Part shown: piece after piece, positions 1-64,000 of the stretch
Position numbering within the stretch: position 1 is the first letter of the stretch
Layout of the letters: the number at the start of each line of letters is the position of its first letter
Assembly (NCBI RefSeq): GCF_030418305.1
Contig: NZ_JAUHPX010000003.1
Location: forward strand, 248,001 to 312,000
From: Demequina lignilytica
GTDB lineage: Bacteria > Actinomycetota > Actinomycetes > Actinomycetales > Demequinaceae
DNA length: 64,000 nucleotides
Direction of reading: 5' to 3'
The notes under the pieces: generated by a model
Database searches by the model: none
Told to the model about the DNA's origin: nothing
Seen by the model: only the letters and a program-made list of their open reading frames with translations
Program-made: the position numbers and the translations under genes

Positions 1-516
1 GCGTCCCCGCTCGTGGCGGGGCGCTGGCCCGCAGGCCTGCTGCTGCGCAGCTGGCGCTGGCCGATCCTGGTGTGGGCGGCGCTGCTCACGCAGATCGTGG
101 TGATCGACGTCGCGCTGCCCGAGCCGTGGGCGGAGATCCTCCACGTCGGCACCTACGTCGCCGCGCTCGTGTTCGCGTGGCTCAACAGGGCCGCGCCCGG
201 CGTCCTCGTCGTGGGGGCAGGCGCCCTGCTCAACGGCGCGACGATCGCGCTCAACGGCGGGGTGCTGCCCGCCTCGGCCGCGGCGATCGAGGCCGCCGGT
301 CTCGACCGGGAGCACGAGTTCGCCAACTCCGCGGTGGTCGCGGACCCGGTGCTGCCGTGGCTCGGCGACGTGTTCGCCTGGCCGGCGCCGCTCCCGCTCG
401 CGAACACGTTCTCGGTCGGCGACGTGCTGATCGTCGCGGGCGTGGTGATCGCGGCGTGGGCCGGGACCCGCCGGCTCGGACGGTCGGCCACGTCGCCCGA
501 GGCCGCCCGAGACTAG
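1..516 (+). CDS. DUF5317-like membrane protein, 5' end outside window
   Basis: The reading frame is open to the left edge, so the start lies upstream; a GTG at 13 is internal to what looks like a hydrophobic N-terminus. The visible 171 residues hold about four membrane segments (WPILVWAALLTQIVVIDVAL, a second near EILHVGTYVAALVFAW, a third near VLVVGAGALLNGATIAL and a C-terminal VLIVAGVVIAAWAG). This pattern, with a polar loop ending in a PLPLANTFSVGD-like stretch before the last helix, fits the actinobacterial DUF5317 family, whose function is unknown. Its stop overlaps the stop of the convergent lipoprotein gene by 4 nt, so the two transcripts end tail to tail without a separate terminator. 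Confidence 0.7.
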   Translation, partial: ASPLVAGRWPAGLLLRSWRWPILVWAALLTQIVVIDVALPEPWAEILHVGTYVAALVFAWLNRAAPGVLVVGAGALLNGATIALNGGVLPASAAAIEAAGLDREHEFANSAVVADPVLPWLGDVFAWPAPLPLANTFSVGDVLIVAGVVIAAWAGTRRLGRSATSPEAARD

Positions 517-1454
517 GGGGCGGACGGCGGTTCGGACGATGCGGGGGCCACGTCCCGCCTCCGGGCGCGCCGCGAGCGGAGCACCAGCCAGGCCGCGATG
601 ACGATCACGCCGGCGGCGGCGAGCCAGGGCAGGACGACGCCGGTGATCACCAGCGCCCCCGTGAGGAAGCCCACCAGGGCGTCCCAGCCGGAGACCACCC
701 CGGCCCAGAACGACCGCGGAGCATCGTCGACCACGACCACCGGCTCGGTGGTGAGGGACAGCTCGATCGTGGACATCGCCACCTGGTCGTCGAGCCCGCG
801 CTGCCAGGCCTCGAGGCTCTCGAGCTCGGCCTGACGGCTCGCGAGCTCGTTCTCGAGAGTGATGATGTCCGCGATCTTCTCGGCCTCGCCGAGCAGCGCC
901 GCGATCCGTTCGGTCGACGCGCGCAGCGTCGAGATCCGCGCCTCGAGGTCCTGGACCTCGCGGGTGACGTCGGCGGAGGTGGTGGAGTACTCGTCGACCG
1001 TCCCCAGGCCGCGCAGGTCGTCGACCACGGCGTCGAGCCGCTCCTGGGGGATCCGCAGCGTGAGCCACGCGGATCCGCCGTCGTACTCGGTCGCCGCCCG
1101 CTCGCTGCGCGCGTCGATCCGACCCCCCGCGGACTCGACCATGGCGGCGGCGCGATCCGCGGCCGCGATGGGGTCCTCGACCGTGACGTACATGGAGCCG
1201 GTCACGATCAACGCACGGTCCTCGCCCGCCGTGTCGGCGCTGGACGCCGTGCTGCCGTCCGCGGAGTCCTCGGCCTCTGCGGGCGCGCCCTGGTCGTATG
1301 CGGCGTCGCCGCCGACGGCCCCGCCCTCCGAGGAGTCCGACGAGCCCGACGTGCAGCCGGTGAGCGCCCACACGACCGCGAGCACGGCGCAGAGGATCGC
1401 CGCCCAGCGCAGCAGCGGTCGCGGCGGATGTGCGTGCGTGCTCACGGTGCTCAT
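513..1454 (-). CDS. DUF4349-domain lipoprotein
   Basis: The 313-residue product starts with a signal peptide ending in a lipobox (VWALTGC, cysteine near residue 34), then an acidic low-complexity linker, then a DUF4349 domain beginning near ALIVTGSMYVTVEDP. The domain contains a coiled-coil stretch (DLEARISTLRASTERIAALL) and is followed by a C-terminal membrane helix (VVLPWLAAAGVIVIAAWLVL) and a basic tail. A protein lipidated at one end and anchored by a helix at the other should sit on the outer face of the membrane. The family function is unknown. The last codons carry one copy of the GGACGATGCG word at 534-543, read here as Ala-Ser-Ser. Confidence 0.8.
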   Translation of the reverse strand: MSTVSTHAHPPRPLLRWAAILCAVLAVVWALTGCTSGSSDSSEGGAVGGDAAYDQGAPAEAEDSADGSTASSADTAGEDRALIVTGSMYVTVEDPIAAADRAAAMVESAGGRIDARSERAATEYDGGSAWLTLRIPQERLDAVVDDLRGLGTVDEYSTTSADVTREVQDLEARISTLRASTERIAALLGEAEKIADIITLENELASRQAELESLEAWQRGLDDQVAMSTIELSLTTEPVVVVDDAPRSFWAGVVSGWDALVGFLTGALVITGVVLPWLAAAGVIVIAAWLVLRSRRARRRDVAPASSEPPSAP

Positions 1455-1532
1455 ACAAGGATGACGCTCGGCGCGGCGCGGACCGTTGGGCCGCCGCCGG
1501 TCCTACGCGTGGAATGGGATGCCTTGTGCCCT

Positions 1533-1588
1533 GATGGAGGATCGGTGCACACGAGCGGCCGTTCCCGTGCGCGGATCCTCCATCTCGC
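1533..1588. repeat. Structured intergenic element, copy 1
   Basis: Inverted repeat GATGGAGGATC (1533-1543) and GATCCTCCATC (1574-1584) enclose 30 nt. The 50-nt core (1534-1583) has the same length as a relative at 56946-56995, shares ATGGAnGATCGGTGC at the left and TCCATCTCGC at the right, and has a compensating base-pair change in the stem. It lies in the 198-nt gap between the lipoprotein start and the tRNA, where no gene is visible. Confidence 0.6.
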
Positions 1589-1621
1589 ACGGCTTGGGTC
1601 GCGGGCGGCCCGAGAAGGTGA

Positions 1622-1645
1622 AAGGCCCCTCCGCGGAGGGGCCTT
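1622..1645 (-). terminator. Terminator of the tRNA-Gly transcript
   Basis: A perfect 24-nt palindrome built on AAGGCCCC and GGGGCCTT lies 8 nt after the CCA end of the tRNA on the minus strand and runs into TTTCACC. It is placed as an intrinsic terminator; the T-tract is short, as is common in actinobacteria. Confidence 0.7.
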
Positions 1646-1652
1646 CGGCTGG

Positions 1653-1726
1653 TGGAGCGGGTGACGGGAATCGAACCCGCGCTATCAGCTTGGGAAGCTG
1701 AAGTTCTACCATTGAACTACACCCGC
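1653..1726 (-). tRNA. tRNA-Gly (anticodon CCC)
   Basis: On the minus strand the acceptor GCGGGTG (1726-1720) pairs with CACCCGC (1663-1657), followed by discriminator T and an encoded CCA (1655-1653). The anticodon arm TCAGC-TTCCCAA-GCTGA places CCC at 1694-1692, which reads GGG. The T-arm is GCGGGTTCGATTCCCGT. The length, 71 nt plus CCA, is normal. Anticodon CCC rather than GCC or TCC is read directly from the 7-nt loop. Confidence 0.93.
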
Positions 1727-1759
1727 GCGCCCCGCCTGAGCGGCGGTGCGTGACCCATT

Positions 1760-4312
1760 CTAGGGGGATTCCGCCGGCTCCTCGACAGCCGCCGCCCCGT
1801 GGCGCTCCGCATCGGACGGCATCCCGGCCCGATGCCCGAGGCCCTCGAGCCATCTCACGAGCTGCCGGTGGAGGTTCTCCGCCGTGTGCAGGTGACCGTC
1901 TTCGGCGACCAGGTCGGCGTCGACGGACCAGTCCGCGGGGTGGACCAGCAGCGCCCGCGTCTGCCATCCGCCCAGGCCGCCGTGGCAGCCCACGAGCTCC
2001 TCGAACGCCATCACCTCGTCGAGCGAGGCGTCGTACGCGGAGTTGAGGTAGATGTCCGGGGCGGAGGGGAAGTGCGACACGTGGAGGAAGTCGCGGCGCG
2101 CGTGCGGGCCGAAGCCCTCGAGGGGATCCTCGCCCTCCACCTCGCCGGTGGCAAGGCGGTGGAGGCCGCGGGGCCCGATCGCGACGGGGCCCGTCCCCGC
2201 CTGCACCACCACGAAGGCCACGCCGGGGTGCGTCGCGAGCGACTCGATCAGGCCCGGGTGCTGCTCCTCGAGGTCCGCGAGGGTGAGCCGCGTCGGGGAG
2301 TCCGTGAACCAGATGCCGCCCAGGTTGCCCGAGCCGACCACGGCCAGTCCCGGGCCGTCACCGGAGGCGACGCGCGAGTCCTGCTCGCCCCCCGCATCGT
2401 CCCGGCGCCGCATCGCCCGGCGGGCCACGCGGCCGGTGACCGAGTCCTGCTCCGCGAGTTGGCGTACCAGGAGACGCGCGGGCCCGCCGTCCTCCGCCTC
2501 GTCCCGCGGCGCCGTCACCGCACGCCCCCCGGTGCGCTCCCGCACGAAGTCCTCCAGCGAGATGCCGTAGCGCTGCAGGAAGGTCGCGCCCTGGCTCTGC
2601 CCGTGGTCCGAGACCAGGACGATGCGGTAGTCGCGGGGCGCGATGCCGCGCGCGATGAACTGCTCGAAGGTCCGCAGGACGGTGTCGAGGCCGTAGAGGG
2701 ACGCGAGCGACTCGGGGCGGGTGACGCCGGCGTGGTGGGCGATCTCGTCGTAGTCGACGAAGTCCACGTAGATGGACTTGGCGCCATCCATCATCGCCTC
2801 GATCACGAGCGCGACGTTGAGGTCGCGCAGCAGCACGTTGGTGACGCCGCGCAGCGCCACGTAGTCGGCGCCGCGGTGCACGCGCGGCTCGACTCCGCGC
2901 CACTCCTGGCGTCGCGCCTGCCACACCTCCTTGAGCATCTCGCCGATCGTGCGGGGAACGGCGCGCGCGAGGCCCGCGGGGTGCGTGAAGAAGTGGGCGT
3001 ACGACCGCGAGGCGCCCACCTGGCGATCGCCGCTGCGCAGGCCGCTCACGGTGAGGTAGGACCGGGCCGCGTCGCCGGAGAACAGGTTCGAGATCGAGAC
3101 CCCGTCGTCGGCGAGCAGGCCGAAACCGCTCGACGTCCGCGCCTCGATGTCGGCGGCGTCGTTCGGCTGGTTGGCGGCCATGAAGCGACCGAGCTCACGG
3201 TCCCACCAGCGGAAGCAGGGGATCCCCTCGGCGGAGCCCTGCAGGATGCCGGACTGGGAGGCCGGTGTGGTCGACGGGATGCCCGCGGTCCACTCGGTGC
3301 GGGCATGGGTCCCCGACCGCAGCCACCGGGTGATGGTCGGCAGGTTGCCGGCGCGGATCTCCTGCTCGAGCAGCGGCGCGGAGACGCCGTCGAGCTGGAT
3401 GAACAGGACCCCCTCGGCGTCGTCCGCGGGCTGGGCCGCGTCGTCGAGGCTCATGCGCGCGGCATGCACGAGCAGGTAGTCGTAGGAGCTCGCAGTGAAG
3501 AGCCAGGTCACCAGGGTCATCAGCGCCGCGAAGATCCACGAGGCGATCAGCGCCCACCCGGGGCTGGAGACGTCCACGCCGGGCGCGATCCACAGCGCCA
3601 CGCCAACGGTGACGGCGTTGCCGAGCAAGGCGGCGACCAGCGCGCCGGCCCAGCCGAAGCGGCTCGCCACCTTCAGCCACAGCGGCCGCAGCAGCCAGGT
3701 CACGATCGCGACGGACACCGCAGCGCCGAGCGCCGCCGCCCAGCCATCCGCCGAGATGCCGGGGGTCAGGCCGATGGTGGCCCACACCACGAGCGCCTGC
3801 ACCGCGAGCTCCGTGGCGCGCTTGAGGCGCCAGCGGACGGTGCGGCGCTCGAGGCCGAGCGCGTCGGCGAGCTGGCGCTCGCGCTCAGGCTGGAACCATG
3901 CGTTCGCCCTCGGGCTCCACGCGAGGGCGAGGTTGAGCGCCGCCCCGACGATCGACGGCGCGGCAGCCGCCCAGTTCCCGCCTGAGGACGCGACGTACAG
4001 GTCTTGGACGATCCGGAACGCGAGAACGGCGGTGAGCAGCACCCGCGCGGTGTTCGAGCCGCGCCAGAGCGCGATCGCCAGAGCCACGAGGGCCGCTGCC
4101 GCCGCGCCGGTCACGATCGCCGCCGCCATCAGCGTGGCGCGGTCGTCACCCGTCGCGTCGGCGGGGTCGGTGATCGCGGCCAGCGCCACGATGGCCAGCG
4201 CCGACGCAGCGATCGCGGCGAACGCGCTCAGCCAGGTCAGCGCCACCAGCGCCACCACGGGCCCGGGCCGAGCGATCCGTTCAGGGGCGGCCGGGGCGTC
4301 GGTGCGGCTCAT
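1760..4312 (-). CDS. Membrane-anchored phosphodiesterase/alkaline-phosphatase-family protein with holin-like N-terminus
   Basis: The 850-residue product has an N-terminal half with about eight membrane helices, the later ones resembling the 'phage holin family 4' domain found fused in actinobacteria, and a C-terminal extracytoplasmic phosphodiesterase domain. The metal and nucleophile motifs are recognisable: LFIQLDGVSAPLL (Asp), IPSTTPASQSG (nucleophilic Thr), DYDEIAHHAG (Asp and His) and VLVSDHGQSQG (Asp-His). The natural substrate in this family is unknown; a phosphodiester or sulfate ester in the envelope is plausible. The holin-like name does not imply a phage here. The start is the ATG at 4312, one nucleotide after the stop of the upstream LURP-like gene, so translation is probably coupled; a longer frame upstream lacks homology. 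Confidence 0.8.
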   Translation of the reverse strand: MSRTDAPAAPERIARPGPVVALVALTWLSAFAAIAASALAIVALAAITDPADATGDDRATLMAAAIVTGAAAAALVALAIALWRGSNTARVLLTAVLAFRIVQDLYVASSGGNWAAAAPSIVGAALNLALAWSPRANAWFQPERERQLADALGLERRTVRWRLKRATELAVQALVVWATIGLTPGISADGWAAALGAAVSVAIVTWLLRPLWLKVASRFGWAGALVAALLGNAVTVGVALWIAPGVDVSSPGWALIASWIFAALMTLVTWLFTASSYDYLLVHAARMSLDDAAQPADDAEGVLFIQLDGVSAPLLEQEIRAGNLPTITRWLRSGTHARTEWTAGIPSTTPASQSGILQGSAEGIPCFRWWDRELGRFMAANQPNDAADIEARTSSGFGLLADDGVSISNLFSGDAARSYLTVSGLRSGDRQVGASRSYAHFFTHPAGLARAVPRTIGEMLKEVWQARRQEWRGVEPRVHRGADYVALRGVTNVLLRDLNVALVIEAMMDGAKSIYVDFVDYDEIAHHAGVTRPESLASLYGLDTVLRTFEQFIARGIAPRDYRIVLVSDHGQSQGATFLQRYGISLEDFVRERTGGRAVTAPRDEAEDGGPARLLVRQLAEQDSVTGRVARRAMRRRDDAGGEQDSRVASGDGPGLAVVGSGNLGGIWFTDSPTRLTLADLEEQHPGLIESLATHPGVAFVVVQAGTGPVAIGPRGLHRLATGEVEGEDPLEGFGPHARRDFLHVSHFPSAPDIYLNSAYDASLDEVMAFEELVGCHGGLGGWQTRALLVHPADWSVDADLVAEDGHLHTAENLHRQLVRWLEGLGHRAGMPSDAERHGAAAVEEPAESP

Positions 4313-4313
4313 C

Positions 4314-4871
4314 TCAGCGGTTCTGCAGGAAGTCGAGGCCGGTGGCCATCGCGAGCAGCAGGCGGGCGTCGTAGCGCTCGTCCTCGACGGTGATCCGGTA
4401 GGCATCGCGCACGCCCCACTTGCGGACGATGCTCATCACGGGCTGCCCGGTGTCCTCCGCGGTGAACAGGAAGTCGTAGGGCACGAACTCGAAGCCGATG
4501 CGGCGGACGATCGCGTACAGCTGGCTGACCTCCTGGCCGATCGCGCGCGGCAGCCCGGGCTGGTCGACGTACCAGGTGGAGATGAGCAGCGACTTCTTGA
4601 AGTCCTTGCTGAAGGACCCGATCACGCTGCCGTCCACGTCGACGACGTCCACCACCGAGGCGACGTCCATGACGTTGCGCGCCTTGAGGCTGAACCGCAC
4701 CGCCTGCTTCGAGTCGTCGGCGAAGAACGGCACCTCCTCCTTGAGCTTCATGCGCTTCTGCTGCGCGAAGGCCAGCTCGGTGACCGGAGCCCAGCTCGCG
4801 TCGGAGGTCCACAGCTCGTAGCGGTTGACGCCGAGCGTGATGCGCTGCCTGATCAGGTAGTGAGCGGTCAT
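4314..4871 (-). CDS. LURP-one/scramblase-like protein
   Basis: The 185-residue protein has no signal peptide or membrane helix. It opens with HYLIRQRITLGVNRYEL, continues with alternating beta-strand pattern including VVDVDGSVIGSFSKDF, and ends with AYRITVEDERYDARLLLAMATGLDFL. This order (query strand, 'd.dG..ig' hairpin, late 'y.v.v' strand, hydrophobic terminal helix) matches the tubby-like LURP-one-related and phospholipid scramblase fold. Biochemical function in bacteria is not established. It is the first gene of a two-gene unit with the membrane phosphodiesterase, so a joint role at the membrane surface is an inference from context. Fold assignment is from pattern only. Confidence 0.6.
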   Translation of the reverse strand: MTAHYLIRQRITLGVNRYELWTSDASWAPVTELAFAQQKRMKLKEEVPFFADDSKQAVRFSLKARNVMDVASVVDVVDVDGSVIGSFSKDFKKSLLISTWYVDQPGLPRAIGQEVSQLYAIVRRIGFEFVPYDFLFTAEDTGQPVMSIVRKWGVRDAYRITVEDERYDARLLLAMATGLDFLQNR

Positions 4872-4913
4872 GCGTTCACCCTAGAACCGGCGATGCCGCG
4901 CCACAATGAGGTC

Positions 4914-5732
4914 ATGCGGCATCGTCTTCCACTGCTCGCCCTGGTAGTGCTCGGGTTCTCGGTGATCGCGGGCTGCGCCGCCACGCCGGTGTTCCCGGTG
5001 GTGGAGCCGACCGCCGTCCTGGGCGAGGATCCCGAGGCGGGCGGCCGGTGGATCGAGGTGCCGGTCACCGCGGCCGACCGTGACATCCGGATCACCGGCG
5101 CGGCCTTCCTGACGCCGTACTTCACCACGACCGACGGCGTCGAGGTCGGGCTCGATGTGGCCGCGGGCGCATCGGACACGATCAACGTGCCCGTGGGCGC
5201 CGCCACCTGTCCCGCGGGCCTGGGTGCCACCACGCTCCAGCTGGTGGTCGAGGTCGACGGTGTCGAGGTGCTGCAGTCGGTGGCGGTCGAGGGCGACGTG
5301 TTCGAGCAGCGCAACGGCGAGGAGTGCGGGCAGACCGCCATCACCGGCGCGATCACGCCGAGCTTCGGCTCGGTGTCCGCGTCGGATGCGCCGGCGGTGA
5401 GCACCTCCGTGCTCTTGGTGCGCGTCAGCGGCACGGAGGCCGTGACGCTCGAGTCCGTCAGAGGCTCCGAGCAGTTCTCCGTCACGGTGGATGAGGGCGC
5501 GCTGCCGGCGACCCTGGAGGCCACGGGTCAGCGCCTCGAGGTGCCCGTCACGATCACGTCGATCCGCTGCGACGGGCTGCCCTTCGGAAGCACCACCACG
5601 GCGTTCGCATTCGGCCTCGAGCTGAGCCGTCCCGGCGAGGATCCGGTGCCGGTGACCATCCGCCCCGAGGGGGAGCTGCTCGCGACGCTCGAGGACATCG
5701 TCGCCTCGTGCGATCAGGCGCCGAGCGGGTGA
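4914..5732 (+). CDS. Putative lipoprotein, first of a tandem paralogous pair
   Basis: The start at 4914 gives MRHRLPLLALVVLGFSVIAGC, a signal peptide with lipobox IAGC, and a 272-residue precursor. The mature part is a beta-rich, cysteine-containing domain with TCPAGLGATTLQLVVEVDG and later DEGALPATLEATGQRLEVPV. The next gene encodes a relative with the same landmarks (VCPAGVGAADDARVALSVAV and EQGALPATLAADQGRLEVPV), so this is a tandem duplication. No family name could be assigned. The two genes overlap by GTGA, indicating coupled translation. The protein probably faces the outside of the cell membrane. Confidence 0.75.
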   Translation: MRHRLPLLALVVLGFSVIAGCAATPVFPVVEPTAVLGEDPEAGGRWIEVPVTAADRDIRITGAAFLTPYFTTTDGVEVGLDVAAGASDTINVPVGAATCPAGLGATTLQLVVEVDGVEVLQSVAVEGDVFEQRNGEECGQTAITGAITPSFGSVSASDAPAVSTSVLLVRVSGTEAVTLESVRGSEQFSVTVDEGALPATLEATGQRLEVPVTITSIRCDGLPFGSTTTAFAFGLELSRPGEDPVPVTIRPEGELLATLEDIVASCDQAPSG

Positions 5733-6583
5733 GCGCGCGGCGCCGGCTCGCGGCGGCCGGATGTGCGATCGCGCTCGCCGGGGCCGGCTGCGACACGGCC
5801 GCCCCGGCGCCCCTCGAACCCCCGGCGCCCCTCGAGGCGTCGGCGACGCTCACGTATCCGCGCACGCTCCAGGCGGACCGGATGGTGGAGGTCCGCGTCT
5901 CCTCGACGAGCGAGGGCGAGGTCCGCGTGACCGCGGCGACGCTGCAGAGCGGGTACTTCGCGGACGTCCCGGCGACCGAGCGCGAGGTGCGCGTGTGGGA
6001 GGGGCACGAGGCGCGGATCAGGGTCGCGCTCGGGGAACCCGTGTGCCCCGCCGGGGTCGGCGCGGCGGACGATGCGCGGGTCGCCCTGTCCGTCGCCGTC
6101 GAGGGGACGGGCGTCGCGCAGGAGGTCGCCGTCCCGACCGACGTGCTGGCGGCGATCAACGCCGCTGAGTGCACGGCCCACGAGGCGATCGCCGTCGCGG
6201 CGCCCGCGCTCGGTGCTCCGGGAGAGGCGGTGGGCGGCACGCTCGCGACCACGCTGGTGCTCGAGCGCGCGCAGCGCGACGTGCCGGTCACGGTGACAGC
6301 CATAGCCGGCTCGGTGATCTTCGCCGTCGACACCGAGCAGGGAGCTCTTCCCGCGACGCTCGCCGCGGACCAGGGCCGCCTCGAGGTGCCGGTCTCCATC
6401 CGCGTCGCGCGCTGCGAGCCCCACGCCTTCGCCGAGTCGAAGAAGACCTTCCTGTTCAAGACCTGGCTGGAGGCGGGCGAGGCCGACGAGGCCTACGTCG
6501 AGCTGTACGCCGAGGGCGACCTGCGAGACGCCCTGCAGGCGCTCGTCGACGCCTGCGGCGAGGAGGCCCGTGGCGAGGGTTGA
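5729..6583 (+). CDS. Putative lipoprotein, second of the tandem pair
   Basis: The GTG at 5729 overlaps the TGA of the preceding gene (GTGA) and gives VSARRRLAAAGCAIALAGAGC, a short signal peptide with lipobox AGAGC. The 284-residue product follows its upstream paralogue throughout: conserved Cys-Pro-Ala-Gly, a central Glu-Cys, a beta-rich C-terminal half and a terminal helix ending in DACGEEARG. An earlier GTG at 5708 is possible but would extend into the upstream coding region without gain. Function is unknown. The pair may be a surface assembly or two differently expressed variants. Confidence 0.7.
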   Translation: MSARRRLAAAGCAIALAGAGCDTAAPAPLEPPAPLEASATLTYPRTLQADRMVEVRVSSTSEGEVRVTAATLQSGYFADVPATEREVRVWEGHEARIRVALGEPVCPAGVGAADDARVALSVAVEGTGVAQEVAVPTDVLAAINAAECTAHEAIAVAAPALGAPGEAVGGTLATTLVLERAQRDVPVTVTAIAGSVIFAVDTEQGALPATLAADQGRLEVPVSIRVARCEPHAFAESKKTFLFKTWLEAGEADEAYVELYAEGDLRDALQALVDACGEEARGEG

Positions 6584-6615
6584 GCCGCGACCCTATTCCC
6601 GATCGTCTGAAAATC

Positions 6616-6621
6616 TATAGT
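6616..6621 (+). promoter_or_regulatory. Candidate -10 box TATAGT
   Basis: TATAGT at 6616-6621 is the only AT-rich hexamer in the 203-nt gap upstream of the DUF6458 gene. No matching -35 is convincing at 17 nt, so this is a weak call. Nothing else was recognised in the gap. Confidence 0.3.
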
Positions 6622-6786
6622 ACCTGGTAGATGGCGGACAAAAGCAGGGCGAAACGGGCCAGGGCGACCCCCGCATGGTCCCGGCCGACGTTGCACCCAC
6701 GTCGGACCGGCGCCCTCGAGGCGCCCGTCCCCCGGGTGGTCCGGGGCGACGGACGCGGTCCGCGGGAAGCAGGGGAGGAACACATC

Positions 6787-7026
6787 ATGGCTCTTGGATC
6801 CGGGATCTTCCTGATCGTCATCGGCGCGATCCTCGCGTTCGCCGTCCGCGACTCGATCGACGCCGTCGACCTCACGATGGTCGGCTACATCGCGCTCGCC
6901 GCCGGTGTGATCGCGATCATCATCTCGCTGGTGGTCAACGCGCAGCGCAGCAACACCACTCACCGCGAGATCCGCGACGAGCACGTCGACGAGCACCGCG
7001 TCGACAACCGCCGCGTCGAGCACTGA
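6787..7026 (+). CDS. DUF6458-like small membrane protein
   Basis: The 79-residue protein MALGSGIFLIVIGAILAFAV has two membrane helices (residues 5-20 and about 30-52) separated by a short loop with DLTMVGYIALAAG, and a charged, His-rich tail (REIRDEHVDEHRVDNRRVEH). This is the layout of the actinobacterial DUF6458 family, of unknown function. A good ribosome-binding site (GGGGAGGAA) precedes ATG 6787. An ATG at 6631 in the same frame would add 52 residues of low-complexity sequence before the membrane helix and is unlikely. Confidence 0.8.
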   Translation: MALGSGIFLIVIGAILAFAVRDSIDAVDLTMVGYIALAAGVIAIIISLVVNAQRSNTTHREIRDEHVDEHRVDNRRVEH

Positions 7027-7062
7027 CCCGGCGCGCCCATGCGCGCACCGCAGCAGACGGGC

Positions 7063-7088
7063 GGCCGTCCCCAGCGTCGGGGGCGGCC
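7063..7088 (+). terminator. Hairpin after the DUF6458 gene
   Basis: GGCCGTCCCC (7063-7072) and GGGGGCGGCC (7079-7088) form a 10-bp stem with one G-T pair and a 6-nt loop, 37 nt after the stop codon. There is no T-tract, so termination is probable but not certain. Confidence 0.5.
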
Positions 7089-7142
7089 GTCGTCGCGTCT
7101 CCATCCCGCGCATCGTCCCTGGTCCGGACGTACCATTCCGGC

Positions 7143-7385
7143 ATGAGCGAGCGCATCCTCGCCCCGGAGCTGGCGCCGGGGCAGAAGCTGGCGGGTCCCG
7201 TGTCCTACTTCCCGTCGATCGAGAAGACCTACGGGCGCCCGATGCAGGAGTGGATCGACCTGGCGCAGCCGCGGGTCGAGACCGACCGCCACATGGAGGT
7301 GGTCGCGTGGCTCAAGGAGGAGCACGGCATGGGGCACGGGCATGCGAACGCCCTGGTCGCGTGGCTGCGCAAGAAGATCGCTTGA
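7143..7385 (+). CDS. DUF4287-domain protein
   Basis: The 80-residue cytosolic protein contains the DUF4287 hallmark: SYFPSIEKTYGRPMQEWIDL followed by HMEVVAWLKEEHGMGHGHAN and ALVAWLRKK. The family is small, helical and widespread in actinobacteria, often found as the N-terminal part of DUF4287-DUF5655 proteins; function is unknown. TACCAT at 7131-7136 lies 6 nt before the ATG with no Shine-Dalgarno sequence between, so the mRNA is probably leaderless. Confidence 0.82.
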   Translation: MSERILAPELAPGQKLAGPVSYFPSIEKTYGRPMQEWIDLAQPRVETDRHMEVVAWLKEEHGMGHGHANALVAWLRKKIA

Positions 7386-7501
7386 CCCTCCCGTCGCGCT
7401 TCGGCCGTCCCCCGCCTGGCTGCCCGCGCGCATCGTCCCGCCCGGACGTAGCCTGGCGCTGACCGCGCCGGACGATGCGCGGCGCACCCTGGGGAGGGGA
7501 C

Positions 7502-7954
7502 ATGGCCTCGGTCGCGACGTATCTCAACTTTGACGGGAACTGCCTCGAGGCGTTCGAGTTCTACAAGGGGATCTTCGGCGGGGAGTTCCTCGGCGAGCCC
7601 ATGCGCATGGGTGACGTGCCGCCCTCGCCCGGTATGCCGCCGCTCGCCCCGGGAGAGGCGGAGCGGATCATGCACGTCGCGCTCGAGACGGTCGCCGGCC
7701 ACCAGATCATGGGGTCGGACACCATGCCCTCGATGGGGCACGTGCTGCGGCCCGGCAACACCACCTACATCAACCTCATGGTCGACACCGAGGAGGAGGC
7801 GCGCGACCTGTTCACCGCCCTGTCCGACGGGGGCGAGGTCGAGATGCCGCCCACCCCGATGTTCTGGGGGGACCTCTACTCGGCGTTCACCGATCGGTTC
7901 CAGATCCAGTGGATGGTCATCGCCCCGCTCGAGGAGGAGCTGGGCCACTCCTGA
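7502..7954 (+). CDS. PhnB-like VOC (glyoxalase-fold) protein
   Basis: The 150-residue protein follows the PhnB branch of the vicinal-oxygen-chelate superfamily: YLNFDGNCLEAFEFYKGIFG at the N-terminus, then a strand with RIMHVALETVAGHQIMGSD, then INLMVDTEEEARDLFTALS and a C-terminal WGDLYSAFTDRFQIQWMV. Despite the PhnB name, members are not shown to act in phosphonate use, and the role here is unknown. A GGGGAGGGG ribosome-binding site precedes ATG 7502. Three copies of the GGACGATGCG word lie in the two intergenic gaps just upstream (7109, 7429 and 7470). Confidence 0.82.
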   Translation: MASVATYLNFDGNCLEAFEFYKGIFGGEFLGEPMRMGDVPPSPGMPPLAPGEAERIMHVALETVAGHQIMGSDTMPSMGHVLRPGNTTYINLMVDTEEEARDLFTALSDGGEVEMPPTPMFWGDLYSAFTDRFQIQWMVIAPLEEELGHS

Positions 7955-8011
7955 CGTATAGAAGCCGCTTTCCCGCCCCATCAGCCGGAGAAATGTCGAT
8001 GTAATCAATTC

Positions 8012-8034
8012 GTTATGGCGAAAGTCAACGTAAT
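8012..8034. promoter_or_regulatory. ROK-type operator F, upstream of first sugar-binding protein
   Basis: GTTATG-N11-CGTAAT at 8012-8034 matches the window's operator consensus NTTATG-N11-CRTAAN. It lies 70 nt before the start of the first solute-binding protein, and a candidate -10 (TACGCT, 8039-8044) begins 5 nt after it. A ROK repressor bound here would cover the -35 region. Confidence 0.6.
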
Positions 8035-8104
8035 CCTCTACGCTCGGAGTCAGCGACGCCGTCGACGGCGCGCGACAGGACAACGACGTCTAGGAAGGTT
8101 CGAC

Positions 8105-9421
8105 ATGTCAACTCGCAACTCCTTCGCCCGCACGGGTGTCGCGGCGTTCGCGCTCGCGGCCACCGTCACGCTGGCGGCCTGCAGCTCGGGGACCTCCGAC
8201 CCGGCCGCTTCGGAGAGCTCGGCGCCCGCGGCCTCCGAGGGGGTGGACCTCGCCGGCTCCACCGTCACCATGACCGTTCCGGTCACCGAGTCGGGCGACA
8301 GCCCGTACGTCCTGATCAGCGACGCCTACATGGCCGAGTTCCCGGACCGCACCATCGAGCTCCAGGAGCTGCCGGGTGACTCCTATGCGCAGTCCGTCCG
8401 CACGCAGCTCCAGGCCGGGAACGCGAGCGACATCATCTACGTGACCCCGGGCGGCGGCAACCCGCAGGCGCTGCAGCCCTTCGCGGCGTCCGGCTTCCTC
8501 GCACCTCTGGACGGCACCGGCGCCGAGGACACGATTCCCGACTCGAGCCGGTCGCTCTTCGAGGTCGACGGCGTCCTCTACGGCCAGGGCCTCGACCTGA
8601 CCGTGGTCTCCGCGGTGGTCAACGCAGGCGTGATGGCCGAGGATGGCGTCGAGATGCCCGCCACCTACGACGAGATGCTGGGCCTGTGCGGCGACATCGC
8701 CGCCGACGGCAAGTCGCTGTTCGTCGTGGCGGGCACCGCGGTGCCCAACACCGGTCTGACCTCGATGGCCGTCGCCGCGAGCCGGGTCTACGCGCCCGAG
8801 CCTGACTGGAACGACAAGCGCGCCGCCGGCGAGGTCACCTTCGCGGAGTCCGAGGGCTGGCTCGACACCCTCAACGCGCTCATCGAGATGAACGACTCGG
8901 GCTGCTTCCAGGAGGGCGTCGAGGGCGGCGACTTCGGCACCATCACCGTGGGACTGGGCCAGGGCACCTCTTACGCCGCGTTCATCCCCTCGGGCGCCGC
9001 GTTCCAGCTCGCGACCGAGACCGGAGGCACGTTCACGGTCGACGCCATGCCCGGCCTCACCGAGGACACCACCCTGATCTACGCCTCGATCAACAATGCG
9101 CTCGCGCTCACCGCGGACGCGGAGAACGCCGAGGCCGCCCAAGCCTTCCTCGACTGGCTGGCCCAGTCCGAGAACCTGGTGACCTACGCGAACGACTCGG
9201 GCAACCTCCCGCTCGGTCCGATCACCGCCGACGACCTGCCCGAGGCCTACCAGCCTGTCGCGCAGTACATCGTGGACCAGAACTACGCCGTGCTGCCCAA
9301 CCAGGCGTGGACCAACGGCGAGGTCTACAACGCCCTCGGCATGGGCGTGCAGGGCCTGTTCACGGGCCAGACCACGCCGGAGGACGTCCTCGCCGCGATG
9401 GATGCGGCCTGGGACAAGTAG
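8105..9421 (+). CDS. ABC transporter sugar-binding lipoprotein (SBP family 1), copy 1
   Basis: The 438-residue precursor has a lipoprotein signal (FALAATVTLAACSSG, lipidated Cys near residue 24) and a family-1 extracellular solute-binding domain: VTMTVPVTESGDSP, YMAEFPDRTIELQELPGDSY, QLQAGNASDIIYVTPGGGNP, and a C-terminal NNALALTADAENAEAAQAFL with QGLFTGQTTPEDVLAAMDAA. It should capture a sugar or glycoside outside the cell and deliver it to the permeases encoded downstream. A second, closely related binding protein follows immediately. A strong hairpin between the two genes suggests this one is made in excess. The ligand cannot be read from sequence; the neighbours suggest a glycoside. Confidence 0.9.
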   Translation: MSTRNSFARTGVAAFALAATVTLAACSSGTSDPAASESSAPAASEGVDLAGSTVTMTVPVTESGDSPYVLISDAYMAEFPDRTIELQELPGDSYAQSVRTQLQAGNASDIIYVTPGGGNPQALQPFAASGFLAPLDGTGAEDTIPDSSRSLFEVDGVLYGQGLDLTVVSAVVNAGVMAEDGVEMPATYDEMLGLCGDIAADGKSLFVVAGTAVPNTGLTSMAVAASRVYAPEPDWNDKRAAGEVTFAESEGWLDTLNALIEMNDSGCFQEGVEGGDFGTITVGLGQGTSYAAFIPSGAAFQLATETGGTFTVDAMPGLTEDTTLIYASINNALALTADAENAEAAQAFLDWLAQSENLVTYANDSGNLPLGPITADDLPEAYQPVAQYIVDQNYAVLPNQAWTNGEVYNALGMGVQGLFTGQTTPEDVLAAMDAAWDK

Positions 9422-9440
9422 CGGCCTCCCTCTCCGATCT

Positions 9441-9476
9441 CGATGCCCCGGTGCGCGCGAGCGCACCGGGGCATCG
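9441..9476 (+). terminator. Strong hairpin between the two binding-protein genes
   Basis: A perfect 16-bp stem (left arm CGATGCCCCGGTGCGC, 9441-9456) with loop GCGA begins 20 nt after the first binding-protein stop. It lacks a T-tract. It may terminate most transcripts or protect the upstream mRNA from 3' decay. Confidence 0.7.
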
Positions 9477-9557
9477 GCGCGTCCGGGGCGACCGCCGACC
9501 CCTACGCTGATGCTTTTAGACGGCGTTCGCCATGGCTTAAGTCGCAATACATCGTCA

Positions 9558-9580
9558 GTTATGTTGACAATCGCCGCAAC
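9558..9580. promoter_or_regulatory. ROK-type operator E with TTGACA -35, upstream of second binding protein
   Basis: GTTATG-N11-CGCAAC at 9558-9580 fits the operator consensus with two mismatches in the right half. It contains TTGACA (9564-9569); a weak -10 (CAGGCT) lies 17 nt further. A half-site CTTAAGTCGC (9536-9545) lies just upstream and resembles half-sites near 19783 and 23559. This would give the second binding protein and the permeases their own regulated promoter. Confidence 0.55.
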
Positions 9581-9652
9581 TGCTGTCAGGCTTGGGCTTA
9601 GCCGAGGTGGCCCGACCACCGGCCACGACAACGATGTCTCGAAAGGCTTGAC

Positions 9653-10942
9653 ATGATGACCCTCACCTTCGCCCGTCCGTTCCGCGCCGCGGCGCTCGCC
9701 GGAGCCGGGGCGCTCGCCCTGGCCGCCTGCTCATCCGCGGTCGGGGATACGCCCGAGGACGGCGGCACGGTCGACGGGTCGAGCATCAGCATCTCCGTGC
9801 CGGCGACCGAGGCGGGCGTCAACCCGCACGTCGAGTTCGCCGAGCGCTACATGGCGGAGTTCCCCGACCGCACCGTCGAGGTGGTCGAGCTCCCGGGCGA
9901 CGGCTACGCGAACTCGACGCGCACGCAGCTCCAGGCGGGCAACGCCGCCGACCTCATCTACGTGACCCCGGGCGCGGGCAACCCCCAGTCGCTCCTGCCC
10001 TTCGCCGAGGCGGGCTTCCTGGAGTCGCTCTCGGGGACCTCCGCAGAGTCGACCGTCCCGGCCAGCAGCGCCGCGCTGTTCGGCTCCGACGGCGAGATCT
10101 ACGCCCAGGGCCTCGACCTCACCGTGATCGCCTCGGTCGCCAACGACACGGCGATGGCCGCCGCCGGCTACGCGCTGCCGGACGACTTCGGCGCGCTGCT
10201 GGCCTCCTGCGCGGATGTCCAGGCCGACGACGCCAGCGTCTACGTCATCGCGGGTACGGCGGTCCCGAACACCGGTCTGCTGGGCATTTCGCTCGCCGGC
10301 GCCCGCGTCTACGCCGAGGACCCCGACTGGAACATGCGTCGCGCCGCCGGCGAGGTGACGTTCGCCGACACCGCGGCGTGGCACGACACCCTGGAGGCCG
10401 TCATCGAGCTCCAGGAGGCCGGCTGCTTCCAGGACGGCGCGGAGGGCGGTGACTTCGGCACCATCACGGTGGGGCTGGGCCAGGGCACGTCGTACGCGGC
10501 GTTCATCCCCTCGGGGGCCGCCGAGCAGCTCGCGACCGAGACCGGGTCCGAGTTCTCGCTCCACGCGCTGCCCGGCGCGACCGCCGAGTCCACCACCGTG
10601 TACGCCAGCGTCAACAACGCGCTCGCCCTCACCTCGGGATCGAAGAACAAGGCCGCGGCGCTCGCGTTCCTCGACTGGATGGCGCAGCCGGAGAACCTCG
10701 CGGCGTACGGCGAGACGTCCGGGAACCTGCCCGTCGGCGACCTCGACCCGGCCGACCTGCCCGCCGCGTACGCGCCGATCGCGGACTTCATCGCCGAGGC
10801 CGACTACCTGCCGCTGCCCAACCAGTCGTGGTCGTCCGGCGAGGTCTACAACGCCCTGGGGGCCGGCATCCAGGGCCTGCTCACCGGCCAGACCACGGTC
10901 GAGGACGTACTGGCCGCGATGGACGCGGCCTGGGACAAGTAG
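9653..10942 (+). CDS. ABC transporter sugar-binding lipoprotein (SBP family 1), copy 2
   Basis: The 429-residue precursor has lipobox GALALAACSS and is a close paralogue of the preceding protein over its whole length. Shared landmarks include YMAEFPDRT, AGNAADLIYVTPGAGNP, GGDFGTITVGLGQGTSYAAF and the C-terminal AGIQGLLTGQTTVEDVLAAM. Tandem binding proteins served by one permease pair can broaden the range of substrates. The gene is followed after 30 nt by the permease genes, so all three form one unit. Translation may start at ATG 9653 or the adjacent ATG 9656. Confidence 0.9.
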   Translation: MMTLTFARPFRAAALAGAGALALAACSSAVGDTPEDGGTVDGSSISISVPATEAGVNPHVEFAERYMAEFPDRTVEVVELPGDGYANSTRTQLQAGNAADLIYVTPGAGNPQSLLPFAEAGFLESLSGTSAESTVPASSAALFGSDGEIYAQGLDLTVIASVANDTAMAAAGYALPDDFGALLASCADVQADDASVYVIAGTAVPNTGLLGISLAGARVYAEDPDWNMRRAAGEVTFADTAAWHDTLEAVIELQEAGCFQDGAEGGDFGTITVGLGQGTSYAAFIPSGAAEQLATETGSEFSLHALPGATAESTTVYASVNNALALTSGSKNKAAALAFLDWMAQPENLAAYGETSGNLPVGDLDPADLPAAYAPIADFIAEADYLPLPNQSWSSGEVYNALGAGIQGLLTGQTTVEDVLAAMDAAWDK

Positions 10943-10972
10943 TCCGACCCCCTCACGCCGGGAGATCGAAGG

Positions 10973-11929
10973 ATGAGCGTCATGACGATCAAGAAGCCGA
11001 CAGCTGAGTCCGCACCGCCCGCCGCGCCGCACCAGCCGCGACCGGCCGAGAGCCGGGCGCAGCGCCGGTTCCACGCCGGCGACTACGGCTCCTGGTGGTG
11101 GGCCCTGCCCGCGCTGGCGATGGTGTTCTGCATCCACTACCTCGCGACCGCGTTCGGCGGGTACTACTCCTTCACCGACTGGAACGGGCTCGGCCCGGCC
11201 ACCTGGGTCGGCATCGACAACTTCGTCGCGATCTTCAACGACCCGCAGATGGCGGGCGCGGTCAGGAACACGCTCGTGATCGCGATCGTGTTCGTCGTGG
11301 TCGCCAACGTGATCGGCCTGCTGTTCGCGCTCGCGCTGAACCGCACGCTCAAGTCCCGCTACCTGCTCCGCGTCCTGCTCTTCGCGCCGGTGGTGCTGAG
11401 CTCGCTCGCCGTCTCGTACGTCTTCCGGTTCATCTTCGCCCAGGAGGGCGCGCTCAACGCGCTGCTCGAGGCCGTGGGGCTCGAGTCCTGGCAGCGGACG
11501 TGGCTCGCGGATCCGACGTGGGCGATCGTCGCGATCATGACCGTCCTGATTTGGCAGAACGTCGGGCTCACCATGGTGATCTATCTCGCGGGCCTGGCGA
11601 CGGTCCCGCAGGAGCAGGAGGAGGCGGCCGCCGTGGACGGCGCCAGTATGTGGCAGCGGTTCCGCCACGTGGTGATGCCGGGCATCCAGCCGGCCGTGGC
11701 CATCGCCACCACGCTCACGCTCGTCAACGGCCTGCGCGTCTTCGACCAGGTGATGGCGATGACGGGCGGCGGGCCCTTCGGGGCGACCGACACCCTCGCG
11801 ACCGTCGTGTACCGCGAGACCTTCGCGTTCGGCCGGTTCGGCTACGGCGCGGCGCTCTCCCTCACGCTGACCTTCTTCGTGGTCGTCGCGGCGGGATTCC
11901 AGCTGTACATCACGCGACGCAAGCACTAG
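10973..11929 (+). CDS. ABC sugar permease, MalF/UgpA type
   Basis: The 318-residue inner-membrane protein has a proline-rich cytoplasmic N-terminus (residues 1-38), then six membrane helices. The cytoplasmic EAA loop is clear: EEAAAVDGASMWQRFRHVVM, ending in Pro-Gly, which docks the ATPase. The GGYYSFTDWNG segment after the first helix is typical of the UgpA/LacF permeases of the carbohydrate uptake-1 family. It should pair with the next gene product to form the channel. No ATPase gene occurs in the island, so a shared MsiK-type ATPase encoded elsewhere probably energises it. Confidence 0.92.
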   Translation: MSVMTIKKPTAESAPPAAPHQPRPAESRAQRRFHAGDYGSWWWALPALAMVFCIHYLATAFGGYYSFTDWNGLGPATWVGIDNFVAIFNDPQMAGAVRNTLVIAIVFVVVANVIGLLFALALNRTLKSRYLLRVLLFAPVVLSSLAVSYVFRFIFAQEGALNALLEAVGLESWQRTWLADPTWAIVAIMTVLIWQNVGLTMVIYLAGLATVPQEQEEAAAVDGASMWQRFRHVVMPGIQPAVAIATTLTLVNGLRVFDQVMAMTGGGPFGATDTLATVVYRETFAFGRFGYGAALSLTLTFFVVVAAGFQLYITRRKH

Positions 11930-11949
11930 CAGAACAAGGAGGAACGACG

Positions 11950-12786
11950 ATGTTCCGCTACACCAAGCTCACCCTCGTCCGCGAGATCGGCGTCGTGCTC
12001 GCCGCGCTCGTGATGCTCTCGCCCTTCTACATCCTGATCGCCACGGCGCTCAAGCCGCGACAGGCGCTCCTCACCACTCCCGCGATCTCCTGGCCCGAGA
12101 CCCCGACCTTCGACGCGTTCCGGGAGGTCATGGGCGAGGCCGGATCCAGCGGGGTGTGGCAGGGGCTGATGAACAGCCTGATCATCACGGTGGGTGCCGT
12201 CGCCGGCCTCGTGGCGATCGGCTCGATCACCGCCTATGTCCTCGCGCGCAAGCTGTCCAAGGTCAGCAACGTGGTCTACGCGCTGGTCATCGCGGGCATC
12301 GTGGTGCCCCCGCAGCTCGGGCTCATCCCGATCTACACGTCGGCACGCTCGCTCGGCCTGATCGGCAGCCAGTGGGGCATGATCGTGCTCTACATCGGCA
12401 TGATCATGCCGTTGTCGATCTTCCTCTACGCGGGCTTCGTGCGCGCCATCCCCCGCGAGTACGAGGAGGCCGCGACCATCGACGGCGCGAGCAAGTTCAA
12501 GGTGTTCACGCGCGTGATCTTCCCGCTGCTGGCGCCCGCCACCGGCACCGTCGCGATCATGACCGGCCTGGTCATCTGGAATGACTTCTTCAACGCGCTG
12601 ATCTTCCTGCAGGGGACCGACGCCGCCACCCTGCCGGTCTTCATGTACGGCTTCGTGGGCTCGCTGACGTCGCGTTGGGACCTGATCTTCGCGGTCGTGA
12701 TCATCTCCATGATCCCGATCCTGACCTTCTACCTGTTCGCGCAGAAGAAGTTCATCCAGGGCTTCGCCGGTGGCATCAAGTCCTGA
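11950..12786 (+). CDS. ABC sugar permease, MalG/UgpE type
   Basis: The 278-residue permease starts at ATG 11950 after an AAGGAGGAACG ribosome-binding site. It has the short N-terminus and six helices of the MalG/UgpE branch, with LSPFYILIATALKPRQALLT after helix 1 and the EAA loop YEEAATIDGASKFKVFTRVI. The C-terminal QKKFIQGFAGGIKS motif is standard for UgpE-like permeases and confirms the stop. It is the partner of the preceding permease in a heterodimeric sugar channel. Confidence 0.92.
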   Translation: MFRYTKLTLVREIGVVLAALVMLSPFYILIATALKPRQALLTTPAISWPETPTFDAFREVMGEAGSSGVWQGLMNSLIITVGAVAGLVAIGSITAYVLARKLSKVSNVVYALVIAGIVVPPQLGLIPIYTSARSLGLIGSQWGMIVLYIGMIMPLSIFLYAGFVRAIPREYEEAATIDGASKFKVFTRVIFPLLAPATGTVAIMTGLVIWNDFFNALIFLQGTDAATLPVFMYGFVGSLTSRWDLIFAVVIISMIPILTFYLFAQKKFIQGFAGGIKS

Positions 12787-12824
12787 CGCACGCGACCGCA
12801 CACCCGAGCGATGGGACACATCAG

Positions 12825-13319
12825 GTGACCGAGACCGCCCCCCGCATCCCCCCGATCCGCTCGGTCGCGCCCACGGAGCCGGCCGACCAGCTGCGCTGGC
12901 TCGTCGACCGGGCGCAGATCTCCGACCTGCTGATCGAGTTCGCCCGATCGCTCGACGAGCGCGACTGGGAGGTCAACCTCGCGCTGTACGTGCCGGACGG
13001 CGTGTTCATGCTCGGTGACAGGCTGCGCGTCGAGGGGCACGAGGCGATGCGTGCGAACACTGTGGGGGACGCGGGCCTCGACCAGTACCGCGGCACCTGG
13101 CACCTCTCGGCGAACCATGCGATCGAGATCGCCGGCGACACCGCGCGCTCCCGCTCCTACCTGATGGGTGTGCATCGCCTCGACGGGGACACGTATCGCC
13201 ATGCCGACGGGGCTGGGTGGTACGACTGCACGCTGCGTCGGACCCCCGACGGGTGGCGGTTCGTCACCGTCCGCATCCATGAGGTCTGGCATGGCGGAGA
13301 GAGGCTTCCGCACGCCTGA
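12825..13319 (+). CDS. SnoaL/NTF2-like protein in the glycoside island
   Basis: GTG 12825 gives a 164-residue protein. The core LVDRAQISDLLIEFARSLDE, then YVPDGVFMLGDRLRVEGHEA, WHLSANHAIEIAGDTARSRS and a C-terminal DGWRFVTVRIHEVW matches the cone-shaped SnoaL-like fold, also described as a nuclear transport factor 2 family domain. Such proteins can be small isomerases, dehydratases or binding subunits. It follows the permeases by 38 nt and precedes the first deglycosidase-like fusion, so a part in handling the imported substrate is plausible but unproven. The ribosome-binding site is weak. Confidence 0.75.
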   Translation: MTETAPRIPPIRSVAPTEPADQLRWLVDRAQISDLLIEFARSLDERDWEVNLALYVPDGVFMLGDRLRVEGHEAMRANTVGDAGLDQYRGTWHLSANHAIEIAGDTARSRSYLMGVHRLDGDTYRHADGAGWYDCTLRRTPDGWRFVTVRIHEVWHGGERLPHA

Positions 13320-13344
13320 CCCCCTGCGCCGGGCGGGCCCGGGC

Positions 13345-13362
13345 GCGAGGTGCCCGCCTCGC
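13345..13362 (+). terminator. Small hairpin after the SnoaL-like gene
   Basis: GCGAGG (13345-13350) and CCTCGC (13357-13362) form a 6-bp stem 25 nt after the stop. It probably separates the transporter transcript from the promoter at 13378. No T-tract follows. Confidence 0.4.
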
Positions 13363-13371
13363 GGCACCCCC

Positions 13372-13406
13372 CTTATGTTGACAAGTGACGTAAGTACGGC
13401 TACAAT
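13372..13406 (+). promoter_or_regulatory. Promoter TTGACA-17-TACAAT with overlapping operator D
   Basis: TTGACA (13378-13383), a 17-nt spacer and TACAAT (13401-13406) form a near-consensus housekeeping promoter, rare in a genome this GC-rich. The operator CTTATG-N11-CGTAAG (13372-13394) covers the -35 and part of the spacer, the classic position for repression. The gene start follows at 13445 with ribosome-binding site ACGAGGAGAA. Confidence 0.78.
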
Positions 13407-13444
13407 CGACATTGTTCCCACCAACGTACTCAACGAGGAGAATC

Positions 13445-14908
13445 GTGGCCACGTCAGACAGCCTCATCAACGACTCCAGCCTTCGCGTCCACCCGGACGG
13501 CGTGGCGGTCTCGCTTCAACTTCCCTGGTACCGGAGCCTCTGGCTGTCCGCGGTGAACTCTCTCGAGCTGACGATCGACGGCGTCCCGGTGCCGTCCGAC
13601 CGCCTGCGCCTGGAGCTCGACGGCACGGCCTACCCCGTCGAGGGCCTCCGCGAGCGCTTCGAGACCCTGTGGTTCCTCGAGGAGCGGCCGCTGCTCGTCG
13701 CGACCCTGGAGGAGCCGCTCGCGCTCGGCACGACCCACGAGGTCGAGGTCACCGCCGATCTCACCATCGTCTACATGCAGATCAAGCCCGGCCTGTACGT
13801 CCCCAACCGCGTCAGCATGACGCGCACCCTTGAGGTGGTGGACCTCGGAGCGCCGCCGCCGGCCCTGCGCGTCGACGAGGTTCCCGCGCCCGTCGACCGC
13901 TCCGACCTGCCCTTCAAGCTCGGCACCACGCTGTACTCGGCCACCGCGGAGCTGGCGGCGGGCCAGTACACGCTGGAGACGCTGCTCGACCGCGTCGCGG
14001 AGGCGGGGATCGGGCCCGGCATCGAGATCGTCGCGTCGCAGAGCCTGCGCGACTATCCGGTCGTGACCGAGGAGTTCGCGACGAACTGGGAGCGCATCTT
14101 CGACAAGCACGGCTTCGAGGCCAGCTCGTTCGGCGCGAACCTCGACCTTGGACGACGCCGCGACCGCGACATGACGCCCGACGAGGAGTTCGAGTTCTCG
14201 AAGACACTCTTCGAGGGCGCGAAGCGCCTGGGCTTCCCGCTCGTGCGCATCCAGAGCGCGAAGCCCGAGCTGCTGCGCCGGCTGTTGCCGCTGGCCGAGG
14301 ACCTCGAGCTCAAGATGGCGTATGAGATCCACGCACCCGAGGGCCCCAACTCGCCCAAGATCCTCGAGGTGCGAGAGACCTACGCCGAGCTCGACTCACC
14401 GCTGCTCGGCTTCGTCGCCGACTTCTCGTCGACCATGCGCGCGATGGCTCCGGTGCTGCTCACGGCGCTCGGCCGGATGGGGCTCGACACCGCGGCGCTC
14501 GACCGCCTCCAGCAGATCTGGGCGACCGACGCGTCGATGTTCGAGCGCCAGGAGGAGTTCGCCGCGTACCTCACCGGCCGCGGGATCGATCCCATGTCGC
14601 TCGCCCCGTTCAACCGCCTCGCGTTCAACATGCAGGGCACGGTGCCGGTCGAGGAATGGCTCGACATCATGCCGCAGATCCTCCACGTGCACGCGAAGTT
14701 CTACGACATCGACGCGCACGGCGACGAGCCGTCGATCGACTACCCGGCGCTCGCACGCATCTTCATGCAGGGTGGGTACCAGGGCTTCTGGTCCTCCGAG
14801 TACGAGGGCCACGCCTTCGCGGACCTCGGCGAGGTCGACCCGATCGCCCTGGTGCGCCAGCAGCACGACCTGATCGCCCGATCGCTCCTGCAGGAGGTGG
14901 CAAGATGA
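13445..14908 (+). CDS. Single-chain C-glycoside deglycosidase-like protein: beta-like domain fused to TIM-barrel domain (1)
   Basis: GTG 13445 gives 487 residues. Residues about 10-130 resemble the DUF6379/C-glycoside deglycosidase beta-subunit fold: [29 protein letters not shown], then [15 protein letters not shown]. Residues about 155-487 are a sugar-phosphate isomerase/epimerase (AP-endonuclease-2-like) TIM barrel with probable metal ligands Glu294 (YEIHAPEG), Asp326 (FVADFSS), His416 (HVHAKFY) and Glu452 (SSEYEG). In characterised C-glycoside deglycosidases alpha and beta are, to my knowledge, separate chains; here beta precedes alpha in one polypeptide. The enzyme probably acts on a 3-keto glycoside, cleaving the C-C (or C-O) glycosidic bond. 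The ATGA overlap with the next gene indicates coupling. Confidence 0.75.
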
Positions 14909-15924
14909 GCGCCCTGGAGTCCCGCCTCCCCGTCACGCTGTTCACCGGACAGTGGGCCGACCTCCCGTTCGAGGAGGTCGCGCGGCTGGCCGCGGAGTGG
15001 GGCTACGACGGCCTCGAGATCGCCGCGTCGGGGGACCATCTGGACCTCAAGCGCGCGGACGAGGACCACGCGTACCTGCAGTCCCGCCTCGACATCCTCG
15101 ACGCGCACGGACTGACGGTCCACGCGATCTCGAACCACCTCACGGGCCAGGCGGTGTGCGACGACCCGATCGACTTCCGCCACCAGGCGATCCTGCGTCC
15201 CTACACGTGGGGCGATGGCGATCCCGAGGGCGTGCGTCAGCGCGCGGCGGAGGACATGAAGCGCGCGGCTCGCGTCGCTCGCAAGCTCGGCGTCGACACG
15301 GTGGTCGGGTTCACGGGGTCCAGCATCTGGCCCTACGTCGCGATGTTCCCGCCGGTGCCCGCCGAGGTCATCGAGGCAGGATTCGAGGACTTCGCCGCCC
15401 GCTGGAACCCGATCCTCGACGTCTTCGACGCCGAGGGGGTGCGGTACGCGCACGAGGTGCACCCCGGCGAGATCGCCTACGACTACTGGTCCTCGGTGCG
15501 CACGCTCGAGGCCATCGGCCACCGGGAGGCGTTCGGCTTCAACTGGGACCCGTCCCACATGATGTGGCAGAACATCGACCCCGTGGGCTTCATCTGGGAC
15601 TTCAAGGACCGGATCTACCACGTCGACTGCAAGGACACCCGCATGCGGCCGCACAACGGCCGTGCCGGGGTCATGGGCTCCCACCTGCCGTGGGGCGACC
15701 CCCGCCGCGGCTGGGACTTCGTCTCGACCGGGCACGGCGACGTGCCATGGGAGGACTCGTTCCGCGCGCTCTCGGCGATCGGCTACACCGGCCCGATCTC
15801 CATCGAGTGGGAGGACGCCGGGATGGATCGCCTCCACGGTGCCAAGGAGGCCGTCGGCTACATCCGCGGCCTGCTGTGGAACCTGCCCAGCGCATCGTTC
15901 GACTCCGCGTTCTCGAACCAGTAG
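14905..15924 (+). CDS. Sugar-phosphate isomerase/epimerase-family TIM-barrel protein
   Basis: The 339-residue protein is a stand-alone TIM barrel of the AP-endonuclease-2 superfamily. It opens with [20 protein letters not shown] and carries likely metal ligands in [28 protein letters not shown] and ISIEWEDAG. Relatives include IolE- and IolI-like enzymes, 3-keto-sugar epimerases and lyases, and proteins of unknown substrate from soil actinobacteria. The ATGA overlap with the deglycosidase-like fusion argues that it works on the sugar released there, for example by isomerising or rehydrating a keto or dehydro sugar. The exact reaction is inferred only from context. Confidence 0.8.
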
Positions 15925-15937
15925 ACGCTCCTCCTCG

Positions 15938-15970
15938 GCGGCGCCGGCGGGCCTGGGCCCCCGGCGCCGC
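15938..15970. terminator. Bidirectional hairpin between convergent genes
   Basis: GCGGCGCCGG (15938-15947) and CCGGCGCCGC (15961-15970) form a 10-bp GC stem in the 80-nt gap between the TIM-barrel gene and the convergent transporter gene. A GGACGATGCG word follows at 15989. Confidence 0.6.
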
Positions 15971-16004
15971 TTCGTCGTGCCGCGCCGCGGACGATGCGTG
16001 CGGG

Positions 16005-17495
16005 TCAGTCGGCGTCGGCCCTCGCCGGCTCGACGTCCAGCAGATGACGCGGCAGCACCACCGCCGCGACGATCGCGCAGGCGTACAGTCCGCCCGCGGC
16101 CAGCAGGATCGGCGCCATGGCGCCGGAGTAGGCCGCCGCGATCTCCGCCCGCACCTCGGTGGTCGCCTCCGCGAGCACGGCCGGCGTGAGGGACGATGCG
16201 GAGACTCCGTCGGGCAGCGAGGTGTCGGCGAGGCGGCGCGCGAGCTCCGCGCCGAGGAACCCGCCGGCCATCGCGGTCCCGAGCGTGATCCCCATCTGCC
16301 GGAAGAGGTTGGTGGTCGAGGTCGCGACCCCGAGGAAGCGGCGCGGCGCGCTGCTCTGGATGAGCACCACCGACAGCTGCAGGAAGGTGCCGGTCCCGAG
16401 CCCGACCAGCACGAAGAGGCCGGCGAGCAGCCACAGCGGGAGTCTGGGCAACGTGAGCCCCGCGAGCAGCAGGGCGGTCGCGCCGATGATGGTGCCCACG
16501 ACGGGGTAGGCCCAGTAGCGGCCCGTGCGGCTCACCAGATGGCCGGTCGTGTTCGACGCGATGATGAGCCCGACGGTGATGCCGACGGGCACCATGCCCG
16601 CCACGACGGTCGACGTGTTGTAGTGCATCTGCGCGTAGGCGGGCAGGTACGAGACCAGGCTCAGCATGCCGGCGCCGGTGGTGACCGCGAGCACCATGGC
16701 GGGCCGCACCCCGAACGCACGGAACATCTGGAACGGCACGATCGGCTGGGCGGCGCGGCGCTCCACCAGCACGAGCCCGACGGCCGCGGCGACGGAGACT
16801 GCGGCCGTGAGCAGCGCGGGGGGTGACGTCCACGCCCACGCCCGTCCGCCTAGGGTCGCCAGGAGGGTGAGGCCGGTGACGGCGACCCCGACCAGCGCGG
16901 CTCCCGGGTAGTCGAGGCGGGTCACCCGCTCCTCGCGGATCTGGGGGACGCTGCGCCACGCGAGCGCGAGGGCCACCAGCGCGAACGGCAGGTTGAGGAA
17001 GAAGATCCAGCGCCACCCGAGCGTGTCGGTGACGATCCCGCCGATCGCGGGCCCCGCGACCGTGGCGATCCCGAACACCGACGCGAGAAGGCTCGCCCAC
17101 TTCGCTCGGTCCCGGGGCGGGAACACGTCAGCGATGATCGTCTGGGGAAGCAGCCCGATCGCGGCTCCTCCGGCCCCCGCCAGCGCGCGGGTGAGCGTGA
17201 GGGTGAGCATCGAGTCCGCGAGACCGCACAGGAGCGAGCCGATCGTGTACACGACGATCGACCCCAGCAGCACCGGACGGCGTCCGAGCAGGTCGCCGAG
17301 CTGGCCGACGACGGGGATCATCACCGTGCCCGCGAGGGTGTACGCGGTGACGGCCCAGGCGATGTGCTCGAGACCGCCGAGGTCGCCGACGATCGTGGCG
17401 AGCGAGGCGCTGACGATGGTCACGTTCATCGCCCCGAGCAGGGAGACGATGAAGAGGGCGGTGATGAGCGAGCGGTGCGCGGTCGCGCGGGGCAT
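16005..17495 (-). CDS. MFS transporter, DHA2 (14-helix) family
   Basis: ATG 17495, preceded by CCGAGGAGTT, gives 496 residues with about 14 membrane helices. Motif A is GQLGDLLGRRPVLL and the motif-C region is near VFGIATVAGPAIGGIV, as in EmrB/QacA-type drug:H+ antiporters. It is the last gene of a unit with the ROK repressor and ROK kinase. Its place in the glycoside island suggests export of an aglycone or toxic intermediate, or sugar transport, though annotated DHA2 proteins are mostly exporters. A longer N-terminus to 17588 is possible in frame but has no ribosome-binding site or homology. Confidence 0.85.
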   Translation of the reverse strand: MPRATAHRSLITALFIVSLLGAMNVTIVSASLATIVGDLGGLEHIAWAVTAYTLAGTVMIPVVGQLGDLLGRRPVLLGSIVVYTIGSLLCGLADSMLTLTLTRALAGAGGAAIGLLPQTIIADVFPPRDRAKWASLLASVFGIATVAGPAIGGIVTDTLGWRWIFFLNLPFALVALALAWRSVPQIREERVTRLDYPGAALVGVAVTGLTLLATLGGRAWAWTSPPALLTAAVSVAAAVGLVLVERRAAQPIVPFQMFRAFGVRPAMVLAVTTGAGMLSLVSYLPAYAQMHYNTSTVVAGMVPVGITVGLIIASNTTGHLVSRTGRYWAYPVVGTIIGATALLLAGLTLPRLPLWLLAGLFVLVGLGTGTFLQLSVVLIQSSAPRRFLGVATSTTNLFRQMGITLGTAMAGGFLGAELARRLADTSLPDGVSASSLTPAVLAEATTEVRAEIAAAYSGAMAPILLAAGGLYACAIVAAVVLPRHLLDVEPARADAD

Positions 17496-17544
17496 GGGAA
17501 CTCCTCGGGGAGCGGTGCGCCCCACGGTCGAGGGGCGGGACCCG

Positions 17545-18522
17545 TCAGGCGGGCGTGAGGACCGCCGCACGAGCGAGGTCGGCGGCACCGAGGATCCCGG
17601 CCTCGTTCCCGAACGTCGCCGGGACGATGCGGGGGAACGGGCGGTGGTCCGCGCCCGTCAGGTGCCGGCGCAGACCGCGCTCGATGCCGGCGAACAGCGG
17701 CGCTCCGGTGGACGCCACGCCGCCGCCGATGACGATCACATCCGGGTCGACGACGGCGACGAGGCTCGCCGCGCCACGGCCGATCCACTCGCCCAGATCG
17801 TCGAGAAGGCCCAACGCGAAGGCATCCCCCTCGGCCGCCGCCTGGGCGATGTGCCGGCCGCGGAGGCCACCGTCGGCATGGGCGAGCTCCGTGAGCCGCT
17901 CCGCGCCGGGGGCGCGGTCCTCCACGGCGCGGACGCCGTGGCGCTCGAGAGCGGTGCCCGAGGCGTACGCCTCGAAGCATCCGCGCTGGCCGCAGCCGCA
18001 CTCCTCGCCCTCGGCCACGATCTGCAGGTGACCCACCTCGGCGCCCGCGCCGCAGCCTCCGCGCAGCAGGCGTCCGTCGGCGACGATCGCTCCGCCGACG
18101 CCCGTGCCGATCGTCAGCATCAGCATGTCGCTCGCGCCGTGGCCCCCGTGGGCGAACTCCGCCCAGCCCGCGGCGTTCGCGTCGTTCTCGACGACCACGG
18201 GCATCGCATCGTCCAGCAGCGCCCGCACGCGTGCGGCGATGGGGTGGTTCCGATAGTGGATGTTGGGCGCGAACATCACGGTCTCGCGGTCCGAGGAGAC
18301 GAGGCCGGCGACGGCGATGCCGACCGCCTCGACCGGGTGCGTCGCGGCGAGCGACAGGCACAGGTCCGCGGTCGCGCGGTCGATCGCATCGGCGCCGCGA
18401 GGTGTAGGGACCTCCGCGCGCCGCACGATCCGGCCGCCGGCGTCGACGACCCCGGCGGCGATCTTGGTGCCCCCGATGTCGACGCCGAGCGCTGCCCGAT
18501 GCTCGTCCTGGCCGATCTGCAT
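17545..18522 (-). CDS. ROK-family sugar kinase (glucokinase-like)
   Basis: The 325-residue protein has the actin-like ATPase fold of ROK kinases: phosphate-binding ALGVDIGGTKIAAG, catalytic VVVENDANAAGWAE, the nucleotide loop IGTGVGGAIV, and the ROK zinc motif with CGCGQRGCFEAYASG. There is no DNA-binding domain, so it is an enzyme rather than a repressor. It would phosphorylate the glucose or keto-sugar freed by the island's enzymes. Its ATG lies 1 nt after the stop of the ROK repressor gene, so the two are translationally coupled. Confidence 0.9.
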   Translation of the reverse strand: MQIGQDEHRAALGVDIGGTKIAAGVVDAGGRIVRRAEVPTPRGADAIDRATADLCLSLAATHPVEAVGIAVAGLVSSDRETVMFAPNIHYRNHPIAARVRALLDDAMPVVVENDANAAGWAEFAHGGHGASDMLMLTIGTGVGGAIVADGRLLRGGCGAGAEVGHLQIVAEGEECGCGQRGCFEAYASGTALERHGVRAVEDRAPGAERLTELAHADGGLRGRHIAQAAAEGDAFALGLLDDLGEWIGRGAASLVAVVDPDVIVIGGGVASTGAPLFAGIERGLRRHLTGADHRPFPRIVPATFGNEAGILGAADLARAAVLTPA

Positions 18523-18523
18523 G

Positions 18524-19705
18524 TCAGCTCCTTCGCTGCGTGGCCGGGGTGGGCCGTGCGCCCAGCCCGGCGAGATGGAACACCTGGCTCTGCACGAGCC
18601 GGGACACGCCGGTGACGCCCGCGAGCTCGAGGTCGGTGGCGGCGACGACGCGCAGCTGCTTCGAGGCCAGCGGCTGTGACCGCTGATAGACCACCTCGCG
18701 GATCCCGGCGAGCAGCGGTTCGCCGACGGACGCGATCGAGCCGCCGATCACGATGACCGAGGGGTTGATGAGGCTGATGCAGGTGGCCAGCGCCTCGCCG
18801 ATCGCGCGCCCGGCCTCGCGCACCGCGCGCGTCGCCTCGATCGAGCCCGCGCGCACGAGCGCGACGACGTCACGGCCGTCGTCCGTGTCGACGCCCTGCT
18901 CGGCGAGCGTGCGCGCGATGCCGATCCCGCTGGCGAAGGACTCGAGGCAGCCGGTCTGGCCGCAGCGGCAGACGCGGTCGCCGGCCGCGGACACTCTGAT
19001 GTGACCGATCTCTCCTGCGGCGCCGTCGGCGCCGTGCACGAGCCGCTGGTTGACCACCACGCCCGCGCCGATGCCGGTGGCGACCTTGATCATGAGCATC
19101 TCCCGCTCGGCGACCCAGTGGGTGATGCCCTCGCCCACGGCCATCACGTTGACGTCGTTGTCCACCATCACGGGCACGTCGAAGACCAGCCGGACGTATG
19201 CGCGGATGTCGAAGCGGTCCCAGCCCGGCATCAACGGCGGGCTGACCGGGAGGCCGGTCGCGAGCTCGACCGGCGCCGGGATGCCGATGCCGAATCCCGC
19301 CACGTCGGACTCCGGGCGCCCGGCGGCGGCCAGGAGGTCGCGCGCCTCGGTGAGGATCGCTGCGAGCACGGGCTCGGGCCCGTCCACGACGTCGACCACG
19401 ATCCGGTGGTGCGCGGTGACGCCGCCGGCCAGATCGGTGAGCGCGACGAGCGCGTGTCGGGCCCCCAGCTCGACGGCGACGATCACGCCGGCGTCGGCGG
19501 CGAGCGCGTACAGCATCGACGGACGTCCCTTGGTCGCCGCGGTCCGCTCCAGCTGGGTGACGATGCCTCCCTCGACCAGCTTGGCGAGGTGCGCGGTCAC
19601 CGTCGAGCGCGAGCGGTCGGTCGCCTCGGCGAGCTCCGTCTTGGTGCGTGACCGGCCGTCGCGAAGCACCGCGAGCAGGTCGCTCGAGGTGGTCGTGTCC
19701 GGCAT
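18524..19705 (-). CDS. ROK-family transcriptional repressor 1
   Basis: The 393-residue protein joins a winged helix (residues about 8-65, with TKTELAEATDRSRSTVTAHL recognising DNA and a basic KGRPSMLYAL wing) to a ROK sugar-binding domain with MVDNDVNVMAVGE, VATGIGAGVVVNQ and the zinc motif CRCGQTGCLESFASG. ROK repressors of this type release DNA when a sugar binds. The start at 19705 follows CCAGGAGGAGC. An operator of the common type lies upstream at 19744-19766, so autoregulation is likely. The gene heads an operon with the ROK kinase and the DHA2 transporter. Confidence 0.88.
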   Translation of the reverse strand: MPDTTTSSDLLAVLRDGRSRTKTELAEATDRSRSTVTAHLAKLVEGGIVTQLERTAATKGRPSMLYALAADAGVIVAVELGARHALVALTDLAGGVTAHHRIVVDVVDGPEPVLAAILTEARDLLAAAGRPESDVAGFGIGIPAPVELATGLPVSPPLMPGWDRFDIRAYVRLVFDVPVMVDNDVNVMAVGEGITHWVAEREMLMIKVATGIGAGVVVNQRLVHGADGAAGEIGHIRVSAAGDRVCRCGQTGCLESFASGIGIARTLAEQGVDTDDGRDVVALVRAGSIEATRAVREAGRAIGEALATCISLINPSVIVIGGSIASVGEPLLAGIREVVYQRSQPLASKQLRVVAATDLELAGVTGVSRLVQSQVFHLAGLGARPTPATQRRS

Positions 19706-19743
19706 GGGGGCTCCTCCTGGGGAATGCGGCATCGCACTATCGA

Positions 19744-19766
19744 CTTCTGACGAGCATCATCATAAG
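19744..19766. promoter_or_regulatory. ROK-type operator A, upstream of ROK repressor 1
   Basis: Read on the minus strand this is CTTATG-N11-CAGAAG, with TTGACT overlapping its left half as a possible -35. It lies 39 nt upstream of the repressor start. A further half-site, CACAAGTCGCG, begins at 19783. Autoregulation of the repressor operon is the natural reading. Confidence 0.6.
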
Positions 19767-19856
19767 TCAAGCGGGCGATGCGCACAAGTCGCGGACGCTT
19801 CGGGCGTTTCTCGCGCCATCTGACGAGACCCCGACCTACTAACGGCGTTGTGTTAC

Positions 19857-19885
19857 TTGACTTATGCCGAACAACGACATATGAT
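19857..19885 (+). promoter_or_regulatory. Promoter TTGACT-17-TATGAT with overlapping operator B
   Basis: TTGACT (19857-19862), a 17-nt spacer and TATGAT (19880-19885) form a near-consensus promoter for the oxidoreductase gene starting at 19949. The operator CTTATG-N11-CATATG (19861-19883) fills the space between the -35 and -10. The 243-nt intergenic region between the divergent repressor and oxidoreductase genes thus holds two operators. Confidence 0.78.
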
Positions 19886-19948
19886 CGAGCCGTACCCACA
19901 CCCGCGTGGGATGGGCAGCGCATCACAGCGATTCAAAGGAGAACAGCC

Positions 19949-21049
19949 ATGGCGAAGCTCAGGGTCGGCATCATCGGCCTCGGGTTCATCGGGACCCAGA
20001 AGCACCTTCCCGGTCTCAAGAGTCAGAAGGACCGCATCGAGCTGGTCGCGTTCTGCGACCTCGAGGAGGCGCGGGCGCAGAAGGCCGCAGACGAGTACGG
20101 CGACGACGGCCACTACGTCACCACCGACTGGAAGAAGGTGGTCGAGGACCCGTCGCTCGACGTCATCCACATCTGCACGTGGAACACCTCGCACTGCGAG
20201 CTCACGGTCGCGGCGCTCGAGGCCGGCAAGCACGTCATGGTCGAGAAGCCGATGGCCGTGACGGGCGAGGAGGCGCGCCTGATGCGTGACACCGCGAAGC
20301 GCGTCGGCAAGAAGCTCACGGTCGGCTACCAGTACCGCTTCGCGACCCACAACCAGTTCATCCGTGACGTGATCGACGACGGCCGCGTGGGCGAGATCTA
20401 CCACGCAAAGGCCCACGCCGTGCGCCGCCGCGGCGTCCCCATCTGGGGCTGCTTCATGGACAAGAGCAAGCAGGGCGGCGGCCCGCTGATCGACCTGGGC
20501 ACCCACGCTCTCGACCTCACCCTCTGGTACATGGGCAACTACGAGGTCGAGTCCGTGACCGGCCAGAAGTACCACAAGCTCTACGACAAGCCGCAGGGCA
20601 ACCTCGCCGGCCCGTGGGACCCCGAGAAGTTCGAGGTCGAGGACTCTGCGTTCGGGTTCATCAAGATGAAGAACGGCGCGACCATCTTCCTCGAGGCGGC
20701 GTGGGCGCTGAACGTCAAGGAGGGGCGCGAGTCGTGCGTCGAGCTCGTGGGCACCGAGGCCGGCGTCGAGACCAACCAGGTCGGCAGCGACCACCAGGTG
20801 ACCGTCAACGGCCCTGTCGGCAACGAGCTCACCCGCATGCAGCCCGACGTCGCGCCGCCCTTCTTCGGAGCGGAGGCGGGCCACCACTCGGGCTTCGTGA
20901 TCATGGGCTCCGAGGAGTGCCGCCGCTGGGTCGACGCGATCCTGAACGACACCGATCCGTACGTCCTGCCCGAGCAGGCGTGCGTGGTGACCGAGATCCT
21001 CGACGCGATCTACCGGTCCGCCGAGTCCGGCGAGCCCGTCACCTTCTGA
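19949..21049 (+). CDS. Gfo/Idh/MocA-family oxidoreductase 1
   Basis: The 366-residue enzyme has an N-terminal Rossmann fold (VGIIGLGFIGTQKH), the family's EKPMAVTGEEA lysine motif and a C-terminal substrate domain with VGYQYRFATHNQF and GGGPLIDLGTHALDLTLWYM. Family members oxidise sugars or cyclitols with bound NAD(P)+. Some act as C3 oxidases of glycosides, for example DgpA in puerarin metabolism. AAAGGAGAACAG precedes the start. It is the first gene after operator B and is probably co-transcribed with oxidoreductase 2, although a strong hairpin lies between them. Confidence 0.88.
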   Translation: MAKLRVGIIGLGFIGTQKHLPGLKSQKDRIELVAFCDLEEARAQKAADEYGDDGHYVTTDWKKVVEDPSLDVIHICTWNTSHCELTVAALEAGKHVMVEKPMAVTGEEARLMRDTAKRVGKKLTVGYQYRFATHNQFIRDVIDDGRVGEIYHAKAHAVRRRGVPIWGCFMDKSKQGGGPLIDLGTHALDLTLWYMGNYEVESVTGQKYHKLYDKPQGNLAGPWDPEKFEVEDSAFGFIKMKNGATIFLEAAWALNVKEGRESCVELVGTEAGVETNQVGSDHQVTVNGPVGNELTRMQPDVAPPFFGAEAGHHSGFVIMGSEECRRWVDAILNDTDPYVLPEQACVVTEILDAIYRSAESGEPVTF

Positions 21050-21057
21050 CGCTCGTC

Positions 21058-21106
21058 GCGACCCTCGCCCCCGCCTCCCTCGAGGGAGGACGCGGGCGAG
21101 GGTCGC
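21058..21106 (+). terminator. Long GC hairpin between two oxidoreductase genes
   Basis: GCGACCCTCGCCC (21058-21070) pairs with GGGCGAGGGTCGC (21094-21106) around an inner palindrome CTCCCTCGAGGGAG. No T-tract follows, so it could end transcription, attenuate it, or stabilise the upstream mRNA. Confidence 0.6.
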
Positions 21107-21188
21107 CCGCCCGTCCTGATGGGGGCGGGTCGGCCCGGTCCCGTGCGGGATCGGGCCCGCCATCGCGGCCGTCGAGGAGGACGGATCC

Positions 21189-22271
21189 ATGGAGCACAGC
21201 ATCGTCATCGTCGGCTACGGGACCATGGGGATCTCGCACACCGCGAAGCTGCGCGCGCTCGGCGGCGTGCGCGTGGCGGGGGCCGTCGACATCGACCCGG
21301 TCCGTCAGGGCTACGCCCGCGAGGACGGCCTGCACGTCTACGCCGACCTCGAGGATGCGCTCGCCGACCCCGACGTCGACATGGTCTTCGTCTGCACCCC
21401 GAACGACTCGCATCGGCCGATCGCGCTCGCGGCGCTCGGCGCCGGCCGGCATGTGATCTGCGAGAAGCCGGCCATGCTCGACAGCGCGGAGCTCGAGGAG
21501 GTCATCGCGCTCGCCGAGTCTCGCGGGCTCGTCTTCGCGGTTCACCAGAACCGCCGCTGGGACGAGGACTACCTGTCGATCAAGCGGCTCTACGACGACG
21601 GCACCATCGGGCCGATCACCCGGATCGAGAGCCGCGTCCACGGCTCGCGCGGCATCCCCTCCGACTGGAGGGCGCTCCCCGAGAACGGCGGCGGGATGCT
21701 GCTCGACTGGGGTGTCCACCTGGTCGACCGCCTGCTGGTCATGATCGACGCGCCGGTGGTCGCGGTCTACGCCCGTCTCAGCCACGTGCTCGGACACACC
21801 GTCGACGACGGCTTCACGCTCCTGATGACCTTCGGGAACGGCGTCGAGGTCGTGGTCGACGTCTCCACCACGTCCTACATCCCGCTGCCGAAGTGGGTGG
21901 CCGCCAGCGCCACGGGCACGGCGACCATCGACGACTGGGAGATGCATGGCAAGGTGCTGCACCGGAACACTCGGTCGGAGGCCGATGCCGCGCCGATCGT
22001 CGCCGGTGCGGGGATGACCAAGACCATGGCGCCGCGGGCCGTCGACTTCGCGGCGCTGGTCACCAACGACGAGTCGGTCGAGTTCCTCGAGCTGCCGCGC
22101 GTCGAGACCGACGTCTCGGACTTCTACCGCAACGTGCTCGCCGCGGTCGACGGGCGCGAGGCGCTGATCGTGACGCATGCCCAGGTACTCCGCTGCATGC
22201 GGCTGCTCGAGGCGGTGGCCGAGTCGCACCGGACCGGCGCCGCGGTCGCGTTCGAGCCGCCCGCGATATAG
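21189..22271 (+). CDS. Gfo/Idh/MocA-family oxidoreductase 2
   Basis: The 360-residue protein starts after CGAGGAGGACGGATCC and has a Rossmann domain (IVIVGYGTMGISHTAKL), the lysine motif CEKPAMLDSAELEE and a substrate domain with AVHQNRRWDEDYL and GGGMLLDWGVHLVDRLLVMI. It is only distantly related to the other two Gfo/Idh proteins of the island, so the three probably have different substrates or steps, such as oxidation of the glycoside and reduction of the freed keto-sugar. No operator was seen directly upstream. Confidence 0.88.
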   Translation: MEHSIVIVGYGTMGISHTAKLRALGGVRVAGAVDIDPVRQGYAREDGLHVYADLEDALADPDVDMVFVCTPNDSHRPIALAALGAGRHVICEKPAMLDSAELEEVIALAESRGLVFAVHQNRRWDEDYLSIKRLYDDGTIGPITRIESRVHGSRGIPSDWRALPENGGGMLLDWGVHLVDRLLVMIDAPVVAVYARLSHVLGHTVDDGFTLLMTFGNGVEVVVDVSTTSYIPLPKWVAASATGTATIDDWEMHGKVLHRNTRSEADAAPIVAGAGMTKTMAPRAVDFAALVTNDESVEFLELPRVETDVSDFYRNVLAAVDGREALIVTHAQVLRCMRLLEAVAESHRTGAAVAFEPPAI

Positions 22272-22401
22272 CGATCCGCACTGTTAATGGTCAGGTGACC
22301 GACACAAGACGCCTGGCACGCGCACATAACTCGCGTGATGCACCGTACGATGGGGACGCGAAGGCGCCTGACGCGCCTCCCGAGGCGTATGGAGGGCCGG
22401 C

Positions 22402-23535
22402 TTGGCGACGACCGACAACCACGACGTTCTCGCGCTGCTGCGTGAGGGCCGTCCGCGGACCAAGACCGAGCTCGCCCAGCTGACCGGCCAGGCGCGCTCG
22501 ACGATCGGCATCAGGCTCGACGCGCTCCTCGAGCGCGGGCTCGTCACCATCCTCGACGAGGCGGTCTCGACCGGTGGCAGGCCGTCGCTCTCCTATGCGT
22601 TCAACGCGAAGGCGGGCGTGGTGCTGGCGGCCGACCTGGGCGCGACGCACGCGTACCTCGGGGTGACGGATCTCGCGGGTGAGATCCTCGCGCACCGCCG
22701 CGAGGAGCTCGCGATCGGCGACGGGCCGGTGGCCGTCCTCGACCGGGTCGCGGACGCCTGGGACGACCAGCTCGTGGGGCTGGGGCTCACGGCCGCGGAT
22801 GTGCGCGGAGCGGGCCTGGGCCTGCCGGGCCCGGTGGAGCACTCGACCGGTCGGCCGGTGAGCCCCCCGATCATGCCCGGGTGGGACGACTTCGACGTGC
22901 CGGCCTATGTCGCCGGACGCTTCGACGTGCCCGTGCTGGTCGACAACGACGTCAACATCCTCGCGCTCGGCGAGTGGACGGAACGGTACCCCGACGAGAC
23001 GGATCTGCTCGTGGTCAAGGTCGCGACGGGCATCGGCGCCGGTCTCGTGTGCGCCGGGCGGCTGAGCCGCGGAGCGCAGGGCGCCGCGGGCGACATCGGG
23101 CACATCCAGGTGGCCGCCGAGTCGTCCCGGGTCTGTCGCTGCGGCCAGAGCGGATGCCTCGAGGCGTACGCCTCGGGACGCGGGATCGCGCAGTCTCTCG
23201 CCGACCTCGGGTCCGCCGCGGCGACCTCGGACGACGTGGTCGAGCTCGTGCGCTCCGGCGACCCGGAGGCGACCCGCCTGTCCCGCGAGGCCGGCCGGCT
23301 CATCGGCGAGGTCCTGTCGGCATGCGTCGCGATCCTCAACCCGGGCCGCATCGTCGTGGGTGGCGAGATGGCGCGCTCAGGGGAGACGCTGCTCGCGGGG
23401 ATCAGGGAGGCGATCTATCAGCGCGCCCAGCCGCTGGCGACCCGTCAGCTGTCCGTGGTGACCATGCAGGATCCCGAGCGCGGAGGTGTTCGCGGCGCGG
23501 CGAGGATGGCCCTGGACGCGATCCTCGCCGCGTAG
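22402..23535 (+). CDS. ROK-family transcriptional repressor 2
   Basis: A TTG at 22402, preceded by ATGGAGGGCC, starts a 377-residue protein; no ATG or GTG fits better. It is a paralogue of repressor 1, with winged-helix TKTELAQLTGQARSTIGIRL, wing TGGRPSLSYAF and ROK domain VLVDNDVNILALGEW, VATGIGAGLVCAG and CRCGQSGCLEAYASG. The recognition helices of the two repressors differ in sequence but share their frame, so they may bind the same operator family with different inducers. A loose half-site, CATAACTCGCG, lies upstream at 22325. Confidence 0.88.
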   Translation: MATTDNHDVLALLREGRPRTKTELAQLTGQARSTIGIRLDALLERGLVTILDEAVSTGGRPSLSYAFNAKAGVVLAADLGATHAYLGVTDLAGEILAHRREELAIGDGPVAVLDRVADAWDDQLVGLGLTAADVRGAGLGLPGPVEHSTGRPVSPPIMPGWDDFDVPAYVAGRFDVPVLVDNDVNILALGEWTERYPDETDLLVVKVATGIGAGLVCAGRLSRGAQGAAGDIGHIQVAAESSRVCRCGQSGCLEAYASGRGIAQSLADLGSAAATSDDVVELVRSGDPEATRLSREAGRLIGEVLSACVAILNPGRIVVGGEMARSGETLLAGIREAIYQRAQPLATRQLSVVTMQDPERGGVRGAARMALDAILAA

Positions 23536-23558
23536 ATCCGGGGTGCGGCGACGCCCCA

Positions 23559-23604
23559 CATAAGTCGCGATCTTCTTGACTTATGGTTGTTGTCGACATA
23601 AACT
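23559..23604 (+). promoter_or_regulatory. Promoter TTGACT-17-TAAACT with operators C and I
   Basis: TTGACT (23576-23581), a 17-nt spacer and TAAACT (23599-23604) form the promoter. Operator CTTATG-N11-CATAAA (23580-23602) overlaps it. Upstream, CATAAGTC (23559-23566) forms a second inverted pair with GACTTATG (23578-23585), again with an 11-nt gap. The half-sites are thus evenly phased, which would suit cooperative binding. Confidence 0.75.
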
Positions 23605-23690
23605 GGAGGCGTGCCGTGGCGACCCGACGTGGGGTCGTCCGCTCAGCCTCGGCGGTGGCGTCGGGGCCAGCCATCCGAAAGCGAGAGATC

Positions 23691-24986
23691 GTGCTCGACA
23701 TCAACCCCATCCAGTCGCGTGGATTCGCGAACACCCTGGTCGACGGCGCTGCCGTGGGCTTCCAGCTGGACCTGCGCAACCCGAACTATCGCGGCCTGTC
23801 GGCGAGCCTGGTCGACGGCGTGGACGTCACCGTGGACGGTCACCTGTTCCCGCACGAGGGCAACGTCTACGTCCTCGAGGGCCGCGAGCTGACGCTCGCG
23901 GAGCTGCGCCGGACCACCTCGGGCCGGTGGGACCTCGACCGGACGATGACCGTGAAGGTGCCCCTGGCGGGCGGCCTCGAGCGCGGGGTGCACCGCGTCG
24001 CCGTCGACGTGCGGCTGCGCGCGCCCTACATCCCGATCGAGTTCCAGCCGAACGTGTTCCACTTCGAGCGCGAGGCGATCCTGATCGGCGCCGTGTCCGA
24101 GCCGCGCTTCAAGTACGGCGTGTCCACCTACAGCTACACGGGCGACATGAACACCGTGATGACCCTCGAGGACGCGATGGCGCACGTCGCGGACCTGGGG
24201 GCGACCGGCTTCGAGATCCTGGGCGAGGGGAACGTCGCCGGCTACCCCGACCCCACCACGGAGTGGATCGATCGCTGGTTCGCCGGCCTCGAGCGCTACG
24301 GCCTGAAGCCGACGAACTTCGGCAGCTGGATCGATAGCCGCATGTGGCTCGACCGCGACCTCACGGTGGACGAGGGCGCGGCGGCGCTCGAGCGGGACAT
24401 CCGTCTCGCCGCTCGGCTGGGCTTCAGCTTCGTCCGCCCGAAGATCGGCGTGGTGTCGCTCGACCTGGTGCCGCACCCCATCTGGGACGAGGCTGTCGAG
24501 CGGAACCTCGAGCTCGCCCAGGAGAAGGGGATCGTGATCTGCCCCGAGATCCACAGCCCGACGCCCATCAAGCACAAGGTGGTCGACGACTACCTGGCGT
24601 TCATCGAGCGGACGGGCACCAGGAACTTCGGCCTGCTGATCGACACCGGCATCTTCATGACCAGGACCGCCTTCCAGGGCATGGACGGCAAGGAGCCGGA
24701 GAACGAGGACGACGTGCCGGTGCCGCTCCGTCCGCTGCACGTGCCGGCCTCCGACCTCGCCGAGGTGCTCGAGCACGTGGTCTTCATCCAGGCCAAGTTC
24801 TACGAGGTGGACGACGACCTGGTCGACGTCCACATCCCCTGGGAGCCGGTGCTGCAGGTGCTCCGCGACGGAGGCTACGAGGGCTACCTGTCCTCGGAGT
24901 ACGAGGGTCCGCGCATCCCTTATCGCGGGATCGAGCAGGTGCGTCGCCAGCACGCCATGTTCCACAAGCTCGAGCAGCAGCTCTGA
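23691..24986 (+). CDS. Single-chain C-glycoside deglycosidase-like protein: beta-like domain fused to TIM-barrel domain (2)
   Basis: GTG 23691 gives 431 residues. Residues 1-125 are a clear beta-like domain (GFQLDLRNPNYRGLSASLVD, DVTVDGHLFP, LERGVHRVAVDVRLRAPYIP). Residues about 138-431 form the TIM barrel, with Glu286 (CPEIHSPTP), Asp318 (LLIDTGI) and Glu403 (SSEYEGP). At the place of His416 in the other fusion this protein has Gln367 (FIQAKFYEV), so its metal site may differ. Longer starts at 23583 or 23616 overlap the promoter and cannot be translated from the predicted transcript. The second fusion under the same operator points to a related but distinct substrate, or to an inactive partner. 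Confidence 0.75.
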   Translation: MLDINPIQSRGFANTLVDGAAVGFQLDLRNPNYRGLSASLVDGVDVTVDGHLFPHEGNVYVLEGRELTLAELRRTTSGRWDLDRTMTVKVPLAGGLERGVHRVAVDVRLRAPYIPIEFQPNVFHFEREAILIGAVSEPRFKYGVSTYSYTGDMNTVMTLEDAMAHVADLGATGFEILGEGNVAGYPDPTTEWIDRWFAGLERYGLKPTNFGSWIDSRMWLDRDLTVDEGAAALERDIRLAARLGFSFVRPKIGVVSLDLVPHPIWDEAVERNLELAQEKGIVICPEIHSPTPIKHKVVDDYLAFIERTGTRNFGLLIDTGIFMTRTAFQGMDGKEPENEDDVPVPLRPLHVPASDLAEVLEHVVFIQAKFYEVDDDLVDVHIPWEPVLQVLRDGGYEGYLSSEYEGPRIPYRGIEQVRRQHAMFHKLEQQL

Positions 24987-24993
24987 CGTCCGG

Positions 24994-25024
24994 GCGCCCG
25001 GGTCCCCTCATGGGGCCCGGGCGC
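24994..25024. terminator. Hairpin between convergent fusion 2 and oxidoreductase 3 genes
   Basis: GCGCCCGGG-T-CCCC and GGGGCCCGGGCGC form a 13-bp stem with one bulged T and a 4-nt loop, just after the fusion gene stop. It can end transcripts from both sides. Confidence 0.65.
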
Positions 25025-25074
25025 TGCGGTGCACGGCGGCTGCCGCCGCGGCGGTCAGGCTCGTGGTGACGGGC

Positions 25075-26178
25075 TCACCCGGAGGCGGGGACGTCGACCC
25101 AGGCCTCCGACGCGGCGGACTCCAGCACCGCCTCGGTCAGCCGCGCGGCCCGCAACCCGTCGGCGAACGTCGGCAGACCGTCGACCTCATGCCCGACGAT
25201 CGCGCGGTAGTGATCCTCGATGAAGGCGTCGAAGGCGTCCTGGTAGCCCTGCGGGTGGCCGGGGGGAAGCTTCGAGTACGCGGCGACATCCGCAGGGTCG
25301 GCGCTCCCCCGCATGAGGATCCGGTTCGCGTCACGAGCGCCGACCCAGAGCGAGTCCGGGTTCTCCTGGTCGAAGGCGGCAGCCCCGTCGATCCCGTCGA
25401 CCGAGAGCCAGAGGCGGTTCTTGCGTCCGGGGCTCACCTGGCTCAGCACCACGGAGCCCGTGGCCCCGGCATCGGTCTCGAACATCAGCACCGCCGTGTC
25501 CTCCGTGGTCACGGGTCGCCCCGACCGCTCGGCGTGGGCGATGGCGGTGCGGGCGTGCAGGCGGGTGATCCGCTGTCCGGCGACGAACTCCGCGAGGTCG
25601 CACCAGTGCACGCCGATGTCCGCGAAGGTGCGCGAGGGGCCTCCCCTGGTCGCGTCGGTGCGCCAGTTGTCGCTGGCAGGGTGGCTCAGCCAGTCCTGCA
25701 GGTACGAGCCGTGGATGAGGTGTACCCGTCCCAGCTCGCCCGACCGTGCCAGCACGCGCGCGTGGCGGGCGCTCGCGAAGAACCGGTACACGAACGGCAC
25801 GGAGGCGACGGTCCGCGCGTGTGCCGCGGCCGTCGCCATCGACTCCGCCTCGTGCACCGTGACCGCGAGCGGCTTCTCGCACACGACGTGCTTGCCGGCC
25901 TCGAGCGCCGCGATCGCGAACTCGGCGTGCGTGCTGTTGGGGGTGCAGATGTGCACCACGTCGACGTCGTCCGCCGTCGCGACGTCCCATCCGTCGCGCG
26001 CGGGTCGCACCGCGAAGTGCCGGCGTGCGGCCTCGAGGGACGATGCGGCGGTCGAGCCGGCGATGGCCTGCACCACCCCGCCCGCACGTCGCACGGCGCG
26101 CGCGTGCACGTCGCCCATCTGCGCGGCGCCGATGATGCCGGTCCGAAGGACTGGTCCTCCGCCTGCGAATCCGGGCAT
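25075..26178 (-). CDS. Gfo/Idh/MocA-family oxidoreductase 3
   Basis: The 367-residue enzyme has a Rossmann domain (TGIIGAAQMGDVHARAV), the lysine motif CEKPLAVTVHEAESM and a substrate domain with FVYRFFASARHARVL and GGPSRTFADIGVHWCDLAEF. The long C-terminal part with YSKLPPGHPQGYQDAFDAFI is typical of the actinobacterial oxidoreductases found in sugar and inositol clusters. It follows the GMC flavoprotein gene by 48 nt on the same strand and is probably co-transcribed. It could reduce or oxidise a keto-sugar before or after the flavoprotein step. Confidence 0.87.
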   Translation of the reverse strand: MPGFAGGGPVLRTGIIGAAQMGDVHARAVRRAGGVVQAIAGSTAASSLEAARRHFAVRPARDGWDVATADDVDVVHICTPNSTHAEFAIAALEAGKHVVCEKPLAVTVHEAESMATAAAHARTVASVPFVYRFFASARHARVLARSGELGRVHLIHGSYLQDWLSHPASDNWRTDATRGGPSRTFADIGVHWCDLAEFVAGQRITRLHARTAIAHAERSGRPVTTEDTAVLMFETDAGATGSVVLSQVSPGRKNRLWLSVDGIDGAAAFDQENPDSLWVGARDANRILMRGSADPADVAAYSKLPPGHPQGYQDAFDAFIEDHYRAIVGHEVDGLPTFADGLRAARLTEAVLESAASEAWVDVPASG

Positions 26179-26226
26179 GGGGGGGTGCTCCGTTCCGTGA
26201 CTCTCGGGGTTGGCGTCGTGCCGCGC

Positions 26227-27924
26227 CTAGCGGTACTGGACGTCCTCGGTCGGGGAGGTGAGCCCGCCCGCGGCGTGCTGCTCGGCGATGAAGCCCGAGG
26301 CGCGTGCCGACAGCGCCATGATCGTGAGCGCGGGGCCCACGTTGGAGCCGCTCACGAAGGAGGCCGCGTCCGGCACGAACACGTTGGGGGCGTCCCATAG
26401 CTGGTTGACGCCGTTGACCACAGACATCGACGGGTCGGAGCCCATCCGGGCGCCTCCGGTCTCGTGGATCGCGGCGCCGAGCACCACCGACATCTTGATC
26501 CCCTGGCGGAAGATCTCTCTCTGCACCGGGTTGAAGCCCGGCCAGATCTTCTTGGTCTCGAGGCCGGCGGCCGAGCCGATGAAGTTGACGCGGTAGCCCG
26601 CCTCGTCGCCCATCTCCTTGAGCGCGGTCATCGACCGCTTGAGCAGCAGGCGGTCGTTCTCGCCCATGCTGATGTCGATGTGCGGGACCGGCATCCCCCA
26701 CCGGTCCTTGACACGGCTCAGGCGCACGTGGTTGTCGTAGCGCGCGAGCATCTCGCCGGCGCCGCCGAGCCCCATCACGGCGGGCTCCCCGTCCGGCACC
26801 GGGATGCGTCCGCCCAGGCCCTGGAAGGAGATCCCGCGGAGGAACGAGGGATCGTGGTGACCAGGGATGTTCTCGTACCGAGGGATCAGGATCCCGCCGC
26901 CGACGCCGTAGAACGGGTCGGCCGGCATGTTGTCGGGACGCTCCCAGACGCCCCGGTGCTGCGGGGAGTCGAAGAACCCGATGGAGATGGTCTGGTCCAT
27001 GAAGTACCGGCCCAGCAGGCCGGACGAGTTGCCCAGGCCGTTCGGGTGGCGGCTCGATCCCGAGTTCAGCAGGAGCCGGATCGACTCGATGGTCGAGGCT
27101 GTGACCACCACGGCGTCGGCGAACGCCCGACCCTCGCGCTTCGACGCCCGGTTCACGAACTCGACGCCGGTGGCGAGGCCGGTCGCGTCGTCGGTGGTGA
27201 TCCGGGTCACCTCGGACTCGGTCAGGATGGTGAGGCGGCCGGTTGCCCTCGCCGCGGCGATCCCCGGCGGGACCCGGTCGGGGAAGGGGGCCTGGCAGCG
27301 CCAGGAGATCACCTTGCGCTCGGGCCAGCGGCCCTCGATCCGATCCTTGAAGTCACGCTCGACAGTCGTGAGGTAGCCCGGTCCCACGTACTCGCCGTCC
27401 GGCGGGTGGACCAGGCCGTCGGCGTCGCCGTAGACGCCCACGGACCGCTCGACCTTGTCGTACCAGGCCTTGAGGTCGTCGTACTCGATCGGCCAGTCCT
27501 GGCCCTCGCCGTCCGCGCTCGCGGCCTTGAAGTCGACGTCCGACATGCGCTGCAGCACCCGCCCGTAGGAGTGCATCCGGCCGCCGAGGAGCTTGCCGCG
27601 GATCCACAGGTAGGGGCGGGTCAGGGGCGTCGTGTACGGGTCCTCGAGGTCGTTGACCAGGAATCGGTTGGTGCCCTCGCTGTAGTACGGGCGCCGCGCC
27701 TGCGTGATCCTGCCGTGCGCCATGGCGTTCGCGCGGGGGAGCAGGTCGAGTCCCACGCCGCCCTTCTTGCGCGACGGCGGGACGAAGTCCTCCTCGCGCA
27801 CTTCGCGACCGGCGTCGATGAGCAGGACCTCCAGCCCGCGCTCGGTGAGCTCCCTCACCGCGGAGCTGCCGCCCGGACCGGAGCCGATCACGATCGCGTC
27901 GTAGCGGCGGTCGAGGTTGACCAT
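26227..27924 (-). CDS. GMC-family FAD oxidoreductase, C-glycoside 3-oxidase-like
   Basis: ATG 27924 gives 565 residues. The FAD-binding motif is AIVIGSGPGGSSAVRELTE at residues 8-26. The C-terminal GMC signature has the catalytic His in IHETGGARMGSDP and the Asn region in FVSGSNVGPALTIMALSAR. The layout, with a His-Asn pair and no signal peptide, resembles pyranose-oxidase-like enzymes of soil actinobacteria, including CarA, which oxidises C-glycosides at C3 before deglycosylation. In this island it is the best candidate for making the 3-keto glycoside. An earlier in-frame ATG at 27954 lacks a ribosome-binding site. Confidence 0.85.
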   Translation of the reverse strand: MVNLDRRYDAIVIGSGPGGSSAVRELTERGLEVLLIDAGREVREEDFVPPSRKKGGVGLDLLPRANAMAHGRITQARRPYYSEGTNRFLVNDLEDPYTTPLTRPYLWIRGKLLGGRMHSYGRVLQRMSDVDFKAASADGEGQDWPIEYDDLKAWYDKVERSVGVYGDADGLVHPPDGEYVGPGYLTTVERDFKDRIEGRWPERKVISWRCQAPFPDRVPPGIAAARATGRLTILTESEVTRITTDDATGLATGVEFVNRASKREGRAFADAVVVTASTIESIRLLLNSGSSRHPNGLGNSSGLLGRYFMDQTISIGFFDSPQHRGVWERPDNMPADPFYGVGGGILIPRYENIPGHHDPSFLRGISFQGLGGRIPVPDGEPAVMGLGGAGEMLARYDNHVRLSRVKDRWGMPVPHIDISMGENDRLLLKRSMTALKEMGDEAGYRVNFIGSAAGLETKKIWPGFNPVQREIFRQGIKMSVVLGAAIHETGGARMGSDPSMSVVNGVNQLWDAPNVFVPDAASFVSGSNVGPALTIMALSARASGFIAEQHAAGGLTSPTEDVQYR

Positions 27925-27964
27925 GCTGGTGCTCGCTTCCTCGTCGAGACGCATGGACGCCCGG

Positions 27965-28010
27965 ACTTATGGGCATCATGCATGTGACTTAAGACTGTAT
28001 CACCATAAGT
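27965..28010. promoter_or_regulatory. Inverted ACTTATG/CATAAGT pair upstream of the GMC gene
   Basis: ACTTATG (27965-27971) and CATAAGT (28004-28010) are perfect inverted 7-mers around a central CTTAAG (27988-27993). They are the same half-sites as in the other operators, but the spacing differs from N11. They lie 41-86 nt upstream of the GMC start, and IclR ends just beyond. Confidence 0.55.
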
Positions 28011-28050
28011 GCGGGCGGTGTCAGGACGAGAGGCCCGGCACCGGCCGGCG

Positions 28051-28812
28051 TCACGAGGCCCGGAGCCGCTGCGTGACCACGTGCGCCTGCTCGAGAAGCA
28101 CCCGGCCGATCTCCTCCTGGCGCTCGCCGGCGAAGCGCGCCTCCACCCCCGTGGCGGACAGCGCCCAGGCGGCACGCCCCTGCGCGTCGAAGATCGCGGC
28201 CGCCATTCCCCAGCTGCCCTCGACGATCAGCCCGGGGTTGACCACGTAGCCGACGCTGCGCGCCGCCGCGAGGCGCTCCCGCAGCGCCTCCGCCGAGTGC
28301 GACGCCCCCCACGCCGGGGCGAGATCCACGCGCCGGAGGTAGGACTCGCGCTCCGGCTCGGGCAGCATCGCGAGGATCGCGAGCCCCGCGGACGCGACGC
28401 CCAGCGGGAAGCGGATGCCCTCGTGCAGGACGTGCGAGCGCAGCGGGAACGCGCCCTCCTCGCGCAGCAGGCACACCGACTCGTCGCCGCGCCGGGCGGA
28501 GAGGAACGCGCTCTCGCCGGTGGCGCGGGCCACCTCGCGCACGGCGTCGCGGGCGAGCTCGGTGATGTCGTACCGGTCGGCGGCGAGCGCGCCCATGACG
28601 TACAGCTCGGGGCCGAGCATCCAGGTGCCCCGGCCCGCGTCGCGGTCGACGAAGCCCTCGTCGGCGAGCGCCGCGAGCAGACGATGCGCGGTCGGGCGCG
28701 TGAGCGACGTCGCCGCCGCGAGGCGGGACGTGGTGTGCGGCCCCTCCTCGGCGCTCAGCGCGCGCAGCAGCGCGCCGATCCTGCCCACCACCTGGGCGCC
28801 ATCCGTGCTCAT
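28051..28812 (-). CDS. IclR-family transcriptional regulator
   Basis: ATG 28812 gives 253 residues with an N-terminal winged helix (VGRIGALLRALSAEEGPHTT, recognition helix LTRPTAHRLLAALADEGFVD) and a C-terminal IclR effector domain (HEGIRFPLGVASAGLAILAM, GWGMAAAI-like core near VEGSWGMAAAIFDAQG). IclR proteins of this kind control aromatic or ketoacid catabolism. It diverges from the CoA-transferase operon with a 135-nt gap, so that operon is its likely target. A GGACGATGCG word (minus strand, 28822-28831) lies 10 nt before its start. Confidence 0.88.
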   Translation of the reverse strand: MSTDGAQVVGRIGALLRALSAEEGPHTTSRLAAATSLTRPTAHRLLAALADEGFVDRDAGRGTWMLGPELYVMGALAADRYDITELARDAVREVARATGESAFLSARRGDESVCLLREEGAFPLRSHVLHEGIRFPLGVASAGLAILAMLPEPERESYLRRVDLAPAWGASHSAEALRERLAAARSVGYVVNPGLIVEGSWGMAAAIFDAQGRAAWALSATGVEARFAGERQEEIGRVLLEQAHVVTQRLRAS

Positions 28813-28877
28813 GCCGACCTCCGCATCGTCCACATTCTGAACGCTCGCCCGCAAGGTGAGCAAGATCCCGGGGCGGA

Positions 28878-28906
28878 TTGACCCGGATTTCCCCCGACAC
28901 TAGCGT
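28878..28906 (+). promoter_or_regulatory. Promoter TTGACC-17-TAGCGT of the CoA-transferase operon
   Basis: TTGACC (28878-28883), 17 nt and TAGCGT (28901-28906) lie 42 nt before the first start, which has ribosome-binding site CAAGGAGGTC. The IclR operator should lie at or near this promoter; no clear palindrome was found. Confidence 0.65.
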
Positions 28907-28947
28907 CGGCGTATCCATCATGTGGGCAGACAAGGAGGTCTGAACGG

Positions 28948-29640
28948 ATGAAGCTGTATCCGAGCGCCGCAGAGGCGCTGGCGGAGGTGGTCCGCGACGG
29001 GCAGGTGATCGCGGTTGGCGGGTTCGGCCTCAGCGGCAACCCGACCGACCTGATCGAGGCGCTGCGCGACACCGGCGTCAAGGACCTCACGATCGTGAGC
29101 AACAACATGGGCGTGGACGGCAAGGGCCTCGGGATCCTGCTCGAGGCCGGCCAGGTGCGCAAGGTTGTCGCCTCGTACGTGGGTGAGAACAAGCTGTTCG
29201 CGCAGCAGTTCCTCGCGGGCGAGCTCGACGTCGAGTTCGCGCCCCAGGGCACCCTGGCCGAGCGGATGCGCGCCGGTGGCGCGGGCATCGCCGGGTTCTA
29301 CACCCGCACCGGCGTGGGCACCCCCGTCGCCGAGGGCAAGCCGACCATGGACTTCGACGGCGTCGAGCACGTCCTCGAGCGCGGGATCGTCGCCGACGTC
29401 GCGCTGGTCAAGGCGCACCGCGCCGACATCGCGGGCAACCTGCGCTACCGCTTCACCGCGCGCAACTTCAACCCGCTGGCCGCGATGTGCGGCCGCGTCA
29501 CGGTGGCGGAGGCCGAGGTGGTCGACAACGCCCCGCTCGACCCCGACACGATCGAGACCCCCGGGGTGTTCGTGCAGCGGCTCGTGACGTCGGCGCCGCG
29601 CGTCAAGGACATCGAGCAGCGGACCGTGAGGAGCGCCTGA
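28948..29640 (+). CDS. scoA: 3-oxoacid CoA-transferase subunit A
   Basis: The 230-residue subunit shows the family landmarks: [19 protein letters not shown] near the N-terminus, then [31 protein letters not shown], and [20 protein letters not shown]. These match subunit A of succinyl-CoA:3-ketoacid transferases, which move CoA from succinyl-CoA to acetoacetate or 3-oxoadipate. With subunit B and a thiolase it forms a short pathway to acetyl-CoA. Whether the acid is acetoacetate or 3-oxoadipate (PcaI) is not decided by the sequence. Confidence 0.88.
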
Positions 29641-29642
29641 CC

Positions 29643-30280
29643 ATGTGGACCCGTGAGGAGATGGCCGCGCAGGCGGCCCTGGAGCTGCGCGACGGCCAGC
29701 ACGTCAACCTGGGCATCGGCATCCCGACGCTCGTGGCGAATCACCTTCCCGCCGGGGTGTCCGTGACCCTGCAGAGCGAGAACGGCATGCTCGGCATGGG
29801 GGCGTTCCCCATCGAGGGCACCGAGGACGCCGACCTGATCAACGCCGGCAAGCAGACCGTCACCGTGCTGCCCTTCGGCGCGTTCTTCGACTCCGCCACC
29901 AGCTTCGCGATGATCCGCGGCGGTCACATCGACGCCGCGATCCTGGGCGCGCTGCAGGTGGGCGCGAACGGCGACCTGGCCAACTGGACCATCCCCGGCA
30001 AGCTGGTCAAGGGGATGGGCGGCGCGATGGACCTGGTGGCCGGCACTCGGCGCGTCGTGGTGGTGACCGAGCACGTCGCCAAGGACGGCAGCCCCAAGAT
30101 CGTCGCCGAGTGCACCCTGCCCCTGACCGGCCGTGGCGTGGTCCACCGGATCGTCACCGACCTCGCGGTGCTCGACGTGGAGCCGGGCGGGCTCGTGGTC
30201 CGACGCCTCGCGCCGGACGTCACCGAGGATCAGGTGCGCGCCTCCACGGGCGCGCCCGTCACCTTCGAGCTGGAGGCGGC

Positions 30281-30284
<4 letters not shown>
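29643..30284 (+). CDS. scoB: 3-oxoacid CoA-transferase subunit B
   Basis: The 213-residue subunit starts 2 nt after the subunit A stop. It carries the catalytic glutamate in [15 protein letters not shown], which forms the glutamyl-CoA intermediate, and the family segments [15 protein letters not shown] and [20 protein letters not shown]. It pairs with subunit A to form the active cytosolic enzyme. Its TGA overlaps the ATG of the thiolase gene, so the three proteins are probably made in fixed ratio. Confidence 0.9.
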
Positions 30285-31432
<1,148 letters not shown>

Positions 31433-31454
31433 GCACGCGGGTGCGGGGCCGCTT

Positions 31455-31468
31455 CGCCTCATGAGGCG
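31455..31468. repeat. 14-nt perfect palindrome between convergent genes
   Basis: CGCCTCATGAGGCG lies in the 80-nt gap between the thiolase gene and the convergent transporter gene. With flanking GGGTGC and GCACCC arms it could fold into a larger bidirectional terminator. Confidence 0.4.
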
Positions 31469-31512
31469 CGGACCGGTGCCGTAGCTGGGCGCGGCACCCG
31501 TCGCCAGGTCGC

Positions 31513-32853
31513 CTAGCTCTGGGCCGTGCGGTCCTCGATCTGCTGGGCCAGCACGTCCTCGGCGGCGGCGTCGCGGGCCTCCCGCTCCGCCTCCTCCGGC
31601 GTCGGATAGCGCACCCGCACGAACGGTCGCGAGAGCTGGTACGTCAGCGTGAGCCGCTGGTCGCGCACCACCCACGCGGCGGCGGCGACGGAGACCAGCA
31701 GCGCAGCGATGGCCCCCACGGCGATCGACCAGCGCGGGCCCCAGGCCTCGCCGATCCATCCGACGATCGGTGATCCGATCGGCGTGGTGCCCAGGAACAC
31801 CATCATGTACAGCGCCATCACGCGGCCACGCATGCGCGGCGTGGTCGAGGTCTGCACCGCGGCGTTCGCCGACGTGATCATGGTGAGGGCGGTGAAGCCG
31901 ACCGGCACGCAGGTCACCAGGTACACCCAGTACGTCGGGGCGAGCGCGTTGAGGCCCGCGGCCACGCCGAACGCGAAGGCGGCCCCCACCACCAGGCGCA
32001 GCCGCGCCTGCCGTCGGCGCGCCGCCGCCAGCGCTCCCGCGAGCGATCCGATCGCGATCACCGAGCCGAGCAGGCCGTACTCGCCGGCGCCGCGCCCGAA
32101 CTCCGTCGCGGCCATCATCGCGCTGGTGAGCTGGAAGTTGAGCCCCAGCGCGGCGACCACGCCGACCACGATCGTGATGATCATGAGGTCGGGCCGCCGT
32201 CGCATGTAGCGCACGCCCTCCCGCACCTGACCGCGGCGCCGGGACGCCCGTTCCTGAGGATGCAGCTCCGAGGCGCGCATCAGGGAGAGCGCGGCGATGG
32301 TGGCCGCGTAGGTGAGCGCGTTGATCAGGAACACCCAGCCGGTGCCGACCGCCGCGATCAGCAGGCCCGCGACGCCGGGACCGATCAGCCGCGCAGCGTT
32401 GAAGGAGGTCGAGTTCAGCGCCACCGCGTTCTGCAGGTTCGAGGTCGGCACCAGGTCGGACACGAAGGTCTGGCGCGCGGGGCCGTCGATCGCCGAGACC
32501 ACCCCGAGCGCGAAGGCGAGCACGTACACGTGCCACAGCTCGACATGCCCGAGCAACGTCAGCGCCGCGAGAGCGAGGCCCAGCACCGCCTGGCCGATCT
32601 GGGTGAACATGAGCAGCGTGCGGTGGTCGAACCGGTCGGCGAGCAGGCCCGCCCACGCGCTCAGCAGCAGGAACGGCAGGAACTGCAGCGCGGTGGTGAT
32701 GCCCACGGCTACGCCCGACTCCGGCGTCAGCACGGTGAGCACCAGCCAGTCCTGGGCGACGCGCTGCATCCAGGTGCCGACGTTGGACACCAGGGCGCCG
32801 GCGAACCACAGGCGGTAGTTGAAGATCCGCAGGGAGGCGAAGGTCTGGCTCAT
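31513..32853 (-). CDS. MFS transporter (EntS/MFS_3-like)
   Basis: The 446-residue protein has 12 membrane helices. The N-terminal FNYRLWFAGALVSNVGTWMQ, WAGLLADRFDHRTLLM (motif A) and the helix pair with ALNSTSFNAARLIGPGVAGL are typical of the EntS/enterobactin-exporter-like branch, whose members export siderophores or drugs. The C-terminus ends in a charged coiled tail (PEEAEREARDAAAEDVLAQQ). It stands alone, facing the thiolase gene. The substrate is unknown. Confidence 0.85.
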   Translation of the reverse strand: MSQTFASLRIFNYRLWFAGALVSNVGTWMQRVAQDWLVLTVLTPESGVAVGITTALQFLPFLLLSAWAGLLADRFDHRTLLMFTQIGQAVLGLALAALTLLGHVELWHVYVLAFALGVVSAIDGPARQTFVSDLVPTSNLQNAVALNSTSFNAARLIGPGVAGLLIAAVGTGWVFLINALTYAATIAALSLMRASELHPQERASRRRGQVREGVRYMRRRPDLMIITIVVGVVAALGLNFQLTSAMMAATEFGRGAGEYGLLGSVIAIGSLAGALAAARRRQARLRLVVGAAFAFGVAAGLNALAPTYWVYLVTCVPVGFTALTMITSANAAVQTSTTPRMRGRVMALYMMVFLGTTPIGSPIVGWIGEAWGPRWSIAVGAIAALLVSVAAAAWVVRDQRLTLTYQLSRPFVRVRYPTPEEAEREARDAAAEDVLAQQIEDRTAQS

Positions 32854-33011
32854 GCGCCCCCTGGAACACTTGACGTACGGCGAAGTATTCCGCCCCGCCC
32901 AGGCTACTCCCGCATCGTCCCTCCTCTTGCGGGGGGACGCTGCGCGGCGTACCTTCGTGCGGGTGCGCCGCGACCGTCGGCGCCGAGGAGGACCGGTGGA
33001 GCGCTAGGGAT

Positions 33012-33053
33012 GCCAGACCACGAGTCTGGCCATGGTCATCGCACCTTCCAGAC
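33012..33053 (+). promoter_or_regulatory. Possible attenuator leader of the ABC-F gene
   Basis: GCCAGAC (33012-33018) pairs with GTCTGGC (33024-33030), and a third segment CCAGAC (33048-33053) can compete for the same GTCTGG. An ATG at 33010 opens a short frame across the leader. Alternative pairings like this precede many antibiotic-inducible ABC-F genes. The call is tentative. Confidence 0.35.
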
Positions 33054-33067
33054 CCTCGGAGCTCCCC

Positions 33068-34684
33068 ATGCCCGCGCTCACCTTCTCCCATGTCTCCTTC
33101 GCCTGGCCCGACGGCCGCGCGTTCCTCGACGACCTGACCTGGTCGCTGCCCGACGGCCTCACCGCGCTCGTCGGCCGCAACGGGATCGGCAAGACCACGG
33201 TGATCCGGCTCGCGCTCGGCGACCTCGTGCCGACCGCGGGCCGCGTCGGACGGCCGCCGTCGCTCGCCTACGTCCCGCAGGACGTCACGCTCGCACGCGG
33301 CACGACCGTCGCCCTGGCGCTCGGAGTCGCCGACCGGCTCGCCGCGCTGCGCGCGATCGAGGCGGGCTCCGCCGACCCGGCCCACTATGACGTCCTCGCC
33401 GACGACTGGACCGTCGAGGAGAGCGCGCACGCGACCCTCGCGGGGCTGGGCCTCGGGCTCGACCTCGACCGCCCGGTCGAGCGCGCGAGCGGCGGCGAGG
33501 CGGTGCTGCTCGCCGTCGGCGCCGCGCTGCTCGCGCGCCCCGAGGTGCTGATCCTCGACGAGCCGACCAACAATGTCGACGCGGGCTCCCGGGCCGCGCT
33601 CGCGCACCAGCTGCGGGCGCGTACCGGAGCGACGCTGGTGGCGAGCCACGACAGGACGCTGCTCGCGGGCGTCGACACGATCGCCGAGCTGCGCGAGCGC
33701 GACGACCGCACGGCCGAGCTCCGCTGGTACGGCGGCGGGCTCGCCGCGTTCGAGGCCGCCCGCGATGCCGAGCGGGCCGCTGCCGACCGCGCGGTGACCG
33801 CGGCGACCGCCGACGTGGCGAGGCAGCGGCGGGCGCTCGCCGCCCACGTCGAGGGGGCCGGACGCAAGCGCCGCGCGGGAGAGAAGGCCCGGGCGGAGCG
33901 CCGGGTCGTCGGCCTGGTGGCGGACGCGAAGAAGCAGCAGGCCGAACGTACCGACGCGCGCGTGCGCGGCATCCATCAGGAGCGCCTCGCGGATGCGCGC
34001 GGACGCCTGGCCGACGCGCGGGCGGCGCTGCCGCGCGACCGCACCATCCGGATCGACCTGCCTGGCACGGCCGTGCCGCAGCGTCGCCTGGTGCTGGAGG
34101 CGAGCCGCCTGGCGACGCGCACCGGCGCGGTGCTCGACGCGATCGTGCGCGGCCCCGAGCGGATCCATCTCGCGGGTCCCAACGGGTCGGGCAAGAGCAC
34201 CCTGGTGCGGACGCTGCTGGGCGGGCTCGCCGCGCGTGACGGCCTGGTCGAGATTCCGGTGCCGGTCGGCGTGCTGCCGCAGCGCCTCGACCACCTCGAC
34301 GATGCCGCCACCGTGCTCGACACCGTGCGGCGCGCGGCTCCGGACGCCGACGAGCAGGAGATCCGCGACCGCCTCGGCCGCTTCCGGCTGCGGGGCGCGG
34401 CCGCGTCGGGTCCCGTCGGGACGCTGTCCGGGGGCGAGCGCTTCCGGGCCGCGCTCGCATGCGTGCTGCTCGCCCGTCCCGCGCCGCAACTGCTCATCCT
34501 CGACGAGCCCACCAACAGCCTCGACCTCGACTCCCAGGCGCAGCTGGTCGAGGCGCTCGAGGGCTTCGGAGGAGCGCTGCTGGTGGTGAGCCACGACGCG
34601 GCGTTCGTCTCCTCGCTCGCCCCCACGCGCCGGTGGTCGATCACGGCGGGGCCGGGAGACGTGGTCGACGAGCCGTTGCGGTGA
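33068..34684 (+). CDS. ABC-F family ATP-binding protein
   Basis: The 538-residue soluble protein has two ABC domains joined by a charged linker and no membrane segment. Domain 1 has Walker A VGRNGIGKTTVI, a degenerate signature VERASGGEAVL and Walker B VLILDEPTNNVD. Domain 2 has AGPNGSGKSTLV, GTLSGGERFRAAL and LLILDEPTNSLD. The linker (residues about 215-325) is rich in Arg, Ala and Lys and would reach into the ribosome. ABC-F proteins act on stalled or antibiotic-bound ribosomes as resistance or translation factors. The type is not clear from sequence. Confidence 0.88.
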   Translation: MPALTFSHVSFAWPDGRAFLDDLTWSLPDGLTALVGRNGIGKTTVIRLALGDLVPTAGRVGRPPSLAYVPQDVTLARGTTVALALGVADRLAALRAIEAGSADPAHYDVLADDWTVEESAHATLAGLGLGLDLDRPVERASGGEAVLLAVGAALLARPEVLILDEPTNNVDAGSRAALAHQLRARTGATLVASHDRTLLAGVDTIAELRERDDRTAELRWYGGGLAAFEAARDAERAAADRAVTAATADVARQRRALAAHVEGAGRKRRAGEKARAERRVVGLVADAKKQQAERTDARVRGIHQERLADARGRLADARAALPRDRTIRIDLPGTAVPQRRLVLEASRLATRTGAVLDAIVRGPERIHLAGPNGSGKSTLVRTLLGGLAARDGLVEIPVPVGVLPQRLDHLDDAATVLDTVRRAAPDADEQEIRDRLGRFRLRGAAASGPVGTLSGGERFRAALACVLLARPAPQLLILDEPTNSLDLDSQAQLVEALEGFGGALLVVSHDAAFVSSLAPTRRWSITAGPGDVVDEPLR

Positions 34685-34724
34685 ACCCCTCACCGCGGCG
34701 CGGCGCTAGGGCTAGCCTGGGCAT

Positions 34725-35708
34725 ATGCCTCGGCTCCTGATCCTCGGCGGCACCGCGTGGCTCGGCCGCGAGACCGCCCGCGAGGCGCTCGCGCGCGGGT
34801 GGGAGGTGACCTGCCTCGCCCGGGGCGAATCCGGCGACGTCGCGCCGGGCGCGACGCTGGTGCGCGCCGATCGGGACGCCCCGGACGCCTACGCCGAGGT
34901 CGCCGGCACCCGCTGGGACGCCGTGGTCGAGGTCAGCTGGCAGCCGCGGCACGTGCGCGAGGCGGCCGAAGCGATCAGCGCCGGCCACTGGACGTACATC
35001 TCGTCCGTCGCCGCCTACGCCCCCACGCGCGTGGTGGTCGCGGAGGACTCGTTGCTCCGGCCGCCCGTCCCGCGCGATGCCGAGGTCGACGGATCCCTGT
35101 ACGACGCGGCGAAGGTGCGCTGCGAGCTCGACACCGTCGCGACGCATCCGGATGCGCTCCTGGTGCGTGCGGGGGTGATCGCCGGACCGGGAGATCCGAC
35201 CGAGCGCCTCGCCTACTGGCCGCGCCGGGCCGTGCAGGCCGGGGACCACGCGATGATCGAGCCCGCCGGACCCTCGCACCCGCTCCAGGTGGTCGACGTG
35301 CGCGACCTGGTCGCCTGGCTGATCGGCGCGATCGAGGCCGGTGTGACGGGCGCGGTCAACGCGGTGGGTCCGCAGGTGCCGTTCGAGGACCTGGTCTCCG
35401 CCGCGCGCGACGCGGCGGTCTCGACCGGGGCCCGCATCCGGGTCGAGCACGACCGGCTCGGCGACCTGGACGTGAGGTCCTGGAAGGGGCCGCGTTCCCT
35501 GCCGCTGTGGGTCGCCGACCACGGGGGACCCGCACGGACCGGCTACCACTCGGACGCGCGGTTCCTCGCGACCGGTGCCCGCCGGCGCCCTCTCGCTGCG
35601 ACGGTCGCGGACGTGATGGAGGAGGAGATCGCGCTCGGGGTCGACCGCGAGGTCGCCGGCGGCCTTACCCGTGACGAGGAGCTCGCGCTCCTCGAGGAGC
35701 TCGCCTGA
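34725..35708 (+). CDS. NAD-dependent epimerase/dehydratase (extended SDR)
   Basis: The 327-residue protein begins with a Rossmann motif LLILGGTAWLGRETAREAL, an atypical form of GGTGFLG. YISSVAAYAP and YDAAKVRCE give the Ser-Tyr-Lys catalytic set of short-chain dehydrogenases (Tyr-x-x-x-Lys as YDAAK). A C-terminal stretch (HPLQVVDVRDLVAWLIGAIE) matches actinobacterial NAD-dependent epimerase/reductase proteins. The substrate is unknown. TAGCCT (34713-34718) lies 6 nt before ATG with no Shine-Dalgarno sequence, indicating a leaderless mRNA. Confidence 0.8.
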   Translation: MPRLLILGGTAWLGRETAREALARGWEVTCLARGESGDVAPGATLVRADRDAPDAYAEVAGTRWDAVVEVSWQPRHVREAAEAISAGHWTYISSVAAYAPTRVVVAEDSLLRPPVPRDAEVDGSLYDAAKVRCELDTVATHPDALLVRAGVIAGPGDPTERLAYWPRRAVQAGDHAMIEPAGPSHPLQVVDVRDLVAWLIGAIEAGVTGAVNAVGPQVPFEDLVSAARDAAVSTGARIRVEHDRLGDLDVRSWKGPRSLPLWVADHGGPARTGYHSDARFLATGARRRPLAATVADVMEEEIALGVDREVAGGLTRDEELALLEELA

Positions 35709-35723
35709 CGGTCGGGCCGGGGG

Positions 35724-36191
35724 TCAGCCCCAGAAGCCTTCGTGCGGCGCGCGGGCCTCGTCCGCGAGCAGCGGCCCGGTGACGTCGACGGCGCGGGATC
35801 CCGCCGCGAGCACGTCGCGGCAGGGCAGCAGCAGCGTCGGGTTCTCCGGGTGCGCCCCCGTCATCGCGTAGAGCTCCGACTCCGGCAGGCCGTAGACGAC
35901 CGCGCCGATGCCCGCCCAGTAGATCGCGCCCGTGCACATGGCGCACGGCTCGGTGCTGGTCACCAGCGTCGCGGCCGCCAGCTCGTCCGCGTCGAGCTGG
36001 TTGGAGGCGAGCCGCACCAGGTTGGTCTCCGCGTGGCCGGTGGCGTCGCGGTGCGTCACCACGGTGTTCTCCGCCTCGAGGACGATGCGGCCGTCGCCGT
36101 CGAGCAGCACCGCGCCGAAGGGGTGGTTGCCGTGGGCGCGGGCCGCGTGCGCGACGTCGATCGCGCGGCGCAGGGCGGTGAGGTGATCCAT
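35724..36191 (-). CDS. Nucleoside/tRNA deaminase-family protein
   Basis: The 155-residue zinc hydrolase has the cytidine-deaminase-fold signature: TGHAETNLVRLA (His zinc ligand and catalytic Glu) and STEPCAMCTGAIYWAGIGAV (two Cys ligands). The PCAMC form and the WAGIGAVVYGLPES stretch suit guanine or tRNA-adenosine deaminases. Lack of a genome-wide view prevents choosing between TadA-like and guanine-deaminase-like roles. Its stop faces the convergent epimerase gene. Confidence 0.82.
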   Translation of the reverse strand: MDHLTALRRAIDVAHAARAHGNHPFGAVLLDGDGRIVLEAENTVVTHRDATGHAETNLVRLASNQLDADELAAATLVTSTEPCAMCTGAIYWAGIGAVVYGLPESELYAMTGAHPENPTLLLPCRDVLAAGSRAVDVTGPLLADEARAPHEGFWG

Positions 36192-36200
36192 GCGGTCAGC

Positions 36201-36566
36201 CTAGGTCCGGCCGAGCTCCGCCAGGCGCGCCTCCACCAGCGTGGTGATGAGCGCGCGCGGAGGCGGCCGGTCGGCGGGCAGGCGAACCGCGCCCTTCGAC
36301 CAGCCGACGCCCTCGAGCGCGGTCGGATCGGAGGCCGCAAGATCCGTCAGCACGGTGCCCGAGTGCGGGAGGTAGGAGACGTGACGGGCCGCGGCGGAGA
36401 AGCCCGCGACCGGTGTCCCTCCCATCCGGAACGCGGGCGCCGCGTAGCTGAGCCCCTGCTCGGCGTCGGGGAGGAGCTCGGCGAGCAGGTCGCGCAGCGC
36501 GGCGAGCGTGCTCCGGTGCGGCTCGTCGAGCCCCGCCAGGTACGCGTCGATCTCCGCGGCGGTCAT
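36201..36566 (-). CDS. DUF1801-domain protein
   Basis: ATG 36566 gives 121 residues matching the DUF1801/YdhG-like fold: AEIDAYLAGLDEPHRSTLAA, LPDAEQGLSYAAPAFRMGGT, and the C-terminal KGAVRLPADRPPPRALI. Relatives are called iron chaperone-like, but function is not established. On the minus strand TAGCGT sits 7 nt before the ATG, so the mRNA is probably leaderless. A GTG 9 nt upstream is a less likely start. Confidence 0.75.
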   Translation of the reverse strand: MTAAEIDAYLAGLDEPHRSTLAALRDLLAELLPDAEQGLSYAAPAFRMGGTPVAGFSAAARHVSYLPHSGTVLTDLAASDPTALEGVGWSKGAVRLPADRPPPRALITTLVEARLAELGRT

Positions 36567-36608
36567 GCCGCCCACGCTACGTCGCGCATCGTCCCTGCGC
36601 GCCGCGGC

Positions 36609-37889
36609 TCACACACGTCCGAAGGCGACGATGTCCTGACCGAACTCCCCCGCGACCTCGTCGGACACGGTCGCCCGGGTGGACGCGATCGCCGCGAGGT
36701 AGTCGTCCGTGGTGGGCCCGGGTGCGCCGGCGCCGCGGCCGTCGACCGCCGCCTCGAGCGCGGACTGCGACGCCCGCCGCGCCGCGAACTCCATGTCCGC
36801 GGGCGTGAACCCTCCCGAGGCCGCGACCAGCGCATCGAGATCGACGCCGGCCGCCGCGTCCGCGGGCACGAACCGCGACCAGATCGCCTGACGGGCCTCG
36901 CCGTCCGGCAGGCCGATCGGGATCACGTAGTCGAAGCGGCCGTGGCGCAGGAACGCGCTGTCGAGGGAGCGGATGAAGTTGGTGGCGCACACCAGCAGGC
37001 GATCCGGGCGCTCGCGGAAGGCGGGGATGATCTTGAGCAGCTCGTTGGTCACCCCCTGCAGCGGCGACGGCGGATCGCCGCGGCGGTGCGAGGCGATCTC
37101 CTCGACCTCGTCGATCAGCACCACCGCGTGCTCGAGCTCCGCGATCTGGTGGAAGGTCTCGCGCAGCGCGCCCGCGAGCCCGCCCGGGTCCGCCGCCAGC
37201 CGCGACGGGAACACCTCCACGAACGACCACTCGAGGCGCGACGCGATCGCCTTCGCGAACGTGGTCTTGCCGGTCCCGGGCGGTCCGAACATCACCACCG
37301 CGCGCGGCGGTGCGACGCCGTAGCGCTGCGCGAGCGACGGCTCGGCCAGCGGCAGCACCAGGCGCTTCTCGATCAGCGCCTTCTCCGCGCGCATGCCGGC
37401 GACGCCGTCCCACAGCCCGCGCGGGAGGATGCGCCCCCCGAGCTCGGACAGCATCGCCATCTCCTCGCGCTGCACCGGGAGCCGACGCTCGAGGTAGCGG
37501 ACCGCCTTCTTCTCCCCGTAGCCGGCGTCGCGGAAGGCGTCGAGGTGGGTCTGCTCCGCGGGCACCAGGGCGGACAGCGTCGACGGGCCCGCCTCGGCGA
37601 CCTGGGCCTCGAGGGCGCCGAGCAGGGCCGGGCCGATGCCCTGGCCGTGCATCGCATCGTCCACGCCGTGGAACACCACCCACGCCTGGCGGTGCGCGCG
37701 TCGGCCGACGGCCGCGCCGACGATCTGCTCGTCGACGGTCGCCACCACCGCCATGTCCTCGGTCGCGGAGGTCAGCACCTCCGCCAGGGCGTAGACGGGC
37801 TCGACGCCGGCGGATCGGGACTGCTCCCAGAGCCGCACGATGCCCTCGAGGTCGTCGGCGTGCGCGTCGCGGATGCGCCAGCTGGCCAT
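36609..37889 (-). CDS. GNAT acetyltransferase domain fused to AAA+ ATPase
   Basis: Residues 1-130 of the 426-residue protein are a GNAT fold, with the acetyl-CoA loop region DAMHGQGIGPALLGALEAQV and AFRDAGYGEKKAVRYLERRL. Residues about 160-400 are an AAA+ ATPase of the p97/FtsH type: GMRAEKALIEKRLVLPLAEP, Walker A MFGPPGTGKTTFAKAIA, Walker B AVVLIDEVEEI, sensor-1 VCATNFIRSLD and arginine finger FLRHGRFDY. The fusion suggests an ATPase that remodels or presents a target for acetylation. No partner gene is nearby. The start follows AAGGAGCGACC. Confidence 0.85.
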   Translation of the reverse strand: MASWRIRDAHADDLEGIVRLWEQSRSAGVEPVYALAEVLTSATEDMAVVATVDEQIVGAAVGRRAHRQAWVVFHGVDDAMHGQGIGPALLGALEAQVAEAGPSTLSALVPAEQTHLDAFRDAGYGEKKAVRYLERRLPVQREEMAMLSELGGRILPRGLWDGVAGMRAEKALIEKRLVLPLAEPSLAQRYGVAPPRAVVMFGPPGTGKTTFAKAIASRLEWSFVEVFPSRLAADPGGLAGALRETFHQIAELEHAVVLIDEVEEIASHRRGDPPSPLQGVTNELLKIIPAFRERPDRLLVCATNFIRSLDSAFLRHGRFDYVIPIGLPDGEARQAIWSRFVPADAAAGVDLDALVAASGGFTPADMEFAARRASQSALEAAVDGRGAGAPGPTTDDYLAAIASTRATVSDEVAGEFGQDIVAFGRV

Positions 37890-38026
37890 GGGTCGCTCCT
37901 TGCCTACGTCGTCGTAGCGGGGACGTCTCGACGCTACTCCAGGGGGGTATCCGGTCGCCAGGCGTCGGCCCGCGCGCGTCCTCTCGGCCTAGGCTGGCCG
38001 GGTACCCGGATCGCTAAGGAGCGAAC

Positions 38027-38419
38027 ATGAGCAACCCCACCATCACCCGCGACGCCTCCGGCGCGCCCTCCGTCGACTTCTCCGGCGCCGAGAAGCCCGA
38101 GGGTCTCGTGGTCGACGTCCTCGCCGCCGGCGACGGCCCCGAGGTGGCCGAGGGCCACCACATCACGGTCCACTACACCGGCTGGCTGTGGGACGGCGCG
38201 AAGTTCGACTCCTCGTGGGACCGCGGCGACACCATCTCCTTCCGCATCGCGTACGGCTCGCTGATCGACGGCTGGGTCGACGGGATCGTGGGCCAGCCCG
38301 TGGGCTCGCAGCTGCTGCTGGTGGTCCCGCCGGAGTCCGGCTACGGCTTCCGCCCGATGGGTCCGATCCCCGCCGGCTCGACTCTGGTGTTCGTGGTCGA
38401 CGTCCTCGACGCCAAGTAG
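38027..38419 (+). CDS. FKBP-type peptidyl-prolyl isomerase
   Basis: The 130-residue protein has one FKBP domain: ITVHYTGWLWDGAKFDSSWD, then ISFRIAYGSLIDGWVDGIVG and a C-terminal GPIPAGSTLVFVVDVLDAK. The tyrosine, aspartate and tryptophan that line the proline pocket are present. It lacks a signal peptide, so it is cytosolic. An AAGGAGCGAAC ribosome-binding site precedes ATG 38027. It would speed proline isomerisation in protein folding. Confidence 0.92.
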   Translation: MSNPTITRDASGAPSVDFSGAEKPEGLVVDVLAAGDGPEVAEGHHITVHYTGWLWDGAKFDSSWDRGDTISFRIAYGSLIDGWVDGIVGQPVGSQLLLVVPPESGYGFRPMGPIPAGSTLVFVVDVLDAK

Positions 38420-38440
38420 CCCGGGCTCGTCCGGTCCGGC

Positions 38441-39109
38441 ATGGAGGCCGCCGCCGCATCGTCCGCTCCGAAGCACCTCGTCACGGCGCTGCACGTCGGC
38501 GCGGTGGCGCTCGGCATCGCGTTCCTCACCACCGGCGTGCACGAGTGGTTCGGCGGCGACCTGCCGGTCGCGGACCCGCTGCGGCGCTGGCTCACCGGGC
38601 TCCTCGCGGTGGTCTACCTCGGGCGCCTGCTGATCACCCAGTACGTCATGGTGACGCGGCCGTTCCCGTGGGCCGAGGCGCTCGCGGTCGGGCCGTGGGT
38701 GGTGGTGCTGCAGCTCACCATGGCGTGGTTCGGCGGCACCACCCAGGCCCCGGTCGACGGGGTCGTGTGGGTCGGCGTCGCGCTGTACGCCCTCGGCTCG
38801 TGGCTCAACACCTGGTCCGAGGAGCAGCGGCGGCGGTTCAAGAAGGACCCGGCGCACCGCGGCGTGCTGTTCACCGGAGGCCTGTTCTCCGTGGTGATCC
38901 ATCCGAACTACCTGGGCGACACCCTGCTGTTCACGGGGTTCGCGATGGTGGCGGGAGGCTGGTGGCCGCTGCTGGCCGCCGCGATCATGGCGGCCAGCTT
39001 CGCGTTCGGGCACATCCCGCGGCTCGACGCGCACCTCGAGGAGCACTACGGGGATGCGTTCCGCGCGTACGCCGCCCGCACCAGGCGGTACATCCCGTTC
39101 GTGTGGTGA
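38441..39109 (+). CDS. Isoprenylcysteine methyltransferase/steroid-reductase-like membrane protein
   Basis: The 222-residue protein has about five membrane helices and a C-terminal segment FSVVIHPNYLGDTLLFTGFA and HLEEHYGDAFRAYAARTRRY, the signature of the ICMT/DUF1295-like fold that binds a cofactor near the membrane. The bacterial substrate is unknown. The start lies 21 nt after the FKBP stop. Residues 5-8 (AASSAP) are encoded by a CGCATCGTCC word. Confidence 0.78.
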   Translation: MEAAAASSAPKHLVTALHVGAVALGIAFLTTGVHEWFGGDLPVADPLRRWLTGLLAVVYLGRLLITQYVMVTRPFPWAEALAVGPWVVVLQLTMAWFGGTTQAPVDGVVWVGVALYALGSWLNTWSEEQRRRFKKDPAHRGVLFTGGLFSVVIHPNYLGDTLLFTGFAMVAGGWWPLLAAAIMAASFAFGHIPRLDAHLEEHYGDAFRAYAARTRRYIPFVW

Positions 39110-39129
39110 CGGGCGCGTAGGCTCGCGGG

Positions 39130-39666
39130 ATGGCCGCCCCGTTGACCGACGCCCAGGTGGTGGAGCTGCGCGAGTCCTACGCGGCGGGCGCGCGTCAGGT
39201 CGATCTCGCCGCTCGCTTCGGGATCTCGCAGACCGCGGTCTCGGCGATCGTGTCGGGTCGCACCCGCGCGGCGGCGGGCGGGCCGGTCAAGGAGTCGGCT
39301 CCCCGCGCGCGCCGTGCTCGGAGCGGGTCCGCGCCGGGACCGGGCCCGGCCGGGGCATCGTCCCGCCGGACGCGCCTCACCCCCGTGCGCGTCGACGCGA
39401 TCCGCGCGCGGGTCGCGGCGGGGGAGCCGCGGGCGGCCGTCGCCGAGGCCGAGGGGGTGTCGATCCACACCGTTCACTCGATCATGAGCGGTCGGCGCAG
39501 CGGGTCGGCGGGCAGCGGGTCCCTCACCGACGCGCAGGTGACCGAGCTGCGTGCGGCTGCGGAGGCCGGTGCGGGCCAGGCGGAGCTGGCGGTGCGGTTC
39601 GGCATCTCGCAGCAGGCGGTGAGCGCGATCCTCCGCGGCCTCTCCCACCGGGACGGTCAGTACTGA
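39130..39666 (+). CDS. Small protein with three helix-turn-helix units
   Basis: The 178-residue protein consists of three related HTH units joined by basic, Ala/Pro-rich linkers: LTDAQVVELRESYAAGARQ with FGISQTAVSAIVSGR (residues 5-43), LTPVRVDAIRARVAAGEPR with GVSIHTVHSIMSGR (about 86-122), and LTDAQVTELRAAAEAGAGQ with FGISQQAVSAILRG (about 133-170). The HTH type resembles the DNA-recognition modules of homing endonucleases and resolvases, but no catalytic domain is present. TAGGCT (39118-39123) precedes ATG by 6 nt, so the mRNA is likely leaderless. The protein is next to a palindromic repeat array at 39705-39837, which may be its target. Confidence 0.72.
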   Translation: MAAPLTDAQVVELRESYAAGARQVDLAARFGISQTAVSAIVSGRTRAAAGGPVKESAPRARRARSGSAPGPGPAGASSRRTRLTPVRVDAIRARVAAGEPRAAVAEAEGVSIHTVHSIMSGRRSGSAGSGSLTDAQVTELRAAAEAGAGQAELAVRFGISQQAVSAILRGLSHRDGQY

Positions 39667-39704
39667 TCCACGGCCCGGCTCGTGCCGCAACCGCCCTGCG
39701 CCTG

Positions 39705-39837
39705 TCGGGACACTCAGTCCTCCGAATCTGCTGAATCGCGGGCTCTCGGGACACTCAGTCCTCATCCGGCCCATCGAAGAGGACTGACTGTCCCGGGAAC
39801 GCGAGATCCGGCTCGAGATGAGGACTGGCTGTCCCGA
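39705..39837. repeat. 133-bp palindromic array of four 17-18 bp repeats
   Basis: TCGGGACACTCAGTCCTC occurs at 39705-39721 (one base shorter) and 39746-39763. Its reverse complement, with 1-2 changes, occurs at 39779-39795 (GAGGACTGACTGTCCCG) and 39820-39837 (GAGGACTGGCTGTCCCGA). Repeat starts are 41 bp apart within each arm, so the array is a symmetric palindrome. The 243-nt gap between the three-HTH gene and the ArsR gene is mostly this array. Confidence 0.85.
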
Positions 39838-39872
39838 CCCCGGCGGGTGAGGGGCGGGCGGAGGGTGAGGGG

Positions 39873-39920
39873 TTGCGCCGCACCCCGCCCGGGTCTAACC
39901 TGCAACCAAATGGTTGTACA
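39873..39920 (+). promoter_or_regulatory. ArsR promoter and autoregulatory operator over the start codon
   Basis: TTGCGC (39873-39878), 17 nt and TAACCT (39896-39901) form a promoter placing the transcript start within about 2 nt of the ATG at 39910. The palindrome CAACCA-AA-TGGTTG (39903-39916, extending to TGTACA) covers the start. It matches the usual form of operators of ArsR regulators linked to SRPBCC proteins. Confidence 0.7.
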
Positions 39921-40254
39921 AACTGATCTCTCCGACGCCGAGGTGGACCGCATCTTCCACGCTCTGGCCGACGCGACGCGCCGCGACATCGTGCGCCGCA
40001 CCCTCACGGTCGAGTCCTCCGTCAGCGAGCTGGCGCAGGCCTACGACATGTCCTTCGCCGCCGTGCAGAAGCACGTCGCCGTCCTGGAAGGAGCGGGCCT
40101 GGTGGTGAAGACGCCACGCGGCCGCGAACGCCTGGTCCGCGGCAACCCCGACAGGATCAGGAAGGCCCAACGCCTCCTGGATGCCTACGAGCAGCTCTGG
40201 CGCGACCGCGTCGACCGGCTCGACTCGCTCTTCGCCGAGCGGCCCGACCGCTGA
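39910..40254 (+). CDS. ArsR-family transcriptional regulator
   Basis: The 114-residue protein has the winged helix of ArsR proteins of the SRPBCC-linked subgroup: VDRIFHALADATRRDIVRRT, then SVSELAQAYDMSFAAVQKHV as recognition helix and a wing around LVVKTPRGRERLVRG. There are no metal-binding cysteines, so the inducer is not a metal through the usual site. The next gene, 28 nt downstream, encodes a tandem SRPBCC protein and is probably co-regulated. Confidence 0.88.
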   Translation: MVVQTDLSDAEVDRIFHALADATRRDIVRRTLTVESSVSELAQAYDMSFAAVQKHVAVLEGAGLVVKTPRGRERLVRGNPDRIRKAQRLLDAYEQLWRDRVDRLDSLFAERPDR

Positions 40255-40282
40255 CCCCACCCGCACGAGACAGGTCCCCACC

Positions 40283-41278
40283 ATGCCCATCACCTCCGTC
40301 ACCAAGGACCCCGAGGCGCTCACGATGACCGTGGTCGCCGAGTTCCCCGTCCCCGTCGAGCGCCTCTGGGACGCCTACACCGACCCGCGCCAGATCGAGA
40401 GGTTCTGGGGTCCGGTCGAGTGGCCCGCGACGTTCACGCGCCACGACTGCGCCGTGGGCGGCCGCACCGACTACTACATGACCGGCCCCGACGGCGAGCG
40501 CTCCGGCGGCTACTGGACCTGGCTCGCGGTGGACCCGGGCCGGAGCTTCGAGGTCGAGGATGGCTTCGCGACCGAGGACGCGGAGAGCAACCCGGACCTG
40601 CCGTCCATGCGTATGACCTTCACGTTCGAGTCGACGCCCGCCGGCTCCCGCCTCACCACCACCACCCGCTTCCCGAGCCTCGAGGCCCTCGAGCAGCTGC
40701 TGGGCATGGGCATGGAGGAGGGCATGCGCTCCGCGATGAGCCAGATCGACGCGGTGGTCGCGGATCTCGAGTCCTTCGCCGCCGGCCGCGGCACCGAATC
40801 ACAGATCCTGTCCGACACGCAGGTCCGGATCTCCCGCGTGATCCGCGGCAGCGCCGCGCAGGTCTGGCGCGCCCACCACGAGCCCGAGCTGATGAGGCGA
40901 TGGCTGCTGGGACCCGAGGGATGGACGATGCCGGTGTGCGTGGTCGCCCGGAACGTGGGCGACTCCTACCGCAACGAGTGGGCGCCCGTCGCGGGCGGCG
41001 CCGCCGACGGGCAGCCCGGCTTCGGCTTCGAGGGCGAGCTGCTCGCATCCGAGCCGCCGTACCGCGAGGTCACCACCGAGCGGATGATCGGCATGCCCGG
41101 GGAGGGCAACGTCAACGAGCTCACGCTGATCCCCCGCTCCGACGGCACCACGCTCCTCAGCCTGCTCATCACATATCCGAACGCGGAGATGCGCGACATG
41201 ATCCTCGGCACCGGCATGACCGACGGGATGGAGACCAGCTACGCGCGGCTCGAGGAGGAGGTGCTCGCACCGGCCTGA
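40283..41278 (+). CDS. Tandem SRPBCC (AHSA1-like) protein
   Basis: The 331-residue protein has two SRPBCC domains. Domain 1 (residues 1-165) has EFPVPVERLWDAYTDPRQIE with FWGPVEWPATFTRHDCAVGG; domain 2 (about 172-331) has RISRVIRGSAAQVWRAHHEP with RRWLLGPEGWTMPV. Such domains form a deep hydrophobic pocket for lipids or polyketides or act as Hsp90-activator-like folds. Single-domain members usually accompany ArsR regulators; here two are fused. The last 40 nt overlap the convergent methyltransferase gene. Confidence 0.85.
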   Translation: MPITSVTKDPEALTMTVVAEFPVPVERLWDAYTDPRQIERFWGPVEWPATFTRHDCAVGGRTDYYMTGPDGERSGGYWTWLAVDPGRSFEVEDGFATEDAESNPDLPSMRMTFTFESTPAGSRLTTTTRFPSLEALEQLLGMGMEEGMRSAMSQIDAVVADLESFAAGRGTESQILSDTQVRISRVIRGSAAQVWRAHHEPELMRRWLLGPEGWTMPVCVVARNVGDSYRNEWAPVAGGAADGQPGFGFEGELLASEPPYREVTTERMIGMPGEGNVNELTLIPRSDGTTLLSLLITYPNAEMRDMILGTGMTDGMETSYARLEEEVLAPA

Positions 41279-42021
41279 CGCGCCACCACGACGACGGCGC
41301 CGCGCTCGTCGTCCCGCTCCAGCGCGGGGACGAGCCCGGCGCCGGCGGCCGCGGCCACCGTCAGCCTCTCCAGGGCGTCGCTCGTCTCCACGACACAGGC
41401 GCCGCCGGGGCGCAGCAGGCGGGACGATGCGGCGAACACCCCGCGCTGCAGGTCCAGGCCGTCGGGTCCGCCGTCGAGGGCGAGGACCGGCTCGTGGTCG
41501 CGAGCCTCGCGCGGCATCAGCGGGATCTGGGCGGTCGGCACGTACGGCGGACACGCCGTCACCACGTCGACGAGGCCGCGGAGGTGCGCCAGCGCATCGT
41601 CCAGGTCCGAGGCGATCGCGGTGGCGCCGAGCGGCGCGAGCAGCGCGTGCGCGAGATCGACCGCGGCCGGGTCGATGTCCGCCGCGACCACCGTCAGGTC
41701 GGGACGGGCGTACGCGACGGCGCCCCCGATCGCGCCCGCGCCGCAGCACAGGTCGACCATGGTGCCGCCCGCGGGGGCCAGTGCGAGGGCGACCTCCGCG
41801 ACCAGCTCGGTCCGCCTGCGCGGCACGAACACCCCGGGGGCGACCGGCACGCGCAACCCCGCGAACAGGGCCCACCCGAGCACCAGCTCGAGCGGCTCGC
41901 CGCGCTCGCGGCGCGCCACCAGCGCGTCCCGGTCGCCGCCCGCGGCGGCGAGCAGTGCGGCCTCCTCCTCCGCGAACACGCAGCCCGCGGCGCGCAGCCG
42001 CGTCACCATCGCATCGTCCAT
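41239..42021 (-). CDS. PrmC-related N5-glutamine methyltransferase-like protein
   Basis: ATG 42021 gives 260 residues of the HemK/PrmC fold: VFVPRRRTELVAEVALALAP, SAM-binding MVDLCCGAGAIGGAVA and VVAADIDPAAVDLA. The catalytic NPPY motif, which holds the glutamine amide, reads CPPY (VVTACPPYVPTAQIPL). In the PrmC-related actinobacterial subgroup this motif already varies, so the substrate may not be release factors. Its 3' end overlaps the convergent SRPBCC gene by 40 nt. Its first codons contain the reverse complement of the GGACGATGCG word. Confidence 0.78.
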   Translation of the reverse strand: MDDAMVTRLRAAGCVFAEEEAALLAAAGGDRDALVARRERGEPLELVLGWALFAGLRVPVAPGVFVPRRRTELVAEVALALAPAGGTMVDLCCGAGAIGGAVAYARPDLTVVAADIDPAAVDLAHALLAPLGATAIASDLDDALAHLRGLVDVVTACPPYVPTAQIPLMPREARDHEPVLALDGGPDGLDLQRGVFAASSRLLRPGGACVVETSDALERLTVAAAAGAGLVPALERDDERGAVVVVARQAGASTSSSSRA

Positions 42022-42088
42022 GCGCGGCACGCTACCCGTGACGGACCGCGCCGGACAGGGCACACTGAGGGACATGGACGATGCGGTC
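42007..42088. repeat. 13-bp inverted repeat joining two divergent starts
   Basis: CGCATCGTCCATG (42010-42022) and CATGGACGATGCG (42073-42085) are perfect inverted repeats that each include a start codon, so both divergent proteins begin Met-Asp-Asp-Ala. The 52-nt gap between them holds both promoters. Confidence 0.75.
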
Positions 42089-42565
42089 ATCGACCCGGCG
42101 CACCTGGGCCGGGTCATCCACGCCGAGGCCACCGACGTGCTGCGCTTCGAGCGCACGTATCCCGCGCCCGCCGTCGACGTGTGGGACTCCCTGGTGTCGC
42201 CCGACCGCAACGGGACCTGGGGCTTCCCGACCGGCTACGAGCCGCGCGTCGGAGGTGCCGTGTCCGCGAACGGCGCGGAGGTCGGGGAGGTCCTCGCGTG
42301 GGAGCCCGGGCGCGTGCTCGAGTACGCGTTCGACGGGCCGGGAGGCCGCTGGCACCTGTGCCTCATGCTCGACGCGGTCGACGGCGGCACGCTGCTCACC
42401 TTCGACCACCTGGCCCCGGATCCGCACGACCCCGACTACGCGGCGGGTTGGCACTGGCACCTCGACCGGCTCGCCCAGCACCTGGTGGGCGAGGATCCGG
42501 CAGCGGTCGAGTCGGACGCGCACTTCGAGGAGCTGCAGCGGCTGTACTCGCAAGCCGGCGGCTGA
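42074..42565 (+). CDS. SRPBCC-domain protein
   Basis: The 163-residue protein is one SRPBCC domain of the AHSA1-like type: FERTYPAPAVDVWDSLVSPD, then GGAVSANGAEVGEVLAWEPG and LLTFDHLAPDPHDPDYAAGW with the C-terminal helix HWHLDRLAQHLVG. It probably binds a hydrophobic ligand. It is divergent from the PrmC-like gene and not linked to a regulator. The domain is related to those of the tandem protein about 1 kb away. Confidence 0.82.
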   Translation: MDDAVIDPAHLGRVIHAEATDVLRFERTYPAPAVDVWDSLVSPDRNGTWGFPTGYEPRVGGAVSANGAEVGEVLAWEPGRVLEYAFDGPGGRWHLCLMLDAVDGGTLLTFDHLAPDPHDPDYAAGWHWHLDRLAQHLVGEDPAAVESDAHFEELQRLYSQAGG

Positions 42566-42595
42566 GTGGCGCAGGAGTGCCGCGACGGGACCGCG

Positions 42596-43747
42596 TCAGG
42601 CGGGCCGTCCGCGGTGCTGGCCCCGCCAGAGTGCGTGAGCGTCGCGTACGAGGGGCGCGATTGTACGGTCGATCTCGCTCGCCTCCTGCGGCCATTCTCG
42701 GCCCTCCGCTCGTAGCGCCGCGGCGGCGGCTTCGCCGTACAGGGTCTCGCGGTTCCATTCGACCTGGACCACGTCGACGACCGGCTCGGCTGACCCGCCC
42801 GTCGAGCCGAAGGTGTCGCGCAGCTGCACCGTCTCGGCGGCGCCGCGATAGGGCGCGTTGATGCTGAAGCCCGCCGCCCCGGGGAACACCTTCATGTAGG
42901 CGTCCTTGAGGGCCTCGACCGAGGGCGATGGCATCGAGGTCGGCTCCGTCCCCACGGGCTCGCCGGCGGGATCTCCGCGCGTGCCGAAGTCGACGTACCG
43001 GGGTAGCCGGTCTGTTTCTGGTTTGGCGACGTTGAGCCTGTCGTCGGCGGTGAGGGTGTAGTTGCTGGTGTCGTGGAGTCCCACGATCAGCAGGTGGCCG
43101 ATCCTGGCGCGCTCAGCGGCCGATCCACGGTCATCGGGCAGCGCGGAGAGGGCCGCCCGCTTCGCCGCGATCACCCTGGTGATCATGGCCTCGACGGTGC
43201 GGTGGTAGACGTCCACGGTGCGTGCGGCCGCCTCGAAGATGACGTCGAGGAAGCCGTCGATGTCCGCCTCCACCCGAGTGATGTCGAGGAGGGGCAGGCC
43301 GGCGAACGTGACGGTCCGGATGGTGTCGACTCCTGCCAGCCGCGGGGTCTCTCCTCGCTGAGCCGCCGACCGGGTGCGGGCGATGGCCTCGACGAGCTGC
43401 TCCCGCGCGGTCGCTCGCGACGGGCGCGCGCGGTTGGGGTCGAGCACCAGCCGGTTCACCGGGTTGCGAACGTAGACGATGTGAGGGTCGAGGCTTGCCC
43501 AGTGGCGCCCGAGAGCATCCGAGGCGAAGTCGGAGAAGTCCATGCGACGGCGTTCTGACACGTCGGCTGCGAGCCACTCCTCGACCTCGGAGGGCAGGGC
43601 GACGGAGGCATGGGGATCGTGGACGACCGTGGTGACGTCCGCGAGAGGCGTCGCAGGGCTGGCGCTGATGAGCGAGGCTGGATCGATGGTCGTCTCGGGG
43701 TCCAGTCGGAGGCGGCGGTCGAGCCGCCACGGGTCGAGGTCACCCAT
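42596..43747 (-). CDS. N-formylglutamate amidohydrolase-like protein
   Basis: The 383-residue protein shows features of the N-formylglutamate amidohydrolase family: HDPHASVALPSEVEEW, VNRLVLDPNRARPSR, GLHDTSNYTLTADDRLNVAK and SINAPYRGAAETVQLRDTFG, with VVDVVQVEWNRETLYG near the C-terminus. The usual zinc ligands are not all obvious, so a related amidohydrolase or a carboxypeptidase-like role is possible. Its start overlaps the end of the Dcu transporter gene by 8 nt, so the two are coupled. The transporter could supply its substrate. Confidence 0.6.
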   Translation of the reverse strand: MGDLDPWRLDRRLRLDPETTIDPASLISASPATPLADVTTVVHDPHASVALPSEVEEWLAADVSERRRMDFSDFASDALGRHWASLDPHIVYVRNPVNRLVLDPNRARPSRATAREQLVEAIARTRSAAQRGETPRLAGVDTIRTVTFAGLPLLDITRVEADIDGFLDVIFEAAARTVDVYHRTVEAMITRVIAAKRAALSALPDDRGSAAERARIGHLLIVGLHDTSNYTLTADDRLNVAKPETDRLPRYVDFGTRGDPAGEPVGTEPTSMPSPSVEALKDAYMKVFPGAAGFSINAPYRGAAETVQLRDTFGSTGGSAEPVVDVVQVEWNRETLYGEAAAAALRAEGREWPQEASEIDRTIAPLVRDAHALWRGQHRGRPA

Positions 43748-45059
43748 AGAAGATGCCGCCGATGCCGAGGCCGACGAGCACGGACACGACCGCCATCACG
43801 AGCATGCCGATCGTGAACGAGTGGTAGATGACGAACCGGCTGATGCGCGTCGAACCGGTGGCGTCGAGTTCGATGGTGGCCAGCTGGGAGCCGTTGATCG
43901 GGAAGGTGTAGAGGCCGATCACCGCCATCCACATGGCGGTCAGCTGCCACGGTTCGAGGCCCAACGTGATGCCGATCGGGATGATCGCGATGGTCGCCGA
44001 TGACTGGCTGGTGGTCAGAGCAGCGACGATGAACAGAGCGACGGCGATGAATATCGGTGCGTTGTCGGCGATCCCGCCGAGTCCCTCCACGATGGAGTCC
44101 TCGTTCGCGGCGATGAAGGTGTTCGCGAGCCACGACACTCCCCACAGCGCGATGATCGCGCTCATGCCCGAGCGGAAGACCTGCGCGCGCGGAACATCCG
44201 CGGATCGTGTCCTGCACCACAGGAGGATGACCAGCGCGACGATCAGCATGATGATCTGGATCATGGTGGTCATCGCCAACGGCTCAGGCCCGTCGGCGCC
44301 GGGAATGACGGGCCGCAGGCCCTCGAAGATGCCGAAGGCCAGGATCAGGAGGATCCCGGTGCCGAAGATCCAGGTCGATCGCTTCGCCGATGCGCTGGCG
44401 ACGCCTATGTCGACCGGTTCGGGTGCCGTCACCTCGCCAGCCGCGAGTCGTGCCTGGTACACCGGGTCGCGGTCGAGAGGCTTGCCGATCTTGTTCTGGA
44501 CGAAGGCGGCTGCGCCGATCGCGATCGCCGTCGAGGGCAGCACGATCGACAGGATGTTCGTGATCTCGAAGCCCAGGGGAGCCATCAGCCCGACCATGAT
44601 CGCCATGGCCGAGGAGACGGGGCTCGACGTGATGCCCATCTGGGACGCGGTCGGCGCGATAGCCATGGGCCGCTCCGGGCGCACCTTGTTGCCGTACGCG
44701 ACCTCGTAGATCACCGGGAGGATCGAGTAGTAGACGAAGCCGGTGCCCGCTCCGGTGGCGAACAGCCACGCGACGTACGGGGCGATGAACGTCACCTGGT
44801 TCGGGTGGGCGCGTATGACGCGCTGCGCGATGCCGACCAGGTAGTCGATCCCGCCCGCGGCCTGCATCGCGCCGGCCGCGGTGACGACGGCGAAGATCAC
44901 GAAGATTGCCGACGTCGGCACCGACCCAGGAGGCAACCCGAACACCCACACGAGCACCAGGACGCCGGCAGCGCCCCACAGGCCGACGGTCAGGCCTTTG
45001 GTGCGCACGCCGAGCGCGATCGCCGCTAGCACCGTCAGAGCCTGAAGCGCCACATCCAC
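43740..45059 (-). CDS. DcuA/DcuB-like C4-dicarboxylate transporter
   Basis: GTG 45059, preceded by CCAGGGGGCAACC, gives 439 residues with about 11-12 membrane helices. The segments IAPTASQMGITSSPVSSAMA, VIYEVAYGNKVRPERPMAIA and LPSTAIAIGAAAFVQNKIGK are characteristic of the anaerobic C4-dicarboxylate (Dcu) family. It may exchange fumarate, succinate, aspartate or a related acid. The pairing with an amidohydrolase suggests uptake of an N-acyl dicarboxylic amino acid. No GGACGATGCG word occurs in this gene pair. Confidence 0.85.
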   Translation of the reverse strand: MDVALQALTVLAAIALGVRTKGLTVGLWGAAGVLVLVWVFGLPPGSVPTSAIFVIFAVVTAAGAMQAAGGIDYLVGIAQRVIRAHPNQVTFIAPYVAWLFATGAGTGFVYYSILPVIYEVAYGNKVRPERPMAIAPTASQMGITSSPVSSAMAIMVGLMAPLGFEITNILSIVLPSTAIAIGAAAFVQNKIGKPLDRDPVYQARLAAGEVTAPEPVDIGVASASAKRSTWIFGTGILLILAFGIFEGLRPVIPGADGPEPLAMTTMIQIIMLIVALVILLWCRTRSADVPRAQVFRSGMSAIIALWGVSWLANTFIAANEDSIVEGLGGIADNAPIFIAVALFIVAALTTSQSSATIAIIPIGITLGLEPWQLTAMWMAVIGLYTFPINGSQLATIELDATGSTRISRFVIYHSFTIGMLVMAVVSVLVGLGIGGIFYG

Positions 45060-45157
45060 GGTTGCCCCCTGGAACCTACGAGCTGCCTGGTATCCGCTCT
45101 AGATCACGCTAGCACCCGAGTCGGGCGACGAGACAGGGGCACCGCTAGGGTCGATCC

Positions 45158-45586
45158 ATGAGCGATTACCAGGTGCTGGAGATGGGCGGGCTCGACGAGT
45201 GGCGGGGCCACCACGGTGGCTTCCAGCCGCACACGCTGCGCGACGGGCGCCGGGTGGTCGACCACGAGCTGGCCATGCAGTACATCGGGATGACCGCCAA
45301 CGCGTTCGTCCCCGGCGAGGAGGCCGGCTACTGGCACACCCACCGCGACATCGAGGAGATGTACGTCTTCCTCGCCGGCCGCGGACAGATGGGCCTGGAC
45401 GATGAGGTGGTCGACGTGGGCCCCGGCACGGTGGTGCGGGTGGGCCAGGGGGTGTGGCGCACGTGGCGCTGCGTGCCCGACAGCCCGGGGCCGATGCGCT
45501 GGTTCTGCATCCGCGCGGGCGGCGGCGAGCTTCCGCACCTGCCCGACGATGCGACGCGCGACGAGGCCCGCCCCTCGCCGTGGTGA
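45158..45586 (+). CDS. Cupin-domain protein
   Basis: The 142-residue protein is a single cupin barrel. The metal motif is present as GYWHTHRDIEEMYVFLAGRG, matching the GxHxH...E part of cupin motif 1, and motif 2 is PGTVVRVGQGVWRTWRCVPD. It may be a sugar or small-molecule binding protein or an isomerase; the substrate is unknown. TAGGGT (45146-45151) sits 6 nt before ATG and no Shine-Dalgarno sequence is seen, so the mRNA is probably leaderless. Confidence 0.82.
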   Translation: MSDYQVLEMGGLDEWRGHHGGFQPHTLRDGRRVVDHELAMQYIGMTANAFVPGEEAGYWHTHRDIEEMYVFLAGRGQMGLDDEVVDVGPGTVVRVGQGVWRTWRCVPDSPGPMRWFCIRAGGGELPHLPDDATRDEARPSPW

Positions 45587-45611
45587 CGAGGAGCGGGCCG
45601 GTCGGTCCGTG

Positions 45612-47057
45612 TCAGGCGGGGATGAGCGCCGGGGCCTCGGCGGGTGCGCCCGCCGCATCGTCGCGTGCCGCGACCGTCGGCTGGTCCGATCGCCTCGGCA
45701 GCAGGGTCGCCACCATGACCGTCACGGCGAGGATCGCGGCGCCGACCAGGACGGCGGTCTGCGCCGCGTCGGTGTAGCCGGTCGGGGTGAGCTCGCCGCC
45801 CGCGCCGGTGAACACGGCGGTGAGGATGGCGATGCCGAGCGCCACGCCGATCTCCCGCAGGGTGGCGTTGGTGCCCGACGCCTTCGCCTGGTCGGCCTCG
45901 CTCATGTGGGCCAGCACGGCGGTGGCGAGCGGGGCGAACACCAGCCCCATCCCGACGCCGCACAGCACGAACCCGGGCACCAGCGCGCCGTAGGCGACCG
46001 ACGGGTCGAGCACCAGGCCGATCCACGCCAGGCCGACCGCCTGGGACGAGACGCCCGCGGTGACCAGCGCGCGGGTGCCGACGCGGGGGGCGATGAGGCC
46101 CGTGAGCGGGGCGACCACCAGCGGTGCCATGGTCCACGGCATCGTCATCACCCCGGCCTCCAGCGGGCTCTTGCCCTGCACCACCTGGAGGAACTGGATG
46201 AGGATGAAGACGGCCCCGAGGATGCCGATGGAGAACATCACGCCGACGACGTTCGCGACGGAGAAGGACCGGTCGCGGAACAGGCGCATCGGCAGCAGCG
46301 CATCGTCCCGTCGCCTCTCCCAGGCGACGAAGCCGGCGAGGAGGACGGAGCCGCCGACCAGGCCGGCGAGCACCTGGCCGCTGGTCCAGCCCGCCTCGTT
46401 GCCGCGGATGATGCCGAAGACCACGCCGAACACGCCGGCCATGCCGAGCCCGAGGCCCACGATGTCGAGCGGCGCCCGGGCGCCCCTGCTCTCGGTCAGG
46501 TAGGCGCGGATGAGCATCAGCGCGAGGATGCCGACAGGGACGTTCAGCCAGAACATCGCGTGCCAGCTCATCCCCTCGACGACCGCGCCGCCGACCAGCG
46601 GGCCCACGGCGACGCCCAGGCCGGCCACGCCGCCCCAGATGCCGATCGCCATGGGGCGCATCCGCTCGGACACGTTGGACGCGAGGATCGCGAGCGAGAG
46701 CGGCATGAGCGCCGCGCCGCCGATGCCCTGGAGCACCCGGGCGGCGATGAGCGCCTCGGCCGTCGGGGCGAGCGCGCAGAGGATCGAGGCGAACGTGAAC
46801 AGCGCGATGCCGCCGGAGAAGACGCGGCGACGGCCGTAGCGGTCGCCGAGCGCGACCGCCATGAGGATCATGCTCGCGAAGGCGAGCGAGTACCCGTTGA
46901 CGAACCACTGGAGCTGCTCGAGCGTCGCCTCCAGGTCGGTGGCGAGCACGGGCAGCGCGTTGGTCACCACGAGGTTGTCGAGGCTGGCCATGAAGGCCGG
47001 GACCGAGGCCGCCAGGATCACGAGCCCGACGGGCGCGCGGCGTGCGGTGGTGGACAT
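45612..47057 (-). CDS. MFS drug exporter, DHA2 family
   Basis: ATG 47057, preceded by CTGGGAGGGG, gives 481 residues with 14 membrane helices. Motif A is GDRYGRRRVFSG, and the drug:H+ antiporter motif-C region is near VAGLGVAVGPLVGGAV. FMASLDNLVVTNALPVLATD is the typical DHA2 N-terminus (often MxxLDxTIVNVALP). It is divergent from a TetR gene through a region with two palindromes, so induction by the exported drug is likely. Confidence 0.88.
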   Translation of the reverse strand: MSTTARRAPVGLVILAASVPAFMASLDNLVVTNALPVLATDLEATLEQLQWFVNGYSLAFASMILMAVALGDRYGRRRVFSGGIALFTFASILCALAPTAEALIAARVLQGIGGAALMPLSLAILASNVSERMRPMAIGIWGGVAGLGVAVGPLVGGAVVEGMSWHAMFWLNVPVGILALMLIRAYLTESRGARAPLDIVGLGLGMAGVFGVVFGIIRGNEAGWTSGQVLAGLVGGSVLLAGFVAWERRRDDALLPMRLFRDRSFSVANVVGVMFSIGILGAVFILIQFLQVVQGKSPLEAGVMTMPWTMAPLVVAPLTGLIAPRVGTRALVTAGVSSQAVGLAWIGLVLDPSVAYGALVPGFVLCGVGMGLVFAPLATAVLAHMSEADQAKASGTNATLREIGVALGIAILTAVFTGAGGELTPTGYTDAAQTAVLVGAAILAVTVMVATLLPRRSDQPTVAARDDAAGAPAEAPALIPA

Positions 47058-47100
47058 GTTCCCCTCCCAGGGTCGGCGCGTACTCCCGCGCTTCGGTGAA

Positions 47101-47150
47101 GTAATCAATTGATTACCTCTTGGTGGCACAGTAAGTTATCGCTTGATAAC
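47101..47150. promoter_or_regulatory. Two palindromic TetR operators in the divergent promoter
   Basis: GTAATCAATTGATTAC (47101-47116) is a perfect 16-bp palindrome. GTTATC-GCTT-GATAAC (47135-47150) has the same length and half-site pattern, GTWATC-N4-GATWAC. Their centres are 34 bp apart. Both lie between the exporter start (47057) and the TetR start (47159), so one regulator can control both genes. Confidence 0.8.
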
Positions 47151-47158
47151 ATGTCAAC

Positions 47159-47770
47159 ATGGGAGCGACAGAAGGCCGTCTGAGCAGCGAGGACAGGCGC
47201 GAGCAGATCCTCGCCGCCGCCACGGCGGTGTTCGGGGAGCGCGGCTACGCCGGCGGGACCACCGACGCGATCGCGCGCGAGGCGGGCATCTCGCAGGCCT
47301 ACGTGGTGCGCATGTTCGGATCGAAGGAGCAGCTGTTCCTCGAGGTCGCCCGCCGCGCCGTGGGGCGCCTCGAGGCCGAGTTCCGCGCGGTCATCTCGCA
47401 GTTCTCGGGCGAGGAGACGATGCTCGAGCGCCAGTCCGCGCTCGGGCGGGCGTACGGCGAGCTGGTCGCCGACCGCGGGATCCTGCTGTCGCTGCTGCAC
47501 CTGTTCGGCCTCGGCCACGACCCGGTGTTCGGGCCCGAGGCGCGGGACTCCTTCCTCGGGGTCTACCGCCTGGTGCGCGAGGAGGCCGGCTTCTCACCCG
47601 AGGACGCCACCGACTTCTTCGCCCGCGGGATGCTCAACACCATCCTTCTCGCGATGCGCATGCCGGACCGCAAGGAGGACCCGATGGCCTTCGAGCTGCT
47701 CAGCACGAGCATGGGTCCCCAATGCGAGGCGATCCTCGCGCTGTACGAGGACGCACCGGCCCGCGCGTGA
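47159..47770 (+). CDS. TetR-family repressor of the adjacent exporter
   Basis: The 203-residue protein has a TetR winged-helix-like HTH (REQILAAATAVFGERGYAGG, recognition helix ISQAYVVRMFGSKEQLFLEV) and a helical ligand-binding domain (residues about 70-200). Its gene diverges from the DHA2 exporter across the two palindromes, which fits an efflux repressor released by the drug. The start at 47159 is 8 nt after the second palindrome. Confidence 0.9.
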   Translation: MGATEGRLSSEDRREQILAAATAVFGERGYAGGTTDAIAREAGISQAYVVRMFGSKEQLFLEVARRAVGRLEAEFRAVISQFSGEETMLERQSALGRAYGELVADRGILLSLLHLFGLGHDPVFGPEARDSFLGVYRLVREEAGFSPEDATDFFARGMLNTILLAMRMPDRKEDPMAFELLSTSMGPQCEAILALYEDAPARA

Positions 47771-47805
47771 GCTGCGCCCGCGCGGATCGTCCTCCCGGCA
47801 GTTCT

Positions 47806-47862
47806 CCTGTGAGGAGATGAGGGTACGAATCGGCGCGATTCGTACCCTCATCTCCTCACAGG
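47806..47862. repeat. Perfect 27-bp hairpin, copy 1 (DUF559 gene 3' side)
   Basis: A 27-bp perfect stem (left arm begins CCTGTGAGGAGATGAGG, loop GCG) at 47806-47862. It is nearly identical to copy 2 at 48849-48907 and lies at the other end of the nuclease gene. The gene's TGA stop (47856-47858) is inside the hairpin arm. Confidence 0.88.
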
Positions 47863-48782
47863 GCCCGGGTCAGGCGGGCCGCGAGCACCTGCACAAGCCG
47901 ATCGCGGCACCAGTCGGGCCTCCGGACCAGGTCGTCCCATCCGAATCGGACGGTGAGGTAGCCCGCCGCGGCAAGGTCGGTGGACCGCTCGCGGTCACGC
48001 TGCTGCGCCGCGCGCGACGAGTGATAGCGATGCCCGTCGAGCTCGACCACCAGCCGCGCCGCGCGGTGGAGCATGTCGGCCTGCACCCGCCGGCCGCGGA
48101 GGCACAGCTCTGCTTGCCACTCGAAGGCGGCGAAGCGCGGGTCGGCGAACGTCTCGTAGCGGGCTCGCACCTCGAGCGGCGTGGTGGCTCCCGCCTCGAA
48201 CCATCCCAGGACGCGCTGGAGCTCGTGGCGCGCAGGCACGCGTGGCGTGCGCGCAAGCTCTCTCCGCACCTGCTGCCAGGTGCAGATCCGGGACCACAAG
48301 GCCTGGTAGAGCACCTCTCGGCGGCCCGATGGTGGGGCGGTGCTCCACGCATCGATGACCGCGCGCTCAGTGGTGACCGTGGTGACGCCTCGCGCGCTCA
48401 TCGTGACCCGGCCCAGCGCCCCCTGTCGGAGTCGCACCCATGCCGGAACCCGGTGGTGCTGTCCCGACAGCACCGCGTAGTCCGCAACAGGCGGATTCGG
48501 TAGCGGTACCGCATGCAGGTGGAGTGCCAGCGCCCCGGTCACGGCGCCCCCGGGCTGCCACAGGTTGAGGGCCTCGCCGCGCACCACGGGGTCGTCGCGG
48601 TGGGTCGCCGCGCAGTACACACCGGGGAGGATGCGTGTGACTACCCCGCTCATGACGCCGTTCTCGAGTCGGCGCCGTGACCACGCGCGCACCAGCTCTG
48701 CGCGGGTGAAGGCGTGAGCGTGAGCGACGAGGAACTCGTCGAGCCGGCCGGTGGGCGCAGGCACGCCGGGAAGGAGGCGCAT
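47856..48782 (-). CDS. DUF559 (Vsr-like) nuclease-domain protein flanked by hairpins
   Basis: The 308-residue protein has an N-terminal part with RLDEFLVAHAHAFTRAELVR and VVTRILPGVYCAA, resembling the winged-helix of AbiEi-type regulators, and a C-terminal PD-(D/E)xK-like DUF559 domain with ELDGHRYHSSRAAQQRDRER and GYLTVRFGWDDLVRRPDWC. DUF559 relatives are compared with the Vsr mismatch endonuclease; targets are unknown. The final codons and the stop are supplied by hairpin copy 1, and hairpin copy 2 lies upstream of the start, so gene and hairpins look like one unit. Confidence 0.8.
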   Translation of the reverse strand: MRLLPGVPAPTGRLDEFLVAHAHAFTRAELVRAWSRRRLENGVMSGVVTRILPGVYCAATHRDDPVVRGEALNLWQPGGAVTGALALHLHAVPLPNPPVADYAVLSGQHHRVPAWVRLRQGALGRVTMSARGVTTVTTERAVIDAWSTAPPSGRREVLYQALWSRICTWQQVRRELARTPRVPARHELQRVLGWFEAGATTPLEVRARYETFADPRFAAFEWQAELCLRGRRVQADMLHRAARLVVELDGHRYHSSRAAQQRDRERSTDLAAAGYLTVRFGWDDLVRRPDWCRDRLVQVLAARLTRAL

Positions 48783-48848
48783 CCCACCATGAGACCGTCC
48801 CGAGCGAGATCACCGGCGGTGGCAACTGCATCTGTGGACAGCTGTGCT

Positions 48849-48907
48849 CCCTGTGAGGAGTTGAGGGTACGAATGTGCACGATTCGTACCCTCAACTCCT
48901 CACAGGG
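48849..48907. repeat. Perfect 26-bp hairpin, copy 2 (DUF559 gene 5' side)
   Basis: A perfect 26-bp stem (left arm begins CCCTGTGAGGAGTTGAGG, 7-nt loop GTGCACG) at 48849-48907. Compared with copy 1, one internal pair changes from A-T to T-A in both arms, so the pairing is preserved. It lies 67 nt upstream of the nuclease start. Confidence 0.88.
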
Positions 48908-48929
48908 GCAGAGGAGGTGGGAGCCGCGG

Positions 48930-50375
48930 TCAGTCGGAGGCCGGGGCGGCCTCGATCTCGGAGGTCCGCACCGGCGGCTCGTAGGTGCCGAGCGGCATCC
49001 GGATGGTCACCGTGGTGCCCTCGCCCTCGACCGACTCCACCGCGAGGGTGCCGCCGTGGGCGTCCACGATCGCCGAGGTGATCGCGAGCCCCAGGCCGGA
49101 GCCACCGGTCGAGCGGGCGCGGGAGCCGTCGCCGCGCACGAAGCGCTCGGTCGCGCGGGCGGCCATCTCCGGCGTCATGCCCGGGCCGTCGTCGATGACC
49201 TGCACCACGCCGTCGTCGCCGTCGACCCGCACCCGCACCGTGATCGCCGAGCCGCCATGGACGGCGGCGTTGGTGACCAGGTTGATCACGGCCTGCCGCA
49301 ACTTGTCCGCGTCGCCCACCACGGGCACCGCGACCGGGGCGTCGACGGTGAACGAGACGCCCTCGCGTGCGGCCCGGGCGTCGCCCACGACCTCGGCGCC
49401 GAGCGTCGCGAGGTCGACCGTGACGAGCATCAGCTGGGGCTCGGCGTCGAAGCGTGCGAGCTCGAGCATGTCCTCGACCAGGCGTCGCATCCGCGAGGCC
49501 TCCGCCTCCGTGCGACCCCAGGCGTCCGCGACGTCCTCGTCCTGGCGCAGCGCGCCGCGGCGGTACAGCTCGGCGTACCCGAGCACGGTGGTCAGCGGCG
49601 TCCGCAGCTCGTGGGAGGCGTCGGCCACGAACTCCCGCAGCCGCGCCTCGGACCGCTCGCGCTCGTCGAGCGCGTCGGTGAGGGTGCCGATCATGGTGTT
49701 GAGCGACTGCGCGAGCTCCGCGCTCTCCGACCCGTGGCCCACGCCCTCGAGGCGCACGTCGAGGTCACCGTCCGCGATCCTCGCGCTCGCGTCGACCATC
49801 CGGCGCATGGGAGAGATGCCGAGCCGGATGACCCACCAGCCGACCACGCTGAGCCCGATGAGCGTCGCCCCGATGCTGATGGCCTCGATCACGATCAGCT
49901 GCTGCGTGGTCGACTCGACGGAGTCGAGGGGCAGCGCGGTGAGGTCGGTGCCGAGGGCGGACACGCGCGCGTAGACGCGCCACTCGCCCTCGCCGTCGGA
50001 CGACGGCACCGTGAAGTACGCGTCCCCGGTCTCGGGGAGGTCGTCGAGGGTCAGCACGGGCGAGGCGTCGGTGCTGCCGATCGTGTTGGGTGCGACGATC
50101 CCGCCGAGCTCGCCGGAGGAGAGCAGGAAGGCGCGCCAGGCGTCGGAGGGGCGCGCGTACTCGCGCCGGAGGTCGTTCGGGTCGACCAGCTCCGGGTCCT
50201 GATCGCTCTCCCGCAGCGGGATGGCGAACGAGTCGAGCCGCTCGTCTAGCTGGACCACCAGGTGCGAATGGGTGACCGCCGTCACGGCGATCGCGGCGGC
50301 GACCGCGACGGCGGCGATCGAGCCCAGGCCGATCAGGACGCGGGCCCGCAGGGACAGGCTGCCGCGACGGGTCAC
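48930..50375 (-). CDS. Sensor histidine kinase
   Basis: GTG 50375 overlaps the response-regulator stop (GTGA) and gives 481 residues. It has a membrane helix (VLIGLGSIAAVAVAAAIAVT), an extracytoplasmic sensor region (about 40-170), a second helix (IGATLIGLSVVGWWVIRLGI), a HAMP segment, then HisKA DASHELRTPLTTVLGYAELY with the phospho-accepting His and an ATPase domain with NLVTNAAVHGGSA, IDDGPGMTP and STGGSGLGLAI. It is the partner of the OmpR-type regulator. The stimulus is unknown, but the neighbouring VTC/DUF4956 genes suggest an envelope or surface signal. Confidence 0.92.
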   Translation of the reverse strand: MTRRGSLSLRARVLIGLGSIAAVAVAAAIAVTAVTHSHLVVQLDERLDSFAIPLRESDQDPELVDPNDLRREYARPSDAWRAFLLSSGELGGIVAPNTIGSTDASPVLTLDDLPETGDAYFTVPSSDGEGEWRVYARVSALGTDLTALPLDSVESTTQQLIVIEAISIGATLIGLSVVGWWVIRLGISPMRRMVDASARIADGDLDVRLEGVGHGSESAELAQSLNTMIGTLTDALDERERSEARLREFVADASHELRTPLTTVLGYAELYRRGALRQDEDVADAWGRTEAEASRMRRLVEDMLELARFDAEPQLMLVTVDLATLGAEVVGDARAAREGVSFTVDAPVAVPVVGDADKLRQAVINLVTNAAVHGGSAITVRVRVDGDDGVVQVIDDGPGMTPEMAARATERFVRGDGSRARSTGGSGLGLAITSAIVDAHGGTLAVESVEGEGTTVTIRMPLGTYEPPVRTSEIEAAPASD

Positions 50376-51055
50376 GGCAGCCTCAGCGTGTACCCCACAC
50401 CGCGGATGGTCTGGATGAGCTTGGGGTCGTTCGCGTCGACCTTGCGTCGCACGTACCCGATGTACGTCTCCACCACGCCCGGGTCGTCGTCGCGCGAGTA
50501 GCCCCACACGTTCTCGAGCAGCTGGCCGCGGGACAGGACACGGCCCGTGTTCTGCATGAGGTACTTGAGCAGGTTGTACTCGGTCGGGGAGAGCTGGATG
50601 TCGACGCCGGCGCGGGTGACGCGGTGCGCGACGTCGTCGAGCTCCAGGTCGTCCACCCGGTAGACGTCGGCGGCGGACGGCTCGCGGTCGACACGACGGG
50701 ACACGGCCTCCACCCGGGCGACCAGCTCGTCCAGGTTGAACGGCTTCTGGAGGTAGTCGTCCGCGCCGATCGTGAGGCCCTCGACCTTGTCCTTCGAGCT
50801 GTCGCGCGCGGTGAGGAAGATGATCGGGGTCCGGTCGCCGGACTCGCGCAGGCGACGGCACACGGCGAAGCCGTCGAGGCCGGGCATCATCACATCGAGG
50901 ATGATCAGGTCGGGGCGGGTCTCGCGCGCAGCCTTGAGCCCCTCCTGGCCGTCGGCGGCCTGGGAGACGTCGTAGCCCTCGTAGCGGAGGGCGGCGCAGA
51001 GCATGGTGCGGAGGTTGTCCTCGTCATCGACCACGAGGATGCGGCGTTCAGGCAT
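50372..51055 (-). CDS. OmpR-family response regulator
   Basis: The 227-residue protein has a receiver domain (RILVVDDEDNLRTMLCAALR; phospho-acceptor Asp in IILDVMMPGLDGF; FLTARDSS; LQKPF lysine) and a winged-helix output domain (QLSPTEYNLLKYLMQNTGRV, VVETYIGYVRRKVD and TIRGVGYTLR). It belongs with actinobacterial regulators of the TcrA/PrrA type. CCCAG repeats 11 bp apart precede its own gene and both adjacent operons, the spacing expected for an OmpR-type dimer on DNA. Confidence 0.93.
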   Translation of the reverse strand: MPERRILVVDDEDNLRTMLCAALRYEGYDVSQAADGQEGLKAARETRPDLIILDVMMPGLDGFAVCRRLRESGDRTPIIFLTARDSSKDKVEGLTIGADDYLQKPFNLDELVARVEAVSRRVDREPSAADVYRVDDLELDDVAHRVTRAGVDIQLSPTEYNLLKYLMQNTGRVLSRGQLLENVWGYSRDDDPGVVETYIGYVRRKVDANDPKLIQTIRGVGYTLRLP

Positions 51056-51076
51056 GCATCGATTATGTCGCGGGAC

Positions 51077-51104
51077 TCTCAGGATTGGCTGGGAGCGCGC
51101 TGGG
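51077..51104 (-). promoter_or_regulatory. Response-regulator box upstream of its own gene
   Basis: CTGGG at 51089-51093 and 51100-51104 (CCCAG on the coding strand) are 11 bp apart, next to a TCTCAG at 51077-51082. They lie 22-50 nt before the start of the response regulator and support autoregulation. Confidence 0.6.
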
Positions 51105-51144
51105 GGAGCGCCCGGAGCACACTCCCGGTCGATTCTCCCGGCCG

Positions 51145-51180
51145 TCCCAGCGTTCTCCCAGGCGCCGTCGGTTGACTACC
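51145..51180 (+). promoter_or_regulatory. Response-regulator box and promoter of the DUF4956 operon
   Basis: TCCCAG at 51145-51150 and 51156-51161 are direct repeats 11 bp apart. A -10-like segment (GACTACC, from 51174) begins about 13 nt after the second repeat, the same geometry as at 54543-54567. The gap of 178 nt between the divergent operons is filled by these elements. Confidence 0.6.
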
Positions 51181-51233
51181 GGTGAACGTCGGCTCCCGAC
51201 CCGAACCCCGGGAGCCTCACCCGAGAGGAAGCC

Positions 51234-51851
51234 ATGCCCGTCTACGCCTTCATCGCCGCTGACCTGATCGCCATCGCCGTGATGGTCTTCGGCCTGTACT
51301 TCCCGCGGCACCGCCGCCGCGACATGATCGTCGCGTTCCTGTCCATCAACGTGGGCGTCATGGGCGTCACGTACGCGATGACCAACGCGGACATCTCGCT
51401 CGGATTCGGACTCGGCATCTTCGCGGTGCTCTCCATCATCCGCCTCCGCTCGACCGAGATGGACCACGCGGAGATCGCGTACTACTTCACGGCGATCGCG
51501 CTGGGCCTCCTCGGAGGGTTCCCGGCGATCAGCCCCACCATCAGCTTCACGCTCATGGCCGTCCTGCTCGCCGTGATCGCCGTCGGCGACCACCCCGCCC
51601 TGTTCCGACGCACCCGCCAGCAGCTCATGATGCTCGACCAGGCCTTCACCGACGAGGGGGAGCTCACGCAGCACCTCGCCGTCACGCTCGGCGCCGACAT
51701 CCAGCGCATCAACGTCCGCAAGGTCGACCTGGTCAACGAGTCCACCCTGGTGGACGTCCGCTACACCCTCCTGGCGGCCGCGGACCCTACGCCGCTCGAC
51801 GACCGCTTCGCCGCGGTCGTCACCGCCCCTGAGGTCGAGGTCCGTCGATGA
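51234..51851 (+). CDS. DUF4956-domain membrane protein
   Basis: The 205-residue protein has about four membrane helices (AFIAADLIAIAVMVFGLYFP, MIVAFLSINVGVMGVTYAM, FGLGIFAVLSIIRLRSTEMD, IAYYFTAIALGLLGG) and a C-terminal cytosolic domain (RINVRKVDLVNESTLVDVRY). This is DUF4956, a family almost always next to VTC-domain genes. Its stop overlaps the ATG of the VTC gene by 4 nt. It probably forms a membrane complex with the VTC protein. Function is not known. Confidence 0.88.
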   Translation: MPVYAFIAADLIAIAVMVFGLYFPRHRRRDMIVAFLSINVGVMGVTYAMTNADISLGFGLGIFAVLSIIRLRSTEMDHAEIAYYFTAIALGLLGGFPAISPTISFTLMAVLLAVIAVGDHPALFRRTRQQLMMLDQAFTDEGELTQHLAVTLGADIQRINVRKVDLVNESTLVDVRYTLLAAADPTPLDDRFAAVVTAPEVEVRR

Positions 51852-52627
51852 CCAGGGGCTGGACCTCGCGGCTCGGCACCCTGCCGGCCGTGAGCCTCGA
51901 GCAGATCGACTCCGAGGCGGGCCTGCAGACCCGCGTGGACCGCAAGTACATCGTCGACCCCGAGACCTGGTCGCAGGTGCTCGGCAGCCTCGACGGGGTC
52001 CGCGTCCTCGAGATCGACGGCGCCCGGATCTTCCGCTACTCGTCGGTCTACTACGACACCCCGGAGCTGCACTCGTACACCGCGGCCGCCCGCAAGCGGC
52101 CGTCCCGCTACAAGGTCCGCACCCGCGAGTACCTGGACACGGGCTCCCGCGCGATCGAGGTCAAGCTCCGGTCGGGCAAGGGCGAGACGGTCAAGCACCG
52201 CGCGTGGCTGCAGGACGATGCGGTGGCCGAGGGGCCGCTCGCGGGCGAGGCGCGCGCGTTCGTCGCCTCGTTCCCCTCCGTGGCGTCGGCGGTCGATCAT
52301 CTCGAGCCAGTGCTGCGCACGTCGTACGAGCGGGCCACGCTGCTCACCCCGGACGGCCGCATCACGATCGATCGCGCCGTCACCGGAACCGCGGTCGACG
52401 GCCAGGCCGTCGACTTCGGCGACCGGCTGATCGTCGAGACCAAGTCCGCCCTGCGGGCCGGCGCGGTCGACCGGGCGCTGTGGGCGCGCGGCATCCGCCC
52501 GAGCCGCGTCTCCAAGTACTGCACCACCCTCGCGGCGCTGCGCCCCGAGCTGCCCGCCAACCGGTGGGCCCGCACGCTCCGCCGCCACCTCCCGACTCTC
52601 GACCCGGCGATCGCCGCCGGCAGCTGA
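51848..52627 (+). CDS. VTC-domain (triphosphate-tunnel) protein
   Basis: The 259-residue protein is a VTC/triphosphate-tunnel metalloenzyme-like fold: QTRVDRKYIVDPETWSQVLG, the strand YSSVYYDTPELHSYTAAARK, RPSRYKVRTREYLDTG, EVKLRSGKGETVKHR and a C-terminal LIVETKSALRAGAVDRALWA. The basic and acidic tunnel residues (Lys, Arg, Glu) are kept. In yeast VTC proteins make polyphosphate, but bacterial VTC-DUF4956 pairs have no proven activity. It sits in an operon with DUF4956 and a lipoprotein. Confidence 0.87.
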   Translation: MTRGWTSRLGTLPAVSLEQIDSEAGLQTRVDRKYIVDPETWSQVLGSLDGVRVLEIDGARIFRYSSVYYDTPELHSYTAAARKRPSRYKVRTREYLDTGSRAIEVKLRSGKGETVKHRAWLQDDAVAEGPLAGEARAFVASFPSVASAVDHLEPVLRTSYERATLLTPDGRITIDRAVTGTAVDGQAVDFGDRLIVETKSALRAGAVDRALWARGIRPSRVSKYCTTLAALRPELPANRWARTLRRHLPTLDPAIAAGS

Positions 52628-52639
52628 AAGGCATCCCCC

Positions 52640-54418
52640 ATGCGCAAGCCCACCATGATCTTCGCCGGCCTCACCGTCGCCGGTGCGCTGGCCCTCGCGG
52701 GCTGCAGCACCACCGCCGACACCTCGACCGGCACCTCCGACACGACCACCACGACCACGGAGACCACGTCGACCACCCTGTCCGCGACCGACGTCACCGA
52801 GCGCACCTACGAGCAGCTCGGGGTCAAGGACGTCGAGATCCCGTTCGACGAGGCCTCCGCGATCGACATCACCCTGTCCGACTCGGGCTCGACCGGCGGC
52901 GACGGCGTGACGGTCGACGGATCCACCGTCACCATCACCGAGGGCGGCACGTACCGCCTCACCGGCACCCTGTCCGCCGGGCAGGTGATCGTCGACACCG
53001 ACGACGAGGACGTGAACATCATCCTCGACGGCGTCTCCATCACCTCCGACGACACCGCGGCGCTCGACATCGAGAACGCCGACGAGGTGGTCGTCTGGCT
53101 CGCAGAGGGCTCCACGAACTCCCTGGCCGACGCCGCCGACGCGACCGCCTCCACCGACGACTCCGAGACCGACGTGCCGAACGCCACGCTGTACTCGACC
53201 GCCGACCTGTGGATCGCCGGCACCGGCTCGCTCGACGTCACCGCCGTCGCCAACGACGGCATCGCGTCCAAGGACGGCCTCGTGATCGAGGACGGCACCA
53301 TCACGGTGACCGCGGCGGACGACGGCATCCGCGGCAAGGACTACCTGGTCATCGAGGGCGGCGACATCACGGTCGACGCCGACGGCGACGGGCTCAAGGT
53401 CACCAACGAGGACGTGGTCGACGACAACGGCGACGCCGTGGGCGTCCTGTGGATGTCCGGCGGCACCGTCGACATCACGTCGGGGTCCGACGGCATCGAC
53501 GTGGTCTACCAGGCGACCATCGCGGGCGGCGAGCTCACCATCGCCGCCGGCGACGACGGCATCCACTCCGACGGGATCCTCGCGATCTCCGACGGCACGG
53601 TCGACGTGACCACCTCCTACGAGGGCCTCGAGGGTATGCAGATCCTGCTGTCCGGCGGCACCGGCACCATCGTCTCGAGCGACGACGGCTTCAACGCGAC
53701 CGACGGCTCCGGCTCGAGCGGCACCGAGATGGGCGGCGGTCAGATGCCCGGTGGCGGCACGCGTCCCGGCCGCGACTCCTCCTCGACCGACACCTCGAGC
53801 ACCTCCTCGACCACCACCGGCGACTCCACGGCGGTCACCACCGCGGCCTACACGACCACGTCGACCACCACCGACGGCGCCACCGACGCGACCACCGTCG
53901 CGGGCGGCATGGGCGAGACCGCGTCCGAGGGCGTCTACCTCGAGATCAGCGGCGGCACCTGGGTGATCGACGCCGAGGGCGACGGCCTCGACTCGAACGG
54001 CACCGCGGTCATGACCGGTGGCACGGTCGTGGTCAACGGCCCGGCGAGCAGCGGCAACGGCGCGCTCGACGTCAACGGCTCGTTCACGGTCTCCGGCGGC
54101 ACGCTGGCCGCCTCGGGGTCGAGCGGCATGCTGGTCGCGCCCACCTCCGACGGTCAAGGCGTGCTCACCATCGCGTTCTCGTCGCAGGTCGCCGCCGGCA
54201 CCGTGCTCACGGTGACCGACACCGACGGGAACGTCATCGCCTCCTTCACGTCGGAGAAGACCGCCCAGTCGCTGGTGCTGTCCTCTCCCGAGATCGTGAG
54301 CGGCGAGACCTACACGGTGACCGCCGACGCGACCGTCACGGGCACCTCCGTCGGCGGCCTCGTGGTCGACGGAACGGCGACCGGCGGCACCGAGCTCGGC
54401 GACCTCACCGCCGACTGA
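52640..54418 (+). CDS. Carbohydrate-binding-domain (DUF4353-like) lipoprotein
   Basis: The 592-residue precursor has a lipobox signal (GALALAGCSTT) and a Thr-rich linker, then a repetitive beta-helix-like region with DGITSDD/DGIASKDGLVIEDG-type units (SNDGIASKDGLVIEDG, DGLKVTNEDVVDDNG, DGIHSDGILAISDG), as in the DUF4353 family. A second Ser/Thr-rich linker (residues about 375-425) and a second beta domain follow. It is an exported surface protein, last in the DUF4956-VTC operon. It may bind or form part of an exopolymer. Confidence 0.82.
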   Translation: MRKPTMIFAGLTVAGALALAGCSTTADTSTGTSDTTTTTTETTSTTLSATDVTERTYEQLGVKDVEIPFDEASAIDITLSDSGSTGGDGVTVDGSTVTITEGGTYRLTGTLSAGQVIVDTDDEDVNIILDGVSITSDDTAALDIENADEVVVWLAEGSTNSLADAADATASTDDSETDVPNATLYSTADLWIAGTGSLDVTAVANDGIASKDGLVIEDGTITVTAADDGIRGKDYLVIEGGDITVDADGDGLKVTNEDVVDDNGDAVGVLWMSGGTVDITSGSDGIDVVYQATIAGGELTIAAGDDGIHSDGILAISDGTVDVTTSYEGLEGMQILLSGGTGTIVSSDDGFNATDGSGSSGTEMGGGQMPGGGTRPGRDSSSTDTSSTSSTTTGDSTAVTTAAYTTTSTTTDGATDATTVAGGMGETASEGVYLEISGGTWVIDAEGDGLDSNGTAVMTGGTVVVNGPASSGNGALDVNGSFTVSGGTLAASGSSGMLVAPTSDGQGVLTIAFSSQVAAGTVLTVTDTDGNVIASFTSEKTAQSLVLSSPEIVSGETYTVTADATVTGTSVGGLVVDGTATGGTELGDLTAD

Positions 54419-54444
54419 CGCGCCCCGGGCGCGACCTCAGCCCG

Positions 54445-54478
54445 ACGCCCCCTCCCGCCGGACCGCGGGAGGGGGCGT
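54445..54478 (+). terminator. Terminator of the DUF4956 operon
   Basis: ACGCCCCCTCCCGC (54445-54458) and GCGGGAGGGGGCGT (54465-54478) form a perfect 14-bp stem with a 6-nt loop followed by TC, 26 nt after the last stop. Confidence 0.75.
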
Positions 54479-54531
54479 TCGTGCGCGCGGCGGTCCCGCA
54501 TCGTCCCGCTCCCCGGCAACTCCCCTCCGGC

Positions 54532-54567
54532 TCTCAGCGCCCTCCCAGGGACGCGGCGTTGTATAGG
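54532..54567 (+). promoter_or_regulatory. Response-regulator box and promoter before the small protein gene
   Basis: TCTCAG (54532-54537) and TCCCAG (54543-54548) are direct repeats 11 bp apart. TATAGG (54562-54567) begins 13 nt later as the -10. This is the same arrangement as in front of the DUF4956 operon, so this transcript is a likely further target of the response regulator. Confidence 0.6.
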
Positions 54568-54618
54568 AGTCGAGGCCCCCACCCCCTCGGGGGACCTCAC
54601 CAGACGGAAGGAGCAGCC

Positions 54619-54813
54619 ATGCTGGTCGCGGCCCGTCCCCGGATCCCCGGGGCGTTCTCCGCCTCCTTGAACGCCGCGGCCGCGGCGGACCTGGCCTCGC
54701 TCGACTGCTCCGTCCTCCCGGGAAGGTTGGTCCCGGGGGGACATCCGTCGCTGTCTCACGCGGTCGTCGGCCCTGCCACCGACGACCGTCACCGCATCGC
54801 GGTGCGGCGCTAG
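54619..54813 (+). CDS. Small protein of unknown function, predicted target of the two-component system
   Basis: The 64-residue frame begins MLVAARPRIPGAFSASLNAA and has a strong ribosome-binding site (GGAAGGAGCAGCC) before ATG 54619. It contains one cysteine, a Pro/Gly-rich centre (CSVLPGRLVPGGHPSLSHAV) and a basic C-terminus. No family was recognised and no signal peptide or membrane helix is visible. The support is the promoter and response-regulator box upstream and two hairpins at its end, one of which overlaps the stop codon. Confidence 0.5.
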   Translation: MLVAARPRIPGAFSASLNAAAAADLASLDCSVLPGRLVPGGHPSLSHAVVGPATDDRHRIAVRR

Positions 54814-54870
54814 CCGCACCGCCTCCTTCCAGGACACGAGGCCCCCGGGGACTGCCACCCCGGGGGCCTC
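54799..54870 (+). terminator. Two consecutive hairpins after the small gene
   Basis: GCGGTGCGGC and GCCGCACCGC (54799-54822) form a 10-bp stem across the stop codon. GAGGCCCCCGGGG (54838-54850) and CCCCGGGGGCCTC (54858-54870) form a 13-bp stem. The second serves both the small gene and the convergent LysR gene. Confidence 0.75.
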
Positions 54871-54892
54871 GAGCCGTGTCCGGGCCCGGGGC

Positions 54893-55777
54893 TCAGGCGA
54901 GCGAGCCTCCCGTCAGCAGCTCGGCGAAGGCCGCCGCGGCGGGCGCGGGCTCCGCCGGCATCGCGACGAAGATGTCGCGGTAGGTGGGCGGCTGGGTCGG
55001 GATCGCGACGATGCCGGGGATGGCCGGGCTGGCGTCGAGCGCCATGCGGGGGAGGAGTGCGACGCCGAGCTCCTCCGCGATCAGTCGCTGCGCCGCCACG
55101 TAGTCCTCTGTCAGGAACGCGATGTTGGGCGCGAACCCGGCGTCGGCGGCGTGCGCGACCAGGTGGGTACGGCAGCGGACGCAGCCCGAGATCCAGCGCT
55201 CGTCCGCGAGGCTGCCCAGGTCGATGCGGTCCCGCCCGGCGAGCGGGTGGGAGGCCGGCAGGATCGCGAGGTACTCGTCGCGCTCGAGCTCGACCAGCGG
55301 CAGGTCCTCCGGGGCCGGGGTCGCGGAGTCCGAGAAGCTGATGGCCAGGTCGGCCTCTCCGGCCCGCAGCATGGCCAGCGCATCGTCCGTCTCCTTCTCC
55401 TCGAACCCCACCTCGACGCCGGGGTAGGTGCGCGCGAACATCGCGAGGGGCCGGGGCAGCACGGTCGCCGCGAACGACGTGAAGGTGGCGATACGCAACC
55501 GCCCCACCTGGAGCCCCGAGTGGCGGTGGAGGCAGCGCTCGGCGTCCTCGAGGCTCGCCGCGATCGAGTCGGCGTGCCGCAGCAGGGCCTCCCCGGTCGG
55601 GGTGAGCCGGGTGACGCGGCCGGACCTCATGGTGAGCGGCACGCCGGCGCGACGCTCGAGCGCCCGGAGGTGGTGGGCGACGGTGGGCTCGGAGAGGGTG
55701 AGCGCGCGGGCGGCGGCGGCCTTCGAGCCGTGGCGCGCGACCTCGCGCAGGATGAGGAGACGCTCGACATCGATCAT
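54893..55777 (-). CDS. LysR-family transcriptional regulator
   Basis: The 294-residue protein has the LysR HTH (DVERLLILREVARHGSKAAA, LTLSEPTVAHHLRALERRAG) and the two-lobed effector domain with VGRLRIATFTSFAATVLPRP and LADERWISGCVRCRTHLVAH. It diverges from the aminotransferase gene by 78 nt, the arrangement in which LysR regulators usually control the neighbour. Its start codon lies in an ATGAGA-N6-TCTCAT palindrome. Confidence 0.9.
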   Translation of the reverse strand: MIDVERLLILREVARHGSKAAAARALTLSEPTVAHHLRALERRAGVPLTMRSGRVTRLTPTGEALLRHADSIAASLEDAERCLHRHSGLQVGRLRIATFTSFAATVLPRPLAMFARTYPGVEVGFEEKETDDALAMLRAGEADLAISFSDSATPAPEDLPLVELERDEYLAILPASHPLAGRDRIDLGSLADERWISGCVRCRTHLVAHAADAGFAPNIAFLTEDYVAAQRLIAEELGVALLPRMALDASPAIPGIVAIPTQPPTYRDIFVAMPAEPAPAAAAFAELLTGGSLA

Positions 55778-55793
55778 GAGACCATCATCTCAT
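55776..55793. promoter_or_regulatory. LysR-type palindrome at the regulator start
   Basis: ATGAGA (55776-55781), 6 nt and TCTCAT (55788-55793) form a dyad of the LysR type that overlaps the regulator's start. It lies 63 nt before the aminotransferase start. It is a candidate site for control of both genes. Confidence 0.6.
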
Positions 55794-55855
55794 CGAGGTC
55801 TGGGTGCCGACAGCGGCATCTTGTCTGGTTCACCGGCGCGCCTGACCATGGATCC

Positions 55856-56893
55856 ATGCTGGAGATCGCGCCCCTGTTCCCCCGAGTCCCGGGCTACCTC
55901 GACACCGCCACGTACGGGCTGCCGGCGCACGCCACCATCCGTGCGCTGCACGAGGCCACCGACGCGTGGGCGGTCGGCGCGCTCGACCCCGTGGCGCTCG
56001 ACGCCGCGGTCGACCGCATGCGCGCGGCCTACGCGAGCCTGGTGGGGGCCGAGGCGGCCGACGTCACCCTCGCCGGGTCGACCTCGCAGGTGGTCGGGAT
56101 GGTGGCCGCCTCGCTGCCCGACGGCGCCCGGGTGCTGGTCGCGCGCGGCGACTTCGCCTCCGTTCGCATGCCCTTCGAGGCCGACCCCCGGCTCCGCGTG
56201 ATCGAGGTGCCGCTCGCACGGCTGGTCGACGAGGTGCGCCCGGGGGTCGACCTGGTCGCCGTGAGCGCGGTCCAGTCCGCGGACGGCACGGTCGTGGATC
56301 TTGGCGCGCTCGCGCTCGCCGCCCGCGTCGCCGGCGCGCGCACCCTGGTCGACGCGAGCCACGCCGCCGGATGGATGGACATCCGGGCGCGCGAGTTCGA
56401 CGTGGTGGTCGCCAGCGCCTACAAGTGGCTCGGGGCGCCGCGCGGGATCGCGTTGGCGGCCGTGCACCCGGCCGCGACCTGGATCCGCCCCGTCGTGGCG
56501 AGCTGGTACGGGGCGGACGTGCCGTGGGACGCGCTGTACGGGTCGGCGGCCGACCTGAGCGCCGGGGCGCGGCGCCTCGACACCTCGCCCGCGTGGCAGA
56601 CGGCGGAGGCAGGCGCGGTGGCGCTCGAGATCCTGGCCGCCCAGGGCGCGCCGGCGATCCGCGAGCACGCCGTGGGCCTCGCGAACCTGTTCCGCGCGGA
56701 GGCGGGCCTCGCGCCCGGGGCGTCGCCGATCGTCGCGGTCGACCTGCCGCGCGCCGACGCGCTGGCCGCGGCCGGCATCCGGGCCGCGACCCGCAACGGG
56801 CGCGCCCGCCTGGCGTTCTGGGTGCACAGCACCGAGGACGATGCGCTCAACGCGGCCCGCGCGATCCGCGCCGGGGTGCCGGCCGGGGTCTGA
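55856..56893 (+). CDS. Class-V aminotransferase/cysteine-desulfurase-fold protein
   Basis: The 345-residue PLP enzyme has VTLAGSTSQVVGMVAASLPD, the Asp-His pair LVDASHAAGWMD that holds the cofactor ring, and the PLP lysine in VVASAYKWLGAPRGIALA. There is no conserved Cys loop of the IscS type, so it is more likely an aminotransferase or lyase such as a kynureninase-like or selenocysteine-lyase-like protein. The substrate is unknown. It is divergent from a LysR gene, which probably controls it. Confidence 0.8.
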   Translation: MLEIAPLFPRVPGYLDTATYGLPAHATIRALHEATDAWAVGALDPVALDAAVDRMRAAYASLVGAEAADVTLAGSTSQVVGMVAASLPDGARVLVARGDFASVRMPFEADPRLRVIEVPLARLVDEVRPGVDLVAVSAVQSADGTVVDLGALALAARVAGARTLVDASHAAGWMDIRAREFDVVVASAYKWLGAPRGIALAAVHPAATWIRPVVASWYGADVPWDALYGSAADLSAGARRLDTSPAWQTAEAGAVALEILAAQGAPAIREHAVGLANLFRAEAGLAPGASPIVAVDLPRADALAAAGIRAATRNGRARLAFWVHSTEDDALNAARAIRAGVPAGV

Positions 56894-56945
56894 GGGGCGC
56901 GACGCATCGTCCCGGCCCTCACCCGGCACCGCCCTCGCCCTCGAA

Positions 56946-57000
56946 ATGGACGATCGGTGCCCGAAACGAGCCGGAATCGAGCCCCCCGCGTCCATCTCGC
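56946..57000. repeat. Structured intergenic element, copy 2
   Basis: ATGGACG (56946-56952) and CGTCCAT (56989-56995) enclose a 50-nt core that matches the element at 1534-1583 in length, in ATGGAnGATCGGTGC and in TCCATCTCGC. It lies between the convergent aminotransferase and proC genes, so it could also act as a terminator. Confidence 0.6.
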
Positions 57001-57023
57001 GGGTGTTGGTGGGGGTGGCGAGA

Positions 57024-57866
57024 TCAGCCCGCGAGCTGCTGGCCCAGCTCCTTCGACCGGTGCACGGCGGCGTTCATGCCGGCCGAGATCACGCCCTGGA
57101 GACCCGCGTTCTCCATGGCGGCGAGCGCGGCGAGCGTGGTGCCGCCCGGCGAGCTCACGCGACGCCGGAGCTCGCCCGGGGTCTCCCCGGACTCCGCGAG
57201 CAGGCGGGCCGCGCCGATGAACGTCTGCTGCGCGAGCAGGGTCGCCGTCTCACGCTCGAGGCCCTGCATCACGCCGGCCTCCACGACGGCCTCGACCACC
57301 GCGTAGAAGTAGGCCGGCGAGGACCCGGCGGTGGCGCCGACCGCATCGATCAGCTCCTCGTCGACCCGCACGACCACACCGGTGGACCGCAGCATGGTCT
57401 CGGCGAGCAGCAGGTGCTGCTCGGTCGCGTGCGCGCCCGCGGAGATCGAGGTCGCGCCGGCGCCGACGAGCGCGGGCGTGTTCGGCATGGCGCGCACCAC
57501 CGCGGTGCCGGCGGGCAGCCGTGACTCGTAGAACGAGGACGGCAGCGCGGCCGCGACGGTGAACACGAGCGCGCCGGGCGCGACCGCGTCGCCCACGGCG
57601 TCGAGCAGGTCGCCCATCTGCTGCGGCTTGACGGCGAGGATCACGAGTCCGGCCCCCGCGAGCGCGGCGCGCGGGTCGGCCTCGGCGGTGATCTGGTACT
57701 CGGCGGCGAGAGCGGCGCTGCGCTCCGCGGTGCGGTTGACCACGGTGATCGACTCGCCGGGCCATCCGGCGACGCGCAGCGCGGCGATCATGGTGCCGCC
57801 CATCACGCCGCCGCCGATCACGGCGACGCGGGGCAGGTCGGACGGGGACAGGGCTTCGGTGCTCAT
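57024..57866 (-). CDS. proC: Pyrroline-5-carboxylate reductase
   Basis: ATG 57866 gives 280 residues with the Rossmann motif VAVIGGGVMGGTMIAALR, VILAVKPQQMGDLLDAV, AVVRAMPNTPALVGAGATSI and the C-terminal dimerisation domain with ATAGSSPAYFYAVVEAVVEA and LRRRVSSPGGTTLAALAAME. It makes proline from pyrroline-5-carboxylate using NADPH, the last step of proline synthesis. It follows the ABC-2 permease gene by 50 nt. Confidence 0.93.
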   Translation of the reverse strand: MSTEALSPSDLPRVAVIGGGVMGGTMIAALRVAGWPGESITVVNRTAERSAALAAEYQITAEADPRAALAGAGLVILAVKPQQMGDLLDAVGDAVAPGALVFTVAAALPSSFYESRLPAGTAVVRAMPNTPALVGAGATSISAGAHATEQHLLLAETMLRSTGVVVRVDEELIDAVGATAGSSPAYFYAVVEAVVEAGVMQGLERETATLLAQQTFIGAARLLAESGETPGELRRRVSSPGGTTLAALAAMENAGLQGVISAGMNAAVHRSKELGQQLAG

Positions 57867-57916
57867 GCCCTCCAACCTATCGCGGGAGGGATCGCCGGTT
57901 CAGGTCGGGGAGGCGC

Positions 57917-58666
57917 TCACTCGGTGCGGCGGCGGAGCGTCAGGACGCCGAGCAGCAGCGAGCCGACGATGAAGGCGAGCAGGATCCCGACCTCGGGCCA
58001 GATGTCGCCGGTGTCGCCCGCGACCAGGTCGTTGATCGCGTCGATCGAGTAGCTCATCGGCAGCGCGTTCGAGATGATCTCGAGAGCCCGCGGCATCGCC
58101 TCGCGCGGCATGAAGAGCCCCGCGATGAGCAGCTGCGGCAGGATCACGGCGGGCATCATCTGCACCGCTTGGAACTCGGTGCGCGCGAGCGACGAGGCGG
58201 CGAGCCCCAGCGCCGTGCCGAGCAGCGCGTCGAGGACGATCACGAGCACCAGCGCGGGCGTCGATCCCTGGATGTCGAGCTGGAGCGCGTACACGCTGAA
58301 CAGGACCAGCAGGGTCCCCTGGATCACGGCGACGATGCCGAAGGCCACCGCGTAGCCCATCACCACGTCGCCTCGGCGCAGCGGCGAGGCCATGAGCCGC
58401 TCCATGGTCCCGGAGGTGCGCTCGCGCAGGGTCGACACCGACGTGATGATGAACATCAGGATCATGGGGAAGAGGCCCATGATCTTCGCGCCCAGCGGGT
58501 CGAACAGAGGCTGGCCGGTGGCGGGATCCGGGGTGTCGCCGAACATCCACCACAGCAGGGTGAGCAGGATGATCGGCACGAACATGAGCAGCCCGATGGT
58601 GCGCTTGTCGCGCCGGAACTGCTGGAGGATGCGCCTCGCGGTGGTCGCGGTGAGCCGGGGGTTCAT
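57917..58666 (-). CDS. ABC-2 type transporter permease
   Basis: The 249-residue membrane protein has six helices of the ABC-2 fold: a cytoplasmic start with RRILQQFRRDKRTIGLLMFV, a long extracellular loop with FDPLGAKIMGLFPMILMF, then RTSGTMERLMASPLRRGDVV and FQAVQMMPAVILPQLLIAGL. Its ATG lies inside the ATPase stop (ATGA overlap), so the two form one exporter. The substrate is unknown but probably a drug or a lipid. Confidence 0.9.
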   Translation of the reverse strand: MNPRLTATTARRILQQFRRDKRTIGLLMFVPIILLTLLWWMFGDTPDPATGQPLFDPLGAKIMGLFPMILMFIITSVSTLRERTSGTMERLMASPLRRGDVVMGYAVAFGIVAVIQGTLLVLFSVYALQLDIQGSTPALVLVIVLDALLGTALGLAASSLARTEFQAVQMMPAVILPQLLIAGLFMPREAMPRALEIISNALPMSYSIDAINDLVAGDTGDIWPEVGILLAFIVGSLLLGVLTLRRRTE

Positions 58667-59394
58667 GCCGCGCTCCTTCCCGCGAGCGTGAGGAACGCCC
58701 GCTCGGCGTCCTCGGCCCCGGTCTCGGCGAGGATCTCCGCGAGCGTGCCGTCGGCGAGCACGCGGCCGTCGCGGATGAAGACCAGCCGGTCGCACCGGAC
58801 GGCCTCGTCCATCACGTGGCTCGAGACGACGATGGTGGTGCCGGCCTCCGCGAAGCGCCGGAACAGCGCCCACAGGTCGTTGCGGATCGCGGGGTCGAGG
58901 CCCACCGTCGGCTCGTCGAGGATCAGCACCTCGGGGTGCCCGACCAGGGCGGCCGCGAGCGATGCCCGGGTGAGCTGCCCGCCCGAGAGGGTGCCGGCCA
59001 GCTGGTCGGTCTGGTCCGCGAGGCCGACCGCGTTGATGGTGTGGGGCACCGTGTCCGCGGCCGCTCCCACCAGCGACGCGAAGTACGCCACGTTCTCGCG
59101 TACCGTGAGGTCGAGGTAGATGGAGGGCGCCTGGGTCACGTATCCCACCCGCGCGCGGATCGGGGGCGACCCGGCCTCGTGGCCGAGCACCGTGACCGTG
59201 CCTCCGGCGATGATCTGCGCGCCGACGATGGCCCGGATCAGCGTGGACTTCCCGGCGCCCGAGGGGCCGAGGAGCCCCACGACGGCGCCGCGCGGCACGG
59301 CGAGGGAGAGGTCGGGGAGGATCTCCTTGCCGCCGCGGACCACGCGGAGGCTGGACACGTCGATGGCGGGAGGTTCCGCCGGTGAATTCTCCAT
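58663..59394 (-). CDS. ABC transporter ATP-binding protein
   Basis: ATG 59394 gives 243 residues with Walker A GLLGPSGAGKSTLIRAIVG, Q-loop VGYVTQAPSIYLDLTV, signature GTLSGGQLTRASLAAAL, Walker B VLILDEPTVGLDP and switch His VVSSHVMDEA. It drives the ABC-2 permease encoded next. A TetR regulator gene lies 32 nt upstream, so repression of the exporter by TetR is probable. Confidence 0.93.
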   Translation of the reverse strand: MENSPAEPPAIDVSSLRVVRGGKEILPDLSLAVPRGAVVGLLGPSGAGKSTLIRAIVGAQIIAGGTVTVLGHEAGSPPIRARVGYVTQAPSIYLDLTVRENVAYFASLVGAAADTVPHTINAVGLADQTDQLAGTLSGGQLTRASLAAALVGHPEVLILDEPTVGLDPAIRNDLWALFRRFAEAGTTIVVSSHVMDEAVRCDRLVFIRDGRVLADGTLAEILAETGAEDAERAFLTLAGRSAA

Positions 59395-59426
59395 GTGATG
59401 AATACTCCTCTCCGTCGAGGACCGTG

Positions 59427-60041
59427 TCAATCGCTGAGGTCGAGGTCCCCGTCCAGGTAGCGCTGGAAGGTGGGGCCGTAGATCGCCGCGAGCCGCTCGA
59501 CGGGGGCGTCGGCGAGGCTGGGCACGCGCAGCACGTAGCGGCCCATGGCGAGGCCGGCGATCTGGGTGGCGCACGCCGCGGCCCGATCCTCCGCGTGGTC
59601 GGGTCGCACCATCCGCAGCAGCACGTCGCGCATCATGACCTGGGCGAACGCGGCGCCCACATCGTCGACGGCCGCGATGGAGGCGAGGATCGCTCGCAGC
59701 CGGGCGCCGATCACCGGGTCGTCCCAGAGCGAGAGCGCGAGGCGGATGAACGCCTCGCCGCGCTGCTCCGCCGGGGTCGCGAGCAGCGCGGTCACCGCCG
59801 CATCGTCCGCCCTCAGCGGGCGCATGGCCTCGACGAACAGCTCCGACTTCGACCCGAAGTAGTGCCGGACCAGCGCCGGGTCGACTCCTGCCTGGCGCGC
59901 GATCCCCCGGAGCGACGCGGCGCCGTAGCCCTGGGTGGCGAAGGCCTCGGCCGCGGCCGCGAGGATGTCTCCGCGGGTGTCCGCGTCGCCGCCCCGTGGC
60001 CCCCGCTGGCGGGGGCGCTCCGCGGCGGTGCTGCCGGTCAC
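59427..60041 (-). CDS. TetR-family regulator of the ABC exporter
   Basis: GTG 60041 overlaps the stop of the upstream gene (GTGA) and gives 204 residues. The HTH is RGDILAAAAEAFATQGYGAA with recognition helix VDPALVRHYFGSKSELFVEA. The C-terminal domain ends with AAIYGPTFQRYLDGDLDLSD. Together with the ABC genes it forms a self-regulated exporter operon, perhaps also transcribed with the upstream membrane protein. Confidence 0.88.
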   Translation of the reverse strand: MTGSTAAERPRQRGPRGGDADTRGDILAAAAEAFATQGYGAASLRGIARQAGVDPALVRHYFGSKSELFVEAMRPLRADDAAVTALLATPAEQRGEAFIRLALSLWDDPVIGARLRAILASIAAVDDVGAAFAQVMMRDVLLRMVRPDHAEDRAAACATQIAGLAMGRYVLRVPSLADAPVERLAAIYGPTFQRYLDGDLDLSD

Positions 60042-61225
60042 AGCCCGAGCGCCTCGACTAGGCCGTCGACGGTCCCCGCGGCTCCGACCGCCTCGAAGTA
60101 CGCCGACCCGTGGGTCCACATCACCCGCGTGTCCTCCTCGTCGGAGAGCTCGGCGCGCTCGCCCACGACCTGGCCGCCGGCGGTCGCGTCGGTCAGCTCG
60201 GCGTCGCTCCCCGCCGCGGCGACCAGGGCCAGGTGCGCATCGTCCTCGGTGTAGAGCTGCCGGGCCTCCACCGTCACCTCCTCGGTGCCGTCGGAGTAGG
60301 TCAGGGTGTGCCACTCGGCGACCCTTCCCGGCAGCGCCTCGTCCGACGCCGCAGCGTGGGTGTCGACCGCCGTCAGGGCCCACGTGCCGGCCACCAGCGG
60401 CATCGCGGCGAGGAACGGCGTCGGCTCCTCGAGCTCGATGGGCTCCACGACGGCGCCCGCCGGGGCGCTCATCACCCGTTGCGCCGGGATGTCGATGGCT
60501 GCCGGGTGCAGGGCGGGCCAGAGGATCGCGAGGGTGATCGCCGCGATGGTGAGGAGGCCGATGAGCACCAGGGGCCAGGCGCGCCCGGGCCGGCGCTCCG
60601 CGAGGTCGACGGCGGGCGGAGGCGCGGGGGTGTCGGGCGGGGAGCCGGGGCCCTCCGTACCGTCCTCGGACGCGGCGACGCGGGGCCGGTACAGCGGTGT
60701 GTCCGCATCCAGGTGGTGTCGGCGGAGGTCCGCGGCCGACGCGATCGCGGGCTCGGGCGTCGACACGCGAGGCTCGTCCCCGGGCGCCGCGGCCGCTCCG
60801 GCGAACGTCGGCACCCACCGCGGCTCGGAGTCGCCCAGGTCGGCCGGCGCGGCGCCGTTCGCGTCGACCCGGGGGATCCCGCCCAGGGGGGTCGGCGCTC
60901 CGGAGGCAGAGAGGGACGCGTTGGCCGCGGCCGCGCGTCCCAGCAGCTGGATCGAGGTCAGGGGGCCGTCGGCCACCGCGGGCGCGTCCTGGGGCATGGT
61001 CTCGAAGGGGCCGCGCGGCTCCGGCGCGACCTCGTCGGGCGAAGGAGACGCCACCGGCGACACGATCACCGACTCGTCGACCTCGACATCGACGGGCTCG
61101 GGGGACGGTGCGCTCCGGCGGGGCGACAGCGGCGTCACGGGCTTGGATGGCGCGACCTGGTCGCGCTCCGGCACGTCCGTCGCGTCCCCTGCGCGCGCGT
61201 CGGGACCCTCGGGGTGCTCGGTCAT
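60038..61225 (-). CDS. Single-span membrane protein with long cytosolic Pro-rich part
   Basis: The 395-residue protein has a long disordered N-terminal region rich in Pro, Ala and acidic residues (about 1-200), one membrane helix (AWPLVLIGLLTIAAITLAIL) near residue 225, and an extracellular domain with PFLAAMPLVAGTWALTAVDT and EVTVEARQLYTEDDAHLALV. No family was recognised. TACGCT on the minus strand lies 6 nt before ATG, so the mRNA is probably leaderless. It could be a surface or cell-wall-associated protein. Confidence 0.7.
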   Translation of the reverse strand: MTEHPEGPDARAGDATDVPERDQVAPSKPVTPLSPRRSAPSPEPVDVEVDESVIVSPVASPSPDEVAPEPRGPFETMPQDAPAVADGPLTSIQLLGRAAAANASLSASGAPTPLGGIPRVDANGAAPADLGDSEPRWVPTFAGAAAAPGDEPRVSTPEPAIASAADLRRHHLDADTPLYRPRVAASEDGTEGPGSPPDTPAPPPAVDLAERRPGRAWPLVLIGLLTIAAITLAILWPALHPAAIDIPAQRVMSAPAGAVVEPIELEEPTPFLAAMPLVAGTWALTAVDTHAAASDEALPGRVAEWHTLTYSDGTEEVTVEARQLYTEDDAHLALVAAAGSDAELTDATAGGQVVGERAELSDEEDTRVMWTHGSAYFEAVGAAGTVDGLVEALGL

Positions 61226-61303
61226 GGGGCCAGCGTAGAGGCGCAGTCCGACCGCGCGGCGGCGCCGCACCGCGTGTCACACCGCACGGGTAGCGTGTGC
61301 CGC

Positions 61304-62677
61304 ATGGCGACCTCGACCAGGAAGAGCACCCCCGGCTACCGGTGCACCGAGTGCGGCTGGACCGCTGTGAAGTGGGTGGGCCGGTGCGGCGAGTGCCAGG
61401 CGTGGGGCACCGTGGTCGAGGCGGGCGCCGCCCCGGCGGGCCCGGCCACCAAGGCCACCGCGGTGACGACGCCCGCGACCCCCCTGCCGCGGGTCGACGC
61501 GGCCGCGGCGCGCCGCACTCCGACCGGCGTCGGCGAGCTCGACCGGGTGCTCGGCGGTGGCTTCGTCCCGGGCGCGGTGGTGCTGCTCGCCGGCGAGCCG
61601 GGAGTCGGCAAGTCGACCCTGCTGCTGGACGTCGCCGCGCGTGCGGCGCGCGACGGCGGCACGGTGCTCTACGTGTCGGGCGAGGAGAGCGCCGGCCAGA
61701 TCCGGCTGCGCGCCGAGCGCATCGGGGCCCTGGAGGACCAGGTCCTCCTCGCGGCCGAGACGGACCTGGGCGCCGTGCTCGCCCACCTCGACCAGGCGGC
61801 GCCATCGCTCGTGATGATCGACTCGATCCAGACCATCGCCTCCGCGCAGATCGACGGCACCCCCGGCGGCGTCGGGCAGGTGCGCGAGGTCTCGTCCGCG
61901 CTCATCCAGGCCGCGAAGACCCGTGGCCTCCCCATGGTGCTCGTGGGGCACGTGACCAAGGACGGGTCGGTCGCCGGCCCGCGCATCGTCGAGCACCTGG
62001 TCGACGTGGTCTGCCAGTTCGAGGGCGACCAGCACAGCCCGCTGCGACTCCTGCGGGCGCTCAAGAACCGCTTCGGCTCGGTCGACGAGGTGGGCTGCTT
62101 CCAGCTGGTCGACTCCGGCATCGAGTCCGTCGCGGACCCGAGCGGGCTGTTCCTGTCGCACGAGTCGGAGCCGGTGCCCGGCACCTGCCCGACCATCACG
62201 CTCGACGGCAAGCGGCCGCTGCCGGCGGAGATCCAGGCGCTGGTGGCTCCGAGCGCGCTGTCGAACCCGCGCCGGGCCACCTCGGGGGTCGACTCGTCGC
62301 GCGTCGCCATGCTCCTGGCGGTGCTGCACCGGCGCGTGGGCGTCGCTCTCGCGGCCGACGACGTCTACGTCTCGACCGTGGGAGGCGCCCGGGTCATCGA
62401 GCCGGCGGCGGACGTGGCGCTGGCGCTCGCCCTCGCCTCGGCTCGCGCCGACCGTCCCGTGCGGGCCGGCTGGGCCGCCGTGGGGGAGGTGGCGCTCTCC
62501 GGTGCGGTGCGTCCGGTCGCGGCCACGGCGCAGCGCGTCGCCGAGGCTGCCAGGCTCGGCTTCACCGACGTGGTGGTGCCGGCCAAGGTCGACGCCGGGC
62601 GTCTCGCGGCGGGGATCCGGCTCCACCCGGTGGGCTCCGTCGCCGAGGCGGTCGCGCTCGCGATCCCCGGGGAGTGA
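61304..62677 (+). CDS. radA: DNA repair protein RadA
   Basis: The 457-residue protein has a C4 zinc finger (YRCTECGWTAVKWVGRCGEC), a RecA-like core with Walker A LAGEPGVGKSTLLLD, Walker B LVMIDSIQTIAS, the RadA-specific KNRFG motif in LKNRFGSVDEVG, and a C-terminal Lon-like domain (VGVALAADDVYVSTVGGARV). RadA helps RecA-dependent branch migration in recombination and repair. TAGCGT (61291-61296) lies 7 nt before ATG, so the mRNA is probably leaderless. Confidence 0.95.
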   Translation: MATSTRKSTPGYRCTECGWTAVKWVGRCGECQAWGTVVEAGAAPAGPATKATAVTTPATPLPRVDAAAARRTPTGVGELDRVLGGGFVPGAVVLLAGEPGVGKSTLLLDVAARAARDGGTVLYVSGEESAGQIRLRAERIGALEDQVLLAAETDLGAVLAHLDQAAPSLVMIDSIQTIASAQIDGTPGGVGQVREVSSALIQAAKTRGLPMVLVGHVTKDGSVAGPRIVEHLVDVVCQFEGDQHSPLRLLRALKNRFGSVDEVGCFQLVDSGIESVADPSGLFLSHESEPVPGTCPTITLDGKRPLPAEIQALVAPSALSNPRRATSGVDSSRVAMLLAVLHRRVGVALAADDVYVSTVGGARVIEPAADVALALALASARADRPVRAGWAAVGEVALSGAVRPVAATAQRVAEAARLGFTDVVVPAKVDAGRLAAGIRLHPVGSVAEAVALAIPGE

Positions 62678-62704
62678 GACCCGCCGCGCGGGGCAGGGGC
62701 GCCG

Positions 62705-63331
62705 CTACCCGATCTGGAACTGGAGCCGCTCGGCGGTGATCCCCTGCACGGTCAGCTCGGCGTAGTAGTAGCCGGGCTGCGGCACGTCGTTCGAGCTGCC
62801 GCAGCCCTCGAAGGACCACTCGCGGGGCCAGGCCACCGACGTCGTCTCCTCGGCGCCCGGCTGCAGCAGCCAGCTCGTGTCCAGGATCGCGGCGGTCGCG
62901 TCGCAGTCGGTCGACATCCACACGCGGGTGTCGCCGGACGTGATCAGCAGGGACGTGTCGACCGTGCCGTCGAGCAGGCACTCGACGGTGCCGATCTGGG
63001 TCAGCGTCACGGGGAACGTGACGGCATCGGCGGACACGTCGGGCGTCCCGAGCGCCACCGCGACGTCGGTGGCGGTGCAGTCGGCGATCGCGGCGGGCTC
63101 GGCGCTCGTGCTGGTGGTCACGGTCGGGGACGGGGAGGCGCTCGGCGCGGCGGTCGCCGTCGGGGACGGGGTGGCGCTCGGCGCGGCGGTGTCGGCGCCG
63201 CTCGAGGTGATCGCGCGGATCGCGAGCCAGGTCACGGCGACGATGACGATCAGCGCGAACGCGACGACGATCCGTCGGCGCCGGTACACCTCCGGCGGCA
63301 GCCGCCGCGGCGCCTGGGGCACCTGATCCAT
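62705..63331 (-). CDS. Membrane-anchored protein of unknown function
   Basis: ATG 63331, preceded by CGGAGGTGAGTG, gives 208 residues with a basic N-terminus, one membrane helix (IVVAFALIVIVAVTWLAIRA) and a Ser/Thr/Pro/Ala linker (SATPSPTATAAPSASPSPTV). The outer domain has DCTATDVAVALGTPDVSADA, VECLLDGTVDTSLLITSGDT and a C-terminal PQPGYYYAELTVQGI, with several cysteines that may form disulfides. The layout resembles DUF4232-like outer domains but is not certain. It probably faces the cell wall. Confidence 0.72.
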   Translation of the reverse strand: MDQVPQAPRRLPPEVYRRRRIVVAFALIVIVAVTWLAIRAITSSGADTAAPSATPSPTATAAPSASPSPTVTTSTSAEPAAIADCTATDVAVALGTPDVSADAVTFPVTLTQIGTVECLLDGTVDTSLLITSGDTRVWMSTDCDATAAILDTSWLLQPGAEETTSVAWPREWSFEGCGSSNDVPQPGYYYAELTVQGITAERLQFQIG

Positions 63332-63390
63332 CACTCACCTCCGGACTCTGCGTCTACCGTAACCGCGCCCGGGACCGGGAGAATGGCGGC

Positions 63391-64000
63391 ATGCCGCACG
63401 AATCCGAGTCCGCCGCCGCGCGCGATGCGCGCATGGTCGCCGCGGTCCTTGAATGGTTCGCCCAGGCCGGCCGCGACCTGCCGTGGCGCGGGGGCTCGGC
63501 GACCCCATGGGGGGTGCTCGTCAGCGAGATCATGCTGCAGCAGACCCCCGTGGTCCGAGTCGAGCCGGTGTGGCGCGAGTGGATGGCCCGCTGGCCCGCC
63601 CCCGTGGACCTCGCCGCAGCCGAGCAGGCCGACGCGGTCCGAGCCTGGGGGCGGCTCGGCTACCCGCGGCGGGCCAAGCGGCTGTGGGAGTGCGCCGGCG
63701 CTCTCGTCGATCGGCACGGCGGCGTGGTGCCCCGCACCTACGAGGAGCTCGTGGCGCTGCCCGGGATCGGCGACTACACCGCCGCCGCCGTGGTGGCCTT
63801 CGCGCACGGCGGGCGGTCGGTGGTGCTCGACACCAACGTCAGGCGGGTGATCGGCCGCGCGTGGCACGGGCGCGCCCTGCCGGCCGCGCATCAGACGGTG
63901 GGCGAGCGGGCGCATGCGGCGTCGCTGGTGCCACGGGACGATGCGGGGGCGGCCGAGTGGGCCGTCGCCTCGATGGAGCTGGGCGCGCTGGTGTGCACCG
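63391..64000 (+). CDS. mutY: A/G-specific adenine glycosylase (MutY), 3' end outside window
   Basis: The 203 visible residues start MPHESESAAARDARMVAAVL and contain RDLPWRGGSATPWGVLVSEI, MLQQTPVVRV, the helix-hairpin-helix LPGIGDYTAAAVVAFAHGGR and catalytic Asp in VVLDTNVRRVIGRAW. The frame ends at the first cysteine of the iron-sulfur cluster region (ELGALVCT). It removes adenine mispaired with 8-oxoguanine. An earlier ATG at 63383 is in another frame. It diverges from the membrane protein gene by 59 nt. Confidence 0.93.
   Translation, partial: MPHESESAAARDARMVAAVLEWFAQAGRDLPWRGGSATPWGVLVSEIMLQQTPVVRVEPVWREWMARWPAPVDLAAAEQADAVRAWGRLGYPRRAKRLWECAGALVDRHGGVVPRTYEELVALPGIGDYTAAAVVAFAHGGRSVVLDTNVRRVIGRAWHGRALPAAHQTVGERAHAASLVPRDDAGAAEWAVASMELGALVCT

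Follow-up and report, generated by a model that had tools for sequence, protein, structure and literature searches.

We found that many members of a family of AbiEi-like/DUF559 nuclease genes carry a long palindrome on one or both sides, the wording of which is specific to the member and follows the protein phylogeny. The gene that prompted the analysis, from Demequina lignilytica, is enclosed by two near-identical hairpins and is one instance of this general architecture of nuclease gene and flanking palindromes. The arrangement suggests that an enzyme and DNA marks private to it work as partners, and we regard as evenly poised the proposition that the nuclease has its own cognate palindromes, which it would bind, cut and mobilise much as a REPtron does, using an unrelated enzyme.

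The window that was analysed is a stretch of 64,000 nt from D. lignilytica (assembly GCF_030418305.1, contig NZ_JAUHPX010000003.1, positions 248,001-312,000, forward strand). The nuclease gene lies on the minus strand at 47856..48782 and encodes 308 amino acids. Its downstream palindrome (47806..47862, no strand assigned) is a perfect 27-bp stem with a loop of 3, and its upstream palindrome (48849..48907, likewise without strand) is a perfect 26-bp stem with a loop of 7 that lies 66 bp before the start codon. An earlier note on this DNA had described two perfect hairpins flanking the gene, with the stop codon inside the left one and stems differing at one internal pair in both arms, and each of these points was borne out: arms 47806-47832 and 47836-47862 pair at 27/27 positions, arms 48849-48874 and 48882-48907 at 26/26, the stop codon occupies 47856-47858, and the single differing pair is A-T in one stem and T-A in the other; the loops differ as well. 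Compared over 58 nt the two palindromes are 91% identical. They have a 33-nt core, TGAGGGT-19-ACCCTCA, and feet that read, by eye, CCTG..CAGG. In a hairpin scan of the window the longest perfect stem after this pair was only 16 bp, so that chance is not a credible explanation for the two hairpins; this runner-up, together with the palindromes found beside relatives of the gene, led us to reject the idea of an isolated curiosity. A lone palindrome at 39747-39795 (17 bp with one mismatch, 33-nt core) may be what is left of a similar element.

Within the 2.9-Mb genome assembly (98.8% complete, 18 contigs) the 13-mer TGAGGGTACGAAT has exactly four occurrences, each inside the focal arms, and one more site elsewhere in the genome matches it with one mismatch; this search of the 2.9 Mb returned no third copy of the focal palindrome. 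The focal arm pattern is also absent from the remaining 43 genomes of the genus. A fixed, widespread sequence was rejected as an explanation, the arm pattern having 21 matches among genome_contigs, which are spread over scattered taxa, and a further 2 in viral_contigs. We did note that four contigs of one Gracilibacteria bin (L011, L012, L013 and L017) each have a palindrome fitting the pattern, perhaps an unrelated interspersed palindrome of that genome.

The focal protein belongs to a family in which an AbiEi-like winged-helix protein is fused with a nuclease domain of Vsr-like PD-(D/E)XK type. The nuclease stretch of the focal protein (residues 235-299; 47886..48080, minus strand) is matched by Pfam DUF559 at 31.1 bits, above the cut-off of 20.6, and by MTES_1575 at 34.8 bits, slightly under the cut-off of 38.2, and the nearest solved structure by profile is PDB 3hrl, an endonuclease-like protein (E 5.8e-4). 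An alignment of 39 relatives shows no variation at E204, Q223, D236, E247, D249, H254, D263 and R266, as would be expected of an active PD-(D/E)XK-type nuclease, a catalytic role that is predicted from the alignment. The AbiEi_4-like DNA-binding stretch (residues 13-58; 48609..48746, minus strand) stays below the Pfam cut-off (E 0.0082; 16.7 bits, cut-off 25) and matches the PADLOC AbiEi model weakly (E 0.012); a relative from another family, L231, matches the same model at E 8.8e-16 over residues 23-182. A structure model of the focal protein from its single sequence was poor (pLDDT 46.5) and was left unused. Relatives of the protein (E <= 1e-10) were found in all 44 genomes of the genus, at 1-7 per genome and 173 matches altogether.

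The surroundings of 61 loci were examined: the focal window, and 60 relatives from the genus that were drawn mostly from the top scorers among the 173 matches and taken with up to 5 kb of DNA on either side. A strict scan, which tolerated no more than 2 mismatches among 15 outer pairs around a core of 33 or 34 nt and ignored the inner 19-20 nt, found 61 palindromes within 300 bp of the 61 genes, or 1493 per Mb. The rest of the same stretches held 26 (42 per Mb), so the density near the genes is 35 times that of the surrounding DNA, and order-1 shuffles gave 12.7 per Mb. At least one palindrome lay within 300 bp at 43 of the 61 loci (both sides at 16, downstream only at 22, upstream only at 5), and at 18 the strict scan found none in that range. 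By a crude rule 7 of the 61 palindromes resemble GC-rich terminators, and dropping them leaves 38 of the 61 loci. Loci with a palindrome made up 32 of the 42 nearer relatives (identity >= 46%) and 11 of the 19 others. In 20 of the 40 downstream palindromes the core starts exactly at the stop codon, whose TGA doubles as the first three letters of the core TGAGNGN; relative to this register the focal stop codon is displaced outwards by eight bases. On the upstream side the distance from palindrome to matched gene start is 72-210 bp. At several loci the arms measure 24-29 bp and contain one mismatch or none.

A looser search gave candidates on both sides of the gene at 23 of the 61 loci. In a fixed register the arms of the two sides share 13.4 of 16 letters at the same locus, as against 8.2 of 16 between loci, and none of 2000 permutations did as well. 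Loci L137, L143 and L134 are low in this comparison; when a shift of register was allowed, 20 of the 23 two-sided loci passed a threshold of 20 of 32 arm letters, L134 among them once shifted, and by eye the outer arms of L137 and L143 agree after a one-base shift. The downstream hairpin of L123 has a terminator-like look. Paralogues in the same genome agree at just 4-9 of 16 arm letters, and in the focal genome itself the palindrome pairs of the focal gene and of paralogue L096 are unrelated (7-8 of 16). The palindrome type therefore belongs to the gene and not to the genome. Read by eye, the types form clades on the protein tree, for example GAGGTGCTCAGTGC, GGGACATGAG, CTTACATCTGG and GGAGGTTGGTGCGAG. 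Partner palindromes differ by 4 double, pair-keeping changes against 55 single ones, so no argument can be drawn from compensatory change, and the double change of the focal pair is atypical. Stem mismatches read on the sense strand were 12 A-C against 3 G-T downstream and 7 against 3 upstream, which are small numbers.

The focal site is bordered on the left by a TetR-family gene (47159..47770, plus strand) and on the right by a sensor histidine kinase gene (48930..50249, minus strand; stop at 48930, start approximate). In 10 sister species these two genes adjoin each other with neither nuclease gene nor palindrome between them; in an eleventh, G016, they lie close together. Neither the nuclease gene nor a palindrome was found at this place in any of 29 sister kinase loci. 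The earlier note had proposed a gene unit with defined ends and had asked after empty sites among close strains; such sites are thus present in 10 sister genomes and, along with the matching palindrome pairs at relatives, support the proposal well. The intergenic DNA of the sisters is too diverged for the junction to be placed to the base.

Grouped by their neighbouring genes, the 61 loci represent 21 contexts, and 25 of the 61 genes, from 25 genomes, occupy one inherited position between rho and prfA (gene names read from translations), so that movement of the gene is rare at best. The palindromes at this site differ between species. It was inspected in 20 genomes: the gene is present in G013 and G014, a lone palindrome of the family stands there with no gene in G024, G025, G017, G012 and G043, the focal genome has a palindrome of another type, 11 remaining genomes have terminator-like hairpins only or none, and in G035 the contig ends. 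Since rho was reached in G024, G017, G012, G043 and the focal genome, there is no gene between rho and prfA in these five; in G025 rho was not reached, and its three gene matches are on other contigs. In G043 and G017 the lone palindrome has the same type as the flanks of the gene at its location elsewhere in that genome.

Two further features of these regions can be mentioned. In several genomes (L099, L109, L118) a small sigma-factor-like gene pair is also found at the rho-prfA site, and L109 and L118 have a further palindrome beyond this pair, about 1.3 kb from the nuclease gene. The second palindrome type of the focal genome, with GGATC(C/G)GTGCAC-like arms, occurs at 1534-1583 of the window, in L266 (the rho-prfA site) and near position 10050 of L151, with no DUF559 gene directly beside it; the window copy is somewhat different.

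An order-wide search matched 28 of 297 genomes, 23 of them of the same genus, and a class-wide search with the L231 protein matched 16 of 394, the focal genome included. Among 22 loci from outside the genus only L231 and L232, from another family, have matching palindromes on both sides. Six (L239, L240, L252, L243, L245 and L246) have a long hairpin on one side within about 320 bp, L230 has two that do not match and L236 has one 400 bp away; at 12 of the 22 no hairpin was found, several of the 22 being cut by contig ends.

Palindromes of this kind are also dispersed away from the genes. The pattern TGAGTGC-N6-36-GCACTCA is present in 32 of the 44 genomes in up to 13 copies, gene-flanking ones included, with at most 2 for the reversed control, and among the matches listed its span is nearly always 33-34 nt. 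A second pattern type is present in 10 of the 44 genomes in up to 11 copies, with 0 for its control. Around dispersed sites in six genomes, 20 stretches of 8-14 kb were chosen away from known copies of the gene, and none of them was found to contain a DUF559 gene. The earlier note had held that hairpins in many places without the gene would count against it; here the outcome was mixed, the exact focal palindrome being found nowhere else in its own genome and related palindromes standing free of the gene in sister species. When 39 distinct dispersed palindromes were compared with gene flanks, the flanks of their own genome were best or tied best for 20, with a mean agreement of 16.4 of 20 letters as against 12.5 of 20 for other genomes. 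Own-flank best matches were 4/4 in G021, 8/10 in G022, 4/7 in G016 and 0/3 in G015, several single palindromes failed, and 12 of the 20 come from G021 and G022. In G006, G009 and G024 there are dispersed palindromes without a matching flanked gene among the loci examined. We conclude that the dispersed palindromes fit a cognate relationship only in part.

It can also be seen that palindromes get copied, at least sometimes with little else, and sometimes as units of about 66 nt. Genome G010 has two that are identical over 69/69 nt and diverge on both sides, the unit running from GCGCCCT to AGGGCGC; both belong to one DUF559 locus (L135), one over the gene end and the other about 0.7 kb before the gene, with a third copy (92%) between them. 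Because the identical two lie at one locus, gene conversion could explain them. In G021 two palindromes 1.4 kb apart are 95.7% identical over 70 nt, with no DUF559 gene near. Two other duplications exceed one palindrome and could reflect ordinary recombination: in G020, 100 nt at 99% identity, 45 nt of it outside the palindrome, and in G022, a segment of 497 bp that both begins and ends with a palindrome and has a second copy, 99.6% identical, at a distance of 23 kb. The G022 segment (L203 3942-4420, and L204) looks like a miniature composite element.

The RAYT/Y1 transposase family (PF01797) was found in 0 of the 44 genomes, the same search being positive in 5 of 14 control genomes, and we therefore rejected RAYT-driven REPs. 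Phage, plasmid or viral carriage was rejected as well, as relatives were found neither in phage records nor in viral contigs and plasmids gave one weak partial match. The suggestion in the earlier note that the unit might be mobile stays plausible; 25 of the 61 genes are at one inherited site, neither the exact junction nor a target duplication could be resolved, and the copies seen are of palindromes or short segments.

On the cognate reading, the two hairpins would serve the enzyme whose gene they enclose as recognition elements private to it. Two protein molecules may sit on one palindrome, as AbiEi does on paired inverted repeats of about 23 bp. Streptococcus AbiEi is described as binding its promoter at two inverted repeats of 23 bp that are separated by 3 bp, and Rv2827c as binding pairs of repeats separated by 13 bp (PMC7319586); since the relatives' palindromes often have arms of 20-29 bp with gaps of 3-20 bp, binding by two molecules is a natural inference. 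Binding upstream would also repress the gene. From the association, the copies and the lack of a Y1 match in all 44 genomes, we infer that the nuclease acts at the palindromes and spreads them: at a low rate it would copy or move them to new intergenic sites, and rarely it might move a whole palindrome-gene-palindrome unit to such a site. The focal copy would be one such unit, lodged where sister species have an empty site. More tentatively, this may be a second, independently evolved system of interspersed palindromes, in which an AbiEi-DUF559 PD-(D/E)XK nuclease, not a HUH transposase, copies and maintains the elements, and in which enzyme and palindrome co-evolve so that each gene has its private element on both sides.

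The main rival reading is plain autoregulation, in which an AbiEi-like repressor that also has a nuclease domain uses the palindromes as operators and nothing is moved by the protein itself; the upstream site would repress the promoter, the downstream site would aid looping or block transcripts, and the dispersed copies would be operators or relics. In its favour, AbiEi and Rv2827c are both described as binding their own promoters at paired 23-bp inverted repeats (PMC7319586), the upstream palindromes are 72-210 bp ahead of the matched gene start, the agreement between partners and within clades is expected of any DNA-binding protein and its sites, 25 genes keep a stable, inherited position, and the scarcity of pair-keeping double changes suits a duplex site. 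Autoregulation alone explains the upstream site and the specificity; it accounts less readily for the copies and for the matching palindrome that is joined to the stop codon in a fixed register. The 24-29 bp arms of several loci, which have one mismatch or none, the copying of palindromes with little else and the palindromes that stand at the rho-prfA site without the gene also tell against it, and as a full account we consider it rather unlikely. That the palindromes act instead in the transcript, as mRNA ends, stabilisers or processing sites, would suit long perfect stems of which one lies at the stop codon, and the earlier note had raised a role in mRNA processing. We found nothing to support this. 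Intrinsic terminators and known RNA families were both rejected, no terminator-like site and no Rfam match having been found, and the mismatches show no G-U bias on the sense strand, small as their numbers are. Copies also lie before the gene and in isolation elsewhere, and the 33-34 nt core is kept even without inner pairing, which is more suggestive of a duplex site with a fixed geometry than of an RNA hairpin, leaving the transcript reading highly improbable.

A free-standing homing endonuclease, as another alternative, would cut empty alleles and spread by repair, the palindromes being regulatory or border sequences carried along. The Vsr-like nuclease domain, the intergenic place with empty sites in sisters and the 21 contexts among 61 loci would all agree with this; the dispersal of palindromes without the gene, and the lack of any relative in phage records or viral contigs with one weak partial match in plasmids, do not. 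Homing units are not known to require matching terminal palindromes, which we also count against homing, and we think it improbable. By passive recombination, the common palindromes of some third-party element would have caught the gene between two of them, and host recombination would keep the pair alike. The genomes that have palindromes and no matching gene among the loci examined could be read in this way, as could the palindrome-bounded segment of G022 that was duplicated whole. The occurrence of gene-specific types within one genome, the agreement with the protein tree and the fixed stop-codon register argue otherwise, and make this origin quite improbable.

If the cognate reading is right, REP-like palindromes can arise with a different class of enzyme, which bears on the origin of palindromic repeats in genomes without RAYT genes. 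One genus would also offer a natural series of protein-palindrome pairs from which a recognition code might be read, and a function could be proposed for the AbiEi-like/DUF559 proteins found in all 44 genomes examined. In the openly licensed literature, searched by titles and the starts of abstracts, no description was found that links DUF559 or AbiEi-DUF559 genes to palindromes.

The closest resemblance is to the REPtron, or REPIN-RAYT system. RAYTs are described as vertically inherited, domesticated transposases with dispersed REPINs (PMC8049555), and their genes as flanked by REPs or long inverted repeats (PMC3733652). The likeness lies in a domesticated nuclease gene with palindromes at its flanks, in part in cognate palindromes dispersed in the same genome, and in mostly vertical inheritance, with plasmid carriage not observed in the accounts of these two sources (PMC8049555, PMC3733652). 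Flanks of one palindrome type are found at the focal pair, at 16 of 61 loci in the strict scan and at 20 of 23 two-sided loci; dispersed copies are present in sister genomes, the focal type having no further copy in its own. The systems differ in the enzyme, here of AbiEi-DUF559 PD-(D/E)XK type with a Y1 HUH transposase in 0 of 44 genomes, in the palindromes, which here are of about 66 nt with a 33-34 nt core and GCGCCCY ends in several genomes whereas REPs are GTAG-tagged, and in copy number, which is low here (up to 13 by one strict pattern). By eye no GTAG was found at the palindrome ends, neither at the focal feet (CCTG..CAGG) nor at the G010 ends (GCGCCCT..AGGGCGC). We conclude that the present system would work like a REPtron but is not a member of that class, as searches for the Y1 enzyme that defines it and inspection for the GTAG tag gave nothing. 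The IS200/IS605 elements are similar in that their nuclease gene lies between terminal secondary structures (PMC6006769), and differ in their enzyme; the palindromes here are symmetric and no Y1 transposase was found.

The type IV toxin-antitoxin system AbiE shares the AbiEi-like N-terminal part, clear in L231 and weak in the focal protein. In geometry only, its sites of two inverted repeats of about 23 bp (PMC7319586) recall the focal upstream arms of 26 bp with a gap of 7 nt. Here, however, there is a C-terminal nuclease domain, the sites lie on both sides of the gene and elsewhere, and at the focal locus the neighbours are TetR and histidine kinase genes, with no adjacent AbiEii (DUF1814) toxin gene. 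The EDxHD, or Vsr-like, homing endonucleases have a fold related to that of the focal nuclease. The free-standing ones are also alike in their intergenic place and empty alleles (family names as in PMC6083498), and the matching terminal palindromes and dispersed palindromes set the present genes apart from them. The focal protein belongs with the DUF559/MTES_1575 Vsr-like nucleases by its DUF559 match and by E204, D236, E247 and D249, invariant in 39 sequences. The MTES_1575 domain, which the focal protein matches slightly under the cut-off, is described as a Vsr-family REase forming part of a very large HEPN protein (PMC3710099); here, in contrast, such a nuclease is joined to an AbiEi-like portion and associated with palindromes.
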